Source of the DNA: Prosthecobacter sp. | Lineage (GTDB): Bacteria > Verrucomicrobiota > Verrucomicrobiia > Verrucomicrobiales > Verrucomicrobiaceae | Length of the DNA stretch: 58,524 nt | Direction of reading: 5' to 3' | Assembly (NCBI RefSeq): GCF_029946185.1 | Contig: NZ_JAQSEA010000085.1 | Location: forward strand, 1 to 58,524 | Shown: piece after piece, positions 1-58,524 of the stretch | Position numbering within the stretch: position 1 is the first letter of the stretch | How the letters are laid out: every line of letters begins with the position of its first letter | Position numbers and translations under genes: made by a program | Notes under the pieces: model-generated | What the model saw: only the letters and a program-made list of their open reading frames with translations | Told to the model about the DNA's origin: nothing | Database searches by the model: none

Positions 1-114
1 AGCCCCTCCGATTCACACCATAGGACCCCCTTCCTCAATCAGGCATCTGCGTCCGCCCACCCTCTGCGGTTCATTGTCTTCTCACTGCCTCCCCAGCCCA
101 CACGCACCCATCCC

Positions 115-2127
115 ATGAGCACCCAGCACCTCCTTTCCTCCACACCGGGCTGGCTTCTCGATGTCACCCTGCACACCACCCTGCTCCTCGCTATCACCGC
201 CGCAGTCACCGCCTGCCTGCCCCGCCTCTCCGCAGCGCGACGGCACTTCATTCTGGCTTCAGCGCTCATGCTGATCCCGGTGGTGATGCTGTGCAGCTTT
301 GTCGCTCCCGCATGGCGCATCCCATGGAGCCCGCAGCCTGCCGATGTGAAGCCAGCGGGCGGCCTGGAGACGACCGTGGTCCTCAACCAAAGAGACGTCC
401 CGCCCACGGTGGAGTCCGTGGTGCATGTGTCGGTGGCGAGACCTACGCCGCCCCCTTCCCCGCTGTGGGCCCTGCTCTGGCTCACCGGCATCAGCGCCGG
501 AGCACTCACCCTCGCCTTCTCAGCCCTCACCCTGCGCCGCCTGCGCGAATCCTCACACCCCGTTCAGTCCCCGGACATCCAGCGCATCTTTCAGGAAGCC
601 GCCGCCGCCTACCATCTCCCACTACCACATACCAGCCTGCGCATCAGCCCCCGCTGCCACGTCCCCATGACCTGGGGCCTCGCCCACAAAACCGTCCTCC
701 TGCCCGAGCAGTCAACCACCTGGTCAGAGACACGCCTCCGCCTCGTCCTCCGGCACGAACTCGCCCACATCGCACGCGGAGACATCCTCGTCACCCTCCT
801 CACCACACTCGCCGCGCTGCTGCTCTGGTTCCACCCCCTCGCCTGGCTCATGCTGCGCGCCAGCCACCGCTCCCGTGAGCAGGCCTGCGATGATCTCGCC
901 CTCTCCCACAGCACACAAACCGCCGCCGACTTCGCCGAAGAACTCCTCGCTGCCGTCGCATCCCTCGGCACCACCTCCCGCCCCTGGCTCCCACTCGCCC
1001 TCGCCATGTCCGTTTCCGCCAGCGCCAAAGCCATGCACCAGCGCCTCGCCAATCTCATCCACCCCAACCGCAGCCGCCACACCTACTCCCACCTGCAAAA
1101 GCTCACCCTCCTGCTGCCCGCCCTCGCCGCCGCCTTCACCCTCGCCGGACTCACCGCCTGCCGCAAACCCGACCCCACCGCCCAGCCGCAGATCAGGATC
1201 TCCAGCCGCTTCATCAGCATTCCCATGGACTCGCCCATCCTCGCAGAAGCCGGCCTCACCCTCGATGCCAGCAATCCCACCCTGCAAAACCTCGGCATCC
1301 TCAATGGAGAACAAACCCAAAACCTCCTGCGCAAACTCAGCCAGCAAAAAGGCGTCGATCTCATGAGCGCACCCTCCGTGACAACACGCAGCGGCCAAAA
1401 AGCCACCATGGAAGTCATGCGCGAGTTCATCTACCCCACCGAATTTGATCCACCCAAACAGGCCACCCAAGACCAGCCCATCATCCCCACCACACCCACC
1501 GCCTTTGAAATGAAACCCGTCGGCGTCCGCATGGAAGTCACACCCACCTTGGCCTACCAAGACGACATCGACCTCACCGTCACCCCCGAAGTCACCAGCT
1601 TCGAAGGCTTCATCGACTACGGCACCCCCATCACCCAATCAGGCAAAGTCGTCTCCGAAAACAAGATCCAGCAACCCATCTTCCATTCGATGAAGACCAC
1701 CGCCAGCTTCCACCTGAAGTCCGGCCAGAGCATCGTCTTCGGCGGCCTCGGCAGCCCAGCCGCCGCCCCGCTCACCAGCCGCATGCCCAAAACGAAGGAC
1801 CTCGTCTTCTTCATCATCCAGGCCAACACCGTCGAGCCCGGCAAGCCCATCACCATCGACAAAGAACCCCTCATCTCCCAGCCCGCCGCCCCCTCGGTCG
1901 TCATCTACGGCCAGGTCAAACGCCAGGGCGCCTACCCCTTCAAGCCCGGCATGACCATCCAAGACCTCCTCGACCAAGCCCAAGGCCTCACCGACCGCGC
2001 CGACCCCACGCAAGCCGCACTCAAACGCGGCCCCAAACTCGCCCCCCGCACCATCGTGCTCGATCTCTCCCACACCATCACCAAACCCCTCGAAGCCGGG
2101 GACACCCTCACCGTGCCGGAGAAGTGA
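115..2127 (+). CDS. BlaR1-like M56 metallopeptidase fused to secretin-like and SLBB domains
   Basis: Predicted inner-membrane zinc protease of the M56 (BlaR1/MecR1) family, 670 aa. Several hydrophobic segments occupy the first ~350 residues, and the zinc motif HELAH lies at residues 214-218. The last membrane helix ends near residue 350. After it there is no penicillin-sensor domain. Residues ~358-585 resemble the core domain of secretins: an ILNGEQ-type segment, then SAPSVTTRSG, then a VFGGL segment. Residues ~594-670 read as an SLBB domain, with IYGQVKRQGAY at the start and a GDTLTVP end. A role as an envelope stress sensor-protease is inferred. The upstream 114 bases hold no complete gene, so a BlaI-type partner could lie outside the window. 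Domain calls are by eye. The M56 call is firm, the secretin and SLBB calls good. Confidence 0.85.
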   Translation: MSTQHLLSSTPGWLLDVTLHTTLLLAITAAVTACLPRLSAARRHFILASALMLIPVVMLCSFVAPAWRIPWSPQPADVKPAGGLETTVVLNQRDVPPTVESVVHVSVARPTPPPSPLWALLWLTGISAGALTLAFSALTLRRLRESSHPVQSPDIQRIFQEAAAAYHLPLPHTSLRISPRCHVPMTWGLAHKTVLLPEQSTTWSETRLRLVLRHELAHIARGDILVTLLTTLAALLLWFHPLAWLMLRASHRSREQACDDLALSHSTQTAADFAEELLAAVASLGTTSRPWLPLALAMSVSASAKAMHQRLANLIHPNRSRHTYSHLQKLTLLLPALAAAFTLAGLTACRKPDPTAQPQIRISSRFISIPMDSPILAEAGLTLDASNPTLQNLGILNGEQTQNLLRKLSQQKGVDLMSAPSVTTRSGQKATMEVMREFIYPTEFDPPKQATQDQPIIPTTPTAFEMKPVGVRMEVTPTLAYQDDIDLTVTPEVTSFEGFIDYGTPITQSGKVVSENKIQQPIFHSMKTTASFHLKSGQSIVFGGLGSPAAAPLTSRMPKTKDLVFFIIQANTVEPGKPITIDKEPLISQPAAPSVVIYGQVKRQGAYPFKPGMTIQDLLDQAQGLTDRADPTQAALKRGPKLAPRTIVLDLSHTITKPLEAGDTLTVPEK

Positions 2128-2179
2128 GGTTTGAGTAAAGTCGCTAGGCGCACCCTCTGAAGTACGACAGACACTCCTG

Positions 2180-2563
2180 TTGTATTCCATAATGCTGCAC
2201 TGCGTTGCAGTCGGTTTTGATCTGCATGGCAAGACCGCCGGAATCTTCGGCACTGGCAAGATCGGGCGTGTGACAGCGCAGATTTTTCGGGGCTTCGGCT
2301 GCCGTGTCCTCGCGCATGATCCGCAGCCGATGCTTGAATGGGCGGCGGAGCATGGGGTCAGCTACACCAGCGTGGAAACACTGCTGGCGGAGAGTGTCGT
2401 GGTGAGCCTGCATCTGCCACTCATGCCGGAGACGCATCATCTGCTCAATGTCGCCACCATTGCCCGGATGAAGCCCGGAGCCTATCTGGTCAACACGAGC
2501 CGTGGCAAGCTGGTCGAACGGAGAATTCAAGCTGAACTTCGCTGTGACCGAGCCACCTCGTGA
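2180..2563 (+). pseudogene. Remnant of a D-2-hydroxyacid (D-lactate-type) dehydrogenase
   Basis: The 127-residue frame matches the NAD-binding half of D-lactate dehydrogenases. It has the dinucleotide motif GTGKIG and, further on, NTSRGKLV. The substrate-domain N-terminus and the catalytic Arg/Glu/His region after GKLV are missing. After GKLV the reading turns into unrelated sequence and stops. A full family member has about 330 residues, so this is a decayed internal fragment and probably not functional. It sits just downstream of the M56 gene. Confidence 0.75.
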
Positions 2564-2601
2564 TGACTGAAATGCACACACGACACGTCACCGCGAGGAT
2601 G

Positions 2602-2638
2602 ATCCCGCCATGCATGTTCAAACCAATGATGGCGGGAT
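2602..2638. repeat. Hairpin (10-bp inverted repeat) between converging genes
   Basis: ATCCCGCCAT at 2602-2611 pairs perfectly with ATGGCGGGAT at 2629-2638, with a 17-base loop. It lies between the end of the lactate-dehydrogenase remnant and the end of the minus-strand ndh gene. It could act as a transcription end for either, but no clear T-run follows. The rest of 2564-2788 shows no gene. Confidence 0.45.
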
Positions 2639-2788
2639 GCCATCACTCTTTATTCAGAGCTTTGGCACCGCGAGAGATGAGTGGTGGAGGCGGGGCTCTG
2701 CGGTTTTCTAACCTCCCGAATAAATTCGAGGTCCATCGTTGGCATGTGGGGATGGGTAAGATGATGTCGGGGGAAATGTTAGGATTCA

Positions 2789-4033
2789 TCAAGAGTCCCT
2801 CGACGACTGGATGACGCGCGCACCGCGCTGCCAGGTGCAGTAGGACCAGGCCCAATGCAGGAAAACAGAGACGCGGTTGCGCATATTCATGAGGAAGACC
2901 AGATGCACAAAGAGCCACATCAGCCAGGCGATGAATCCGCGCATCTGCACGCCTGCAAAGCTGACCACGGCGGCACTGCGCCCGATGGTCGCCATGCTGC
3001 CTTTGTCCCAATAGGCAAAGGCCGGGCGTGTACTGCTGACGGGTTTGTTTTGGATGCTGTGCGCAATGAATGAGCCCATCTGAATCGCCGCCGGAGAGAC
3101 GCCGGGCACTTTGATGCCATTTTTGTCTGTCAAAGCCACGATGTCGCCAGCAGCGAAGACTTCGGGATGACCGGGAAGGCTCAAGTCTGGCAGCACTTCG
3201 ATGCGGCCGGCACGATCGAGCGTGACACCGGCCAGGGTGCGTGACACCGCGCTCGCCTCGACACCTGCACCCCAAATGATGATGCCACTGTCAATGCGCT
3301 GATCTCCGGCGATGACGTAGCCCTCACCGACTTCTTTGACGGGGCAGTTGAGATGAACCGTGACGCCCATGGATTCCAGGCGCTCTCGGGTGTAGTCAGG
3401 AAGTCCACCGGGAAACATGGGAAGCAATTTCGGTCCGGCTTCAATGAGATGAACCTTCGCCCGTGTGGGGTCGATGTGGCGGAAGTCGTCTTTGAGCACC
3501 CGCTGGGCCAGCTCAGCCAATGATCCAGCCATTTCCACACCAGTGGGGCCGCCCCCGACAACGACCATGGTGAGCAACTTTTCGGCTACCGCTGCATCCG
3601 GGGCGGACTCCGCCTCCTCAAAGGCGAGCAGCACTTTTTTGCGGATCGCCATCGCATCGTCGAGGCTCTTGAGACCGAGCGTGTGCTGCGCCCAGTCGTC
3701 GTGACCAAAGAAGCTCGTTTTGGCACCCAGCGCGATGACGAGGAAGTCGTAGTCGAGCACGCGTCCTTTGAGCTGCACTTGTTTGTTGGGGAGGTCGATG
3801 TGAACGACATCATCCATGAGGGTGGCCACGTTTTTGTGACTGGAGAGGATGCTGCGCAGCGGCTGGGCGATCTCTGCCATGGCCAGTGCTCCCGAGGCCA
3901 CTTGATAGAGCAGGGGCTGGAAAAGGTGGTGATTCCAGCGATCCACCAAGGTGACGCGGATGTTTTCATCGCGCATCCGCTTGGCGCATTCCAAACCCGC
4001 AAACCCGCCGCCGAGGATAAGGACATGCTTCAT
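2789..4033 (-). CDS. ndh: Type II NADH dehydrogenase (NDH-2)
   Basis: Single-subunit, non-proton-pumping NADH:quinone oxidoreductase at the inner face of the cytoplasmic membrane, 414 aa. The FAD-binding Rossmann motif GGGFAG is at residues 8-13 and the NADH-binding motif GGGPTG at 160-165. An ALGAKTSFFG segment precedes the second. The C-terminal part contains a hydrophobic/aromatic stretch (FIAWLMWLFVHLVF) followed by RNRVSVFL and a WSYCTWQRGARVI tail, typical of membrane-attached NDH-2. I chose the Met directly before the Rossmann fold. An in-frame Met at 4078 would add 15 residues. The longest frame (start 4147) would run through the terminator at 4141-4181 and is unlikely. No other respiratory gene is adjacent. 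Confidence 0.9.
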   Translation of the reverse strand: MKHVLILGGGFAGLECAKRMRDENIRVTLVDRWNHHLFQPLLYQVASGALAMAEIAQPLRSILSSHKNVATLMDDVVHIDLPNKQVQLKGRVLDYDFLVIALGAKTSFFGHDDWAQHTLGLKSLDDAMAIRKKVLLAFEEAESAPDAAVAEKLLTMVVVGGGPTGVEMAGSLAELAQRVLKDDFRHIDPTRAKVHLIEAGPKLLPMFPGGLPDYTRERLESMGVTVHLNCPVKEVGEGYVIAGDQRIDSGIIIWGAGVEASAVSRTLAGVTLDRAGRIEVLPDLSLPGHPEVFAAGDIVALTDKNGIKVPGVSPAAIQMGSFIAHSIQNKPVSSTRPAFAYWDKGSMATIGRSAAVVSFAGVQMRGFIAWLMWLFVHLVFLMNMRNRVSVFLHWAWSYCTWQRGARVIQSSRDS

Positions 4034-4140
4034 CGTCTTTGAATGTGTGGCTGGTGTCATCGTATAAGTGTTCGTCATTGGATACAGTATGCTCCCGCTC
4101 TTTTTAGTTCCGCCTCTCTTTGTCTTTAGAGATGATTGCT

Positions 4141-4181
4141 GCAGCACAAAAGAACTGCCCAGAGCTTTCGCCCTGGGCAGT
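4141..4181 (-). terminator. Rho-independent terminator of the fasciclin gene
   Basis: Read on the minus strand, ACTGCCCAG (4181-4173) pairs perfectly with CTGGGCAGT (4162-4154) across a 10-base loop. TCTTTTGT follows immediately. The structure starts about 30 bases after the fasciclin stop codon. It also separates that gene from ndh, so ndh must have its own promoter between about 4034 and 4140. Confidence 0.8.
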
Positions 4182-4212
4182 AGATGTCTTCATTCGATTC
4201 GCGTTCGCTGAA

Positions 4213-4695
4213 TTACTTTGGCAGCACGACTGTATCGATGACGTGGATCACGCCGTTGCTTCCGACGATGTCTGTCTTCACGACCTTGGCTCCATTGACC
4301 GTGACGCCACCGTCCGCGACTTTCACATCAAGCTCGCCACCCTGCACGGTCTTGACCATGCCGGTCTTCACGTCAGCGGCCATCACTTTGCCAGCGACGA
4401 CGTGGTAGGTAAGGACCGCTGTGAGCTTCTCCTTGTTTTCAGGCTTGAGCAGGTCTTCGACGGTTCCTTTGGGCAGCTTTTCAAACGCGGCGTTGGTTGG
4501 GGCGAAGATGGTGAACGGACCTGCTCCGTTGAGGGTATCCACGAGGCCCGCAGCTTTCACGGCGGCGACGAGGGTGGAGAAGTCTGCATTGCCTGCAGCA
4601 ATAGCGACAACCGTTTCATCAGCTGCTTTCGCAGTGGTAGTGATGAGCGGAGTGATGGACAGCACGGCGGCTGCGATGACGAGTAGTTTTTTCAT
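4213..4695 (-). CDS. Secreted fasciclin (FAS1) domain protein
   Basis: 160-residue exported protein: a signal peptide ([20 protein letters not shown], Ala-rich cleavage region near AKA) followed by one complete FAS1 domain. The FAS1 landmarks are visible: [15 protein letters not shown] (H1 motif), [10 protein letters not shown], then [11 protein letters not shown] and [12 protein letters not shown] (H2 motif). FAS1 domains mediate adhesion or surface interactions; the ligand here is unknown. The Met of MKKLL was chosen because it gives a normal signal peptide; an upstream in-frame Met at 4755 would add 20 non-signal residues. Flanked downstream by a strong terminator, so probably monocistronic. 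Confidence 0.9.
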
Positions 4696-4939
4696 GGGTG
4701 GCTTGATGTTGGTGCCGCTCAAAGCGGCATGGTTGAAAACGAGAGGGGTGCTCACAGGGATACAAAGTTTAGTTTTTTATATTCGCGTGGCGACTGCATC
4801 CATCGTCTTCGACAAAACGTGCTGACCTAAAAGCGCAATTTACGAGCACGACGATGCAACGTCGTGACTGAGTTGGGCGATTGATCTTCAAAAGCCAGAC
4901 AGCCTTGTATCCCCACTCTCATGATGCTAGGCTCAACCA

Positions 4940-5269
4940 TTGAATGCTGCCCTGATCGTTTTCTCCGCCCTCTCCTTCGGCGCCTATGGTGTGTCCTGCT
5001 TTGTCTCGCCCTACATCCAGCGTGAGTTCGAGCGCTACCGCTTCGGGCCGCAACTCCGTTTGGTGGGTGGGCTGCAATTGGCGGCCACGGTAGGTTTGCT
5101 GGCAGGAATGAGTCAACCTTGGATGGGGCAGTTGGCTGCCGCAGGCCTGGCTTTGATGATGCTCGTCGCCGTCGGAGTGCGGATTCGAATTCAGGACAGC
5201 CTGCTCCAGACGCTGCCCGCGCTGCTTTATCTGGCACTGAACGCCTACCTTGCGGTGGCGGGGTTCTGA
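4940..5269 (+). CDS. DoxX-like four-helix membrane protein
   Basis: 109 residues, nearly all in four hydrophobic helices with conserved Gly/Leu spacing (RLVGGLQLAATVGLLAG, then a long Leu/Ala helix), as in DoxX_2-like proteins. The function of the family is unclear; members are often linked to redox or membrane stress. The start is TTG (4940), because no ATG exists in frame nearby. It ends 13 bases from the end of a second DoxX-like gene on the opposite strand. Confidence 0.65.
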   Translation: MNAALIVFSALSFGAYGVSCFVSPYIQREFERYRFGPQLRLVGGLQLAATVGLLAGMSQPWMGQLAAAGLALMMLVAVGVRIRIQDSLLQTLPALLYLALNAYLAVAGF

Positions 5270-5282
5270 CCCACAGTTAAAC

Positions 5283-5654
5283 TCAGAGCAGCACGATGGC
5301 AGTGCACATCGCGAGCACTGCAAGACTTGGCAGCGCTTTCGACATGGGGTCTTTCACTTTGAGATGCATGACAAACGCACCCAGCATGAGCAGTCCGAGT
5401 CCGATGGCTGCTGGCTGACTGGCACTTGGATACTGAATCGAAGCCAGCAGCGCCAAAGCGAGCGCGACCTTCAGCACACCAATCACCACAAAAGACCAGG
5501 AGGGTAATCCATAGGTGGCAAACTCGGCCCGAAGCGTTTTAGCAGCGCCACCGCGATACGCGGTGGATTTACCCGAGCGGAGCAGCCACACGTTTAAAAT
5601 GCCAAGGCCGACGATGACCTTCAAAGTGATGAGGAGAATGAGAGAGGGGTCCAT
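5283..5654 (-). CDS. DoxX-like membrane protein
   Basis: 123 residues with four predicted membrane helices. The N-terminus is hydrophobic (LILLITLKVIVGLGILNVWLL). A basic loop (RAEFATYGLPSWS) then leads into VVIGVLKVALALALLA, a typical DoxX_2 pattern. It converges tail-to-tail with the preceding small membrane protein. Sequence similarity between the two is limited to the helix plan, so recent duplication is not evident. No partner gene is recognisable. Confidence 0.7.
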   Translation of the reverse strand: MDPSLILLITLKVIVGLGILNVWLLRSGKSTAYRGGAAKTLRAEFATYGLPSWSFVVIGVLKVALALALLASIQYPSASQPAAIGLGLLMLGAFVMHLKVKDPMSKALPSLAVLAMCTAIVLL

Positions 5655-6110
5655 GATGAGTGCTGGAATGTCGGAGTGATGAAATGTCGGAGTGATTGAC
5701 TGTTTTGGGGCGCCACAGAATGCCCTGCTGTCGGACGATTCACAACCTCATTTCATGAGGGCGCAGGGCTTTCACCATTCGGGCCGCGGGAGCGCAGCAG
5801 CGTCTTGGAACGGGGTGGAAAGCGCAGCGCCACACCGTTTTGGGCGGGAGGTGTGCGAGCAGGGCGTTGGGGAGACTCGGTCGCCTGTCCTGCCCAAGAA
5901 GGGCGTCACACCCGCCGCACTCCATGCCGTCTCATCGCGGCTATGAGCACCTGGTGGAACGTTGTGAAGCAAAGCGCCGAAGGCCTTGATGCGTGAGTTT
6001 AACGTCAGCGAAAAAAAATCGAGCTTCGGATATTTAGTTGAATCCAGGTTGTCGGCCTAGGCGGAAAAAAGCCGGTTTTTCAACCCGGTCATTCAAATAT
6101 TTAATCGCTC
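5655..6110. other. Intergenic region with GC-rich palindromic remnant
   Basis: No convincing gene. The short frames here have no recognisable protein features. The stretch 5780-5890 is GC-rich, with imperfect internal palindromes around GCGCAGCGC. It resembles a degenerate interspersed repeat. An A/T-richer stretch just before 6111 (for example TTCAAATATTTAATCG) may hold the promoter of the next gene. Confidence 0.4.
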
Positions 6111-7025
6111 ATGAAATCCAGTTCCATCCTCCTTCTCACGGTTTGTCTCTTTCTAGACAAAGCCACCTTGCTACATGCTCAGACTTCTGAGACCACCACA
6201 ACCACGAAACGTGCTGGTTTCATCGACCCTGCAGCTTTCGGCGTGGGTCAGCCTGGATTCATAATGGACGCCACATTCATGGATACTCAGGACTTCTCGA
6301 ATCGCCCAGGTGGTCTGGATTTTTTTGAGCTGCGCACCATCGCACCGGTTGGGGCCAAAAAGTTTGGCGATTTCCTCATCGCGGGTTCCATCGGTTACAC
6401 ACTCACGGAGTTGGATTTCAATGGCTTTGCGGGTCTTCAAAACGAAAGCCTCCACACGATCCAAGCCCAGATCACGATGTTCTGGCGTCCAGAGCATTCA
6501 CGTTGGTCGGTATTTGGTTTTTTGACACCGGGCCTCGGCACGGACTTCCAAGGCATCTCGGCAGATGACTTGGAGATCGCCGGTCTCGGATTGCTGAACT
6601 ACCGCTTTACTGAGACCTTCAGCCTAGCCGGTGGTGTGTTTGGTCAATACGGTGCGGGAGACGCTATGGTCGGACCCGCGCTCGGCTTTATCTGGCAGCC
6701 GGGACCATTCGTTGTGCAGCTGACACCTCCTTTTGCCGTCATAGGCTGGAAAGCAACCGAGCGCCTGACCCTTAACCTCAGCGCTTATCCCAGTGGTGGC
6801 TCATGGGATGTCGAGGGTCCGAATGTGAACCGCATCACGCTCTCCGGCTGGCAGACAGCAGCCTCCGTACAATATAAACTCACGGAGCATGTGACCTTCT
6901 CCGTGCGAGCAGGTCTCAATGTGGGTGGCGAGTTGGAACTGCGCGACGGCAACAACAATGCCATCGCCACTGAAGATCTGGATGCAGCGCCGTTCGCCGC
7001 AGTGAACCTGCGCTATAATTTTTGA
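6111..7025 (+). CDS. Predicted outer-membrane beta-barrel protein, copy 1
   Basis: 304 residues with a signal peptide ending near LLHAQ. The rest is made of alternating amphipathic beta-strands with aromatic girdles and a C-terminal phenylalanine (NLRYNF), the usual outer-membrane insertion signal. The plan resembles DUF6268-type proteins of unknown function, but that assignment is from memory. It is clearly paralogous to the protein at 9127-10032: both share GPALGFIW or VPALGFIW, AYPSGGSWDVE and NVGGELELRDGNNN. A PQQ-type propeller gene lies between the two copies. A 6-bp hairpin (7027-7041) follows the stop. Confidence 0.7.
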   Translation: MKSSSILLLTVCLFLDKATLLHAQTSETTTTTKRAGFIDPAAFGVGQPGFIMDATFMDTQDFSNRPGGLDFFELRTIAPVGAKKFGDFLIAGSIGYTLTELDFNGFAGLQNESLHTIQAQITMFWRPEHSRWSVFGFLTPGLGTDFQGISADDLEIAGLGLLNYRFTETFSLAGGVFGQYGAGDAMVGPALGFIWQPGPFVVQLTPPFAVIGWKATERLTLNLSAYPSGGSWDVEGPNVNRITLSGWQTAASVQYKLTEHVTFSVRAGLNVGGELELRDGNNNAIATEDLDAAPFAAVNLRYNF

Positions 7026-7069
7026 TCGAGGCCACGCCTCGCTCCGAGTAGCTCTGAACTTAACTCGCT

Positions 7070-8824
7070 ATGTCATCTGAGCCGCCCCCCCCACCTTCTT
7101 TGCACCAGCCACTGCGGCTATGGCCTGCCGTGATCCTGATCGCCTTCATCGTGCTGTGCCGTTATGTGCCCATCTTTATCGAAGGTGCCAGCAGTCGTTA
7201 TTGGCCGGTGCCAGTATTCTTCCCGATGCTGGGCAGCCTGCTGATGCTGATCTGGTGGCTGACAGGAAGCCGTGCTACGGGGCGTGAGAAGGCAACTGCG
7301 TTCTTTGGGTTCATCATCACGGCGGCAGTCATCGTGATGCTGAGTCATCCCACGATGCGCGGCCCCGTCACCAGCTACCTGACGCTGCCACTCGGTATGA
7401 TCGCATTCGGCCTGAGCGCCTTGGCGAACCGTCGAAAGCAGCCAAGGCCGCGCGTCTTTGCCATCCTGCTCTGGGCTATGCTGGCGATGTCCACCACGCT
7501 CCTGCTGCAAAATCAGGGCCTCGCAGGTGATTACGCTTTTGAAATGAAAGCACGTTGGGCTGCTTCGGCCACGGATTCGTGGACTCCAGACAAAGCGGCT
7601 CCAGCAAAGCCCTCAGGCGCAGGTGCTGCCATTGAGTCAGCCATCGCCACGGCTGAGTGGCCGGGCCTGCGTGGCGCGGACCGCATGGGGCATGTGATAA
7701 CTCCGAAGTTCATGACGAATTGGGAAACGAATCCGCCGAAGCTGCTCTGGAAGCGGCCCGTCGGTGCGGGGTGGTCCTCCTTCGCAGTCGCGGGTTCATT
7801 CGCCTTCACGCAGGAGCAGCGCGGCGCCTACGAGACCGTCGCCTGCTACGATGTCGCCACGGGTGATGAAATGTGGACCCACCAGCGTGAAGCACGCTTC
7901 GATGATACGATGGGCGGCCCAGGACCACGAGCGACGCCGACACTAGCGGATGGCGCGGTGTTTGTCACGAGTGCCACGGGCGTGTTGATACGATTGAAGG
8001 CGAGCACAGGCGAAGTCGTCTGGCAGCAGGACTTCAAAAAACTCGCCGGTCGCGAACTGCCGAACTGGGGCTACTCCGCATCGCCGCTGGTGACAAACTC
8101 GCTCGTCATCATCTTCGCTGGCGGTGCTGGCGATCATGGAATCATGGCCTTCGATGCCGCCACCGGGCAGGTGAGATGGTCCGCAGCCTGCGGTGCCGAC
8201 TCCTACAGCTCGCCACAGCTCAGCAAGGTGCTCGGAGAAGAATCCGTGCTCATGCTTACCAACGACGGATTGCTCCTGCTCGATCCGGCGACCGGCAAAG
8301 TGCGGCTGAACTACGAGTGGAGCTACAGCCGATACCGCGCCCTGCAACCCACGGTCATCGGCGAAGATGTCATCCTGATACCCACGCCCAATTCGGAGGG
8401 CACACGCGCCATCCGCCTCAGCAGAAAAGAGGATCAGCTCGTGGCTTACGAACTCTGGACCTCGATGCAGATGAAGACCGACTTCAGCGAGCTGATCGCC
8501 CACCAAGGTTACCTCTATGGCATTGACGGTTCCGTCTATAGCTGCGTCGATCTCAAGACCGGCACGCGAGTGTGGAAGGACGGGCGCTATGGCAAAGGCC
8601 AGGGCCTGCTGCTTGAATCATGGAATCAGATCCTGATCTCTGCCGAGAACGGTCGGGTGGTCTTGCTGCAAGCCGATCCAACGGGCCACCAGGAGATCAC
8701 CTCCTTTCAAGCCCTCCAAGGCAAGACCTGGAATCATCCTGTGGTCGTCGGCGATAAGCTGCTGCTGCGCAATAGCTCCGAAGCAGCCTGCTATGCGCTG
8801 CCGACCTCACCACTCCTGAAGTAA
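7070..8824 (+). CDS. Membrane-anchored PQQ-like beta-propeller protein
   Basis: 584 residues. The first ~150 contain about five hydrophobic helices, starting with LWPAVILIAFIVLCRY. A short linker leads to an extracytoplasmic propeller from about residue 195. At least five blade signatures of the A-x-TG-x-x-x-W type are visible: DVATGDEMW, KASTGEVVW, DAATGQVRW, DPATGKVRL and DLKTGTRVW. These are the PQQ_2/BamB-like repeats. I do not see a complete quinoprotein dehydrogenase active site (no Cys-Cys pair), so a structural or binding role is more likely than alcohol oxidation. It sits between two paralogous outer-membrane-like proteins with short gaps, so envelope co-function is plausible. Confidence 0.8.
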   Translation: MSSEPPPPPSLHQPLRLWPAVILIAFIVLCRYVPIFIEGASSRYWPVPVFFPMLGSLLMLIWWLTGSRATGREKATAFFGFIITAAVIVMLSHPTMRGPVTSYLTLPLGMIAFGLSALANRRKQPRPRVFAILLWAMLAMSTTLLLQNQGLAGDYAFEMKARWAASATDSWTPDKAAPAKPSGAGAAIESAIATAEWPGLRGADRMGHVITPKFMTNWETNPPKLLWKRPVGAGWSSFAVAGSFAFTQEQRGAYETVACYDVATGDEMWTHQREARFDDTMGGPGPRATPTLADGAVFVTSATGVLIRLKASTGEVVWQQDFKKLAGRELPNWGYSASPLVTNSLVIIFAGGAGDHGIMAFDAATGQVRWSAACGADSYSSPQLSKVLGEESVLMLTNDGLLLLDPATGKVRLNYEWSYSRYRALQPTVIGEDVILIPTPNSEGTRAIRLSRKEDQLVAYELWTSMQMKTDFSELIAHQGYLYGIDGSVYSCVDLKTGTRVWKDGRYGKGQGLLLESWNQILISAENGRVVLLQADPTGHQEITSFQALQGKTWNHPVVVGDKLLLRNSSEAACYALPTSPLLK

Positions 8825-9126
8825 ACTAAGAGCGTCAAAATCGGCATTCTCAGGCCGGTTAGAAATTCCAAGTGAAGTGTGGTGAGTGATGACTTGATAG
8901 TTGGCGAACTCAAAAAACCAAAGGGATATCCCCACCTCCCACTTGAATCCACGAATGCCGCTGCGGGCATCTCAGCCGTTCGCTGATGGCAAGGTGTGGG
9001 ACGTCTGCCATGCTGGGCTTTGTTCTCGAAGACGACCGGCGTCTTGGCTGCCGTGTTCGTGATGATCGAAAAGCAAGTCCGCCGCACTCGCTGCCGCGTA
9101 GTCTGCCAGCTGTCACACATCCCCCC
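8825..9126. other. Intergenic region with TCAGC/GCTGA hairpin
   Basis: No gene supported. It contains a hairpin at 8972-8986 (TCAGC, 5-base loop, GCTGA), preceded by a short ATGCC/GGCAT stem at about 8954-8970. The same TCAGC-N5-GCTGA hairpin recurs at 12561, 18655 and 25205. Confidence 0.5.
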
Positions 9127-10032
9127 ATGAAAACCCATCTCAAAAAACTCACCCTCCTCTTCTGCGCCACTGGCCTCAGCCTTTCCGCTCAAACCAGCCC
9201 TGATACCAAAGCACGCTCCGTCGATCTCATCGATCCGGCGGCGTTTGGGTTTGGAAGACCGGGCTACATGGTGGACACGACCTTCATCGACACGCAGGAC
9301 TTTGCGAACCTGCCGGGTGGGCTCGACTTCATGGAGGTGCGCACGATTTTACCACTGTGGACGAAGAAGGTGAATGCCTTGCGCCTGAGCGCCTCGCTGA
9401 GCTACAATCTGAGCGAGCTGGACTTCAATGGCTTCCTCGGTCTGCAACGCGAGACGCTGCACACGCTGGAGGCGCAGGTGAGCCTGTTCTGGCGGCCGGA
9501 GCAGTCGCGCTGGTGGGGCCTGGGCTTCTTCACGCCGGGCATCGGCACGGATTTCCAGGGCCTGTCCTTGGATGACTTTGAAGTCTCCGCGCTCGGGCTG
9601 ATGGGCTATAGCTTCACGGACACGTTCAGCCTCGCGGGCGGCTTCTTCGCCCAGTATGGAGCACAGGAAGGCATGATCGTTCCGGCGCTCGGATTCATCT
9701 GGAAGCCAGACCCGTTCATCGTGCAGGTCACGCCACCTTTTGTGGTGCTCGGCTGGCGTGCCACGGATCGCGTCACACTGAGCCTCAGTGCTTATCCGAG
9801 CGGTGGCTCGTGGGATGTGGAAGATCCTAATGTGAATCGCGTCGAGCTGAATGGCTGGCAGACGGCCGCATCGGTGATTTATCAGGCCACCGACCGCTTC
9901 TCGATCTCCCTGCGCGCCGGTATGAATGTCGGCGGCGAGCTTGAACTTCGCGATGGAAACAACAACGTGTTGGCGAATGAAACGCTGGAGTCGGCTCCCT
10001 TCGGGGCGCTGAATCTGCGCTGGCAATTTTGA
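9127..10032 (+). CDS. Predicted outer-membrane beta-barrel protein, copy 2
   Basis: 301 residues, paralogue of the 6111-7025 protein along its whole length. The signal peptide MKTHLKKLTLLFCATGLSLS is cleaved near SAQ; the barrel-like strands end in NLRWQF. Shared landmarks include IDPAAFG, DTQDFAN, ELDFNGF and PSGGSWDVE. The ATG at 9127 was preferred over the frame's more distal start at 8986 because it directly precedes the signal peptide and the upstream portion has no protein-like character. Its end lies only 18 bases before the histidine kinase gene, so the two could be cotranscribed. Confidence 0.72.
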   Translation: MKTHLKKLTLLFCATGLSLSAQTSPDTKARSVDLIDPAAFGFGRPGYMVDTTFIDTQDFANLPGGLDFMEVRTILPLWTKKVNALRLSASLSYNLSELDFNGFLGLQRETLHTLEAQVSLFWRPEQSRWWGLGFFTPGIGTDFQGLSLDDFEVSALGLMGYSFTDTFSLAGGFFAQYGAQEGMIVPALGFIWKPDPFIVQVTPPFVVLGWRATDRVTLSLSAYPSGGSWDVEDPNVNRVELNGWQTAASVIYQATDRFSISLRAGMNVGGELELRDGNNNVLANETLESAPFGALNLRWQF

Positions 10033-10050
10033 TCCCCATTATCCGCACGT

Positions 10051-11904
10051 ATGACCTCTGCGCTCCCCGATGAAGCCCGCTTCCGTCTGCTCGTCGAGAA
10101 CATTGGTGATGTGCTGTGGTTTAAGGAACTCGATCCAGCCCGCTTTACCTATGTAAGCCCGGCGTTTGAGCGCATATGGGGGCATGGGGTGGCGGCTTTG
10201 CAAAAGAAGCCGCGCTTGTGGGAGGATGGCATCCATCCCGAGGACCGCAAGGCCGTGCGTGAGGCGCTGCGTCAGTGGTTCAGTGGCGAAAAGGCCGACT
10301 ACGAGGCGCACTACCGCGTCATCGGCAAGAATGGCGAGGTGCGCTGGCTGGCGGATCGCGGCATCATTCTGGGCCGCAAGAACGGCAAGCCCTATCAGAT
10401 CGGCGGCATCGCACGCGACATTACGGAGCGAGAGGCGGCGGAGGCCACGCGCAAGCGTCTGGCCGCCGTGGTGGAGAACTCAGACGACGCCATCATCACG
10501 CTTGATCTTGGTGGCGTGATCCAGACGTGGAATGCCGGAGCAGAGCGGATTTTTCAATACTCCGCCGCAGAAGCCGTCGGGAGGCCGGTGTCGATCCTGC
10601 GCCCGCCGGAGGCGGCGGATGATGAGGCCTTCTTCCGCCGCTGCATCCGCCGGGGAAAGCGCATCGAGCATTACGAGACGCAGCGCGTTCGCAAAGACGG
10701 GCGCGTCATCGACATCTCGCTCTCCATCTCCCCGCTGATGGATGCGGCGGGCCACTTGGCCGGCTTCTCCAAAATCTCCCGCGACATCACGCAGCAAAAC
10801 GTGGGCCGGCGCATATTTGACCGCCTGCTGGAGGCCGCACCGGATGGGTTCGTCATCCTCGATGCGCAGGGCCTCGTGTGGCTGGCCAACGCACGTGCGG
10901 AAAGCCTCTTCGGCATCCCGCGCAAGGCCATGATCGGCACGGGCTTCGAGCTGCTGCTCCCCCTGCAGGAGCGCCACCGCTTTGGCAAGCTGCGCGCGGA
11001 CTTCCTGGCACTCCCGGTGCATGCGGAGCGGTTTCGTGGGATGGAGCTGGCCGGGCTGCGCAAAGACGGCGGCGAGTTCCCGATGGAGATCAGTCTCAGC
11101 CAGGTGGAGACGCCTGAGGGCACCCTCATCATCATCGACATCACGGACATCACCGAGCGCAAAACCGCCGAACAAACGATCCGTCTGCTCAATGCCGAAC
11201 TGGAGCAACGTGTGCAGCAGCGCACCGCGGAGCTGATGGAGCAGATCGTGGCGCGGCGGCAGCTTGAAGCAGAGATTTTGGAGATCAGCGAACGCGAGCA
11301 GCGCCGCATCGGCCAGGATCTGCATGATGATCTGGGCCAGCAGCTCGCAGGCGCGTGGATGATGGCGGAAGTGCTCCAGCGCACCCTGGAGGCCGAAAAA
11401 TCACCGCGTCATGCCGAGGTGAAAAAGATCGGCGGGCTGCTGCAAAAGGCGCTCGCCCACACGCGCGGCCTCGCCCGCGGCCTACACCCCGTGGCACCGG
11501 AGCAGGGCGGCTTTGCGCGTGCGCTGGAAAACCTCGCCGCGCAGTCCAGCGAGCTGTTTGGCGTGAGATGCCGCTTTGAAGGCCGTGAGGCCGTCCAAAT
11601 CGAAAGCGAACCCGCGATGATGCACCTCTACCGCATCGCCCAGGAAGCCGTGAGCAACGCCGTGAAGCACGGCAGGGCCGCAACCATTCGAATCCGCCTT
11701 ACCAAGTCCACTTTGACCATCACCGATGATGGCGGCGGCCTGCAATCTCCGGCAAAGACCGAAGGCATGGGCCTGCGCATCATGCGCTACCGTGCCGAAA
11801 TGACCGGCGGTACGCTGAAAGTCGAAAGCGGGCGCAGAAAAGGCGTCGTGGTCACCTGCCAATTTCCATCAACACTCAGCCATGCCGAAGAAAACCACCC
11901 CTGA
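10051..11904 (+). CDS. PAS-domain sensor histidine kinase, NarL/DesK type (HisKA_3)
   Basis: 617 residues, no transmembrane segment, so probably a cytoplasmic sensor. Three PAS domains are arranged at about residues 8-130, 135-255 and 260-375, each ending with a DI(T)xRE/K-type exit helix. A coiled-coil (~375-410) leads to a HisKA_3 dimerisation domain with phosphoacceptor His425 (in GQDLHDDLGQQ). A HATPase domain with N-box EAVSNAVKHG and G-box DDGGG/GMGLRIMRYR follows. The stop overlaps the start of the response regulator by 23 bases, indicating translational coupling and a cognate pair. The signal sensed is unknown; PAS domains suggest a redox, oxygen or small-ligand cue. Confidence 0.92.
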   Translation: MTSALPDEARFRLLVENIGDVLWFKELDPARFTYVSPAFERIWGHGVAALQKKPRLWEDGIHPEDRKAVREALRQWFSGEKADYEAHYRVIGKNGEVRWLADRGIILGRKNGKPYQIGGIARDITEREAAEATRKRLAAVVENSDDAIITLDLGGVIQTWNAGAERIFQYSAAEAVGRPVSILRPPEAADDEAFFRRCIRRGKRIEHYETQRVRKDGRVIDISLSISPLMDAAGHLAGFSKISRDITQQNVGRRIFDRLLEAAPDGFVILDAQGLVWLANARAESLFGIPRKAMIGTGFELLLPLQERHRFGKLRADFLALPVHAERFRGMELAGLRKDGGEFPMEISLSQVETPEGTLIIIDITDITERKTAEQTIRLLNAELEQRVQQRTAELMEQIVARRQLEAEILEISEREQRRIGQDLHDDLGQQLAGAWMMAEVLQRTLEAEKSPRHAEVKKIGGLLQKALAHTRGLARGLHPVAPEQGGFARALENLAAQSSELFGVRCRFEGREAVQIESEPAMMHLYRIAQEAVSNAVKHGRAATIRIRLTKSTLTITDDGGGLQSPAKTEGMGLRIMRYRAEMTGGTLKVESGRRKGVVVTCQFPSTLSHAEENHP

Positions 11905-12553
11905 CACAGCCGCCCAAAAGCGCGTCCTCATCGTCGATGATCATCCGATCTTCCGCGCCGGCTTGACCGGCCTTGTGAACCTGGAGGCTGAACTCACCGT
12001 CTGCGGCGAGGCGCACGATGCCGCGCAGGCCATGCAGGCCGTTGAAAAGCTCCAGCCCGACCTCGTGTTGCTGGACATGAGCATTCCCGGCAAAGGCGGC
12101 CTCGAATTGCTGAAGGACATCCGCGCCATCGCGCCGCGGACGCCGTTGCTCGTGATTTCCATGCACGACGAGACGCTTTACGCCGAGCGAGTCATCCGGG
12201 CAGGTGGTCGCGGTTACATCATGAAGCAAGAAGGGCCGGGAAAAATCATCCACGCCATCCGCAAAGTGCTCAGCGGCGGCATTGCCGTGAGCGAGCGCAT
12301 GGCCGCGCTCATTCTTGATGCGCTCTCAGGCACCAAAAGCGGCGCGGCCTCCGTCTCCACGCTAACAGATCGTGAGTTCGAGGTGTATCGCCTTCTAGGT
12401 CAGGGCAAGGAGCCGCACGAGATCGCCAGAATGCTGCACCTTAGCATCAAGACCGTGGACACACATCGAATGCACATCCGCCAAAAGCTCAGCATTCGTA
12501 ATGCCACCGAACTCATCCACCACGCCACGCGCTGGGCGGCGGAACAGGGCTGA
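11882..12553 (+). CDS. NarL/FixJ-family response regulator
   Basis: 223 residues. Receiver domain (~13-130) with the acidic pair DD at 19-20, phosphorylation site Asp65 (LLDMSIPG) and the conserved Lys115. A LuxR-type helix-turn-helix occupies ~155-218 (LTDREFEVYRLLGQG, then IKTVDTHRMHI). It overlaps the kinase gene by 23 bases, so it is the likely phosphate acceptor of that kinase. The genes downstream on the same strand (DUF2934 protein, lipoprotein/RaiA-like pair, SDR, glucosidase, site-2 protease) are candidates for its regulon; that link is inferred from position only. Confidence 0.93.
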   Translation: MPKKTTPDTAAQKRVLIVDDHPIFRAGLTGLVNLEAELTVCGEAHDAAQAMQAVEKLQPDLVLLDMSIPGKGGLELLKDIRAIAPRTPLLVISMHDETLYAERVIRAGGRGYIMKQEGPGKIIHAIRKVLSGGIAVSERMAALILDALSGTKSGAASVSTLTDREFEVYRLLGQGKEPHEIARMLHLSIKTVDTHRMHIRQKLSIRNATELIHHATRWAAEQG

Positions 12554-12559
12554 AAAGCA

Positions 12560-12576
12560 CTCAGCCCGTTGCTGAG
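12560..12576. repeat. TCAGC-N5-GCTGA hairpin after the response regulator
   Basis: CTCAGC and GCTGAG form a perfect 6-bp stem with loop CCGTT, 7 bases after the response-regulator stop. It is one of four similar hairpins in the window. With no T-run it is not a classical terminator, but could be a REP-like 3' element. Confidence 0.55.
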
Positions 12577-12622
12577 AATCGCAGGGCAAGTCTGCCAATT
12601 GAGGGGGGGAGCATGACAGGAC

Positions 12623-13468
12623 ATGATCCCCTTCATGGAAAACGGTGGACCAACCATAAACACAACGCCACGCGCCAGGGATAATACCATTGCCCCTTTT
12701 TCCGTCATCGCTATTCATGATGGCTACCAGGCGGAAATGCAGGTGAATCACGCGTTCACATGGCTGCATCAATCCTTTCGATTTGATCTGCGGATGTCCT
12801 TCAGTGCGTGGACTTTTGAAAAGCTGGTGGCCGCTCTCGACATCCGCGCGATGTCAGTCCGTATCGGTACAAAGGCGGACGTTATCATCGTAGCTACTTC
12901 CAGCGGCGAGCCGTTGCCAGAACATATCAAGCGATGGCTGGATTCCATCATCTGCCAGCAGCACAAGAACAGAGCCTTGGTCCTCGCCCTCGAGCCAGAT
13001 GCCCACTCACCCGGCACGCGCATCAGCACACTCTGCGTGGAACTACAGCAGTGGGCGGCGCGATGGCAAGCCAGCCTCATCTGCTGCGCAGACATCCATC
13101 ATCCGCCAAGCCGCCAATCCATTCTCCGTCTTATCAACGACCGGTTTCATCACGCCCCTGGCGCTGTTCCCGAACCTGAAGATGTGAAGCAGCCCGAAAA
13201 CATCCCTCTCACCATCCACCAGATCATGAATCAAAATCAAACAGCTATGAGTCCGGAGCAAATTCAGCAAGTGCGAGATATCGCCTACCATCTCTGGCTT
13301 CAAGCAGACCGGCCCTCTGGCAAAGAGATCGACTTCTGGCTGTCCGCTGAAAAGCAGGTCATCCAGGCTGCTGATGAGAAAGCAGCGCGTGAAACCACTC
13401 TGAACGCGGCACCTGTCGCAAAATCAGTCGTCAAGAAAACTAAATCCACCCCCAAACGCACCCAGTGA
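12623..13468 (+). CDS. DUF2934-containing hypothetical protein
   Basis: 281 residues without signal peptide or membrane helix. I do not recognise the N-terminal ~200 residues; they include alternating strand/helix stretches such as ADVIIVATSSGEPLPEHI and NRALVLALEP. The C-terminal part carries a DUF2934-like segment (IAYHLWLQADRPSGKE, then DFWLSAEKQV, about 218-250), a small motif common in soil bacteria, followed by a Lys-rich tail. Its stop overlaps the GTG start of the next small lipoprotein (13465), so the two are translationally coupled. Lies downstream of the two-component pair. Confidence 0.6.
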   Translation: MIPFMENGGPTINTTPRARDNTIAPFSVIAIHDGYQAEMQVNHAFTWLHQSFRFDLRMSFSAWTFEKLVAALDIRAMSVRIGTKADVIIVATSSGEPLPEHIKRWLDSIICQQHKNRALVLALEPDAHSPGTRISTLCVELQQWAARWQASLICCADIHHPPSRQSILRLINDRFHHAPGAVPEPEDVKQPENIPLTIHQIMNQNQTAMSPEQIQQVRDIAYHLWLQADRPSGKEIDFWLSAEKQVIQAADEKAARETTLNAAPVAKSVVKKTKSTPKRTQ

Positions 13469-13599
13469 AAACACGCCTCCTCATTCTAGCCATCACCGCC
13501 GCAGTGCTCAGTTCATGCAGCCATTACAAACTCACCTCCGTCATGGGGGACGACCACCCCTGTTACAGCACTTGGCATCCGTATCCAAAGAACAACTGA
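13465..13599 (+). CDS. Mini-lipoprotein, 44 residues, copy 1
   Basis: Small secreted lipoprotein. Signal peptide with lipobox LSSC (Cys18), then 27 mature residues containing HPCYSTW at 31-37 and a proline near the end. Start GTG overlaps the stop codon of the DUF2934 gene by three bases. A second gene of exactly the same length, with Cys18 and HPCYSTW at the same positions, lies at 18756-18890. That conserved length and motif argue strongly that both are real genes. Both are followed by an HPF/RaiA-like gene. Function unknown; the unpaired conserved Cys33 and the His could bind metal or form a disulfide. Confidence 0.72.
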   Translation: MKTRLLILAITAAVLSSCSHYKLTSVMGDDHPCYSTWHPYPKNN

Positions 13600-13638
13600 A
13601 GACCTAGACCTGCTTCAACACGCGAAAAATCACACGTT

Positions 13639-13923
13639 ATGATCACTAAACTTGAATGGTTCGGCTGCACGCCTGATGCGGCCAGGGAAATCCAGATTCA
13701 TCAAACCTTGCACATGCTCTCTGAGATCAAGCCCATTGCTCGCGCTAGCTTGCGGGTCGAGGAAGAGGAGGCGTCTGCCGAGCCCTTTCATCTGACGCTG
13801 ATGCTGTCAATGCCCGGGCCGGATGTGCTGGCGCATGGGCGTGGGCATAGCTTTCAACATGCGCTGCATCAGCTCACCTCGGTGGCGCAGGGAATGCTCT
13901 CCGCATACGCCCAGAAAGCCTGA
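13639..13923 (+). CDS. HPF/RaiA-like ribosome-associated protein, copy 1
   Basis: 94 residues. The order of features fits the S30AE/RaiA fold: an N-terminal strand (KLEWFG), a helix (IQIHQTLHML), a strand with Arg/Val alternation (RASLRVEE), a strand (HLTLMLSMPGPDVLA), then a C-terminal helix (FQHALHQLTSVAQGML). Such proteins bind the 30S subunit and promote ribosome hibernation or dampen translation under stress. The match is at fold and motif level, so ribosome binding is inferred. A paralogue lies at 18997-19329, about 45 percent identical by eye in the shared part. Confidence 0.65.
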   Translation: MITKLEWFGCTPDAAREIQIHQTLHMLSEIKPIARASLRVEEEEASAEPFHLTLMLSMPGPDVLAHGRGHSFQHALHQLTSVAQGMLSAYAQKA

Positions 13924-13939
13924 ACATGCTCTTTTCCAA

Positions 13940-14806
13940 ATGAGTCCGCCGACTGCATCTACTCCTCAGCCATCGGCTGAACCGCCGCCACCTTCCTGTC
14001 ACGCCTTGAAGCTGCTGAAAGACCAGACCGCGCTGGTCACCGGCGCTTCATCCGGCATCGGGCGTGCCATCGCCATCGCGCTCGGTCAAGCGGGGGCGAA
14101 TGTGGTCATCAATTTCTTCGGCCAGCCGGACAAGGCTCTCGAAGTGGCTGAGGAGGTGCGGCGCTGTGGCACGCGCGCCATCACCGTGCCGGCGGACGTG
14201 TCTGACCCACAGCAGGTGCGCGTCATGTTTGAGCGCACGGTGGATGAGTTTGGCGGCCTCGACATCCTGGTGAACAACGCGGGCGTCCAGCTCGACGCGG
14301 CGTTTGAGGATCTCACCCTGCATCAATGGCAGCGCGTAATGGATGTGAACCTCACCGGCCCCTTTTTATGCGCCCAGGAGGCTGTGCGCCTCTTCACGAA
14401 GCAGGGGGTCAAACCCGCGCTCTCCTGCGCCGCAGGCAAAATCATCTGCATCAGCTCCGTGCATGAGGTCATCCCCTGGGCCGGGCATGTGAACTACGCC
14501 GCGTCGAAGGGCGGCCTCATGCTGCTGATGAAAAGCCTCGCACAGGAGGTGGCCCCGAGGCGCATCCGCGTGAACAGCATCGCCCCAGGAGCCATACGCA
14601 CCCCCATCAACACCGCCGCTTGGAGCACCCGCGAGGCCTGCAATGACCTGCTCAAACTCATCCCGCAGAAACGCATCGGCGAGGCGGAGGAGATCGGTCG
14701 CGCCGCCGTGTGGCTGGCCTCGGATCAAAGCGACTATGTCCACGGCATCACGCTCTTCGTTGATGGCGGCATGACGCTTTATCCCGGCTTTGAGACTGGG
14801 GGCTAA
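13940..14806 (+). CDS. Short-chain dehydrogenase, glucose 1-dehydrogenase-like
   Basis: NAD(P)-dependent classical SDR, 288 aa. Cofactor motif TGASSGIG at 34-41, NNAG at 112-115, catalytic Ser173, Tyr186 and Lys190. The C-terminal MTLYPGFETGG is characteristic of glucose 1-dehydrogenase-like SDRs. The residue-1 Met at 13940 lies 16 bases after the RaiA-like gene; the longer frame starting at 13823 would overlap that gene by 100 bases and was rejected. An N-terminal Pro-rich tail of about 22 residues precedes the Rossmann fold, as in stress-related SDRs. Directly followed by the glucosidase gene (15-base gap), so an operon for sugar/osmolyte metabolism is likely. Confidence 0.88.
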   Translation: MSPPTASTPQPSAEPPPPSCHALKLLKDQTALVTGASSGIGRAIAIALGQAGANVVINFFGQPDKALEVAEEVRRCGTRAITVPADVSDPQQVRVMFERTVDEFGGLDILVNNAGVQLDAAFEDLTLHQWQRVMDVNLTGPFLCAQEAVRLFTKQGVKPALSCAAGKIICISSVHEVIPWAGHVNYAASKGGLMLLMKSLAQEVAPRRIRVNSIAPGAIRTPINTAAWSTREACNDLLKLIPQKRIGEAEEIGRAAVWLASDQSDYVHGITLFVDGGMTLYPGFETGG

Positions 14807-14821
14807 ATTTCACTTTTCATC

Positions 14822-17485
<2,664 letters not shown>

Positions 17486-17509
17486 TTCAAAACACACTCC
17501 CCAACACTT

Positions 17510-18637
17510 ATGAAATGGTCCTTCAAGCTCGGTCGCTTCCTCGGTGTCGATGTATTCGTTCACTTCACCTTTCTCTTGCTGCTCGCGGTGATCGGATTCG
17601 CCCACTGGATGCCGGAGCGCAGCCTCGCAGCAGCGCTTGGTGGTGCGCTGTTCTTTGCGCTGCTTTTTTTCTGCGTGCTGCTGCATGAGTATGGGCATGT
17701 GCTGATGGCGCGGCGCTTTGGCGTGGGCACGCATGACATCACGCTGCTGCCCATCGGCGGCGTGGCGCGGCTGGAGCGAATGCCGGAAAAGCCCTCTCAA
17801 GAACTGCTCGTGGCAGTGGCCGGGCCGGCGGTGAATGTCGTCATCTCGCTTGGTCTGGCCGCATGGCTCACGCTGGCTCATGCCTGGGAGCCACTTGGCA
17901 CCCTTGGCATTGCTGATGGTGGAATGGTCGAGCGACTGCTGGCGGTGAACATCGGTCTTGTGCTTTTCAATATGCTGCCAGCTTTTCCGATGGATGGTGG
18001 GCGTGTGCTGCGTGCCGTGCTGGCGATTAAAATGGACTATGCACGAGCCACGCTCCTTGCCGCCAAGGTGGGGAAGGTCATGGCGATTCTGTTTGCCATC
18101 TACGGCGTATTTACGAACCCGGTGCTCATCCTGATCGCCGTGTTTGTTTGGTCCGGCGCGACCCAGGAGTCCGCTCTGGCGCAGGTGAGATCCGTCGTCT
18201 CCGGTGCGAGCGTGCACGATGCCATGGTGACGAACTTTCACACCGTGACCTCCAGCACCACGCTTCAGGAAATGGCCGCGCTCATGCTCTCCGGTGAGCA
18301 GCGTGACTATCCAGTGATGAAGCGCGGGCATCTCATTGGCATGCTCTCCCATGCCGCCCTGCTGCGCGCCATGCAAACCAGCCCACTGGAGACAAATGTC
18401 ATCACCTTCATGCGCACGGATGTGCCCATGTTGAATGAGGACGAGATGCTCGATGATCTGCTGCTGCGTAACCGGGGAGACGATGAGACCGCCATGCCCG
18501 TTCTGAAGCACGGTGTGCTCGTCGGACTGCTCACCGCTGAAAACATCCACGAGTATCTCATCATTCACGAGGCCCATCGCGGCATTGAGCTGCTCTGGAA
18601 CCGAGGTGTGCGCGTGGTGCGCAATTCCGCCGTGTGA
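17510..18637 (+). CDS. Site-2 protease (M50) with CBS pair
   Basis: Intramembrane metalloprotease, 375 aa. Zinc motif HEYGH at residues 59-63 in a membrane helix, second-site motif NMLPAFPMDGG at 154-164 (metal ligand Asp162). Six or so hydrophobic helices end near residue 220. Two CBS domains follow (about 233-290 and 297-352), which in this Rip/SpoIVFB class bind adenine nucleotides and regulate cleavage. The substrate is unknown; membrane-tethered regulators are typical. Same strand and 24 bases after the glucosidase. Confidence 0.92.
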   Translation: MKWSFKLGRFLGVDVFVHFTFLLLLAVIGFAHWMPERSLAAALGGALFFALLFFCVLLHEYGHVLMARRFGVGTHDITLLPIGGVARLERMPEKPSQELLVAVAGPAVNVVISLGLAAWLTLAHAWEPLGTLGIADGGMVERLLAVNIGLVLFNMLPAFPMDGGRVLRAVLAIKMDYARATLLAAKVGKVMAILFAIYGVFTNPVLILIAVFVWSGATQESALAQVRSVVSGASVHDAMVTNFHTVTSSTTLQEMAALMLSGEQRDYPVMKRGHLIGMLSHAALLRAMQTSPLETNVITFMRTDVPMLNEDEMLDDLLLRNRGDDETAMPVLKHGVLVGLLTAENIHEYLIIHEAHRGIELLWNRGVRVVRNSAV

Positions 18638-18654
18638 GCCGGCCTGAGAGCCTT

Positions 18655-18669
18655 TCAGCAGATTGCTGA
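18655..18669. repeat. TCAGC-N5-GCTGA hairpin after the site-2 protease
   Basis: TCAGC, loop AGATT, GCTGA, 17 bases after the site-2 protease stop. Same design as those at 8972, 12561 and 25205. Confidence 0.55.
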
Positions 18670-18755
18670 GACTCGTCCAGACAACATGCTCATTGGCGCG
18701 GTCACAGGCACATGGCAGCATTCGTTAGTTCGGAAACAACAACACAACGCCTTCG

Positions 18756-18890
18756 ATGAAAACACGCCTTGCCCTCTTTCTCCTCCTCGCCGGCCTGCTC
18801 TCCTCCTGCAGCAGCTATGAAATCAAATCGGCTCAAAACGAGGAGCATCCATGTTACAGCACCTGGAACTGGCTTCCCCAGAACACCTGA
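18756..18890 (+). CDS. Mini-lipoprotein, 44 residues, copy 2
   Basis: Paralogue of the 13465-13599 gene with identical length. The lipobox is LSSC with Cys18, followed by Ser, a tyrosine three residues after Cys18, and HPCYSTW at 31-37. The end PQNT parallels PKNN in copy 1. Normal ATG start. It is followed after 106 bases by the second HPF/RaiA-like gene, again parallel to copy 1. Function unknown. Confidence 0.72.
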   Translation: MKTRLALFLLLAGLLSSCSSYEIKSAQNEEHPCYSTWNWLPQNT

Positions 18891-18996
18891 CGCTGTCGCA
18901 ACCGCCGACAGGAGACAGCCGGGCCCGACCCAACGTGAAAAAACCTTGGCGGCTCCTGTCGGCATCCTTTTCCACTCCACACCAACAAACACGCTC

Positions 18997-19329
18997 ATGA
19001 TTATTCAACTCGACTGGTTCGGCTGCGATCCTCGCACCCAATGGGAATCTCAGATCCATCAAACGCTCGAGCAGTTCGCCGCACTGAAGCCTGTCTCCCG
19101 CGCCGTCGTCCGCGTGGAGCATCTGGCGGATTCCGCTCCGCGTTACCACCTGTCCATGGCACTTGGAATCCCCGGGCCGGACGTGCTGGCCCGCAGCACC
19201 GGCCACACCTTTGATGAGGCGTTGCTGAAGCTCTCCAGTTCCGTTCGCAAAACTCTGGCAACCCGTGCCCTGAACGCCCGCAGGCTCAATGGAGCGGCTC
19301 GCGGGGTGAAGGCCATGCATCGCGGCTGA
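18997..19329 (+). CDS. HPF/RaiA-like ribosome-associated protein, copy 2
   Basis: 110 residues. Shares LxWFGCxP, QIHQTL, RVE, HLxxxLxxPGPDVLA and GHxFxxAL with the copy at 13639, in the same order. A basic C-terminal extension of about 20 residues (RALNARRLNGAARGVKAMHR) is absent from copy 1 and could contact RNA. ATG at 18997 chosen because it aligns exactly with the start of copy 1; the longer frame starting at 18769 overlaps the mini-lipoprotein gene in another frame. Ribosome hibernation role inferred from the S30AE-like fold pattern. Confidence 0.65.
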   Translation: MIIQLDWFGCDPRTQWESQIHQTLEQFAALKPVSRAVVRVEHLADSAPRYHLSMALGIPGPDVLARSTGHTFDEALLKLSSSVRKTLATRALNARRLNGAARGVKAMHRG

Positions 19330-19363
19330 CGGAACATCTTGAAATTCTCACCCTTATCCAATC

Positions 19364-19918
19364 ATGAAGATCCACTATAACCATTCAAAGGCCCTGTCAT
19401 GCCTTGCAACAGTCTTGATGGCACTGCACTCCACAAACGTGAATGCATTTGGTTCATCCCTGGACCGTGCCGATATTCCGCTGAACCGCATTGAACTCCA
19501 CCGCTTGGAGAATATCTCCCGTCGCATGGTTGAAATGATGTCAGTCGTCAGTCACGCTTCACTCATTTGGCCTCATGGTGTGCGTGATTCCAAAGGGCGG
19601 ATGGGCATTTTCATTGGTAGCGAGCGCCCCCTGTTTGAGGAGCCCGGCTTTGAGGTTGAGACAGTCCGGCAGGCATGGGTCGTGTTCGCTTTGATTGCCG
19701 CCGTTAAGCACTCGGAAGGCAGCCAGGTCGGTCACATTGCCTTCACTGATGTGAATGGCATGCTGGGAGAAAGGTGGTACTACGACATGGACATGGTAAC
19801 AGCGCGTGAAATACACCGCCTGCTTATTCATGGGGTTATCCTGCCGCCCGCAGCCTACAAGATGATCACTTCAGTCTGGCAAAAAGTAACGGTGGAGCAC
19901 GATCTAGCCATCAAGTGA
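19364..19918 (+). CDS. Secreted hypothetical protein
   Basis: 184 residues with a possible signal peptide (residues 1-28, cleavage near VNA-FG). The mature part is mixed helix and strand, with no motif I recognise. The sequence RWYYDMDMVTAREIHRLL is near the C-terminus. It lies 34 bases after RaiA-like copy 2 on the same strand and could be the last gene of the two-component-headed locus. No function proposed. Confidence 0.55.
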   Translation: MKIHYNHSKALSCLATVLMALHSTNVNAFGSSLDRADIPLNRIELHRLENISRRMVEMMSVVSHASLIWPHGVRDSKGRMGIFIGSERPLFEEPGFEVETVRQAWVVFALIAAVKHSEGSQVGHIAFTDVNGMLGERWYYDMDMVTAREIHRLLIHGVILPPAAYKMITSVWQKVTVEHDLAIK

Positions 19919-20036
19919 ACCACACCACCATCACTGTCAGGTTTAGAGCGTACCTACTTAAAAAAGATGAAAAAATAGGCCGCGATCGCCCATCCGTGAA
20001 CCCATTCCCCTGTCTTTCATTACAGCAGCCAACCTC

Positions 20037-21071
20037 ATGCCTCTCCATAAACTGAGTACCACGCCCGTCCAGCATTGCGAACTTTGCCACAGCAACCATT
20101 TCACCCAAGTGGCAGCTAAGGACCGCGATGGTCAGCCTCTCCGCACCATGTTGTGTGAAGATTGCGGCCTCGTTTTCTCCGATCCACGGCCCAATACCAA
20201 CCAGATCGATGACTTTTATCGCGAGGGCTACCGTGTAGCCTACAAGCAGGCCTGGCAGCCACGTCTGAAGCACACCTATCGCGCTGGAAAAGTCGCGCAG
20301 GAACGCATGCGCCACCTCGTTCCTTTGCTCGCACCCGAATCGAGCGTGCTCGACTTTGGCTCCGGCGGCGGCGAGCTCGTTTTCATCCTGCGTGAGCTCG
20401 GCCATGAGGCGCGCGGCATCGAGCCAAACATCGGCTACGCCGAATACTCGCGTGATGTGCTCGGCATCCCAGTGCAGATCGGCGGCTTCGCGGAGGCGCA
20501 GGTAGAGCCGCGCAGCCTGGATCTCGTCACGCTCTTCCACGTCGCCGAGCATCTGGAGCATCCGGTCGGGGCCTTCAGACAAGCTTCCCAGTGGCTTCGC
20601 GAAGGCGGCCTGCTTTACGTCGAGGTGCCGAATGTGGAAAGTCAGTGCATCTGGCCCTCCAGCCGTTTTCACCAAGCGCATCTTTACAACTTCAATGCCG
20701 CCACACTCGCCCAGGCTGGACGCCGCGCGGGTTTACAAGTCGTCACCACATTCACCTCTGAGGACGGCGGCAATGTGACCGCCATTTTTGAAAATACGGA
20801 GACATGCACCGAGGCCGCCTCAGAGCCACTCCCTGGAAATGCAACACGCGTGAGCCACATCCTTCGCAAGCACACTGCTCTTGCGCATGCCGTCACGCCG
20901 CATCCCTATGTGCGCCCGTTGCAGAAACTCCGCCGCCAGTGGAATGAGCGCCAAGCCATCGCCCATTTCACAGATGGTAAATCGCTTCTTCAATGCCTCG
21001 CTCGCGAGATCCAGCGCCCAAACCGTCACGCCATACACCCAACGCCAACAGTAAAGCTCGCACAGGTTTGA
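20037..21071 (+). CDS. SAM-dependent methyltransferase with N-terminal zinc ribbon
   Basis: 344 residues. A Cys4 zinc-binding knuckle (Cys14, Cys17, Cys40, Cys43) is followed by a class I methyltransferase fold with motif VLDFGSGGGE at 104-113 and EHLEHP at the position of motif II/III, as in Methyltransf_23 proteins. This architecture is common among sugar and natural-product C-methyltransferases; the substrate is unknown. Starts about 120 bases after the previous gene and 20 bases before the decayed gene at 21091. Confidence 0.85.
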   Translation: MPLHKLSTTPVQHCELCHSNHFTQVAAKDRDGQPLRTMLCEDCGLVFSDPRPNTNQIDDFYREGYRVAYKQAWQPRLKHTYRAGKVAQERMRHLVPLLAPESSVLDFGSGGGELVFILRELGHEARGIEPNIGYAEYSRDVLGIPVQIGGFAEAQVEPRSLDLVTLFHVAEHLEHPVGAFRQASQWLREGGLLYVEVPNVESQCIWPSSRFHQAHLYNFNAATLAQAGRRAGLQVVTTFTSEDGGNVTAIFENTETCTEAASEPLPGNATRVSHILRKHTALAHAVTPHPYVRPLQKLRRQWNERQAIAHFTDGKSLLQCLAREIQRPNRHAIHPTPTVKLAQV

Positions 21072-21090
21072 ATCTCATTCGTTCTGGACC

Positions 21091-21658
21091 ATGCGTTACT
21101 TGCTCTTCCTCACCTTCTCGACGATTGCCAACGCACTCGATCCACTGCCGCAAGGCCACGGCATCTCCAAAAAAAATCCCGGCGACTCCGGCATCGAAAA
21201 ACATCCTTCAGTGCTGCTCGCGGAGAATTTTGAGGTCGGTGCTCTCGACGAGGTCAAACCTCGCTGGAACGAAATGGAGAATAAAGACGGTCGTGTGCTC
21301 AAACTCGTCAGCGATCATCCAGCGGCAAGTGTGGGGACCCAATGCCTTCAAGTCACCGCCACGCTTGGCGAGAACACGGGCGGGCATTTGTTCAAGCGGC
21401 TTAATCCTATCCAGCCCAAGGTGTTCTCACGCTTCTATGTGAAGTTCGCGGAAGATGCGCCTTACCTGCATCACTTCAGCGGACTCGGCGGCTACAATCC
21501 GCTGACGAATTGGCCGCAGGGCACTGCTGGTGACCATGCGGAGGGCGATAAACGCTTACCAGCAGAACAAGGTGGAAAGTCCGCCTATGCTGAACCGCGT
21601 ATGGTTTGATGACATCGTGATCGCCACCGACTACATCGGGCCAATCGCGAAGCCTTGA
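21091..21658 (+). pseudogene. Decayed secreted-protein gene (internal deletion and frameshift)
   Basis: The first ~150 codons read as an exported protein (signal peptide MRYLLFLTFSTIANA; later VFSRFYVKFAEDAPYLHHF and GGYNPLTNWPQG). Around 21540-21560 the frame breaks. The next frame then reads VWFDDIVIATDYIGPIAKP up to a stop at 21656-21658, which looks like the proper C-terminus of the same protein. The middle seems to be missing. The open frame ending at 21609 is therefore a truncated product. Family: a polysaccharide-binding or lyase-like concanavalin-type fold is possible, not certain. Confidence 0.65.
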
Positions 21659-21669
21659 TCCATCCTTGC

Positions 21670-22656
21670 ATGAAGACCGCGCTTGTTCTGTTCCTTTCCA
21701 CGCTTTGCCTCACGGCGGCACCGGTCAAGCTGGCTCCAGGGCCATCGCCAGCGGACAATCCGCTCAAGGGACTGGTGCCGTATGCGGAGCCGGAGTCTGG
21801 GTGTTTTCCGCACAGTCTGGAATTCAACTATGTGCGCTTCAGCGACCTCATGAAGGGAGTTGACAGCTTTGTTTGGCAACCTTTTGAAAAGCTGCTGAAT
21901 GGAATCGTCTCGCGGGGCAATCAGGCCGTGTTTCGAGTCTGGATCGAGTATCCAGATCAGAAGTCAGGGCTGCCGAAGTTCCTGCGTGATCAGGGTGTCA
22001 AAATCACCGAATGGACGGAAACGGAAAAGAAGCCGCGCGAAAAGATCTGCTACACACCCGGCTATGAAGACGAGCGGCTGATCGGTGCGATGGAGGTCTT
22101 AATCGCAGCGCTCGGTAAGCGCTACGATGGCGATGCCCGCATCGGCTACATCACTGCCGGTCTGCTCGGTTCATGGGGAGAGTGGCACACCTATCCGCGC
22201 GAGGATCTCTTTGCCTCCGAGAAAACGCGGAAGCGTGTGCTCGCTGCGTATGCAAAAGCCTTCAAAAAGACGCCCGTGTTGCTCCGCTATCCTGTGGGCC
22301 CTAACCGCGAAGACCTCGCCAGCAATGCCGAAAAGCCCTTCGACTACCATGATGATTCCTTTGCTTGGGGCACGCTCGACACAGGCAAAGAAGAGCACCG
22401 TTGGTTCTACCCGCCATCAATGAAAAGGGCAGCATCACCCAACGCTGGCCCGTCGATTGGAAGCTCACCGGCATGCTCCCCGGAGACACTGCCCGAAAGG
22501 GGTCCGTCCAACTCGACGCCGAGTCAAAGCTCACCAGCCACACCGTCGCCCTTCGAGTCATCCACCCACTCAGCAACGGCAAGCCCCTACGCTTTGCCAA
22601 TGCCGATCAAGACCGCCATCACCCCCGACTGGCTGAGTCTGGGCTATGCGCCATGA
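21670..22656 (+). pseudogene. DUF4832-like secreted protein gene, frameshifted
   Basis: Signal peptide MKTALVLFLSTLCLTAAPVK, then a glycosidase-like segment: NPLKGLVPYAEPE, NYVRFSDLM and GLLGSWGEWHTYP, all matching DUF4832/DUF4874 proteins. After EEHRWFYPP (about 22415) this frame becomes Ser/Pro-rich nonsense. The +1 frame instead carries protein-like sequence from 22420 to ~22605 (INEKGSITQRWPVDWKLTG, then NGKPLRFANADQ). The original frame resumes with TPDWLSLGYAP. At least two indels, and probably a deletion of the middle, have inactivated the gene. ATG at 21670 is preferred over TTG at 21655. Confidence 0.7.
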
Positions 22657-22672
22657 ACCCCGATCCCATAAA

Positions 22673-23926
22673 ATGAGAACCATCCAACTACTCTTTGCCA
22701 CGCTCTGCCTGCTACAAACCCTGCAAGCTGCTAGCTATGATCCAGCGTGGGCGGCGATCCCGCCGCAGCGTCTCATTCAACACAACAACACGAATGGTGC
22801 CGCACTGGTGAAGGCCGTGGCGGCCTTGCAGCCAGGCGACAGGCTCGAACTCGCCAGCGGCACTTACAGTGTGGACCGCATGTGGGACATCCAGGTCAGC
22901 GGCACGGCGGACGCGCCGATCTGGATTGTCGCGGCGAAAGAGGCGAAGGTCATCATCACGCGGCCCGATGACCAACAAAACGTCATCAACATCGGTCAGG
23001 GCGGCCCGGTGAGTTATCTTTGTCTGCGCGGCATCGAGTTCACCGGCGGCAGTCACGGCATGAGGCTCGGGCATTGCAGCCACCTCTGGATCGACCAATG
23101 CCACATCCACCACACCGGCCAGGTTTGCCTCAGTGCCAACAGCGCGGATACGAATCACCTGCATCTCACACGCAATCACATCCATCATGGAGCCGGTCAC
23201 GCCGAAGGCATGTATCTCGGCGCGAACAACGGCGATCACATCATGAGCGAGAGCGTCATCGCGCTGAATCACATCCACGATTGCCGAGGTGATCAAGGCG
23301 ACGGCATCGAGGTGAAGCAAGGCTCCTGGGGCAACCTCATCGCCGAGAACCACATCCACGACACGCAGTATCCCTGCATCACCGTCTATGGCACCGCAGG
23401 CAAGCCCGTGAACATCATCGAGCGCAATCTCTGCTACAACAGCGCCGACAACGTCATGCAGGTTCAGGGCGAGGCCATCGTGCGCAACAACGTGCTCATC
23501 AACGGCGCAGGTGCCGGTTTCGCCAGCACCGATCATCAGGGCAAGACGCTGAACCTCCAAGTCATCCACAACACCATCCTCAACAGCGCCCATGCATTTC
23601 GCGGCGGCTCATGGAATGGCCGCGAAGGCATGATCCTGGCCAACAATATCCTCTACTCCCGTGATGCCAATGCCCTGCACTACGCCAACGGCAACGCAGC
23701 TGTCATCAGCAGCGGCAACGTCGTCTTTGGCGATGGTCCCAAAGACGGCTGCGTGAAAGGCCGCGGCTTCGCGGACTTCCCCAATGTCAGCCTCGATGGC
23801 AGCAAGCACGACGCCACTCCCGCCCGCGATGCGAAACTCGACCACGCCGATCCGAAACATCTCCTGCCTACCGATTTTCAGGGCAAGACTCGCACTCAGA
23901 ATACCAGCGGTGCCATCGCTCCCTAA
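22673..23926 (+). CDS. Secreted right-handed parallel beta-helix protein
   Basis: 417 residues with signal peptide MRTIQLLFATLCLLQTLQA. The body is a ladder of ~22-residue turns rich in Asn/His (NHIHHGAGH, NHIHDCRGD, NHIHDTQ), as in pectate-lyase-like or Right_handed_beta_helix (PbH1) proteins. These often act on uronic-acid polysaccharides, but no catalytic set can be assigned by eye. The ATG at 22673 directly precedes the signal peptide. Six bases separate its stop from the next gene, so they are probably cotranscribed. Confidence 0.83.
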   Translation: MRTIQLLFATLCLLQTLQAASYDPAWAAIPPQRLIQHNNTNGAALVKAVAALQPGDRLELASGTYSVDRMWDIQVSGTADAPIWIVAAKEAKVIITRPDDQQNVINIGQGGPVSYLCLRGIEFTGGSHGMRLGHCSHLWIDQCHIHHTGQVCLSANSADTNHLHLTRNHIHHGAGHAEGMYLGANNGDHIMSESVIALNHIHDCRGDQGDGIEVKQGSWGNLIAENHIHDTQYPCITVYGTAGKPVNIIERNLCYNSADNVMQVQGEAIVRNNVLINGAGAGFASTDHQGKTLNLQVIHNTILNSAHAFRGGSWNGREGMILANNILYSRDANALHYANGNAAVISSGNVVFGDGPKDGCVKGRGFADFPNVSLDGSKHDATPARDAKLDHADPKHLLPTDFQGKTRTQNTSGAIAP

Positions 23927-23932
23927 TCCACG

Positions 23933-24871
23933 ATGAAAACGCAAATCCTCATCCTCAGCACATTCACCCTCTGTGCCTTCGCCCAGCAGCAGCAGCTCCA
24001 GCCAGGACCCAATGCCGATCTCGGTGGTGCTTTGCTCATGCCTGCCGATGATGAATGGAACCGCGATGTGTCGAAGGATGAGGTCGATCCGCTCAGCGAT
24101 GCCATCATTGCCTCCATCGGTGTGGAGACGGGCTTGCATGAAGACTTTGGCATCGTCTGGAAGGGACAGCCGGGCGGCATTCCTTACTACGTCGTGAGCG
24201 GCGATCAGCCGAAGGTGCCCATCACCTTTGAATACGCGGATGAGAGTGATCCCGGCCCGTATCCGATCCCTCCGCAAGCTCACATCGAAGGCGGTCCGCA
24301 GGCGGAGGGCGACCGCCATGTGCTGGTGCTCGATAAGGACAACTGGAAGCTCTACGAGCTGTTTCATTCCTTCCCACTCGATGGCGGCAAAAGTTGGAAG
24401 GCGAGCAGCGGAGCCGTTTTCGATCTCAAAGCACCGAAACCACGCCCCGCGGGCTGGACGAGCGCTGATGCGGCGGGGTTGCCCATTTTGCCCGGACTCG
24501 CCCGCTACGACGAAATCTGCGGCGCGAAGAAGCTCACACATGCGCTGCGTTTCACGGTCAAAAAATCACGTCGCGCCTATGTGCCTCCTGCCACGCACTT
24601 CGCCAGTCCGCACAAGGATGAAAACCTGCCGCCGATGGGCATGCGTGTGCGACTCAAAGCAGACTTTGACACCAGCAAGTTCACTGGAGCCGCCAAAGTG
24701 ATCCTCGATGGCCTCAAGACCCACGGCATGATTTTGGCAGACAACGGCGGCGATTGGTTCATCAGCGGCGCACCGGATGATCGTTGGAATCACGAAGAAC
24801 TGCTGCCCATCCGCAAAGTGAAGGGAAAAGACCTCGAAGTCGTGAAAATGGGACCGATGACGACACGATAA
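23933..24871 (+). CDS. Conserved secreted protein of unknown function
   Basis: 312 residues with signal peptide ending near FAQ. It shows many family-like conserved blocks: NRDVSKDEVDPLSDAIIASI, FEYADESDPGPYPIPP, DRHVLVLDKDN, GWTSADAAGLPILPGLARYD, LPPMGMRVRLKADFD and HGMILADNGGDWFISGAPDD. I recognise these as a widespread bacterial (and plant-associated) secreted family without an assigned activity. Linked to the beta-helix gene by a 6-base gap, so a role in polysaccharide turnover is plausible but unproven. Confidence 0.75.
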   Translation: MKTQILILSTFTLCAFAQQQQLQPGPNADLGGALLMPADDEWNRDVSKDEVDPLSDAIIASIGVETGLHEDFGIVWKGQPGGIPYYVVSGDQPKVPITFEYADESDPGPYPIPPQAHIEGGPQAEGDRHVLVLDKDNWKLYELFHSFPLDGGKSWKASSGAVFDLKAPKPRPAGWTSADAAGLPILPGLARYDEICGAKKLTHALRFTVKKSRRAYVPPATHFASPHKDENLPPMGMRVRLKADFDTSKFTGAAKVILDGLKTHGMILADNGGDWFISGAPDDRWNHEELLPIRKVKGKDLEVVKMGPMTTR

Positions 24872-24935
24872 GACGCAGCTGATGTCCACCACCCGCCTTC
24901 CGCGCCCTCGCGTGCAGCTCTGAACGCTGCGCCTG

Positions 24936-25166
24936 ATGACTGCACTCATGCTTACCGGTCTGTCGGGTGCCTTGTTGCCCGACATGAATGGCACTCGGTT
25001 AAAGCTGTGCTTCCTCTTTTGGGCCATTTCGCGGGATTTGCAGCGCTACCAGCCACTGGTGCGTGTGAGTGGCTTGATCATGGTGATCGCTGGTCCGGCT
25101 TATCTCTCCATTGATCTGCAATGCCCGCTGCCGCTGGGGTGGGTGCTGATGGACAGCGCGGGCTGA
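24936..25166 (+). pseudogene. Possible fragment of a small membrane protein
   Basis: 76-codon frame with one plausible hydrophobic helix (SGLIMVIAGPAYLSIDL) and a preceding basic stretch (SRDLQRYQPLVRV) typical of small membrane proteins. It has no clear N-terminal start and stops abruptly. It may be the remnant of a longer gene. The remainder of 24872-25255 holds only the hairpin at 25205. Confidence 0.3.
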
Positions 25167-25204
25167 CGTTGCTGTGGGCATGCCCGCCAGTAAAGAAGGC
25201 TGTA

Positions 25205-25219
25205 TCAGCCGATTGCTGA
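25205..25219. repeat. TCAGC-N5-GCTGA hairpin upstream of the Asp-box propeller
   Basis: TCAGC, loop CGATT, GCTGA, 36 bases before the start at 25256. Fourth member of the hairpin family also present at 8972, 12561 and 18655. Confidence 0.55.
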
Positions 25220-25255
25220 GACACCTTTGCGAAAATCGGGCGTTTTACACCCCCC

Positions 25256-27319
25256 ATGCGCTTCCTCTTCCTATTTCTGCTCACCTCACTCCTCAAAGCG
25301 GAAAACTCCACCTGGCATCCTTTTGGCCCGGGAGGCGGTGGTTGGATCGAGGATGTGGTCGCACATCCGACGAATCCCCAGGAAGTTTGGGCGATGACGG
25401 ATTTGTCCGGCCTGTTTCGCTCCCAAGACGCCGGTTTGACGTGGAGAAAAATGTCTGCCGATGTCGAGCGTGGTGTCATGGCTCGCAAACAAATCGCTTC
25501 GCGTGGCCGGCAGTTTGCCATCGACCCAAAAAACCCGCAGCATCTCTACTGGGGCACCTGCAACATGATCTGGGCCAGTCACGATGGCGGTGTGAAATGG
25601 CAGGCCGTTTATGGCAAACCACCTGCTATCGGCGATGACAAAACACCCGGCATCGGTCATACCATCGCCGTTTCAGCGGATGGCAGTGTACATGCTCTGG
25701 ATCACGATAGTATCCTGCGTGTCTCTCACGATCACGGTGCGTCTTGGAGTGAACTAACTGCGCCCCCCATCGCGAAGAATTCGTCCTATACACCCGCGTT
25801 TCCTTTCTTCCTCGCCGATGGCACACTTTGCGTCGCATGTCGGCCATCTCCGGGCCTCGCGATCTCCAAAGATGGCGGCAAGACCTGGAGCATGGCCTTG
25901 CCAGACAGCATCATCCTCACCGCGCGCGCCGCGCCAACAGGTGGTGGCGTCTTCGCGTTTGATTCGACGGGCAAACTGCATCGCAGCAGCGATAGCGGCA
26001 GCACTTTCATCGTCGTTAAAGAGTCGCCTCATCAGTGGGAGCCGGAAACGCGTTTCGCGGGTGGTCTCGCGGTTTCAAAGGAGGGAAAAGTCATGCTCTG
26101 GTCACTGGGCCAGCTCGTCGTGAGCAACGATTGGGGCGCTACGTGGACGCGGCATCGCATCGAGACGCATTGGGATCGCGGCAGCTATCCCGGCATGAAC
26201 CGCCATGCATCGCCCGAAGGCAAATGCAGCACACTCACCGTCACTGCCGATGGCAAAACGTGGCTGAAGTGCGACAGCTCGCTCATGTGTCGCAGCACGG
26301 ATGACGGCGTGAGCTGGACCGGCAGCACCACGGGCCTGCAAGTGCTCTGCTACTTCCAAGGCCCCGCCATAAGCCCGCACGATCCAAAGCAGACGATGGT
26401 CGCCGCGCTGGATCAAGGTGTCTTCAAAACCAACGATGGCGGTGCTTCATGGCAGCCCATGCGCATCCAGCCCGAGTGGTGGAATGACAAGTGGCAAAAC
26501 CACGACGGCAGCGTCGTCAAAGCGCATCCGAAGTTGTCGAAGACTTGGTTTGCCATCATTCACGGCCACGGAGGCACGCGGCATCCGCGTCTGCACCGCA
26601 GCGATGACGGCGGCGAGACTTGGAAGCTCGTGCTCGACCTTAAGGAGCAGTTCGGCGGCGAGTGGGGCAAGTGGCTCGACGACAGCGAGATGGGCGATTT
26701 GTGCTTCGATCCCTCGAACCCGGAGGTGATGCACCTTTGCAACTACCAGCTCGGCGTTTTCAAAAGCAGCGATGGCGGCCAGACGTGGAAGCACACGCTG
26801 AAAACCAAGAACGCCCTCAGTCTCATGACCAGCCCCAGCGGCCAGCATGTGTATCTGCAATGCCTCAAGCGCACCGGCCTCTACGCCAGCCATGATCACG
26901 GCGAGACCTGGGCCGTCGCCCATGCAGCCGATGGCATCGACGGCATGGCTCATCATCCGAAGGAAGAAAGCACGCTCTTTATCTCCGACGGCCAGCACGA
27001 AAACTACTGGAGCTACAAAGGCGCACGTCCGGCGAACCTCCTCAAAAGCACCGACGCCGGTCAAACCTGGACTGAACTCGTCGCGTTCGACAGCGGCCCG
27101 CTCTACATCGACCCCGTGAAGCCCGAGATCATGCTCATGAGCACCCTGCATGGTGGCAAAGGGATCCTCCGCAGCACCGATGGCGGCCAAAGCTGGCATG
27201 ACTTCCATCACGACGCCCCCAGCTACACCGTCCGAGGCTTCACCTACGGCGGCACACCCGGCAGCGTGATCTATCACATGTTCGGCAACATGGCCCGCAC
27301 GGTGCGGTTGTATGAATAA
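25256..27319 (+). CDS. Secreted Asp-box (BNR/sialidase-like) beta-propeller
   Basis: 687 residues with signal peptide MRFLFLFLLTSLLKA. I count 13 Asp-box motifs of the S-x-D-x-G-x-[TS]-W type spread over the whole chain (for example SQDAGLTW, SKDGGKTW, STDDGVSW, SSDGGQTW, STDGGQSW). This indicates one or two beta-propellers as in GH74 xyloglucanases, sialidases and VPS10-like proteins. The catalytic residues of GH74 or sialidases cannot be confirmed by eye. Extracellular polysaccharide binding or hydrolysis is inferred. Confidence 0.85.
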   Translation: MRFLFLFLLTSLLKAENSTWHPFGPGGGGWIEDVVAHPTNPQEVWAMTDLSGLFRSQDAGLTWRKMSADVERGVMARKQIASRGRQFAIDPKNPQHLYWGTCNMIWASHDGGVKWQAVYGKPPAIGDDKTPGIGHTIAVSADGSVHALDHDSILRVSHDHGASWSELTAPPIAKNSSYTPAFPFFLADGTLCVACRPSPGLAISKDGGKTWSMALPDSIILTARAAPTGGGVFAFDSTGKLHRSSDSGSTFIVVKESPHQWEPETRFAGGLAVSKEGKVMLWSLGQLVVSNDWGATWTRHRIETHWDRGSYPGMNRHASPEGKCSTLTVTADGKTWLKCDSSLMCRSTDDGVSWTGSTTGLQVLCYFQGPAISPHDPKQTMVAALDQGVFKTNDGGASWQPMRIQPEWWNDKWQNHDGSVVKAHPKLSKTWFAIIHGHGGTRHPRLHRSDDGGETWKLVLDLKEQFGGEWGKWLDDSEMGDLCFDPSNPEVMHLCNYQLGVFKSSDGGQTWKHTLKTKNALSLMTSPSGQHVYLQCLKRTGLYASHDHGETWAVAHAADGIDGMAHHPKEESTLFISDGQHENYWSYKGARPANLLKSTDAGQTWTELVAFDSGPLYIDPVKPEIMLMSTLHGGKGILRSTDGGQSWHDFHHDAPSYTVRGFTYGGTPGSVIYHMFGNMARTVRLYE

Positions 27320-27450
27320 AGAGAGCACGCTATAAGTTGGAAAAGAGAGTTACTATTCGAGCCGCCTGCACTGCGACGCTCGATCCGGCTGGGTCTTGAG
27401 CGCATAAAAATCGTTTCACTTCTCCTCATTGTTGTCACCCCCTCTTGGCT

Positions 27451-27890
27451 CCAGATGATACGCCGGTGCGGCCTGAGGTGAAGAAGCTCGTTGAGCGCAT
27501 GAAGAGGGCTTTAAAAGCGAGTGCTGACACCGCGCTCGAAGCCTGCTGGCATTAGCCTGAGGTCGCCGGGAAGGTGAGGGCTACCGAAGCAGTGAAGGAA
27601 GGCAAGGCTGCCGCCCCAAGAGCTGGAGTAAGAGATCCAAAAGCAGGCGAGGAACCCCGAAGCCACCGCCATCCGGGCGGGTCAGATGCCGTGCATTGAT
27701 AGGCAAACACTTTGGCGAACTCAGCCACATGACGCTAACCTCTGTGGAGTTCGATGTGAATTAGGATGCTGTGGTCGAGAAACCCCGATACTCGAACGTC
27801 AAAATCAGACTGCGTAATGGTGGCGGCACTCATTCGAAGATCGAGGTCGATGATGCAGTACAAATCGACGAGTTGTCCGACGGGGATTGA
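27451..27890 (+). pseudogene. Possible decayed gene in a long gap
   Basis: The 780-base gap 27320-28101 has no intact gene. Two stretches read as protein-like: PDDTPVRPEVKKLVERMKRA from 27451 (interrupted by TAG after ACWH), and MTLTSVEFDVN at 27729 followed in frame, after a TAG, by DAVVEKPRYSNVKIRL up to TGA at 27890. They lie in different frames. This fits a gene broken by stops and frameshifts; no family recognised. The remaining bases of the gap show nothing I can support. Confidence 0.33.
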
Positions 27891-28101
27891 GTCGAGGAAG
27901 TATAAAACAGATGTATTAATCTGCAAAAAGAACTGCGTAGAACCTCATTTATACAGGTAAAACAGAGCGAATTGCCGTTAATGTAATAGGACACTCCTGT
28001 CTGTCGATCAGCGCCCCCCAACCACCCCAGACCGACAAGCGTACCCACCTCACCTCGCTTCACACAAATCTTCCACCCATCACGCCACCACTCCAGACGC
28101 T

Positions 28102-28977
28102 CTAATGCGTCAGCGCATAAAACACAATGTTAATGCCCAGCGGATACGCATGCTTCTCCGACACGTTGCTAAAATACCACGGATCACTCTGCTCCTGCTC
28201 CCACCCATCGCCCAGATCATTGTTCAGGCAGATCAGCATCACCATGCGGCCACGATCATCAAACACAGCCCGAAATCGCGGCGTCGCCGAGTCCGTCCGG
28301 ATCTCATTGCGCATGTTCGTTTTGCCATGCTTGCGCATCTCCTCCCAGTATACATTGCTGTGCACCTGCGGCGGTGACGGCAGATCAAACACACAGTGAA
28401 AAATGGGATGCTCCGGCTTCAATTCCTCGTAGCCCCTGTCCGGCCAGATCTTCTTAAACACCGGCTCAAACCCCTTCCACTCATCCCCGCCCCAGAAATC
28501 ATCCAGCAGCAGAAAGCCACCGTTGAGCATATACTCACGCAGCACCCGCGCCTGCTCAGCACTGATGTCCATGTTCCCTGGTTCAGAGACATAAATCAGC
28601 GGATGGTGCCGCAGCTGCTCCACTTCAATATCAAGAATCACCGGATACGGATTCACCTCCACCGAAGTGAGCTGATGAAGACGAAACGAAAAATTCAAAT
28701 CAGCCTCCGGATAATCCGCCGTCCATCGCAAACCACGCCGAAACGGATAGCACAGCCGCGCAAAGGTAAAAACATCCTCCGGCAGTTCCTCAGACACCTT
28801 CCACAGCGGCGCATTCTGCCCGAAGTGTCGCCAGCCATTGAACTGACGCGCATCACGCGGAAACTGGATTTCCCTGCCCCGGTAAATCCCACGACGAACC
28901 TCCGGCACGCCCTGGGAAAGCAAACTCCGCAGAGCCAGCAGCCCAAGGCATGGCAGCACCCATTTCCAGAATTTCAT
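28102..28977 (-). CDS. DUF4159 domain protein, exported
   Basis: 291 residues. N-terminal hydrophobic anchor or signal (WKWVLPCLGLLALRSLL). The rest is a DUF4159 domain, recognisable by FARLCYPFRRGLRW near 70-85 and by GGFLLLDDFWGGDEWKGFE near 155-175, then LKPEHPIFHCVFDL. DUF4159 has a class I glutamine-amidotransferase-like (ThuA-related) fold of unknown activity. Last gene of a probable minus-strand operon; it begins 53 bases after the stop of the propeller gene upstream. Confidence 0.85.
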   Translation of the reverse strand: MKFWKWVLPCLGLLALRSLLSQGVPEVRRGIYRGREIQFPRDARQFNGWRHFGQNAPLWKVSEELPEDVFTFARLCYPFRRGLRWTADYPEADLNFSFRLHQLTSVEVNPYPVILDIEVEQLRHHPLIYVSEPGNMDISAEQARVLREYMLNGGFLLLDDFWGGDEWKGFEPVFKKIWPDRGYEELKPEHPIFHCVFDLPSPPQVHSNVYWEEMRKHGKTNMRNEIRTDSATPRFRAVFDDRGRMVMLICLNNDLGDGWEQEQSDPWYFSNVSEKHAYPLGINIVFYALTH

Positions 28978-29030
28978 GAGCCTCTTTTACCCGAAGCGAC
29001 TAATCAAAAGCCAGATCTTTTTGACCGAGT

Positions 29031-30629
29031 TCAGTCAGCAAGAAGCTTGTTCACCGTATAATAGGCCATGCGATGCCACAGCATCGTCCCATCTTTCGCC
29101 TTGAGCTTTGGCAGCTCAAACTCATGCACGTAGCCGGTGCGCAGCTCCCCACAGGCCACCTCCAGCACCAGCCCATCCTCAGATAGCTTCGCGCTTGAAA
29201 TACTGAGCGGCTTCGCATCCAGCTCATCCCCACCATACTTGCTCTGAAACGGATACGTGTAGCTCTGCCCCGTCAGCTCACCCACACTTGCCGTGTCCAC
29301 CGGCAGCGTAAACGTAAAGCGAAACCCCGCTTTCGTCAGTTCCATCTTCTCCACCTCCAGCGGCGTCTTCTTCGTCCACACCACCCGCTGCAAACCAAAC
29401 GGCCGATTCCCCTTGCTGTTCCACCCACGATTCGACTGCCCGACCACCAGCGATCCATCCTGCAAAAAATTCAGCCCCAGCGCCGCGCATTGCAGCCCAT
29501 CCACAAACGGAAAACACGCCCCTTGATACTCGCCGCCCACCTTCTCCAAAAACACACGATTCACCCCGCTCAGCACAAACTCCCCGAGAAACATCTGCTT
29601 CTCAAACGGCCCAAACTTACCGCCGCTTTTATCACAGGCGATCCCCGTGCCGCTCTGCCCCATCTTCACATACGGCAGCCACACCGCAGGCGGCGTGTAC
29701 CCCTGCACCGTCTTCATCGCCTCAGCCACCGTGATCCCATCCGGCTGCTTCGCCGCGATCTTCACCGGCGACTCCGGCCGCATCGCATCAGGGATGGATT
29801 CCGCATGTGAAAAGTACGCCCCCTTGCGCGCATGCATCAGCGGCGTCGTCGGCATCCAGTTGCCCTGCTGATCCGTGATAAAAATATCCCCCTCCGCATT
29901 CTGGCCAATGCCACACGGACTGCGAAATCCCGCGCACCACGGCTCCAGTTTGCCCTCCGGCGTCGTGCGCACCACCCAGCCGCGCCACAGCGGATGCTTC
30001 TCCTCATCGCCCGCACCCTTCCAAGCCTTGCCCATGCTGGAATTGAGCGAGGTGTACAGATTCCCCGCCGCATCAAACACCGGCCCATACGCATACTCAT
30101 GGTAAGCCCCCGACACCCCCCAGCCCGTGGCTGCGCTGAGATACTCATCCGCCTTGCCATCGCCATCCACATCCCGCAGCTTCGTCACCTCAGAACGCTG
30201 CGTCGCATACAGCGCCCCCTCATGCCAGGCCAGTCCCAGGATCTCATGCAGCCCGCTCGCAAACAGCTTGAACTCCGGCTTCGCCACATCCCCCGGATTC
30301 TGCGCGATCCACACCTCACCCTTGCGCAGTCCCACCGCCAGCCTGCCATCCGGCAGCACCGCGATACCGCTCGCCTCAAAATTCACGCCCTTCGGCAGCT
30401 CATAGGTTTCAGTCCTGTAGTACTCAGCCTGCTCCTGCGCCACCACTGAAGATGCCATCAACAAAAGCGCGAGAGCGTCCCGGAGTGCGGTGCCCTTCAG
30501 CACCGCTTTCCGACACGCCACGAAACTCTCGCCCACCCATCGCCCCAGCGAAGCGACAAATCCAAACACCCTCATCAAGGCAGGACTTCCCTCGCCTCTC
30601 CGCAGTCCCAAAACTTTCGCTCCTACCAT
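29031..30629 (-). CDS. Soluble-dehydrogenase-like beta-propeller protein
   Basis: 532 residues. From about residue 70 on, a six-bladed propeller similar to glucose/sorbosone dehydrogenases and PVC membrane-bound dehydrogenase domains: FEASGIAVLPDGRLAVGLRKG, GLHEILGLAWHEG, DVDGDGKADEYL, RSPCGIGQNAEGDIFITDQQGNW. The start at 30629 has a perfect AAGGAG nine bases upstream and overlaps the upstream stop as ATGGTAG, so translational coupling with the cytochrome gene is clear. Odd feature: the secretion signal (ALALLLMASSVVAQ) only appears at about residue 50, after a basic stretch that contains an inserted-looking palindrome (30487-30506). Probably passes electrons to the heme protein. Confidence 0.82.
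   Translation of the reverse strand: MVGAKVLGLRRGEGSPALMRVFGFVASLGRWVGESFVACRKAVLKGTALRDALALLLMASSVVAQEQAEYYRTETYELPKGVNFEASGIAVLPDGRLAVGLRKGEVWIAQNPGDVAKPEFKLFASGLHEILGLAWHEGALYATQRSEVTKLRDVDGDGKADEYLSAATGWGVSGAYHEYAYGPVFDAAGNLYTSLNSSMGKAWKGAGDEEKHPLWRGWVVRTTPEGKLEPWCAGFRSPCGIGQNAEGDIFITDQQGNWMPTTPLMHARKGAYFSHAESIPDAMRPESPVKIAAKQPDGITVAEAMKTVQGYTPPAVWLPYVKMGQSGTGIACDKSGGKFGPFEKQMFLGEFVLSGVNRVFLEKVGGEYQGACFPFVDGLQCAALGLNFLQDGSLVVGQSNRGWNSKGNRPFGLQRVVWTKKTPLEVEKMELTKAGFRFTFTLPVDTASVGELTGQSYTYPFQSKYGGDELDAKPLSISSAKLSEDGLVLEVACGELRTGYVHEFELPKLKAKDGTMLWHRMAYYTVNKLLAD
30487..30506. repeat. REP-like palindrome inside a coding N-terminus
   Basis: GCGGTGC (30487-30493) and GCACCGC (30500-30506) form a perfect 7-bp stem around a 6-base loop. 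They lie inside the codons that encode the N-terminal extension of the propeller protein. Confidence 0.5.
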
Positions 30630-32716
30630 GACAAGATCTCCTTCGTTAGCTTTCCGTTTTTGCTGATCACACGCTCAAATCCACCCTTCACCACCCGCAG
30701 CGTGTCCTCCACCTGCTGCCCATCCTCACGATATCGGAACGTCGGCACCCCATCCTTGCCCAGGGTATAGCCGCCAAACACGCGCGCACCCGTCGCCGCA
30801 GGCATCTCCTTCACATTCGTCCCCAGCGGCTTGATCGGAGGCATCGAGCGATCCTGCCAGTTGCTCATCGCATCCAGGAATCGTCCTTTCCAAATCACCG
30901 TCCAGCGGCTCGTCTTCGCATCAAACAACGCATTCAGTCCACCCGGAAAACCCACACCAATCGCATGTGAACCGGCACCTTCGATGAAGCTTCGGAAGAT
31001 GATGACTCGCTTTTCCTTACCAGGCTTCAGTTCAAAATCCGCCGACGACATCAGCCCCTCCGGCAGCGACTGCCCTTCCACCTCACGCAGATATGTCCAA
31101 ATGCTTTCGATCTCCTGATCCGCCTTCTTTCGGCCCACAAACATCGGCGGCATCACCGTCCCAGGCTGCGTCACCTGCGGATTGAGCAGCAGCTCCTTGA
31201 AATACTCCGGCTGCAAACGCTCGACCGTATGCGTGAGGCGGATCACCGGAGGCCCCAGCGATTTACGATCCTTCAGTCCATGGCACGCCACGCACGCCAG
31301 CCCCTTCGCACCCAGTAGCTGCCGCCCCGCCTCCGCCCGGTGGTGCTTCGCCAGCCCACTGACATCAATCTCAAGCGGCTTCTCCAAAGCATCCGCCGCA
31401 TTCAGCCACGCGATCATCATTTCCGTCTGCTCGCTGCCAAAGCTCGGCATGCGGGTGTCCATGTAGGGCCGCACGCTGCCGTCCTTGCCCCACAAGATTT
31501 TTTCAAACCACCCACGCGTCAGCTTGCGCCCCACCTTGTCGAGATTCGGCGGCAGATTTCCCAGTTGCCCCAGCGACTCAGCACCAGAATCATTCACGCC
31601 AAAGTACTGCGCGCGGGGGTCTTCGGGGCCGCCCTTGCCATCGCGATCATGGCAGGCGTAGCAGTTCAGCCGCGTCATCTGCCAGTCCACTTTTTCGTGC
31701 GCGGTCAGCTTGGGGGCGTCCCCTTTCTGCACCAGGGCCAGTGCGAGTTTGAGCGCGCGCTTTTCGAGGTCGTTGAGATCAAAGCGCGGGGTGCCGGAGG
31801 GCTGCTTTTCCGCGAGACATCCCAGATCAGCCGAGAGGTCTTTCATGGGCTGGGTGGGGGTGGCTGTTGCGGTGACGGGTGAATCAAGCTTGTGGCAGGC
31901 CACGCAGTTCATCTCCTGAAAAATCTTGCGACCCTTCTCAGCGCCTTGGCGCGGGATTTTTAAAGCGGCACGTGCTTCAGCTTTCTCTGCGACGCGGCCT
32001 ATGTGCAGATAGGCCGCGATGTCCGAGGCCTCCTGGGCTGAGAGGCGCATGTCCGGCATGCGGCCTGAAGGGCGGAGCGTGAGGGGGTGCTTGAGGAAAT
32101 GCGAAAGGGCGGTGAAGGCATAGGCATCCGCCAAAGCAATCGGCACAGACGCATTGCCCGGCTTATCGACCTCGGCTTCTGCCGCGACCTTCGGGGGACG
32201 CGCGTCTTGAGCGGGCTCATGGCAGGCCACGCAGCCGACTTTGTGATAGAGTTCCTTGCCACGCTCCACGTCCCCGGCGGGCACCTGCGGGACGTCCTGT
32301 TTCAGGCTGCTGAGGTATTCCACCAAGGCCTCGACCTTTTCATCATCGCCTTCCGCGCCTGCAAACAAACCCGGCATCTGCGTGCCTTTTTTTCGCGACT
32401 GCGGGCTGCGAATCATGAGCCACAGCGTGTCGGGATCCAGCCGTGAACCGACGCCACCCAGATGAGGTCCGGCCTTGGGCTTGAGACGTTCCTCCCAGGA
32501 CTTCGGCACCGCGTGGCAGGCGGTGCAGTTCAGCTCCCCGAGCAGCAGCAGGCCGCCGTTTACCAGCGACTCGTCCGGGTCTTCGGGGATGTGGAACTGA
32601 TCAAACGTGTAAACAAACGCGTGGTTGATCGGCTCTGCCTGGAGAGGATGGGCCTGGAGCTGGCCGCAAAATAACGCAGAGATCGCAAAAAGGGTCCAGA
32701 GTTTTGATGAATTCAT
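30623..32716 (-). CDS. Periplasmic five-heme c-type cytochrome
   Basis: 697 residues with signal peptide MNSSKLWTLFAISALFCGQLQA. Five CxxCH heme c motifs: CTACH (64-68), CVACH (162-166), CVACH (271-275), CYACH (352-356) and CVACH (475-479). The spacing suggests repeated single cytochrome c domains, each followed by a methionine-containing PDMR/MPxF-type loop. The C-terminal ~150 residues (FELKPGKEKRVIIFRSFIEG onward) form a separate, PVC-typical beta-rich domain without heme. The stop overlaps the start of the propeller gene. Electron acceptor role for the neighbouring propeller dehydrogenase is inferred. Confidence 0.88.
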   Translation of the reverse strand: MNSSKLWTLFAISALFCGQLQAHPLQAEPINHAFVYTFDQFHIPEDPDESLVNGGLLLLGELNCTACHAVPKSWEERLKPKAGPHLGGVGSRLDPDTLWLMIRSPQSRKKGTQMPGLFAGAEGDDEKVEALVEYLSSLKQDVPQVPAGDVERGKELYHKVGCVACHEPAQDARPPKVAAEAEVDKPGNASVPIALADAYAFTALSHFLKHPLTLRPSGRMPDMRLSAQEASDIAAYLHIGRVAEKAEARAALKIPRQGAEKGRKIFQEMNCVACHKLDSPVTATATPTQPMKDLSADLGCLAEKQPSGTPRFDLNDLEKRALKLALALVQKGDAPKLTAHEKVDWQMTRLNCYACHDRDGKGGPEDPRAQYFGVNDSGAESLGQLGNLPPNLDKVGRKLTRGWFEKILWGKDGSVRPYMDTRMPSFGSEQTEMMIAWLNAADALEKPLEIDVSGLAKHHRAEAGRQLLGAKGLACVACHGLKDRKSLGPPVIRLTHTVERLQPEYFKELLLNPQVTQPGTVMPPMFVGRKKADQEIESIWTYLREVEGQSLPEGLMSSADFELKPGKEKRVIIFRSFIEGAGSHAIGVGFPGGLNALFDAKTSRWTVIWKGRFLDAMSNWQDRSMPPIKPLGTNVKEMPAATGARVFGGYTLGKDGVPTFRYREDGQQVEDTLRVVKGGFERVISKNGKLTKEILSW

Positions 32717-32758
32717 TTTTGCGCTTTTTACGTCACTTTGCGGCCATTCAAAATCCGA

Positions 32759-33334
32759 TTAAACTCCCATCTTCGCACGCTCGGTATCCAAGGCCTTGAT
32801 CCAAGGCGCAATGAAATGCCCGGAATCATGATAAGTGCGGCCCGAATACATGTGCTGGTCGATGACGCAGGGCTCATTCACGTAGATGCCGCCGCAGATT
32901 TCCAGATCAAATTTGCACTTGGCCACCGTGGCCATGCGCAGGCCTTTCACAATGTCCGCACGCGCAGGGATTTCCACGCCATGGCACACGCTCGCGCAGG
33001 GCTTCTTCTGCTCCCAGAACCACTTGGTGATGCGGATGAGATCAGCATCTTCACGAATGTACTCAGGGGCGCGACCACCACTGAAAAAGATACCGACGTA
33101 TTCCTCAGGGTTGATGTCCTTGAAAGCGATGTCGGCATCGATGCTGTAACCTTCCCACTCCTTGGTGATGGTCCAGCCGGGCTTAACCTCATGCAGCACC
33201 ATCTGGTATTTCCGTTTTTCCGGCGCAGCCACCACCGGCGTGTAGCCGCCCTCAATGAGGCGGTAAAAAGGATACAGCGTGTCAACGGTTTCAGTGGCGT
33301 CACCGACGATGATAAGGACTTTGGCTTCGGACAT
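32759..33334 (-). CDS. DJ-1/PfpI family protein
   Basis: 191 residues, no signal peptide. Nucleophile elbow CASVCHGVEIPA with Cys117-His118, and an early Glu (TETVDTLYPFYRL) matching the Glu of the DJ-1/PfpI active site. Members act as proteases, glyoxalases, chaperones or amidotransferase-like hydrolases; the activity here cannot be told. It lies 42 bases upstream of the cytochrome gene and in the same direction. Confidence 0.85.
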   Translation of the reverse strand: MSEAKVLIIVGDATETVDTLYPFYRLIEGGYTPVVAAPEKRKYQMVLHEVKPGWTITKEWEGYSIDADIAFKDINPEEYVGIFFSGGRAPEYIREDADLIRITKWFWEQKKPCASVCHGVEIPARADIVKGLRMATVAKCKFDLEICGGIYVNEPCVIDQHMYSGRTYHDSGHFIAPWIKALDTERAKMGV

Positions 33335-33370
33335 GGTTTGTAGTGTGGTGGTTGAGTGTAGTTGCGTGGG

Positions 33371-33877
33371 TTAATCTGTCTCTCTGAAATAGAAAATGCC
33401 TTTTTCCTGGTCGATCCAAATTTCGGGAACGGAGCAGCCGGGCTTCCCTACATGCAGTCCTCGCTTGAGTGTACCCAGGGCAAACCAAGGCGTTGGCTTG
33501 AGCGTGGAATTTTCGATGTAACCAACATGATCAACTTTTTCGGTCGATAACTCGTCTTGCTTCGGCATGCCCTTGTCATGCCGGTTCTTCTCGTCCCATT
33601 TCAAAACCTCAGCGACATGCTGTTCACAAACAGAAACCGGGGCTTCAAAGCGCACCAGTAATTCGTAGGCAAATCCAAATGAGTATTGTGCGATCTGAAT
33701 GTTGTGAGCAGTGCTCGGCAAAGGGAAACGGATTCCTTGTTTGAGAGCTTCATCACGCGACATTGGCACATCATTGCGCTTAATCGTCGGCCTGGCACAT
33801 CTGGCAGCAGTCACCGCGAAAAGCACGATCACTGCCGTCGATATCCAAAGTCCCCAATGCTTGAATTTAAAAGTCAT
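33371..33877 (-). CDS. Small membrane-anchored hypothetical protein
   Basis: 168 residues. One N-terminal transmembrane segment (WGLWISTAVIVLFAVTAA) followed directly by Arg-Cys, which could be a lipid-attachment Cys but is not a standard lipobox. The rest is soluble with no motif I recognise. Gaps to the neighbours are 36 and 12 bases, both same strand, so it belongs to the operon. Confidence 0.6.
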   Translation of the reverse strand: MTFKFKHWGLWISTAVIVLFAVTAARCARPTIKRNDVPMSRDEALKQGIRFPLPSTAHNIQIAQYSFGFAYELLVRFEAPVSVCEQHVAEVLKWDEKNRHDKGMPKQDELSTEKVDHVGYIENSTLKPTPWFALGTLKRGLHVGKPGCSVPEIWIDQEKGIFYFRETD

Positions 33878-33889
33878 CTTTTGATGAGA

Positions 33890-34795
33890 TCACATCTGCG
33901 TGACGATTGAATCCAAATAATCTCTGCCCCGCACGATTTCCGCCGTCGTCTCCGCCGCTGTCGGCATGATCGGAATACCACGCGGTGTGGGGTGCATGAA
34001 GATTTCCGTGGGACCGTTAAAACGGATGTCCTTCAGAGCTATCAGCAGCGGCTTCCAGTCGAGCTTACCACGTCCCGGCATCTGCTGCAGTTCCTCATCC
34101 TTCGGCATCGCCTTCATGCAGCCCATGCCGTACTCCCAGGCATAAAAGAGGGTCATCTTTTGGTCGATGTGCTTGATGAGATCCGCCAGCAGCGCGGAGT
34201 CCTGTGGCAGATGATAGGGAGCGAGTGCGATGCCAATACCAGGAATGCCGCGAATGCCATCCGCCAGCCAGCGCAGTGAGTCCGGGGTGTCGATGAGGTT
34301 GTTGATGTGGTTCTCAACGCCAATCGTGACCCCGTTCTCCGCAGCCAGCGCAGCATGCGGCTTCATCTTTTCCACGAAAGCATTCACATTCACCTTCAGC
34401 TGCTGCGGTGACACCTTGTAGTCCCCCGCACCACCCGTGACGACAAACGTGCCACCCATCTTCTTCACAACCGGGATCTCGTCCGTCAGCTTGAACGGTC
34501 CCAGATCATACCGGGTGCTGCCGCCAAAGCTGAGCCCCTGTTCCTTGAGCATGGCGGCGAATTTCTCATGGCCGATGGCATCCATCTCCTCGCGCTGCGT
34601 GCCGTGTTTCTTGGGCCAGAGTTCGATGGCTGTGGCACCGGTCTTCTTCACTTCGGGGAGGATCTCAGCGAGTGGGAGGCTCCCATACATCGCGGAGGCG
34701 AGCATGTAATTCAGCTTCCACGGCGGCTCGGCGGCGAACGAGGGCGCGACAGCAAGAGCGGACAGGGATTGCAGGAAGCGGCGACGGTTGCTCAT
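33890..34795 (-). CDS. Tat-exported sugar phosphate isomerase/epimerase-like protein
   Basis: 301 residues. Twin-arginine-like signal SNRRRFLQSLSALAV, then a xylose-isomerase-like TIM barrel (AP_endonuc_2): GATAIELWPKKHG, GGTFVVTGG, GVTIGVENHINN with the metal-ligand Glu, LAPYHLPQD and a His near the end (IFMHPTPRG). Export of such an enzyme is common in PVC bacteria. The substrate is unknown. First gene of the minus-strand set that continues to 28102. Confidence 0.82.
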   Translation of the reverse strand: MSNRRRFLQSLSALAVAPSFAAEPPWKLNYMLASAMYGSLPLAEILPEVKKTGATAIELWPKKHGTQREEMDAIGHEKFAAMLKEQGLSFGGSTRYDLGPFKLTDEIPVVKKMGGTFVVTGGAGDYKVSPQQLKVNVNAFVEKMKPHAALAAENGVTIGVENHINNLIDTPDSLRWLADGIRGIPGIGIALAPYHLPQDSALLADLIKHIDQKMTLFYAWEYGMGCMKAMPKDEELQQMPGRGKLDWKPLLIALKDIRFNGPTEIFMHPTPRGIPIMPTAAETTAEIVRGRDYLDSIVTQM

Positions 34796-34904
34796 GTGTG
34801 AATAAACGCTGGCATGAGGTGCAGTTCATTCAGACTTTGGGTTACCTTCTTCAGGTTTTGCGGCGGGTGGCAAGAACCTGGAAGTGGGTGGGGGGAAGCG
34901 GAGA

Positions 34905-34985
34905 AGTCAAGGGGGCAAGGCTTGTCAAGGAGGGTCAAGGGCAGCACCTTGACCTCTTGACTTCCTGACGACTCTTTGACCTCCC
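34905..34985. repeat. GTCAAG/CTTGAC repeat cluster after murA
   Basis: Several TCAAG words (three forward, then two or three as CTTGA) in ~80 bases form an inverted arrangement, including a perfect 8-bp stem GGTCAAGG (34933-34940) and CCTTGACC (34947-34954). It sits just downstream of the minus-strand murA stop. Related clusters occur at 48356, 50359 and 51900. Possibly a 3' structural element or terminator. Confidence 0.6.
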
Positions 34986-34986
34986 C

Positions 34987-36252
34987 TCACTTATCCTGCA
35001 CCCGCTCAAGCTGCGCACCCAGTGCCGCCAGCTTGTCATCCAGATGCTCGTAACCACGATCAATGTGATAGAGGCGGTGAATCTCGGTCTTGCCTTCAGC
35101 CACCAGCCCAGCGAGAACCAGCGCGGCTGAGGCACGCAAATCTGAAGCCATCACAGGAGCGCCCTTCATCACACTGCCACCGCGAATGCGGGCGGTAGCA
35201 CCCTGGAGATCAATGTTGGCTCCCATGCGCTTCATTTCGGCGCAGTGCATGAAGCGCTGCGGGAAGATGGTTTCAGTGATGGTGCTGGTGTCATTGATGA
35301 CACAGGCGAGCGCGCACATCTGCGCCTGCATGTCGGTGGGAAAGCCGGGATAGCAGAGTGTGGTAAGATCGAAGCCTTTGGCATTCGGATTGGGCCGGAC
35401 GGTGATGCTGTCCTTGGTGATTTCGATGGGGAAGCCGCATTTGATCAGCGCATCCGTGATGGTCTTCATGTGCTCTGGCATGACACGCTTCAAGGTGACG
35501 CCGTCACCCAGCATCGCGCCAGCCACGAGGAAGGTGCCGGCCTCGATGCGGTCAGGAATGACGATGTGCTCTGCGCCATGCAGTTCCTTCACGCCTTCAA
35601 TGGTGATGCGGTTCGTGCCTGCGCCTTCGATCTTCGCGCCCATCTTGATGAGGAAGTTCGCCAGATCTTCGACCTCCGGCTCAGCGGCTGCGCCTTCAAT
35701 CGTGGTGGTGCCTTTGGCGAGCACTGCGGCCATCATGACATTGTCCGTGCCGAGCACGGTGGAGCCGTGCTTGCCCATGAGATTCATCGGGCCGCCTTTG
35801 AAGCCTTTTTTGGCATTCACAAAAATGTCGCCACCTTCCACGAGGATCTGTGCGCCGAGTGCTTCGAGACCTTTGAGATGGAGATCGACTGGACGGTCCC
35901 CGATGACGCAACCACCCGGCAGAGAAACCGTACACTCCTTCAGCCGCCCCGTGAGCGGGCCGAGCACGCAGATGGAGGCACGCATTTTGCGCACCAGTTC
36001 ATAAGGCGCGACGGATTTGATCTTCTCCGCCTTCACGACCACGACGCCGCTGGCTCGCTCCACCTCCGCACCGAGTTCTCCGAGGATGCGCACCATGTAG
36101 TTGGTATCGCTGAGATCAGGCACTCGGCGGATGGTGCAGGTGTCTTTGGTGAGCAGCGTCGCCGCGAGAATGGGCAGCGAGGAGTTCTTTGAACCGCTGA
36201 TGTTGATGCGGCCCTTAAGAGGTGCGCCGCCGTGAACGATGAGTTTTTCCAT
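34987..36252 (-). CDS. murA: UDP-N-acetylglucosamine 1-carboxyvinyltransferase
   Basis: First committed step of peptidoglycan synthesis: transfers enolpyruvate from PEP to UDP-GlcNAc in the cytoplasm. 421 residues, the normal family length. Lys22 (GSKNSSLP) and catalytic Cys115 in PGGCVIGDRPVD sit at the same numbers as in E. coli MurA, so fosfomycin sensitivity would be expected. The EPSP-synthase repeats are intact, with GTDNVMMAAVLA and PGFPTDMQAQ. It is divergent from blaI, sharing the 138-base region that holds the BlaI-type operators, so murA could also be under that repressor; this is an inference. Confidence 0.97.
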   Translation of the reverse strand: MEKLIVHGGAPLKGRINISGSKNSSLPILAATLLTKDTCTIRRVPDLSDTNYMVRILGELGAEVERASGVVVVKAEKIKSVAPYELVRKMRASICVLGPLTGRLKECTVSLPGGCVIGDRPVDLHLKGLEALGAQILVEGGDIFVNAKKGFKGGPMNLMGKHGSTVLGTDNVMMAAVLAKGTTTIEGAAAEPEVEDLANFLIKMGAKIEGAGTNRITIEGVKELHGAEHIVIPDRIEAGTFLVAGAMLGDGVTLKRVMPEHMKTITDALIKCGFPIEITKDSITVRPNPNAKGFDLTTLCYPGFPTDMQAQMCALACVINDTSTITETIFPQRFMHCAEMKRMGANIDLQGATARIRGGSVMKGAPVMASDLRASAALVLAGLVAEGKTEIHRLYHIDRGYEHLDDKLAALGAQLERVQDK

Positions 36253-36348
36253 GAGTGAATGCTTTGTGCTGCGAAAAGAGGCAGTGGCAAGCCATTCTTC
36301 GAATTCCTGCGACCAAATAGATTCTTTAAAAAAAGCTCTTGCCCATTT

Positions 36349-36386
36349 GGATTACATGCGTAATCCGTGGATCACGTTTGTAATCC
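36349..36386. promoter_or_regulatory. Two tandem operators before blaI
   Basis: A perfect palindrome GGATTAC-ATGC-GTAATCC (36349-36366) and a near copy GGATCAC-GTTT-GTAATCC (36369-36386) lie with centres 20 bases apart, ending 4 bases before the blaI ATG. This layout is typical of autoregulated winged-helix repressors of the BlaI/MecI family. An A/T-rich stretch (36322-36335) just upstream could be part of the promoter. Confidence 0.75.
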
Positions 36387-36390
36387 GACC

Positions 36391-36795
36391 ATGGCACGCC
36401 GCACACCAACACCTCCCGCCCCGAAGATTTCCGATGCCGAATGGACGGTGATGAAGGTCCTGTGGGAACGCGGGACCAGCACTCTGGCCGAAGTCGTCAA
36501 AGATCTCGAAGGCCGACTGCACTGGAAGCCGCGCACGGTGCAAAGCCTCATCCGCCGCCTCACCGACAAAGGGGCGCTCGCCGTCGAAGCCGTGGGCCGC
36601 GAGTTCCGCTACACCCCCGCCGTGGCCCAGGACCAATGCCAGCACGAAGAGAGCCGCAGTTTCCTGGATCGCGTCTTCAATGGCCGCCTCACCCCGTTCG
36701 TCGCCGGGCTCATGGATCGTGAAGATGTCTCGCAAGATGACCTCGCCGCGCTGCGTGAAGTGCTAAATCAGGCTGAGAAAAAACTCAAAAAGTAG
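36391..36795 (+). CDS. BlaI/MecI/CopY-family transcriptional repressor
   Basis: 134 residues from the Met of MARRTPTPPAP. Winged helix-turn-helix: ISDAEWTVMKVLWERGTSTLAEVVKDL, then PRTVQSLIRRLTDKGAL, followed by a C-terminal dimerisation helix (LAALREVLNQAEKKL). In this family the regulator is removed by cleavage or signalling from the adjacent M56 peptidase. The start was chosen at 36391 because it follows the operators; the upstream in-frame ATG (36367) lies inside them. Nine bases separate it from the M56 gene. Confidence 0.92.
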   Translation: MARRTPTPPAPKISDAEWTVMKVLWERGTSTLAEVVKDLEGRLHWKPRTVQSLIRRLTDKGALAVEAVGREFRYTPAVAQDQCQHEESRSFLDRVFNGRLTPFVAGLMDREDVSQDDLAALREVLNQAEKKLKK

Positions 36796-36804
36796 TCCCA
36801 TCCC

Positions 36805-38589
36805 ATGAATGCCGACACCCTCCTCCACTGGCTGCTGCGCACCTCGCTTGAGGCCAGCCTCTTGATCCTCGCCGTGCTGGGACTGCGCCTCATGCTCGGC
36901 ACACGCCTCAGTCCCGCATGGCGCATCGGCCTCTGGCTCCTCGTCGGGGCCAAGCTAATTCTCCCCGCCTTCATCCCCGCAGGCTTCGGCCTCGGAGCCT
37001 GGTTTCAGCAGGATGCAGTGGCACAAATTTCCCCCGCTCCCGCAGCTTTCGTTTCCCCCACCGATTCAGGCAACCCGCAGATTCTTTCTGATTCAACCCG
37101 TGTTGCCCCTGAATCTGCGGGAATCCTTTCTGCATACACAGTGGCTCTCGCCCTCTGGCTGACGGGCACCCTCTTCGTTCTCGCCGCTGCACTTCACCGC
37201 CAGCGCCGCTTCGATCTCACTCTCCGCCAGCGCCCACTCGCCACCGCGCCCCTCCTCCGTGCCCTCATCGCAAGCCTCTCTCAAAAGGCAGGCATCCATC
37301 CGTCCACGCGTATCATCCTGATGCCACCAGGCACCACCCCCGCCGTCGTCGGTATCGCTCAGCCAAGCATCCTTCTCCCCGAAGATTGGCAGACACGCTT
37401 TGACGAACACAGCCTCCGCCACGTCCTGCTCCACGAACTCCTCCATGTGAAGCAGCATGATTTGATCTGGAACTGGGCCGCCATCGCCGTGCAGGCGCTC
37501 CATTGGTTCAATCCGCTCGTCTGGTTCGTCGTCTCACGCTTTCAGGCAGACCGCGAACTCCGCTGCGATGCAGGCGTGCTCGCACTCCTCTCCCCCACCG
37601 AGCGCCTCGACTACGGCCACACCCTTCTCCGCATTCAGGAAACCTTTTTCGCACCACCGGCCATGGCAGGGTTGGCCCCATGCGTGCGCAACCACCCCAC
37701 CCTGCGCCAACGCATCCATATGATAGCCCACCCAACCGCCCGCCAGCCTGTACTGCAACTGCTGCTCGTCCTCACGCTGAGCACACTCGTCTGCTACTCA
37801 TTTACCACCGCGCGTGCGGCGGAAAAACAAGTCCCCGCCAAAGAGCGCAGCCGTGAGGGCGCGCGCGCTCCCGAAGCTGAAAAGCCCAAGACCGGCGCAA
37901 GTGAAGAGGGCAGCCCTGCACGCACCCGCGAGGGTGACGGCGGAACGAAAAAGCCCGGCATACGTGAAGGAGACGGTGGCACCAAGAAACCCGGAACAGG
38001 CGACGGTGAAAGCACTCGTAAAACCGGCGCACGCGATGGTGATGGCGGCACGAAGAAGCCTGGCATGCGTGACGGCGAAGGCGGAGCGAAGAAACCTGGC
38101 GCTCGTGATGGGGAAAAACCACGCACTGGAGAACGTGAGGGCGAAGGCAGCAAGAAGCCCGGCATGCGCGAAGGTGACAGCGGAACCAAGAAACCCGGTG
38201 CACGCGATGGGGAAAGCACCAATAAAACCGGTGCCCGCGATGGAGAAAAGCCGCGCACAGGAGAGCGTGATGGTGAAGGCGGCAAAAAGACCGGCGCACG
38301 AGATGGTGAAGGCAGCAAGAAAACGGGAGCCAACGACGGCGACAAGTCCGACACCTCGAGCGAGACGATCACTCTCCGCGTGATCAAAAATGGCGAGGCC
38401 GTGTTGGTGGGTGAAGAAGAAGTCTCCATGAGCCGCCTCCGAGGCCACCTCAGCACCTTCCTTCCCGACCACGCCGCAGCCAAAGTCGTCGTCACCGGCG
38501 ACGACAACATCCCGCTGAGCGCACTTCACAACACCGTCGATGCCGTGCGTGACAACGGGAACAAGAAGGTCGGGATCAAGGTGGAGTGA
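36805..38589 (+). CDS. M56 (BlaR1-like) metallopeptidase with repeat linker and ExbD-like C-terminus
   Basis: 594 residues. Membrane protease part (1-~345) with HELLH at 210-214, preceded by ILLPEDW, and a last helix (LQLLLVLTLSTLVCYSF). The following ~30 residues are Lys/Glu-rich. Residues ~375-512 contain about 12 copies of an R-[DE]-G-[DE]-x-x-x-K-K-[PT]-G unit of 10-12 residues. The end (ITLRVIKNGEAVLVGEEEV to VGIKVE) matches the periplasmic domain of ExbD/TolR (VVVTGDDNIPLSALHNTVDAV). The usual beta-lactam sensor domain is absent. Paired with blaI. It may sense an envelope signal and release BlaI, a model taken from BlaR1 rather than shown here. Confidence 0.88.
   Translation: MNADTLLHWLLRTSLEASLLILAVLGLRLMLGTRLSPAWRIGLWLLVGAKLILPAFIPAGFGLGAWFQQDAVAQISPAPAAFVSPTDSGNPQILSDSTRVAPESAGILSAYTVALALWLTGTLFVLAAALHRQRRFDLTLRQRPLATAPLLRALIASLSQKAGIHPSTRIILMPPGTTPAVVGIAQPSILLPEDWQTRFDEHSLRHVLLHELLHVKQHDLIWNWAAIAVQALHWFNPLVWFVVSRFQADRELRCDAGVLALLSPTERLDYGHTLLRIQETFFAPPAMAGLAPCVRNHPTLRQRIHMIAHPTARQPVLQLLLVLTLSTLVCYSFTTARAAEKQVPAKERSREGARAPEAEKPKTGASEEGSPARTREGDGGTKKPGIREGDGGTKKPGTGDGESTRKTGARDGDGGTKKPGMRDGEGGAKKPGARDGEKPRTGEREGEGSKKPGMREGDSGTKKPGARDGESTNKTGARDGEKPRTGERDGEGGKKTGARDGEGSKKTGANDGDKSDTSSETITLRVIKNGEAVLVGEEEVSMSRLRGHLSTFLPDHAAAKVVVTGDDNIPLSALHNTVDAVRDNGNKKVGIKVE
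37927..38340 (+). repeat. In-frame minisatellite encoding the charged linker
   Basis: About 12 tandem copies of a 30-36 base unit, variable in sequence, encode the linker of the M56-ExbD protein. The repeated protein unit is rich in Gly, Lys, Arg, Asp and Glu. Copy number may differ between strains. Confidence 0.8.
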
Positions 38590-38655
38590 GCGGGAGCGGG
38601 AGGCGCGCAAAGATCATTGGCTGGACAATCATGACCGCGCTGGCCGCAGCGTTTC

Positions 38656-38752
38656 GGCCAAATGACGCATGAGTAAATCCGAATGACGAAATAACACCCA
38701 ATGTCGAACGCAGACTCCAACCACCGCCGAATGCAGGGTTCGTCATTTGGCC
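38656..38752. repeat. 12-bp inverted repeat of the ATGACG/CGTCAT family at the start of the lyase gene
   Basis: GGCCAAATGACG (38656-38667) is the exact reverse complement of CGTCATTTGGCC (38741-38752). Between and after the arms are more ATGACGAA and CGTCATT words. The right arm and the words after it lie inside the coding sequence and encode part of the signal peptide of the lyase. Confidence 0.7.
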
Positions 38753-40272
38753 CTCGTCATTTGTTTGTCGTTCTCATTTCGGCATTCGGCATTTGGTCGT
38801 TCGCAATGGCAGCGACTCCTGCTGAAGTCCGTGCTGCGGTCACCAAGGCTGTTTCCTTCTACCATTCCAAAGCGGCGGCTCATGGCGGCTATGTCTATAG
38901 ATACAGCGCCGACTTCGCCCTGCGTGAGGCCGAAGGCATTCCCGCGCCGGACACGATCTGGATCCAGCCTCCGGGCACACCGGCGGTCGGCATGGCGATG
39001 CTGGATGCTTACGAAGCGACGAAGGATGCAAAGTGTCTCGCGGCGGCGGTTGAGGCGGCACATGCGGTATCGCGTACGCAACTGGCTTCAGGCGGCTGGG
39101 ATTATGCGGGACATTTCGATGAGAAGAACCGGGCGGCGCAGCTTTATCGTCGAGATTCAGATGGCAAGCTCGTCGAGCGCAAAAAGGTGCCGGAGGGTGA
39201 AGGTGGCTGGCATGCCTGGAAGCGGCACCAGAACAAGAACAACTACTCCACGTTTGATGATGATGTCTCGCAGGCCGCGACGCGGCTGCTGGTGCGGGTG
39301 GATCACGCGCTTGGTGGCAAGGATGGTGAGATCAAGGAGGCGGCGGAGTTTGCGCTGAGCGCGATCATGGCCACGCAGTATCCGGCGGGTGGATGGAGCG
39401 CAAACTGGGACTCGTGGCCGAGTGCGCCGCCACCGGTGGCGATGTATCCTATTAAGACGGGCAGTTATCCCGCCGACTGGCCGCGCAAGTGGCCGAAGGA
39501 TTTCACCGGGTGCTATGTGCTCAACGACAACACGCACGCAACGCTGATGAGCACGCTGCTTCTCGCATGGCAGCTGCGCGGTGATGCCAAGTGTCTGAAT
39601 GCGGCGAAGCGCGGGGGGGATTTTCTCATCACGGCGCAGATGCCGGGCTCGCAGCCAGCGTGGGCGCAGCAGTATGATGCGGACATGCACCCGGCGTGGA
39701 GCCGGGCCTTTGAACCGAGCGCGATTTGTGGACGCGAAAGTCAGTCGGCCATGTGGGCGCTGCTGAAGCTGGCGTCGGCCACGGGAGACAAGAGATACCT
39801 GGCTCCGCTGCCGCGTGCGCTGGCGTATTTGCGCAAGTCGCTGCTGCCGGACGGGAGGATCGCACGCTACTATGAGCTGCAGACCAACAAGCCGCTGTAC
39901 TTTGAGCGTGGCGAAGGCGGCAAGGGGTTTGTGCTGACTTATTCGGACACGAAGGCCTCCTCCAACTACGGCTGGAAGTGGGACAGCGAGCTGGAGACGC
40001 TGGGGGCGTTTTGGCAAAAGATCGAGCGCAGCGAGCCAGTGATTTTCCCCCGGGTTGAGAAAGAGCGCTGGGCTTCGCCACCGACTGAGGCTGACATCGC
40101 AACGATCTTAAAAGAGCAAAAAAACGATGGCTCCTGGCCTGTGACCGATGAAGAGCGCGGCTGGATGCGCGATGCGAGCGGCAAGAAAACCAAACCCGCC
40201 GGTGGTGTGATTTACAGTCTCGATTTCGTGCAGAATGTGAAAGCGCTGACCACCTGGCTCAAGGCCAGGTAG
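38701..40272 (+). CDS. Pectate lyase-like secreted protein (PL10-type alpha/alpha barrel)
   Basis: 523 residues with N-terminal signal (LFVVLISAFGIWSFAMAA). The body shows alternating helices with ASGGWDYAGHFDEKN, NNYSTFDDDVSQAATRLLV and YPAGGWSANWDSWP blocks, matching the PVC pectate-lyase (PL10-like) family; later NDNTHATLMSTLLLAW. This family would cleave polygalacturonate by beta-elimination, but the catalytic Arg/Asp set was not confirmed. The Met at 38731 is an alternative start. Followed after 32 bases by the PSD1 gene, giving a three-gene operon. Confidence 0.82.
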   Translation: MSNADSNHRRMQGSSFGPRHLFVVLISAFGIWSFAMAATPAEVRAAVTKAVSFYHSKAAAHGGYVYRYSADFALREAEGIPAPDTIWIQPPGTPAVGMAMLDAYEATKDAKCLAAAVEAAHAVSRTQLASGGWDYAGHFDEKNRAAQLYRRDSDGKLVERKKVPEGEGGWHAWKRHQNKNNYSTFDDDVSQAATRLLVRVDHALGGKDGEIKEAAEFALSAIMATQYPAGGWSANWDSWPSAPPPVAMYPIKTGSYPADWPRKWPKDFTGCYVLNDNTHATLMSTLLLAWQLRGDAKCLNAAKRGGDFLITAQMPGSQPAWAQQYDADMHPAWSRAFEPSAICGRESQSAMWALLKLASATGDKRYLAPLPRALAYLRKSLLPDGRIARYYELQTNKPLYFERGEGGKGFVLTYSDTKASSNYGWKWDSELETLGAFWQKIERSEPVIFPRVEKERWASPPTEADIATILKEQKNDGSWPVTDEERGWMRDASGKKTKPAGGVIYSLDFVQNVKALTTWLKAR

Positions 40273-40304
40273 TGAGGCGAAGCAATCTTTTTCAACCATC
40301 GGCC

Positions 40305-42257
40305 ATGAACATCCACCATCCAAGCCTGAGAAGATCATGCCTCTGCGGCGCTCTCGTCTCTGCGATATTCCTCTCAGCTCTGCCTCTTCCCGCTTCCGAG
40401 AAATACGAAAACGCAACGCCGTGGTCCTACCAGCGCATTATGCGTCCAGCGGTGCCTGCGGTCAAAGACGCCGCATGGCCGAAGGATGACATTGATCGTT
40501 TCATTCTCGCACGGCTGGAAAAAGACAGTCTGCACCCCATTGGCGATGCCCCGCGTGTGACACTCATCCGCCGGGCTTCGTTTGATCTGCGCGGGCTGCC
40601 GCCGACGCAGGAGGAGGTGGAGCGTTTTGTGAAGGATGCAGCGGCGGATGATGTGGCGTTTGCGAAGGTGGTGGATGCGTTTCTGCTAAGCGAACGTTTT
40701 GGCGAACGGTGGGCGCGGCACTGGCTGGATGTGGTGCGGTATGCGGACAGCGTGGGCCGGGTGTGGAATGCGCCGTTTCTGTATGCTGCGCGGTATCGGG
40801 ACTGGGTGATTGATTCGCTCAACGTGGACAAGCCCTACAATCGCTTCTTGGCAGAGCAGATCGCGGGTGATTTGCTTGCGGCGAAAACGGTTCTCCAGCG
40901 CCGCGATCAAATCGTCGGCACGGGCATGCTCGCACTCGGCAGCATGAACCTGCAGGAAGGCAACTACGAGCAGCACTTGCTCGATCAGGTGGATGACCAG
41001 ATCGATGTGGTGTCACGCGCGTTTCTGGGACTCACGCTGAGCTGCGCGCGCTGCCACGATCACAAAACCGAGCCGGTGAGCCAGAAGGACTACTATGCGC
41101 TGGCGGGGATCTTTTACAGCAGCCGCACGCTCACTGGCACGCCGAACCGCAATGATGAGGCCCGCGGTGGCTATGTCAGCGCGGAGGCGCTGGTGGATTT
41201 GCCCACCGCGCTGGATGAGGCCGTGGGCCCGCCCACACAACTACCTGCGGGCGTTCATTCAATGGATGACATCCGCACGTTGGGCAATCCCAAGGAAACC
41301 GTCCGCTACGATCACGATCCGCATTTTTGCATGGGCGTGATCGAGGGGGAGATCAAGGACTGCGAACTCGCGGTGGGTGGTGATCCATTTGACCGCCAAG
41401 CCGCTCCGGACCGGGGGGTGCTCGGCCTGCCTTCTCTGCCCCCGCTGCCGAAGATCCCGGCGAAGTCCTCCGGGCGGCTGGAGCTGGCGCAATGGATGAC
41501 GCAGGCTACGCACCCGCTGACTTCGCGGGTGGCGGTGAACCGCCTGTGGCAGCATTTATTTGGCGAGGGCATCGTGCGCACGGTGGATGACTTTGGCACC
41601 ACGGGCAGCGATCCCACGCATCCGGAATTGCTCGACCATCTGGCGATTCGTTTCGTTGAGGGCGGGTGGTCCGTGAAGAAGATGATCCGCACGCTGATGC
41701 TCAGTCGCACGTATCGCCTGGCGAGCACGGGAAATCCTGAACATCCCGACGCTGGGAACAAGCTGCGCTGGCGGATGAATCCCAAGCGCCTCGAATTGGA
41801 GCCGCTGCGGGATACTCTGCTGCAACTGGCGGGCAAGCTCACGTTTGAGCGTCCCGAAGGTGTTCAGGTGGTGGGAACAGGAGGTAAAGGACGGCATGGA
41901 GTGACGCGTGGATTGCTCAGCCCCGAGGATCCTTATCGCACGATCTACCTGCCGGTGGTGCGTGACAATGTTCCTGAACTCTTCAGCACCTTTGACTTCC
42001 CTGGACCCACGCAGATCAAGGGGCAGCGCGATGTCACCACGGTGGCTCCGCAGGCCTTGTTTTTCATGAACAACCCGATGGTGGAAGAGTTGTCTGCTGA
42101 GATCGCGGGCGAAAGCGGAAAGGATGTCAAAGCCGTCTATCGACTTGTCCTGGGTCGAGAGCCGTCCAGCGAAGAAACTCGCGATGCGGCCGAATTGGAT
42201 ATGCAAACGCTTGTGCAGGCCCTGCTGGGCACGGCGGAATTTCGATATGTGTTTTAA
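40305..42257 (+). CDS. PSD1 (DUF1549/DUF1553) PVC-specific protein
   Basis: 650 residues with signal peptide MNIHHPSLRRSCLCGALVSA. DUF1549 with DLRGLPPTQEEVERF, RFGERWARHWLDVVRYADS and the CARCHDHK heme-like CxxCH motif; DUF1553 with SRVAVNRLWQHLFGEGIVRTVDDFG and LMLSRTYRLA. PSD1 proteins are restricted to Planctomycetes and Verrucomicrobia and regularly precede a DUF1501 gene, as here (15-base gap). Function unknown; a role in degradation of complex, often sulfated polysaccharides has been proposed. A 650-aa length is short compared with PSD1 proteins that carry an N-terminal cytochrome domain. Confidence 0.93.
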   Translation: MNIHHPSLRRSCLCGALVSAIFLSALPLPASEKYENATPWSYQRIMRPAVPAVKDAAWPKDDIDRFILARLEKDSLHPIGDAPRVTLIRRASFDLRGLPPTQEEVERFVKDAAADDVAFAKVVDAFLLSERFGERWARHWLDVVRYADSVGRVWNAPFLYAARYRDWVIDSLNVDKPYNRFLAEQIAGDLLAAKTVLQRRDQIVGTGMLALGSMNLQEGNYEQHLLDQVDDQIDVVSRAFLGLTLSCARCHDHKTEPVSQKDYYALAGIFYSSRTLTGTPNRNDEARGGYVSAEALVDLPTALDEAVGPPTQLPAGVHSMDDIRTLGNPKETVRYDHDPHFCMGVIEGEIKDCELAVGGDPFDRQAAPDRGVLGLPSLPPLPKIPAKSSGRLELAQWMTQATHPLTSRVAVNRLWQHLFGEGIVRTVDDFGTTGSDPTHPELLDHLAIRFVEGGWSVKKMIRTLMLSRTYRLASTGNPEHPDAGNKLRWRMNPKRLELEPLRDTLLQLAGKLTFERPEGVQVVGTGGKGRHGVTRGLLSPEDPYRTIYLPVVRDNVPELFSTFDFPGPTQIKGQRDVTTVAPQALFFMNNPMVEELSAEIAGESGKDVKAVYRLVLGREPSSEETRDAAELDMQTLVQALLGTAEFRYVF

Positions 42258-42272
42258 CCTTTCAATTTCAAT

Positions 42273-43619
42273 ATGACCACACGTCGCTCCATACTCCAAT
42301 CCACCAGCACCGGCTTCGGCTGGCTGGCGTTTAATGCGCTGCATCAGCAGTGGGCGAATGCAGCAGCACCGCCGAAGACGATCAATCCGCTGGCACCGAA
42401 GCCGCCACACTTTGCGGCGAAGGCGAAGCGGGTGATTTTCATGTTCATGCAGGGCGGGCCGAGCCACCTGGACACGTTTGACTACAAGCCGGAGCTGGCG
42501 AAGGCGGAGGCGAACAAGGTGCAGAAATACATGGGCTCGGCGTTTGAATTCAAACCGCGCGGCAAGAGCGGGATCATGATTTCGGAAGCGTTTCCTGAGC
42601 TGGCAAAGCAGGCGGATGATCTGTGCCTGCTGAACGGCATGCAGACGCGGACCAATGCGCACCAGATGGCCACGGTGGCGCTGCACATCGGCAGCGAGAC
42701 CTTTGTGCGGCCTTCGATGGGCGCGTGGATTGTCTATGGTCTCGGCACGGAGGCGGAGGATCTGCCGGGCTTCGTCACGATCAATCCCGTGGGCGACGGT
42801 GGTGCGATGAATTACGGCAGCGCCTTCTTGCCCGCGTCCTTCCAAGGCACGCGCCTCGTCAGCGGTGGCAGTGGAGTGCCCGACTTGAGCAATGGACGGC
42901 TCAGTGATGCGCAGCAGCGCAAGCAGATCGAGTTCATCCAAAAGGCCAATCGGAAGCTGCTCAGTGGTGATCCCGGCAATCCGGAGATCGAGGGCATCAT
43001 CCAGAGCTATGAGCTGGCCTACAAGATGCAGACGAGCGTGCCTGAAATGCTGGATCTCGACAAAGAACCGCAGCACATCCGTGACATGTACGGGCTCGAC
43101 GAGTCAGAAACGGAGCGCTTCGGCACGCAATGCCTCATGGCCCGCCGCATGGCGGAAAAAGGCGTGCGCTTCATCCAGCTTGGCTCCCCTGGCTGGGATC
43201 ATCATAACAACCTTCGAGAGGGTCTCGCGCGGCAGTGCACCTCCATCGACAAACCCATCGCCGGACTTATCGCCGATCTCAAACAGCGCGACATGCTCAA
43301 AGACACCCTCATCATCTGGGGCGGCGAATTCGGTCGCGGCAGCGGCTACGACAACGAACCCTACAACGGTCGTGGTCACAACGGCGGCGGCTACACCATG
43401 TGGATGGCCGGTGGCGGCGTGAAGGGTGGCTTCACTTACGGCAGCACGAATGAAATGGGGAATACAGCGGAGACGGGCATCATCGGCACGCATGATCTGC
43501 ATGCCACGGTGCTGCATCTGCTGGGCATCAATCACGAGCGGCTGACGTATCGGTATGCAGGAAGGAATTTCCGGCTGACGGATGTGAGCGGCGAGGTGGC
43601 GAAGGCGATTTTGGTGTGA
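42273..43619 (+). CDS. DUF1501 protein with Tat-type signal
   Basis: 448 residues. N-terminal TTRRSILQSTSTGFGWLAF signal, then VIFMFMQGGPSHLDTFDYKP, GWDHHNNLREGL and WGGEFGRG/GRGHNGGGYTMWMAGGGVKGG segments. DUF1501 belongs to the alkaline phosphatase/sulfatase-like superfamily; no formylglycine Cys is visible. Companion of the PSD1 gene upstream in the same operon. Its 3' end faces the gene at 43633 with 13 bases between and a terminator on the boundary. Confidence 0.93.
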   Translation: MTTRRSILQSTSTGFGWLAFNALHQQWANAAAPPKTINPLAPKPPHFAAKAKRVIFMFMQGGPSHLDTFDYKPELAKAEANKVQKYMGSAFEFKPRGKSGIMISEAFPELAKQADDLCLLNGMQTRTNAHQMATVALHIGSETFVRPSMGAWIVYGLGTEAEDLPGFVTINPVGDGGAMNYGSAFLPASFQGTRLVSGGSGVPDLSNGRLSDAQQRKQIEFIQKANRKLLSGDPGNPEIEGIIQSYELAYKMQTSVPEMLDLDKEPQHIRDMYGLDESETERFGTQCLMARRMAEKGVRFIQLGSPGWDHHNNLREGLARQCTSIDKPIAGLIADLKQRDMLKDTLIIWGGEFGRGSGYDNEPYNGRGHNGGGYTMWMAGGGVKGGFTYGSTNEMGNTAETGIIGTHDLHATVLHLLGINHERLTYRYAGRNFRLTDVSGEVAKAILV

Positions 43620-43625
43620 GTTGCG

Positions 43626-43656
43626 CGGAGGGCTAACCTCCGATTGCCTTTTTGAG
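43626..43656 (+). terminator. Terminator of the DUF1501 operon
   Basis: CGGAGG (43626-43631), loop GCTAA, CCTCCG (43637-43642), then TTTTT near 43650. The hairpin lies 6 bases after the DUF1501 stop and overlaps the 3' end of the convergent gene. Confidence 0.55.
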
Positions 43657-45051
43657 CAAATTCGCCGTTATACGCTGCACCCGCGCATCCGTTCCATGCG
43701 GTCGTGAGTAGTGACTCCACACCGGCATCTGGCCCGGCGGCTTGCTCAGGCCCTGCGCCCACCAGATCGTGGAGGCGTTAAAGATAAAGTTGTCCTTCGG
43801 CCCGTCGAAGATCACGGCCTGCCACTGCTGAGGATTGCTTCCACCTTGGAAGGCTGTGCCAGCGGCCACGATCTCCAATCCGCGCAAGTCTTTGGGTGCA
43901 TCACCGTGGTATTCCCACCCGATCATACCAGGAATGCAGTCCCCCTGCTTCATGCCCGTGCCTTCAAACACCCAGTGCTCGGGCTTGGTGCAGGTCCAGT
44001 CGCCACCCCCGTTCACGGGGTCGATGTTGCGCACGCCCATGAGATAGCCTTCGTCCGGCCCGCGATGCGGATAGGGACCGTAATCCTTCTCGCGATCCAC
44101 GGCATACTTGTAGTCACCCCCGTACGGTCCGCCGCGGAAGATCCGGCGATTGGGAACGCCGTCGGCATTCGGTGAAAAAGGCGTGACCCAGCAGACGGAA
44201 TTGCCGGAGAGAAAGAGCAGGTTCACGCCAGCATCGCGCATCTTCGCCACGCTGTCATGCTGGCAGATGTCCCAATATTCGTCGTGTCCGATGCTGATGA
44301 AGGCCTTGCACTTCAAGCCGTGATCTGGGGTGATCATGTCGGCATTCGAGCAGTAGGTGACATCGTAGCCTTCCTTCTCCAGCCAGTAGGCGGCTGGAAA
44401 CTCAAAGCACAGCCACTCGCCGCTGCCGACGGACTGCGGATTCTCGTAGATCTGCGAATACTTCCCATACGGACGATCAAAGCTCACATCCGACGACGAA
44501 CCCTGATTGCCCTTCGGATCGGTGTAGAGCGAGTAATTGTCCGGCCACTTGTTGTAGGCCTGCCAGGTGTTGTCGCTGCACTGAAAGAGAATGTCCGCCT
44601 TCCGCTCATCAGTGACGATGAACACGATGTAGCTCTGCCAGTACGGCTCGTCCGCAGAGGCAGGCAGCGTCGTCAGCCTCCCCAGATAGACCCCGCTCAG
44701 CCAGTCCTGCGGAATCGTGAGCGTCGTCGTCTTTTCCCAGCGGCATTCGCGCAGCCGTTTCTCGCCAATCACGGGCACCGGCTGCTCCTTGCCTTCAAAT
44801 GGGCCGAGCTCCGCCATCAAACGTGCACCGCAGCCGCCATAGTAGCCGGTGCGAAAGATTTCGAGCTTGAAGCGTGCCGCCGGCTTGGTGCTGACAAGGA
44901 TGTCGAGCGCCTCCCCTGCCCTGACCGACTGCCGCGAGCAGTAACCTTCAATGAAGGAAGTGCGCACGCCGTCGTTCTTGTCGAGGCGCATGCGTGTGAG
45001 CTGCCAGTCATGCGAGCCGGGCTTGGAGTTTTCTGCGGTGATCAGGGACAT
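43633..45051 (-). CDS. N,N-dimethylformamidase beta-subunit-like protein
   Basis: 472 residues. Matches the DMFase large-subunit-like (DUF6605) family: YYGGCGARLM, DWLSGVYLGRLTTLP, FIVTDERKADILFQCSDNTWQAYNKWP, SIGHDEYWD and GWEYHGDAPKDL. The DMFase beta subunit carries the iron site for amide hydrolysis; members in PVC bacteria have unknown substrates and the small alpha subunit is not seen here. The start at MSLITAEN was chosen because the longer frame upstream is low-complexity. It converges with the DUF1501 gene. Confidence 0.85.
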   Translation of the reverse strand: MSLITAENSKPGSHDWQLTRMRLDKNDGVRTSFIEGYCSRQSVRAGEALDILVSTKPAARFKLEIFRTGYYGGCGARLMAELGPFEGKEQPVPVIGEKRLRECRWEKTTTLTIPQDWLSGVYLGRLTTLPASADEPYWQSYIVFIVTDERKADILFQCSDNTWQAYNKWPDNYSLYTDPKGNQGSSSDVSFDRPYGKYSQIYENPQSVGSGEWLCFEFPAAYWLEKEGYDVTYCSNADMITPDHGLKCKAFISIGHDEYWDICQHDSVAKMRDAGVNLLFLSGNSVCWVTPFSPNADGVPNRRIFRGGPYGGDYKYAVDREKDYGPYPHRGPDEGYLMGVRNIDPVNGGGDWTCTKPEHWVFEGTGMKQGDCIPGMIGWEYHGDAPKDLRGLEIVAAGTAFQGGSNPQQWQAVIFDGPKDNFIFNASTIWWAQGLSKPPGQMPVWSHYSRPHGTDARVQRITANLLKKAIGG

Positions 45052-45138
45052 TTTTTTAGTACGCGACTGGCAAGGCAAATCGTTCGGCGAGGAGGTTAGG
45101 AGGTGGTTTGTTTTTCGCAGGTTTTGGGCTCCGACGGC

Positions 45139-45160
45139 GGCTGGCTGAGGACAGCCAACC
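45139..45160 (-). repeat. Hairpin repeat, minus-strand copy
   Basis: The region 45052-45274 has no gene. It carries an inverted copy of the repeat family of 51971-52589: the GGCTGTCCTCAGCC hairpin core (read on the minus strand), flanked by a CGACGGCGG word at 45132. An AGCTGAAGCTC word near 45228 matches the arm of the inverted repeat at 52182. Confidence 0.6.
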
Positions 45161-45274
45161 CTAGCAGGGCTGGGTATGCGCGTGCACCGGGGCTGGGGTG
45201 GGGCATGGGACTTCCTTTCCCAGACCGAGCTGAAGCTCGCTGGTACTTTTTTGTGGTGACACACTGGCTACCGA

Positions 45275-46789
45275 CTAGACCTCTTCCGGCACCACAAATG
45301 GCGCGCGATACTTGTCCTTCAGCATCGCGTTCGCGGCGTCTTGGTCGATGAAGCGTTCGGTCTTGGGATCCATCTTGAGGACGGGGCCGAGGGTGAGCTG
45401 GTTCTTGGTGAGATCGACTTCGTTTTTGCCGAGGTGCTCCTGCATGCGCTCGAAGCTGTCGGTGGCGAAGCGGTCGCCTTTGATCTTTTCGAGAATGGCC
45501 TCAGGCTTTTCTTTCTGGCCGAGGCGGTGGCTGATGTTGGCCGTGTGGCACAGGGCGCTGGAAAGATGGCCTTCGAGGATGTCGGCGTTCAGATCGTCCA
45601 CCCGGCGGCTGCGGCAGGCATTGATGAAGTTTTTGAAGTGGTCTTCGCTGCCTTCGAACTTTTTCATCTCCTTGCCTTCTTTGTCGAAGACCACGCAGCC
45701 TGAGTAGTTAGGCACGACGATGGTGCCACCTTCGCACTCGATGATGACGCCGACGCCTGCACCGGTCACGCCCTCCTTGCCATCTTTGCCGGGGAGAGGC
45801 TGAAACTTCACCCCCTTGCTGGTCTGCATGAGCTTGTCCATGTTCTTGCCGTCCTTCGCATCAGGCAGGCCGCGCACTTCGAAGATGAGCGGGGCCTTTT
45901 CGTAGCCGTGGTAAATGATCTGCGTGTTGGCAGTTTCGCCGTCATCTTCATACCCGAGGCGGCCGCCCACGCTCCACACGCTGGGGGAAAGCTCCGACTC
46001 GCCGAGGAACCAGCGGGCGATATCCATCTGGTGGATGCCCTGGTTGCCGAGGTCGCCGTTGCCGTAGTCCCAGGTCCAATGCCAGTCGTATTTCAATTTC
46101 TCGCGCATGAGCGGACCTTTCGGAGCGGGGCCGCACCAGAGATCGTAATCGATGGATTCAGGAACCGGCTGCGCACCTTCGGTCTTGCCGATGCTGGGGC
46201 GGCGTTTGTAGCATAGGCCCCGTGCGAGGAGGATTTTCCCCAGATTGCCATCCTGCGCGTACTTCACGCCTTCCGCGAGGCCTTTGCGGCTGGAACGCGA
46301 CTGCGTCCCTGTCTGCACGATCTTGCTGTACTTGCGCGCGGCCTTGACCATCTGCCGGCCTTCCCACACGCAATGTGACACGGGCTTTTCCACATACACA
46401 TCCTTGCCCGCCTGCACAGCCCAGATCGTGGCCAGCGCATGCCAGTGGTTCGGCGTGGCGATGCTCACGGCATCGATGTCCTTGTTTTCCAAAAGCTTCC
46501 GCAGATCGGAGTATCCGGTGACTTTGATTTTTTCCTTGTCGTAGGATGCGAGTCCTTTGCCCAGCGTCTTGCTGTCCACGTCACACAGAGCGGCGACGCG
46601 CACGCCCGAGCCGTCGGCGTTGAGCTTATTGTAGCCGCTGATATGTGAGCCACCACGACCGCCAAAGCCGATGACGGCCACGTTCACGGTGTCGCCCGGG
46701 CTCTTCTGGGCCCAGGAAGTTTTGGCGATGTAGAACACGCCAGCAGAAGCGGCGGCGGACTGTTTGATAAAGGAGCGGCGTTGGATCAT
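45275..46789 (-). CDS. Tat-exported Gfo/Idh/MocA family oxidoreductase
   Basis: 504 residues. Twin-arginine-like signal QRRSFIKQSAAASAGVFY, Rossmann fold AVIGFGGRGGSHI, DVDSKTLGKG, ATPNHWHA, and the active-site EKPVSH. C-terminal domain typical of PVC secreted members (DFGNQGIHQMDIARWFLG-like, here DLGNQGIHQMDIARW). Presumably an NAD(P)-dependent sugar or inositol dehydrogenase in the periplasm, substrate unknown. The Met of MIQRRSF was preferred over the frame start at 46849. It is divergent from the sulfatase gene, with 81 bases between the two starts. Confidence 0.92.
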   Translation of the reverse strand: MIQRRSFIKQSAAASAGVFYIAKTSWAQKSPGDTVNVAVIGFGGRGGSHISGYNKLNADGSGVRVAALCDVDSKTLGKGLASYDKEKIKVTGYSDLRKLLENKDIDAVSIATPNHWHALATIWAVQAGKDVYVEKPVSHCVWEGRQMVKAARKYSKIVQTGTQSRSSRKGLAEGVKYAQDGNLGKILLARGLCYKRRPSIGKTEGAQPVPESIDYDLWCGPAPKGPLMREKLKYDWHWTWDYGNGDLGNQGIHQMDIARWFLGESELSPSVWSVGGRLGYEDDGETANTQIIYHGYEKAPLIFEVRGLPDAKDGKNMDKLMQTSKGVKFQPLPGKDGKEGVTGAGVGVIIECEGGTIVVPNYSGCVVFDKEGKEMKKFEGSEDHFKNFINACRSRRVDDLNADILEGHLSSALCHTANISHRLGQKEKPEAILEKIKGDRFATDSFERMQEHLGKNEVDLTKNQLTLGPVLKMDPKTERFIDQDAANAMLKDKYRAPFVVPEEV

Positions 46790-46870
46790 GGCGTGAAGAA
46801 GAACGTCACGCACGGCCCCGCCTTTCCTTTTTGACAAAGACGAGTGCATCCCTTCGTTGATAATCCCACC

Positions 46871-48346
46871 ATGATCCGACTCCTTGCGCTATTGTTTTCA
46901 TCCTTTGTCCTGCTGCACTCGTCTTTTGCAGCGCAGCCGAATGTCCTCTTTATCCTCTGTGATGACATCCGCCCAGATGCGCTCGGCTGCTACGGATCGA
47001 AGCATGTGAAGACGCCGAACATCGACCGCCTCGCAAATGAGGGCGTGCGCTTTGCCAATACGTTCTGCACCACCTCGCTCTGCTCGCCGAGCCGTGGCTC
47101 AATCCTGAGCGGTCTTTATGCGCATGCGCATGGGGTCACCAATAACTTCACCGAATTCCCGGCCACGCTGCGCAGCTTTCCCTCGGTGCTGCATGATGCG
47201 GGCTACGCCACGGGCTACTTTGGCAAGTACCACATGGGGGAGGAAAATGACGACCCGCGCCCCGGCTACGACACTTTTGTGACGCACAAAGGCCAAGGCA
47301 AGTACTACGACACCGAGTGGAATCTGAACGGCAAGAAGCGCGAGGTGATCAAGGGCTACTACACCAACGTGGTCACGGATCTCGCACTGGACTGGCTGAA
47401 GGAGCAGGGCAAAGACAAGCCGTGGTGCGCCTGCATCGGCCACAAGGCTCCGCATAGCTTCTACACACCCGAGCCGAAGTATGAGCACAGCTTTGATGAG
47501 GTGCGTGTCCCCTACCCCGCCACAGCCTTTATGCTGGATGACAAGCCTGAGTGGATCAAACAAAGGCTCTACACCTGGCATGGCATCTACGGCCCGCTGT
47601 TTGAATGGCGGAAAAAATTCCCCGATGACAGCCCCGCCGCAGTGAAAGATTTCGAAAACATGGTGCACGGCTACTGGGGCACCATTCTGAGCGTGGACGA
47701 CAGCGTCGCCCGTGTGCGCGCCTGGCTGGAGGAAACAAAGCAACTCGACAACACCGTCATTGTCTTCATGGGCGACAACGGATTGCTCGAAGGCGAAGAC
47801 GGCATGGTGGACAAACGCACCGCGCATGAGGCCAGTCTGCGCATCCCCCTCATCATCCGCGCGCCACAGCTCAAGCGGGCAGCCAAGACCATCACGCAAC
47901 AGGTGCTCACCATTGATGTTGCCCCCAGCCTCCTCGAACTCTGCGGTGCGCCCGCCTTAGAAAACATCCACGGCAAATCCTTCGTCAAGCTCGCGCTGAG
48001 CGGCGATCCCGACTGGCGTCAAAGCTGGTTCTACTACTACAACTACGAGAAACAGTTCCCTTATACTCCCAATGTGCGCTCCGTGCGCACCGACGACTGG
48101 AAGTACATCCACTACCCCCATGGCGATGGCAGCCCCGACAAACACATGGCCGAGCTTTACGATCTGAAGAACGACCCTGGTGAAACCAAGAACCTCATCA
48201 GCAAGCCTGACCTGGCCGGCAAGGTGAAGGAACTGCAGGCTGAACTCGCCAAACTCATGCTCGCCACTGGCCTCAATGCGCAGACGGATAAGATGCCGAT
48301 GGATGAGGGGGTAAAGAGCGAGCTGCCGGATGCGAAGATTCGATGA
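46871..48346 (+). CDS. Type I (formylglycine) sulfatase
   Basis: 491 residues with signal peptide ([18 protein letters not shown]). The formylglycine-precursor motif CSPSRG has Cys71 in position for maturation. The N-terminal [13 protein letters not shown] block binds calcium with the later DNG. A GKYHMG segment replaces the frequent GKWHLG. It would remove sulfate esters from polysaccharides or small esters; specificity cannot be derived. The maturation enzyme (FGE or anSME) is not in the window. Divergent from the Gfo/Idh/MocA gene. Confidence 0.93.
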
Positions 48347-48355
48347 GGTGGGAGG

Positions 48356-48467
48356 AGGTCAAGTGACTGTGTCGTCAAGACGTCAAGGCGGCTGTGCCGT
48401 CAAGATCGTCCAGATGCCACCTACTCGCCCTCTTGACCTCTTGGCACCCCACTGCGCCTTGACCTCC
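48356..48467. repeat. GTCAAG/CTTGAC repeat cluster after the first sulfatase
   Basis: Four forward TCAAG words, then two CTTGACC words within ~110 bases, giving an inverted arrangement. Same family as 34905-34985. No gene in 48347-48561 apart from this. Confidence 0.55.
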
Positions 48468-48561
48468 GTTCACCCCAAAATTCCACTCCGAATCCACATA
48501 AGTTCTTGTAAAGGAATCGAAGATGAGACAGCGTCTCATTTCATTTCCCAGCCGATATTTC

Positions 48562-50343
48562 ATGCACCGCTTTCTCGTCTCCTTCCTTTGCCTGACCGGT
48601 CTTTTGACTGCACAAACTCCTTCGGCAGCACCAGAGCCTGCGGCAGCAGCATCGTCTGAAACGCGGCCTGCCATCGCGGTGCCAACGCCTCCGACTGCCC
48701 AGGTAACTCCCGCGCCTGCGGCTCCCTCTGAAGCAGCAACGGCAGCTTCTGCGCCTAGCGCCCCTACGCCTGCCGCAGCCGGAGATGCGGTGCCTGCTGC
48801 TGCTCCGCCTTCTGCGGCCCCCGGTGCTGCAGCCATGCCAGCAAGCACGGCACCAGGAGCAGCGGCTGAACCCGCACCTGCTGCGGAGCCACCCCAGCCA
48901 ATCCCTTTGCCCCCCATCCAGCCGCCTCTGGTGAAGGTTCCTGTGCTGCCGCCGCTGCCTGCTGGCCCGCCGCCGAACATCATCGTCATGCTCGTTGATG
49001 ACATGGGCTGGACAGATCTGGGCTGCTACGGCTCCAAATATTACGAGACACCGCACATCGACCAACTGGCGCAGGACGGCATGCGCTTCACGCAGGCCTA
49101 TGCGGCATGCACCGTGTGTTCGCCCACACGCGCAGCCATGCTGACGGGCAAAGCGCCTGCGCGTTTGCACCTCACCGACTGGATCGCCGGACACGTGCCG
49201 GACAATGGCCGCCTGCTGGTCCCCAAGTGGACGATGCAACTGCCGCTGGAGGAGGAAACCATCGCCGAACGTCTCAAGACACGCGGCTATGCCACCGCCA
49301 GCATCGGCAAATGGCACCTCGGCGAAGAGGAGTTTTATCCCACCAAGCAGGGCTTTGATGTGAACATCGGCGGCGCGCACATCGGCTCCCCGCCGAGCTA
49401 CTTTTCACCCTACAAGATCGCCACGCTGCCGGATGGCCCCAAGGATGAATTTTTGAGCGACCGCCTGACGGATGAAGCCGTCAAATTCATCGATAAGAAC
49501 AAGGCCAAACCGTTCTTCGTGTACCTCCCGCACTACGGAGTGCACACGCCGATCATGGGCAAGCCGGAAGTCATCGCGAAGTATCAGGCCAAGAAAGCCG
49601 CCGGTGGTCACAGCAATCCTGTGTATGCCGCGCTGGTGGAGAGCATCGATGACAGCGTGGGCAAACTGCGCGCCAAGCTTGCTGAATTGAAGCTCGCGGA
49701 AAACACCCTGTTCATCTTCACCAGCGACAATGGCGGCCTCAGCCATCTCGTGCGCCCGAATGGCTGGGCACGCGGCCCCACGGACAACAGCCCCGCACGG
49801 CTTGGCAAAGGCAGCGCGTTTGAAGGCGGCGTGCACATCCCGCTCATCGTCACGTGGCCCGGATTGGTGAAACCGGGCAGCACCTGCGACGTGCCCGTGA
49901 TCACCTACGACACCGTTCCCACTCTGCTCGCCGCCACGCAAACCGCGCTCAAAAAAGATCAGGTCGTCGATGGCGAGTCCCTGCTGCCGCTGCTCGGGGG
50001 CACGGACACGCTGGCCCGCGAAGCGATCTACTGGCACTACCCGCATTACCACCCCGGCAGCGCCACGCCTTACAGCGCGATTCGTGAAGGCGACTGGAAG
50101 CTCATCCAGTTCTACGAGGACAACCACGTCGAACTCTACAATCTGAAACTCGACGCCGGTGAAGTGGACAACCGCGCCCCCTTTGACTCCATCCGCGCCC
50201 TGCAACTGCGGGACAAACTCAACGCCTGGCTCAAAGACACCGGCGCACAGATTCCGGAGAGCAATCCGAAATATGATCCCGACAAGCCGCTCAATGAGCC
50301 GAAGAAGCCGGGTGAAGGGAAGAAGAAAAAGCAGGTGGAATAG
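48562..50343 (+). CDS. Sulfatase with Ala/Pro-rich N-terminal linker
   Basis: 593 residues from the Met of MHRFLVSF. Signal peptide, then about 105 residues made almost only of Ala, Pro, Ser, Thr and Glu, ending in PLPPIQPPLVKVPVLPPLPA. The sulfatase domain starts with IIVMLVDDMGWTDLGCYGS, has formylglycine Cys186 in CSPTRAAM, GKWHLGEEEF and TSDNGG, and ends with a Lys-rich tail (PGEGKKKKQVE). The linker could span the peptidoglycan or display the enzyme. An upstream in-frame Met at 48523 would add 13 residues. Confidence 0.92.
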   Translation: MHRFLVSFLCLTGLLTAQTPSAAPEPAAAASSETRPAIAVPTPPTAQVTPAPAAPSEAATAASAPSAPTPAAAGDAVPAAAPPSAAPGAAAMPASTAPGAAAEPAPAAEPPQPIPLPPIQPPLVKVPVLPPLPAGPPPNIIVMLVDDMGWTDLGCYGSKYYETPHIDQLAQDGMRFTQAYAACTVCSPTRAAMLTGKAPARLHLTDWIAGHVPDNGRLLVPKWTMQLPLEEETIAERLKTRGYATASIGKWHLGEEEFYPTKQGFDVNIGGAHIGSPPSYFSPYKIATLPDGPKDEFLSDRLTDEAVKFIDKNKAKPFFVYLPHYGVHTPIMGKPEVIAKYQAKKAAGGHSNPVYAALVESIDDSVGKLRAKLAELKLAENTLFIFTSDNGGLSHLVRPNGWARGPTDNSPARLGKGSAFEGGVHIPLIVTWPGLVKPGSTCDVPVITYDTVPTLLAATQTALKKDQVVDGESLLPLLGGTDTLAREAIYWHYPHYHPGSATPYSAIREGDWKLIQFYEDNHVELYNLKLDAGEVDNRAPFDSIRALQLRDKLNAWLKDTGAQIPESNPKYDPDKPLNEPKKPGEGKKKKQVE

Positions 50344-50358
50344 GCGGAGGGGCTGGGC

Positions 50359-50405
50359 AGTCAAGATCGTCACCCCTTGACCCCTTGACCGTCACCTTCC
50401 TGACG
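50359..50405. repeat. GTCAAG/CTTGAC repeat cluster after the second sulfatase
   Basis: Short cluster: one GTCAAG, then CCTTGACC twice, and a CTGACG near the end, between the sulfatase stop and the next gene. Same repeat family. Confidence 0.5.
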
Positions 50406-50451
50406 TTTCTTTTGAAACTCTGGCTGTGTGGAGCGTTGTAATGCAACAACC

Positions 50452-51888
50452 ATGAGCACCAGCCAACCCGTCTCCTCCCGTCGTCAGTTCCTTGCTCGCA
50501 GCGCCACTGCCGCTGCGGCCCTGGGATTTCCTGCCATTGTCAGTTCGCGTTCGCCGAACGAGAAACTGAACCTGGTCTTCATCGGGGTGGGCGGACGCGC
50601 TGCGTCGAACATAAAGGAACTCACCGGTGTGGCGCTGTACTCGCCGCCGCGTGGCAAGAACGCTGACAAACCCGGCGCAGGAGTGCAGCCGCCAGCGGTC
50701 ACGGAGTCGCGTGAAAACGTTGTCGCGCTCTGCGATGTGAATGGCGAAAACCTCGACCGCGCCGGGTCGGCCTTTCCGAAGGCGAAGAAGTTCCGCGATT
50801 TCCGCAAGCTCTATGATTCGCTCAGCGAGGGCGAGATCGACGCCGTTGTGGTCAGCACCACGGAGCACACGCATGCCTACGCCACGCTGCCTGCGCTGCT
50901 GATGAAAAAGGCGGTGTACTGTGAAAAGCCGCTCTCCTACAACGTCGCGGAAGCGAGGCTCATCACCGAGGCTGCGGCCAAGGCGGGTGTGGCCACGCAG
51001 ATGGGCACTCAGATTCACGGCATGCCAAACTACCGCCGCGTGGTCGAATTGATTCAAAGCGGCGCGATTGGCAAGGTGACCGAGGCGCACGTGTGCGTCT
51101 CACGCGCCTGGGGTTTGCAGAGTGAGGAAGACGCGAAGAAGAACGGCGACATCATCCATGTGACGGAGCGTCCCACCGTTGCAGAAACACCGCCGCCGTA
51201 TCTTGACTGGGACTTGTGGATCGGCCCGGCGCCGATGCGGCCTTACAGCAGCGTGTATTTCCCTGGGCCAAAATGGTACCGCTGGTGGGACTTTGGCAAT
51301 GGCACCATGTCCGACCTCGGCAGTCACTGGAACGACCTGCCCTTTTGGGCGCTCAAGCTCGATGCCCCGTTGAGCATCGAAGCCTTCGGCCCGCCGGCGC
51401 ATCCCGAGATCGCCCCGGCCACGATGCATGCGGTGTATGAGTATGGTCCGCGTGGCGATATGCCTGCGTGCAAGCTGCACTGGCATCAGGGCGCACACAA
51501 ACCTGACGTCTGGAAGAATGACCCCATCATCAGCAAGTGGAGCAGCGGTGTGCTCTTCATTGGCGACAAAGGCATGCTGCTCTCCGACTACGGCAAGCAC
51601 GTCCTGCTGCCCGAAGCGACCTTCAAAGACTTTCTGGCACCCAAGCCCTTCATCGCCGACTCACCCGGCCAGCACGCTGAATTCCTCGCGGCCATCCGCA
51701 ATGGCACGCCCACGGGAAGCCCCTTCAGCTACGCTGGACCGCTCACTGAAGCGAATCATCTGGGCAACGTGGCCTACCGAGCCGGTGGCAAAATCCTCTG
51801 GGATGCCCAAGCGATGCGGATCACCAACAACGAGGGGGCGAATCGTTTCCTCAGCCGTGTGCCGCGTGAGGGCTGGAAGCTGGGGTGA
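50452..51888 (+). CDS. Tat-exported Gfo/Idh/MocA family oxidoreductase
   Basis: 478 residues. Twin-arginine signal [19 protein letters not shown], Rossmann fold [31 protein letters not shown], active-site EKPLSYN, and [16 protein letters not shown] plus [15 protein letters not shown], features of secreted PVC members. Similar overall to the protein at 45275-46789 but not a recent duplicate. Substrate unknown. Downstream (51900-51925) a short GTCAAG-type repeat remnant is visible. Confidence 0.92.
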
Positions 51889-51970
51889 GGAGTGGACTCG
51901 GAGGTCAAGAGATCAAGCGGGGTCATGTCGTGGCGCAGTGGTAGGATTGTTCTCAATCATGGCGCTAGAG

Positions 51971-52162
51971 CGTTTTCCAAAACTGATTTCCGGATAGCGG
52001 CGCATGGCCACGCGTCTGCCCAGCGCTGGTGGGGCTGGCTGTCCTCAGCCAGCCGCCGTCGACCTGTCCTTTGTAGCTCGACGCAGGAGAGCGAAGAAGG
52101 AAGCCCATGATCTGCGATCAAGAAACAAGCCTGCTAGCCGGAAAGGAGTTTTGCGAACCGCT
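51971..52162 (+). repeat. Hairpin-rich direct repeat, copy A
   Basis: About 190 bases repeated at 52361-52589 in the same orientation. Shared blocks: TTCCAAAACxGATTTCCGG at the left end, the 22-base hairpin 52033-52054 (stem GGCTGGCTG/CAGCCAGCC, loop TCCT), a GTAGCTCGACGCAGG block, and GTTTTGCGAACCGC at the right end. No coding capacity. Confidence 0.75.
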
Positions 52163-52181
52163 ATAGCTTGACGATGGAATG

Positions 52182-52244
52182 AGCTGAAGCTCTGAACCAC
52201 CTTCCAGCGCGCCTCGCAGGAAAGTAGTTCAGAGCTTCAGCTCG
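52182..52244. repeat. 17-bp perfect inverted repeat
   Basis: GAGCTGAAGCTCTGAAC (52182-52198) pairs with its exact reverse complement at 52228-52244 across a 29-base loop. It lies between the two direct repeat copies. Confidence 0.75.
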
Positions 52245-52360
52245 TCTGGAAAATCGCCCCCATAGGCTATGGTATGACAGAGCATGACTGATGAGCCTGT
52301 ATGCTGCGGCGCCGGTCCGGCGAGTCGATGGGGTGCGTGTGGAATGGCAGTTGTTTATGG

Positions 52361-52589
52361 CGTCTTCCAAAACAGATTTCCGGATAGAGGCGCATGGCGA
52401 CGCTCGACGGCGCTTGGAGGACCAAGCGCCCTACCTGCGCTGGCATGCCCAGCGCAGGTAGGGCTGGCTGTCCTCAGCCAGCCGCCGTCGACCTGTCCTT
52501 CGTAGCTCGACGCAGGAGAGCGAAGAAGGAAGCTCATGATCTGCTACCAAGAAACAGCCTGCTAAACGGAAATGAGTTTTGCGAACCGC
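52361..52589 (+). repeat. Hairpin-rich direct repeat, copy B, with three adjacent hairpins
   Basis: Copy of 51971-52162 with an extra insert. Three perfect stems follow one another: 52409-52417/52422-52430 (9 bp), 52430-52443/52449-52462 (14 bp) and 52462-52470/52475-52483 (9 bp). Copy A has only the third. No gene is supported in 51889-52893 apart from repeats; 52590-52893 is probably the leader of the sigma factor gene. Confidence 0.75.
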
Positions 52590-52893
52590 AATAAGGCGCG
52601 AGTTCGGCTGGTTTTTACAAACGATCAAATTCAGCACTGCGGCACGATGAAACACAGAGGTCTGAAATGGATCTTGTTCCATCCTTTAAAACAGCGCTGA
52701 CTATCCATCGCGGCGGCAAAGGAGTGCCTTCGTATCTAACTCCGGCAATGCGGGCAGAACCTGTGAGGTGGGGGCGGCGGTGCATTGTAGGGTTTCACCC
52801 CATGGTGAAGGGCATGCGGGCTTTGCAATATGGGCGGGTAAGCAACGGGGTCAGTACCCGCCGCGCTGGCAACGAATCCAACTTATCTGCAAC

Positions 52894-53556
52894 ATGAACA
52901 CTCTCGAACTTGGCCGCCCTATTGCTTGGAACAACGGACAGCAGCAGGCACAGGCTCCGACTGATAGCCCCGACACCCAGCAACCTCCGGACGAGGAACT
53001 CATGGCGGGCATCCAGCGCCGCGATGTGGCGGCCTTGGAAGCTTTGATCCAGCGCCACCGCCGTCTGCTGAAGAACTCCATCATGCGCACGATCACGGAT
53101 GATGCAGGCGCTGAAGATGTGCTGCAGGAGTGCTTTCTTGGACTGTGGCGGCAGGCGCAGCATTACACACCGGCCAAGGGCCGCCCCCTTTCATGGCTGA
53201 TGACGATGTGCAAACGCCGGGCGATTGATCACCTGCGCCGTTCGATGGCCTACGGTCGCGCCATGGACCGCATGGAACTCTCCATTCAGCAAACCGAGAC
53301 CTTCACGTACGGCACCACGGACGACTGCGAGCAGGCAGATATGGGCCGCGTGCTGGGTGAGCACCTGACGCTGCTGCCCGTGGCGCAGAAGGAGGTGATC
53401 GAGCTGGCTTTCCTGAAGGGCATGAGCCAACGCGAAGTCGCCCAGGCCACGCAAACGCCGCTGGGCACGGTAAAAACCCGGATGGAACTTGGATTGAAAA
53501 AGCTGCGTCAGGTGTTCCGCACGCGCAATGCAGTCCATACGCTGCAGGCGGCGTAA
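52894..53556 (+). CDS. ECF-type RNA polymerase sigma factor
   Basis: 220 residues. Sigma region 2 (LIQRHRRLLKNSIMR to LSWLMTMCKRRAIDHLRR, with the DAEDVLQE-type core DAGAEDVLQECFLGLW) and region 4 (LPVAQKEVIELAFLKGMSQREVAQATQTPLGTVKTRM). Regions 1 and 3 are missing, as in group 4 sigma factors. The Met at 52894 was chosen since the protein-like sequence starts there; the longer frame (52768) adds 42 dissimilar residues. No anti-sigma gene adjoins. A long upstream region rich in repeats precedes it. Confidence 0.9.
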   Translation: MNTLELGRPIAWNNGQQQAQAPTDSPDTQQPPDEELMAGIQRRDVAALEALIQRHRRLLKNSIMRTITDDAGAEDVLQECFLGLWRQAQHYTPAKGRPLSWLMTMCKRRAIDHLRRSMAYGRAMDRMELSIQQTETFTYGTTDDCEQADMGRVLGEHLTLLPVAQKEVIELAFLKGMSQREVAQATQTPLGTVKTRMELGLKKLRQVFRTRNAVHTLQAA

Positions 53557-53798
53557 GGCTTGGACGAGGAGGGATCGGTCAAGTACACTCTTGGGATGAG
53601 GACACTGATGCCGGAGGCGGTTCCACAGCAGCCCGCCGCACGAGCGCCGATGTTCCATCGGCTCTGGGCAAACGTCCCCTGCGCCCTCGACAGCGAATGA
53701 AGCTGGCGGCAAGGCGACCGGGGTTGGTGAATCAGGGGGCTGACGCCAGAACCGGTTAAAAACAGACGCTCCGTGGGGAGCGTTCCTTGGCGCTCGAC

Positions 53799-55841
53799 TC
53801 AGTTAGCGGGTGACTTTTCCAGCCCTTCCGCCGTGGCGTCAGGCACTTTGAGCGTCTTGACTCTGCGTTCGCGCAGGGCCAGAAACACACCATAGGCGAG
53901 CATCACGAACTGGCTGAGCCAGTAGCCGTAGATCTTGGGCCAGATGCCATCGGTAAAACCGTAGGCGTGCAGGCCGACGCCGAGCTGATTCACGCCGAAC
54001 CAGGAGAAGATGACGATGCAGCCCAGAATGAGATTGCAGCAGTGCAGGCCTATTTCGCGGATGTAGCCACCAAGACGCGCATGCAGAATCACGAGGCACA
54101 TGATCACGATCATGAGCGCGCCATTTTCCTTCGGATCCCAGCCCCAGAAGCGGCCCCAGCTATAGTTCGCCCAGATGCCACCGAGCACGGTGCCAACGAG
54201 GGAGAGGAACAGGCCTGTGGCGATGAAACCGTAGGCGACGCGGGTCAGCAGACGCGCATCCCCTTCCCCGGTTTTAAACACGCCAAACAGGCGCTGGACG
54301 AAATAGATCATCGAAATCAAAGCCGCGACCATGCAGGCCGCATACCCGAGGTTGATCATCGGCACATGGGTGGAGAGCCAGAAGTTCGTGATCAGCACGG
54401 CCTGCAGTTGTTGCAGCGTGTCAGTGGCCTCCGAAGCTTCAAACTGGATGGAAAGGAACATGCAGGCCGTGCCACCAATGGCGGTGACGAGCAGGCCCAG
54501 CCCGCGCTTTGTGATCATCTCTGCCAACAAGCCCAGCAGAGCACAGGAAGAACCGATGAAGAGAATGGTTTCATACAAGGTGGTGATGGGCGGACGCTGC
54601 ATGATGATGCAGCGGATGACGACGCCAGTGACTGCCAGCGCGGTGGCCGCACCCAGCAGGAGCCATGCACTAAGTCTGGCACCTTTTTCAAAACGTGAGC
54701 CGGGCGAAATCCAAGTGAACGCCACGGCGATGAATCCGACGAGGAAAATCCACTGCGCATAGAAGAAGTAATCCGCACGCATGGAGTGACGTTCCAATGC
54801 GACATACTGCCCTTCCCCACGCAGTTTGGCGGCATCCTGAATTTTGCTCAGCAGGGTCTTGGAGGCGGCCTTGAACTTGGTGGCATCAGGCAGGGCGAGG
54901 TAAACGTCTTCATACAAACCCAGCCACGCGAGTTGATCGGCAGGCACCACTTTGTCGCTGTTGATCGAGCTGAAGATCATTTCACCGGGTCCGGTCCACA
55001 CGTTGTCGTCTCCGGGCACAGGCGGGAAGATGCGAAACTGCTGCTCGGCATTGCCGCTCATCATGGCACCGAGTGCTGCTTTGGCGAAATCGCGGAACCA
55101 CGGGATCTGCATGGGCGGACCGGTGTTGGCCCGGACGGCTGCAATGAGAGTGTTCAGGCTTTTGGACAAACGCACGGGAGGGGTCACGCCCGCTGGCAGA
55201 TCCTTCGGCGCTGCGCCCATCGGCTCACGGATGAAATCAAAGTGACCCATGATCATTTCGTAATCGAGGAAGTTGGCGGCGAGCTGCACGATCATGCGCT
55301 GCTCCGGAGTCTGCTTCCGGGATGGAATATCGCGATACTCACCCATCTTTTCCATCATGACCTGACGTGCAGGCTCGATCTCGGCGTAGGTGTACTGGTC
55401 GCGCTTGGCTTTGGCGGTCAGGCCGAGTTCGGTGATGGCAGAAGAGTTGTCCACTTTGAACAGCGGCACGAGTCGGCCGATGTCGGGGCGGAACCAGCTC
55501 ATCAGCATCCACTCCACGGCATTGAGCTTCACCGGCTTGGGCTTATCGGGTGTGCTGCCTTCTTTTTCGATTGGCTTCTTCGTGACGGGATCAACGAGCG
55601 GCTTGCCATCCATCTCACCGCTGTCCGTCAGCCAGATGCTGCGGCGGGCACGGAAGCGCAGCAGGCGATAGCTGGCGACGTTTTCCAGCGGCTTGATGCG
55701 GCCCGACTCCTGCACGGGGATGGAGCCGAAGGTCTCGACGACCTCCTTGTCACGGAAGAGATCGAGCGGCGGCAGTTCCGCCGCGGCAGCAAAGCCGCTG
55801 AGCGTGAACAGCGCGAGAAGAATGGAACGAAGAGGATTCAT
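53799..55841 (-). CDS. ccsA: CcsA/ResC-type cytochrome c assembly protein with long N-terminal domain
   Basis: 680 residues. Heme-handling System II protein of the inner membrane. The C-terminal ~300 residues have about eight membrane helices and the heme-binding WWD domain (WANYSWGRFWGWDPKENG, residues ~554-575), with His in STHVPMINLGY and VGLHAYGF. The first ~380 residues form a signal peptide (MNPLRSILLALFTLSGFAAA) plus a periplasmic domain starting with FGSIPVQESGRIKPLENVASY, an extension seen in PVC members. Met of MNPLRS selected; the frame start 66 bases upstream lacks signal features. It lies 28 bases after resB. Confidence 0.93.
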   Translation of the reverse strand: MNPLRSILLALFTLSGFAAAAELPPLDLFRDKEVVETFGSIPVQESGRIKPLENVASYRLLRFRARRSIWLTDSGEMDGKPLVDPVTKKPIEKEGSTPDKPKPVKLNAVEWMLMSWFRPDIGRLVPLFKVDNSSAITELGLTAKAKRDQYTYAEIEPARQVMMEKMGEYRDIPSRKQTPEQRMIVQLAANFLDYEMIMGHFDFIREPMGAAPKDLPAGVTPPVRLSKSLNTLIAAVRANTGPPMQIPWFRDFAKAALGAMMSGNAEQQFRIFPPVPGDDNVWTGPGEMIFSSINSDKVVPADQLAWLGLYEDVYLALPDATKFKAASKTLLSKIQDAAKLRGEGQYVALERHSMRADYFFYAQWIFLVGFIAVAFTWISPGSRFEKGARLSAWLLLGAATALAVTGVVIRCIIMQRPPITTLYETILFIGSSCALLGLLAEMITKRGLGLLVTAIGGTACMFLSIQFEASEATDTLQQLQAVLITNFWLSTHVPMINLGYAACMVAALISMIYFVQRLFGVFKTGEGDARLLTRVAYGFIATGLFLSLVGTVLGGIWANYSWGRFWGWDPKENGALMIVIMCLVILHARLGGYIREIGLHCCNLILGCIVIFSWFGVNQLGVGLHAYGFTDGIWPKIYGYWLSQFVMLAYGVFLALRERRVKTLKVPDATAEGLEKSPAN

Positions 55842-55869
55842 GCAGAGAAATACGTGGGCCGGAGGGCGG

Positions 55870-57183
55870 TTAGAGCAGCTTCCACATCGCGAGGGCGAAG
55901 GCGGCATTGAAGGCAGCGATGAGACTGAGGGCGAAAGACCAGGGGTTCACCTTGATAAAGCGGGCGAGCATCATGAGGAAGTGCAGCAGCAGTCCTTCCG
56001 CGACGATGATGCAGGAGATGAGCGGCCAGTGGTCGGCGGGATTTTCGACAATCATGAAGCCGGAGCTTTTCACGCCCGTGCCGTCCTGCACGCCTGAGCT
56101 GAAGGTGCTCTGGAACACCGCGTAGCCTTCGCTGCGCACGGGTTCATTCATGGTGATGTATCGCTTCTCCTCATGGTCGCCGGTGATTTTGGTGACCTTG
56201 CTGCTAAAGAGCCGTGCGCGCTCCGTGCCGGGATGTTTTTCCTCTTTCGCCTCATCCAGCCGCACGGCGAAGGGCAGCTTGTAGGTGCGGTGCACCAGAG
56301 AGATGAGGTACTTGTCCTCGCCGACCGTGACCGTCCAAGGGGCGGCGGCAAACTCCCAGAGGATGCCATTGTGCACTGCCCCGCCTTTTTTATCTTTCGC
56401 GATGGCAATGCAGGCACTGGCGAGTTGCTCATCCGCCATGGCCGCACCCTCTTTATCCAGCTGAGGCATCTCCTGAATGAAGTAGCCGTCCACAGCATCC
56501 GCGCGGCTGCCACTGGCATCGCGCTTGGGCTGTGCGTTCTTTTTCCAGCCAGCAATGATGAGATCAAACGGCAGGCTTTCGTGGGTGAAGGTGCGGCCCT
56601 GGCCGGCCGCTGTGGCATCACGGTATTTCGCTTCATCGATCACCAGCACGCTGCGTTTGGCCTTGGGATCTGTCTGCAATTTTTCGATCTCGATCACCCG
56701 ATCATGGAAGCTCTGAAACTCGTCGCCCGTCTGGCCTTCGCGCAGGTTCAAGCTGCCTTCGATGGCGAACTTATGCGTCACCGCACCGGCGGCTATCATG
56801 AAGAGAATGGCGAAGTGAGAAATGATGACGCCGATGGTCTTCGGTGACTTGCGGATGCGCACGATGCCGCCGCACAGCATATTCACGAAGAGCAGCGACA
56901 TGAGCGTGTAACCGCCGGGCACGATGTAGAGCGGCAGCGAGACATCGCCGATGTTCCAGTACACGTTGAAGCCGAGAGCGCGCCAGCAGGCGCCTACGTC
57001 GATGCGGTCAATGAAGGCCGACTCAAAGTAGCGTGCCTGACTTGCGACGAGGCCGTGCTCCGCCTGCTCCAGCGTGCCGAGAAAAGTGAGCACCAGCAGC
57101 ATGGCCAGCACCGAGGTTGCGAGGCCGAAGCTGGAGAAGAACGCGAAGATTTTCGCGGGGATAGATTTGGATGAGTCGGACAC
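55870..57183 (-). CDS. resB: ResB/Ccs1-like cytochrome c assembly protein
   Basis: 437 residues. Partner of CcsA in System II heme delivery to apocytochrome c. N-terminal helices (FGLATSVLAMLLVLTFLGTLEQ), then LYIVPGGYTLMSLLFVNMLCGGI and HFAILFMIAAGAVTHKF. A large periplasmic domain follows, and a last helix near the C-terminus (HFLMMLARFIKVNPWSFALSLIAAF). The order resB-ccsA on one strand is the classic System II arrangement. Confidence 0.9.
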   Translation of the reverse strand: MSDSSKSIPAKIFAFFSSFGLATSVLAMLLVLTFLGTLEQAEHGLVASQARYFESAFIDRIDVGACWRALGFNVYWNIGDVSLPLYIVPGGYTLMSLLFVNMLCGGIVRIRKSPKTIGVIISHFAILFMIAAGAVTHKFAIEGSLNLREGQTGDEFQSFHDRVIEIEKLQTDPKAKRSVLVIDEAKYRDATAAGQGRTFTHESLPFDLIIAGWKKNAQPKRDASGSRADAVDGYFIQEMPQLDKEGAAMADEQLASACIAIAKDKKGGAVHNGILWEFAAAPWTVTVGEDKYLISLVHRTYKLPFAVRLDEAKEEKHPGTERARLFSSKVTKITGDHEEKRYITMNEPVRSEGYAVFQSTFSSGVQDGTGVKSSGFMIVENPADHWPLISCIIVAEGLLLHFLMMLARFIKVNPWSFALSLIAAFNAAFALAMWKLL

Positions 57184-57257
57184 GACGGAAAGAGCGGGGG
57201 GCTGGGAAATGACGAAATCAGAACGATGAATGACGAGCGCAGGGACAGCAGGCTTCG

Positions 57258-57920
57258 TTACTCTTGCTTGGGCAGGTTCGGTTTGATCGACTGGCAGAAG
57301 GCGTCGAAGGCGGCGGCGTTTTGCTCCACCAGAGCCTTGGGGCCGGTGAGCTTGACAAAGATCGTGGCCTGATCGGCGGAATGAATCAGGCCGAGCATGC
57401 GGTAGCCGGTCTTGGCAGACTCGGCACCGAAGCTTTTGAAGTCGCCATCAAACGCGACAAAGGAGGCATCGCGATTGAAGAAGGGCTTCGTCGGCAGCTT
57501 GGCGATTTCTTCCGCCGTGTAGGGCGGCTGCCCCATCTGCGTACGCCAGCGGTTCACATTGGCCTCCAGACCACCCGCAGGGCCGGGCATGAGGGAGATG
57601 TAGCATTCACCCTCCTGATTCGGACCAAATCTCAAGTCGAGCACCCGCATGCCCATGGGGTCTGGCGTGGTGGACTCACTCCAGCCTTCAGGAAGAGTCC
57701 AGGTAAGCAGTTCACGAAAGCCAGGCCGCTGCTGCTGCTGGGGCTCCTCTTTCGCGTCATCATAGAAACGCGTGGCGCTGGGGATGTCCGCATGCGGCTT
57801 GGTGGCATGGCTGGAAAGCTCACGCGACTCGGTGATGGCTTCACGCTCCTGCAAACGGTCGCAGGAAGTCAGGAGAAGACTGCACGCGAGCAGCGCGCAG
57901 GAGGGTTGGAAATAAGTCAT
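57258..57920 (-). CDS. Predicted lipoprotein of unknown function
   Basis: 220 residues from the Met of MTYFQPSC. Lipobox LLTSC after a hydrophobic stretch (CALLACSLLLTSC); the mature part starts with DRLQEREAITES. The later segment LTWTLPEGWSEST and the final FDAFCQSIKPN resemble secreted PVC proteins found next to cytochrome c assembly genes. Function unknown. A start five codons upstream (57935) is also possible. It lies 74 bases upstream of resB, with ATGACGAA-type repeat words (57207-57232) between them. Confidence 0.7.
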   Translation of the reverse strand: MTYFQPSCALLACSLLLTSCDRLQEREAITESRELSSHATKPHADIPSATRFYDDAKEEPQQQQRPGFRELLTWTLPEGWSESTTPDPMGMRVLDLRFGPNQEGECYISLMPGPAGGLEANVNRWRTQMGQPPYTAEEIAKLPTKPFFNRDASFVAFDGDFKSFGAESAKTGYRMLGLIHSADQATIFVKLTGPKALVEQNAAAFDAFCQSIKPNLPKQE

Positions 57921-58282
57921 CGTAAAGGAACGCATGAGGGGTCAGGATGATTAGCAGCATCCACAGTGAATACTACGAAGATGAGCTGAAGCGCGGATAT
58001 AAACTTCGAGGGAAAAATGGCACGTGGCCAAGGGCATTGAGCGTGTGTTTGGGAGACCTGGGACACCTGAGCCACGCGACAACGTCTGGGAGTGCGGTGG
58101 CAGAGATACGGCGCAAGCCGGCATCGGCGACATCGCTTTCGTGAGGTAACGCACGATCTTCGTCTTGATCGCGCCGTCCGGCCTGCGAGAGCGGCGTCGC
58201 GCCAAGGCTAGCCCCTCGCACTCCAAGACGCTTCGCGCAGGCGGTGGCACTGGCCCAGGCGTTATCGAGACACTGTAGGAAC

Positions 58283-58333
58283 AGCGCGGAGCCTGGGGCG
58301 TACGCGGAGTGCTGAGGAAAAAATTCCGCGCTC
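58283..58333. repeat. 8-bp inverted repeat after the cytochrome c gene
   Basis: AGCGCGGA (58283-58290) pairs with TCCGCGCT (58326-58333); the second arm lies 13 bases past the minus-strand cytochrome stop and is followed on that strand by AATTTTTTCC. It may act as terminator or be a repeat. The remaining part of 57936-58346 holds no supported gene. Confidence 0.45.
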
Positions 58334-58346
58334 CATGAGACCGGCT

Positions 58347-58524
58347 CACGCGCCCTTGTGGTCGGTGTGGCAGGCTTTGCAGTTCACCGCCGCCTTGTAA
58401 GCAGCGGCACCGGCGGGATCTTTTGCCTGCACCTTTTTCACGGAATCAATGAGCGCCTGGCACTTGGTGGTCCAGGCGGCCTTGTCGCCTTTCGGGGGTG
58501 TCGCGGCGATCATGCCCTGATAGG
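58347..58524 (-). CDS. Cytochrome c, C-terminal part (runs off the window)
   Basis: 59 codons up to the TGA at 58349-58347; the start lies beyond the window end. The visible part contains a long helix (TTKCQALIDSVKKVQAKDP) and a C-terminal heme motif CKACH followed by TDHKGA. A heme motif at the very C-terminus is typical of class II (cytochrome c-prime-like) proteins. Location near ccsA/resB fits a cytochrome maturation neighbourhood. Confidence 0.7.

Follow-up and report, generated by a model that had tools for sequence, protein, structure and literature searches.

Within a window of 58,524 nucleotides from Prosthecobacter sp. (contig NZ_JAQSEA010000085.1; the window is the whole stretch of DNA analysed here), we found a gene that joins a BlaR1-like M56 protease through a long, charged linker to a domain with the periplasmic fold of ExbD and TolR, directly downstream of a blaI-type repressor gene (Table 1). 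With moderate confidence, we read this locus as a BlaI/BlaR1-type switch in which a tethered ExbD/TolR-type domain has replaced the penicillin sensor and which induces its own operon. Receptors of the BlaR1 type are known above all for sensing antibiotics, but here both the input domain and the likely output are different: judging from its linked genes, the switch appears to control probably exported proteins of unknown function and not antibiotic resistance. It would provide a candidate regulator, operator and operon for a PSCyt2/PSD1-DUF1501 pair, whose families Pfam lists as being of unknown function, and an inducer, if found, would make the function of this pair testable. The arrangement also suggests that the ExbD fold is able to sense ligands without a proton motor. 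In the open-access literature, judged on titles and abstract openings, we found no description of the M56-linker-ExbD architecture, which agrees with the original prediction for this gene, made from the DNA letters, where no description of the architecture was known.

Table 1. Coordinates of the features of the blaI-M56 locus in the window
Feature	Position	Strand	Basis
Operator 1, perfect palindrome GGATTACATGCGTAATCC	36349..36366	.	Sequence; kept upstream of blaI in relatives
Operator 2, GGATCACGTTTGTAATCC, 20 bp downstream of operator 1	36369..36386	.	Sequence; conserved
blaI-type repressor (Penicillinase_R)	36391..36795	+	Pfam 118.8 bits, cut-off 22.6; start choice inferred
M56 protease-repeat linker-ExbD-like fusion, 594 aa	36805..38589	+	ORF, Pfam, structure model
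BlaR1 peptidase M56 domain, residues 10-307; HELLH 210-214, invariant E251	36832..37725	+	Pfam 182.9 bits, conservation
Last transmembrane helix, residues 316-338, AxA at end, signal-peptidase-like	37750..37818	+	Hydropathy, A2 column counts; cleavage putative
Disordered charged linker with R-[DE]-G repeats, residues 339-518	37819..38358	+	Repeat motifs, disorder prediction
ExbD/TolR-type periplasmic domain, residues 519-594 (Pfam match 515-593)	38359..38586	+	Pfam, profile search, fold
Pectate-lyase-like protein (PF09492), next in conserved order	38701..40272	+	Pfam 50.4 bits, cut-off 22; synteny
PSCyt2/PSD1 (DUF1549/DUF1553) protein	40308..42257	+	Pfam 242.4 and 251.3 bits; synteny; own operator in five genomes
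DUF1501 protein, last gene of unit	42273..43619	+	Pfam 462.5 bits; synteny

A BlaR1-type protease without a penicillin-binding domain

The N-terminal half of the fusion is the BlaR1-like M56 protease that had been predicted, with a Pfam score far above the cut-off of 31. Within its signature, H214 and E251 are invariant and H210 and E211 nearly so across 33 aligned sequences, and we take E251 to be the third zinc ligand of the M56 protease. Two alignments underlie such statements: A1 covers the C-terminus in 37 rows (the window and 36 of 40 fetched loci, leaving out L098, L110, L126 and L132), and A2 has 33 rows (the window and 32 of the 40 loci, leaving out the same four and also L112, L118, L124 and L125, whose starts were unplaced). 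Four hydropathy peaks are centred near residues 24, 52, 120 and 325 and agree with the helices of the full-length AlphaFold2 model, which is confident in the protease core and the C-terminal domain. This matches the four-helix layout of BlaR1, with the protease between TM3 and TM4 and the C-terminal part presumably outside. The expected pairing with BlaI was borne out, too, since the Penicillinase_R match of the upstream gene spans positions 1-115 of the 115 in the profile.

Much of this resembles the BlaR1/BlaI systems of Staphylococcus aureus and Bacillus licheniformis, which likewise combine an HExxH M56 protease, four transmembrane helices, an adjacent BlaI-type repressor, palindromic operators, an extra-cytoplasmic domain, a signal-peptidase-like site behind TM4 and a small autoregulatory regulon, which in our case is predicted. 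Where BlaR1 has its penicillin sensor, however, the fusion carries a disordered linker of 180 residues with an ExbD/TolR-type domain at its end, and it has no penicillin-binding domain, be it a transpeptidase or another domain with SxxK: Pfam searches at E-values up to 10 returned M56 and ExbD only. Its linked genes also differ from those of BlaR1/BlaI in that they encode a lyase-like protein, a PSCyt2/PSD1 protein and a DUF1501 protein.

An ExbD/TolR fold without the parts of a motor

The ExbD family (PF02472) matches the C-terminus at 29.1 bits (cut-off 25.4), and at 32.3 bits when the domain is searched alone. This match runs from profile position 48 to position 125 of 128 and hence takes in the periplasmic part of ExbD but not its transmembrane helix. 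When A1 was searched against the sequences of the PDB, the ten best rows were all ExbD or TolR (best E-value 5.2e-5). AlphaFold2 folded the 80-residue domain with a pLDDT of 91.3 and a pTM of 0.81, the eight best Foldseek chains for this model were every one ExbD or TolR, and a second structural comparison gave Z-scores of 9.8 for ExbD (8p9r) and 9.6 for TolR (5by4). Profile search and structure prediction therefore confirm the ExbD periplasmic fold proposed from sequence, and the deviating fold that would have refuted the proposal did not appear.

True ExbD acts via a membrane aspartate together with ExbB, and in E. coli ExbD the essential residue of the N-terminal transmembrane helix is D25. 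Ahead of the ExbD-like domain, the closest helix is TM4 of the protease, from which roughly 180 disordered residues separate it; residues 316-334 of this helix hold no Asp or Glu in any of the 33 aligned proteins. The original prediction had placed the domain in the context of ExbB, TonB and the proton gradient, but the genome's nine MotA/ExbB matches are all on contigs other than that of the window (C85), so that the search for an ExbB partner there came back empty. With the ExbD transmembrane helix absent, TM4 free of Asp and Glu and ExbB missing from the contig, use of the proton gradient is unsupported, and we reject a proton-motor role of the fusion; the other half of the proposal, a role as sensor, is plausible. 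The fusion thus shares the periplasmic fold of ExbD/TolR but differs from these proteins in standing behind a protease, without the helix that carries the proton-binding Asp and without an ExbB/TolQ gene on its contig.

A related reading keeps a motor in the picture as the thing that is sensed. The ExbD-like domain would bind a disordered TonB- or TolA-like peptide as true ExbD does and report energised transport, a reading that is consistent with the presence of ExbD bound to TonB or D-box peptide among the top structural matches (8p9r, 8vgc and 8vgd). Motors are also available elsewhere in the genome, where eight of the nine stand-alone ExbD genes share a contig with ExbB and the one TonB_C match over the cut-off sits on contig C172 together with ExbB and ExbD. 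However, the window's own contig has no match to TonB any more than to ExbB, and we consider this reading quite unlikely.

The tether and a possible cleavage site

In the charged repeat linker noted in the original prediction, residues 350-501 hold 12 R-[DE]-G motifs, and the remainder of the protein has none. The linker is encoded by imperfect DNA repeats of 33-36 bp, and residues 333-518 lie nearly all below a pLDDT of 50 in the full-length model, i.e., they are predicted to be disordered. At the end of TM4, the AxA motif is strictly kept in A2, with A338 in 33/33 rows and A, G or S at position 336 in 33/33. Among sequences outside A2 that we read by eye, L194 has FGADRP instead of AxA and L126 has VKA. 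In L005, a paralogue that is also encoded in the window, the equivalent helix is followed by LTAC, which resembles a lipobox.

According to the passages of PMC9834060 on S. aureus BlaR1, signal peptidase cuts this protein just past its last helix (Gly331) and the sensor is shed, a cleavage that the model given there explains as turnover in the absence of ligand. By analogy, a similar turnover of the sensor by signal peptidase at the AxA of the fusion is plausible. The same site would fit a more radical view, namely that TM4 is mainly a signal peptide and that the linker and ExbD-like domain are cut off constitutively to form a soluble periplasmic protein while the protease signals separately. 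The small residues at -1 and -3 in all 33 proteins, the documented shedding in S. aureus and the lipobox-like motif of the paralogue all speak for this view. Yet L194 lacks the motif and L126 reads VKA, and the S. aureus model has cleavage serving turnover without ligand, so that we regard constitutive release as unlikely.

Operators upstream of blaI and of a separate gene pair

The operator pair and the linked genes described below lay beyond the view of the original prediction. We prefer ATG 36391 as the blaI start because the listed alternative, GTG 36367, lies directly behind operator 1 and touches operator 2. Of 58 loci, 51 have the exact core ATTAC-N4-GTAAT ahead of blaI, compared with 2 of 11,600 base-shuffled upstream regions; allowing one mismatch, at least one site is found in 53/58 loci and two sites in 51/58. 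These counts started from 59 loci, including related blaI-M56 loci of family f3, of which L116 was dropped as too short. The five misses are L106, L115, L126, L256 and L260, and the first two do carry sites that the count missed through start mapping. The tandem arrangement fits the four-protomer pattern that passages of PMC8457756 describe for Clostridium BlaI proteins on their operators. The BlaI regulons of C. thermocellum in that source resemble our predicted one in that the operators are inverted repeats standing in pairs and the regulon is very small and self-regulated, but their operator is of a GTCTAT type and their target genes are others.

Using an operator pattern taken from the window's own blaI site, we searched 48 genomes of the genus and obtained 34 perfect palindromes, while a reversed-pattern control gave no match in the same 48 genomes. 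Twenty-nine of them stand beside blaI, which for G051 and G052 rests on a blaI match in the fetched locus, and the other five stand directly before a DUF1549-DUF1501 gene pair (G020, G026, G028, G039 and G050), in G026 and G050 as a tandem pair. Since the pattern came from a blaI site, these five are an independent outcome of the search and our best evidence on the targets. That the pair is separate from blaI can be read directly in G020 and G026, whose blaI-M56 loci run for 12 kb without a DUF1549 gene; for G028, G039 and G050, where the contig with blaI is truncated, the operator occupies the position that the lyase gene has in relatives. G052, where the sequence upstream of DUF1549 ends at a contig edge, was left unclassed.

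The remaining hits of the scan are four single imperfect sites, two of which fall within long ORFs (G000:C187 and G023:C284), one of which has none of our six query genes nearby (G053:C10), and the last of which is G050:C489. In G006, a genome with a DUF1549 match at 54% identity and no M56-ExbD match, no operator was seen in the 6 kb that we read. At up to two mismatches, the window's own genome has ten operator-like places compared with three for the reversed control; two are those at blaI, and one of the other eight that we followed up lies in coding sequence. With these numbers, we do not claim a wide BlaI regulon. A promoter and terminator scan, which performed at chance level overall, gave no promoter of the sigma-70 type in the vicinity of the operators, and from the same scan comes a terminator-like site at 43626 behind the DUF1501 gene.

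At the apart pairs, the operator could serve another gene as well or instead, since four of the five (G020, G026, G028 and G050) have a divergently oriented thioesterase gene (4HBT_2, 77.1 bits) on its far side; in the fifth (G039), this side is a contig end. We favour the DUF1549 gene as target because it is present at the blaI-M56 loci, where this thioesterase is absent (none in the window or near the 40 loci).

In the window, a divergent gene of the MurA type, which belongs to peptidoglycan precursor synthesis (EPSP_synthase family, 36252), lies about 100 bp from the operators, and the same neighbour is found in 15 of the 40 loci, all of the same genus. We take it as a weak hint towards peptidoglycan. 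Together with the BlaI/M56 pair itself, it could also be seen as the mark of an ordinary response system to beta-lactams or other cell-wall antibiotics. However, the operators persist in the 25 of 40 loci where no MurA-type gene was found (some of them with a short upstream region), the protein lacks a penicillin-binding domain, and among the genes of conserved order Pfam recognised neither beta-lactamases nor penicillin-binding proteins. We thus hold an antibiotic response to be very improbable.

Linked genes and conserved gene order

To follow the neighbourhood in relatives, we searched with six genes of the window, the MurA-type gene and the thioesterase. The order blaI-M56-lyase-DUF1549-DUF1501 is complete in 21 of the 40 fetched loci, which come from five genera (the genus itself, g3, g4, g9 and g11), and all five genes are found in a sixth genus, too (G009, g6). 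Another 11 of the 40 loci are cut by a contig end or by the limits of the fetched region (L095, L098, L100, L110, L113, L126 and L128-L132), and 8 of the 29 uncut ones lack part of the order (L102, L107, L108, L112, L114, L115, L116 and L118). Most of the family's uncut loci have the pectate-lyase-like gene directly after that of the protease; it is not found in between in G005 and G001, and in family f3 the order blaI-M56-DUF1549-DUF1501 occurs without it (L253, L254, L255, L257 and L258). The sensor can also be kept where the DUF1549 side is weak or gone: no orthologue-grade DUF1549 match was found in G040, G041, G043 and G053, the gene is reduced to fragments in G016 and G017, and L235 has no DUF1549/DUF1501-type genes downstream.

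In passages of PMC5615132 on freshwater Verrucomicrobia, PSCyt families occur near sulfatase and pectin-lyase-like genes. Because of these neighbourhoods and of the lyase-like protein in our loci, the linked genes point to work on polysaccharides. Pairs of PSCyt2/PSD1 and DUF1501 genes are of a planctomycete type; for the PSCyt part, the same passages report the PSCyt2/PSD1 families in Verrucomicrobia, mostly with PSCyt2 beside an unknown family. No regulator appears in those passages, whereas one such pair here is linked to a BlaI/M56 switch.

A model for the switch

The analysis shows the domains, the fold, their conservation, the gene order, the operators and the absence of motor parts; from these sequence data, our model infers repression by BlaI and its cleavage, the direction of control, transcription as an operon, the ligand and the shedding of sensors. 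At rest, BlaI would occupy both operators and repress its own gene as well as those of the protease, the pectate-lyase-like protein, the PSCyt2/PSD1 protein and the DUF1501 protein, and it would also repress the PSCyt2/PSD1-DUF1501 pair where this stands apart from blaI. On its tether, the ExbD-like domain would reach through the periplasm and bind a ligand in the envelope, for which peptidoglycan or some other glycan located there is the likeliest candidate. Binding would alter the dimer state of the domain, and this change would be passed via TM4 to the cytoplasmic metalloprotease, which would then cut BlaI and allow induction of the operon. A signal-peptidase cut at the AxA behind TM4 may shed unliganded sensors, and a cytoplasmic peptidoglycan fragment could contribute by acting on BlaI directly.

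Several of these steps have precedents in the literature. In S. aureus, BlaI is cleaved by BlaR1, which forms a domain-swapped dimer (PMC9834060), and for B. licheniformis a cytoplasmic peptidoglycan fragment that acts directly on BlaI is described (PMC3305447). The periplasmic domain of ExbD is reported as a switching dimer that binds peptidoglycan, which affects its interface (PMC10771500), and TolR as having a cryptic peptidoglycan-binding activity (PMC4646322). As the ExbD dimer interface and TolR respond to or bind peptidoglycan, we chose peptidoglycan or another envelope glycan as a first guess for the ligand by analogy, with a TonB-like peptide as the main alternative.

Distribution, selection and exchange of the distal domain

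Some match to the fusion protein is found in 63 of 68 genomes of the family. We then searched the A1 profile against 288 genomes from the order: 49 of these 68 have a copy that scores at least 57 bits, and among the 220 genomes of other families only one (G069) exceeds 57 bits; the next rows score at most 50.4 bits and are mostly stand-alone ExbD genes. Repeats and C-terminus are consequently present in most of the family, and the absence from orthologues that would have spoken against the original prediction was not seen. Where a frame among these 49 is short, it seems to run off its contig, the exceptions being G016, G048 and G053, in which it is interrupted upstream. Another fusion, lower in score, is that of G009, with both domains over the cut-off (39.9 bits with A1, 38.5 bits for Pfam ExbD), and in L109 the ExbD match is barely above the cut-off (25.6 bits). 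A scan of 387 genomes of the phylum at E-values up to 1e-9 gave scores above 48 bits for the five family genomes only, though it is blind to weaker fusions such as those of f3, which score 17-30 bits with A1 and are mostly unseen by Pfam.

Pairwise dN/dS values are 0.10-0.29 for the ExbD-like domain (seven of eight pairs, one not computable) and 0.10-0.25 for the protease (eight pairs); by this sequence measure, purifying selection acts on the domain with much the same strength as on the protease. The R-[DE]-G linker, in turn, is kept in all eight family genera that we read. Related M56 proteins of family f3 have repeat linkers, too, but there the distal end of the protein changes. In f3, the A1 profile finds an ExbD-like domain in L247-L255 and L257 at 17-30 bits, which Pfam places over its cut-off only in L254, below it in L253, L255, L257 and L258, and does not see in L247-L252. 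In some of these proteins, more repeats and EF-hands then follow this domain, with the EF-hand over the cut-off in L253 and L254 and just below it in L255 and L257. Tails made of EF-hands alone are found in L259 and L264, and other charged tails in L256, L260, L261 and L263. Within the 40 loci, L126 keeps blaI, M56, linker and DUF1549 gene but has no ExbD domain, and such cases warn that the ExbD-like domain may not be indispensable for the switch.

This pattern raises the question of which part receives the signal. The constant linker, or the transmembrane region, might be the true input, responding for instance to a polyanionic polysaccharide or to ions, with ExbD domains, EF-hands and tails serving to anchor or tune it. 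Apart from the persistence of the linker where the distal end is exchanged (f3) or missing (L126), the pectate-lyase-like gene behind the protease in most uncut family loci would suit such an input. However, the ExbD domain is retained in 49 of the 68 family genomes under selection comparable to that on the protease, and we think it improbable that the linker is the main input.

A sensory use of the ExbD-like domain agrees with its occurrence in other receptors. In family f2, a Ser/Thr kinase (L236; Pkinase match of 174.6 bits) has two ExbD-like stretches at its end (64.1 bits). The genome to which the window belongs encodes another long ORF (L016) whose ExbD match is partial in the same way (26.5 bits). 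These sequences support the view that the ExbD fold may serve as an input module in receptors. More broadly and more tentatively, it is possible that across the Verrucomicrobiales the periplasmic domain of ExbD/TolR has become a motor-free sensor module of M56 proteases and Ser/Thr kinases. The form with BlaI and M56, in which distal modules can be exchanged on a tether of RDG repeats, would then be the dedicated regulator of a PSCyt2/PSD1-DUF1501 system. Seven further candidates for fusions (L201, L204, L205, L210, L212, L238 and L239) were rejected, as they look like ordinary ExbD with a transmembrane helix and an out-of-frame upstream extension; L204 and L212 were judged from neighbouring printed reading frames and not from the ExbD frame itself.

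In a scan of contigs, the 34 loci that carry an organism name all come from Verrucomicrobia, among them four from Prosthecobacter and one (L187) from Brevifollis gellanilyticus NBRC 108608, a cultivated and harmless member of a species described as a gellan degrader. Two of the 34 carry the depositors' label Akkermansia muciniphila.

C-terminal domains of M56 proteases

The genome that contains the window encodes further M56 proteins besides the fusion and the second protease at the start of the window (L005; see the table), i.e., those at loci L002, L003, and L004, whose long C-termini are all different. By eye, these C-termini resemble carboxypeptidase-regulatory-like repeats, a penicillin-binding transpeptidase, and STN-like repeats, and the part of L005 beyond the LTAC motif resembles secretin and SLBB domains. 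Exchangeable C-terminal domains on M56 proteases seem to be common in this genome.

Among blaI-linked M56 proteases of relatives, EF-hand motifs terminate the repeat linkers at six loci (L253, L254, L255, L257, L259, and L264), and an ExbD-like domain lies between linker and EF-hands in four of these six. The linkers of L042 (G040:C137) and L043 (G041:C100) both carry an extra, non-repetitive insert of ca. 75 residues.

ExbD-like domains were also found in other proteins. Domain searches matched the receptor-like kinase L236 to Pkinase (174.6 bits) and ExbD (64.1 bits), while the ExbD match of L016 is partial (326–400, 26.5 bits). The latter ORF is truncated by the contig end and starts within a hydrophobic stretch.

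Features discussed in this part, with their coordinates
Feature	Location	Strand	Remarks
Receptor-like Ser/Thr protein kinase	L236:404-3328	minus	two C-terminal ExbD-like stretches; genome G116, family f2
Long ORF with partial ExbD match	L016:829-2700	minus	own genome, contig C220
MurA-type gene (EPSP_synthase family)	window 34990-36252	minus	divergent from blaI
Second M56 protease of the window	1-2126 (L005)		lipobox-like LTAC after last helix

Neighbors of the operators and linked genes

In the window, the operators are located between the MurA-type gene and blaI, and a MurA-type neighbor is present at 15 of the 40 blaI-M56 loci fetched from relatives. In four of the five genomes where the DUF1549-DUF1501 pair lies apart from blaI, a 4HBT thioesterase gene is divergent from the DUF1549 gene (L086 in G026, L087 in G050, L088 in G020, and L089 in G028), and a predicted BlaI-type operator sits between the two gene starts at all four loci.

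Short DUF1549 and DUF1501 remnants were found at L114 (genome G017) and L230 (G016), where relatives have intact genes. The linked pair seems to be decaying in these two genomes while the regulator gene stays, with its frame broken in G016.
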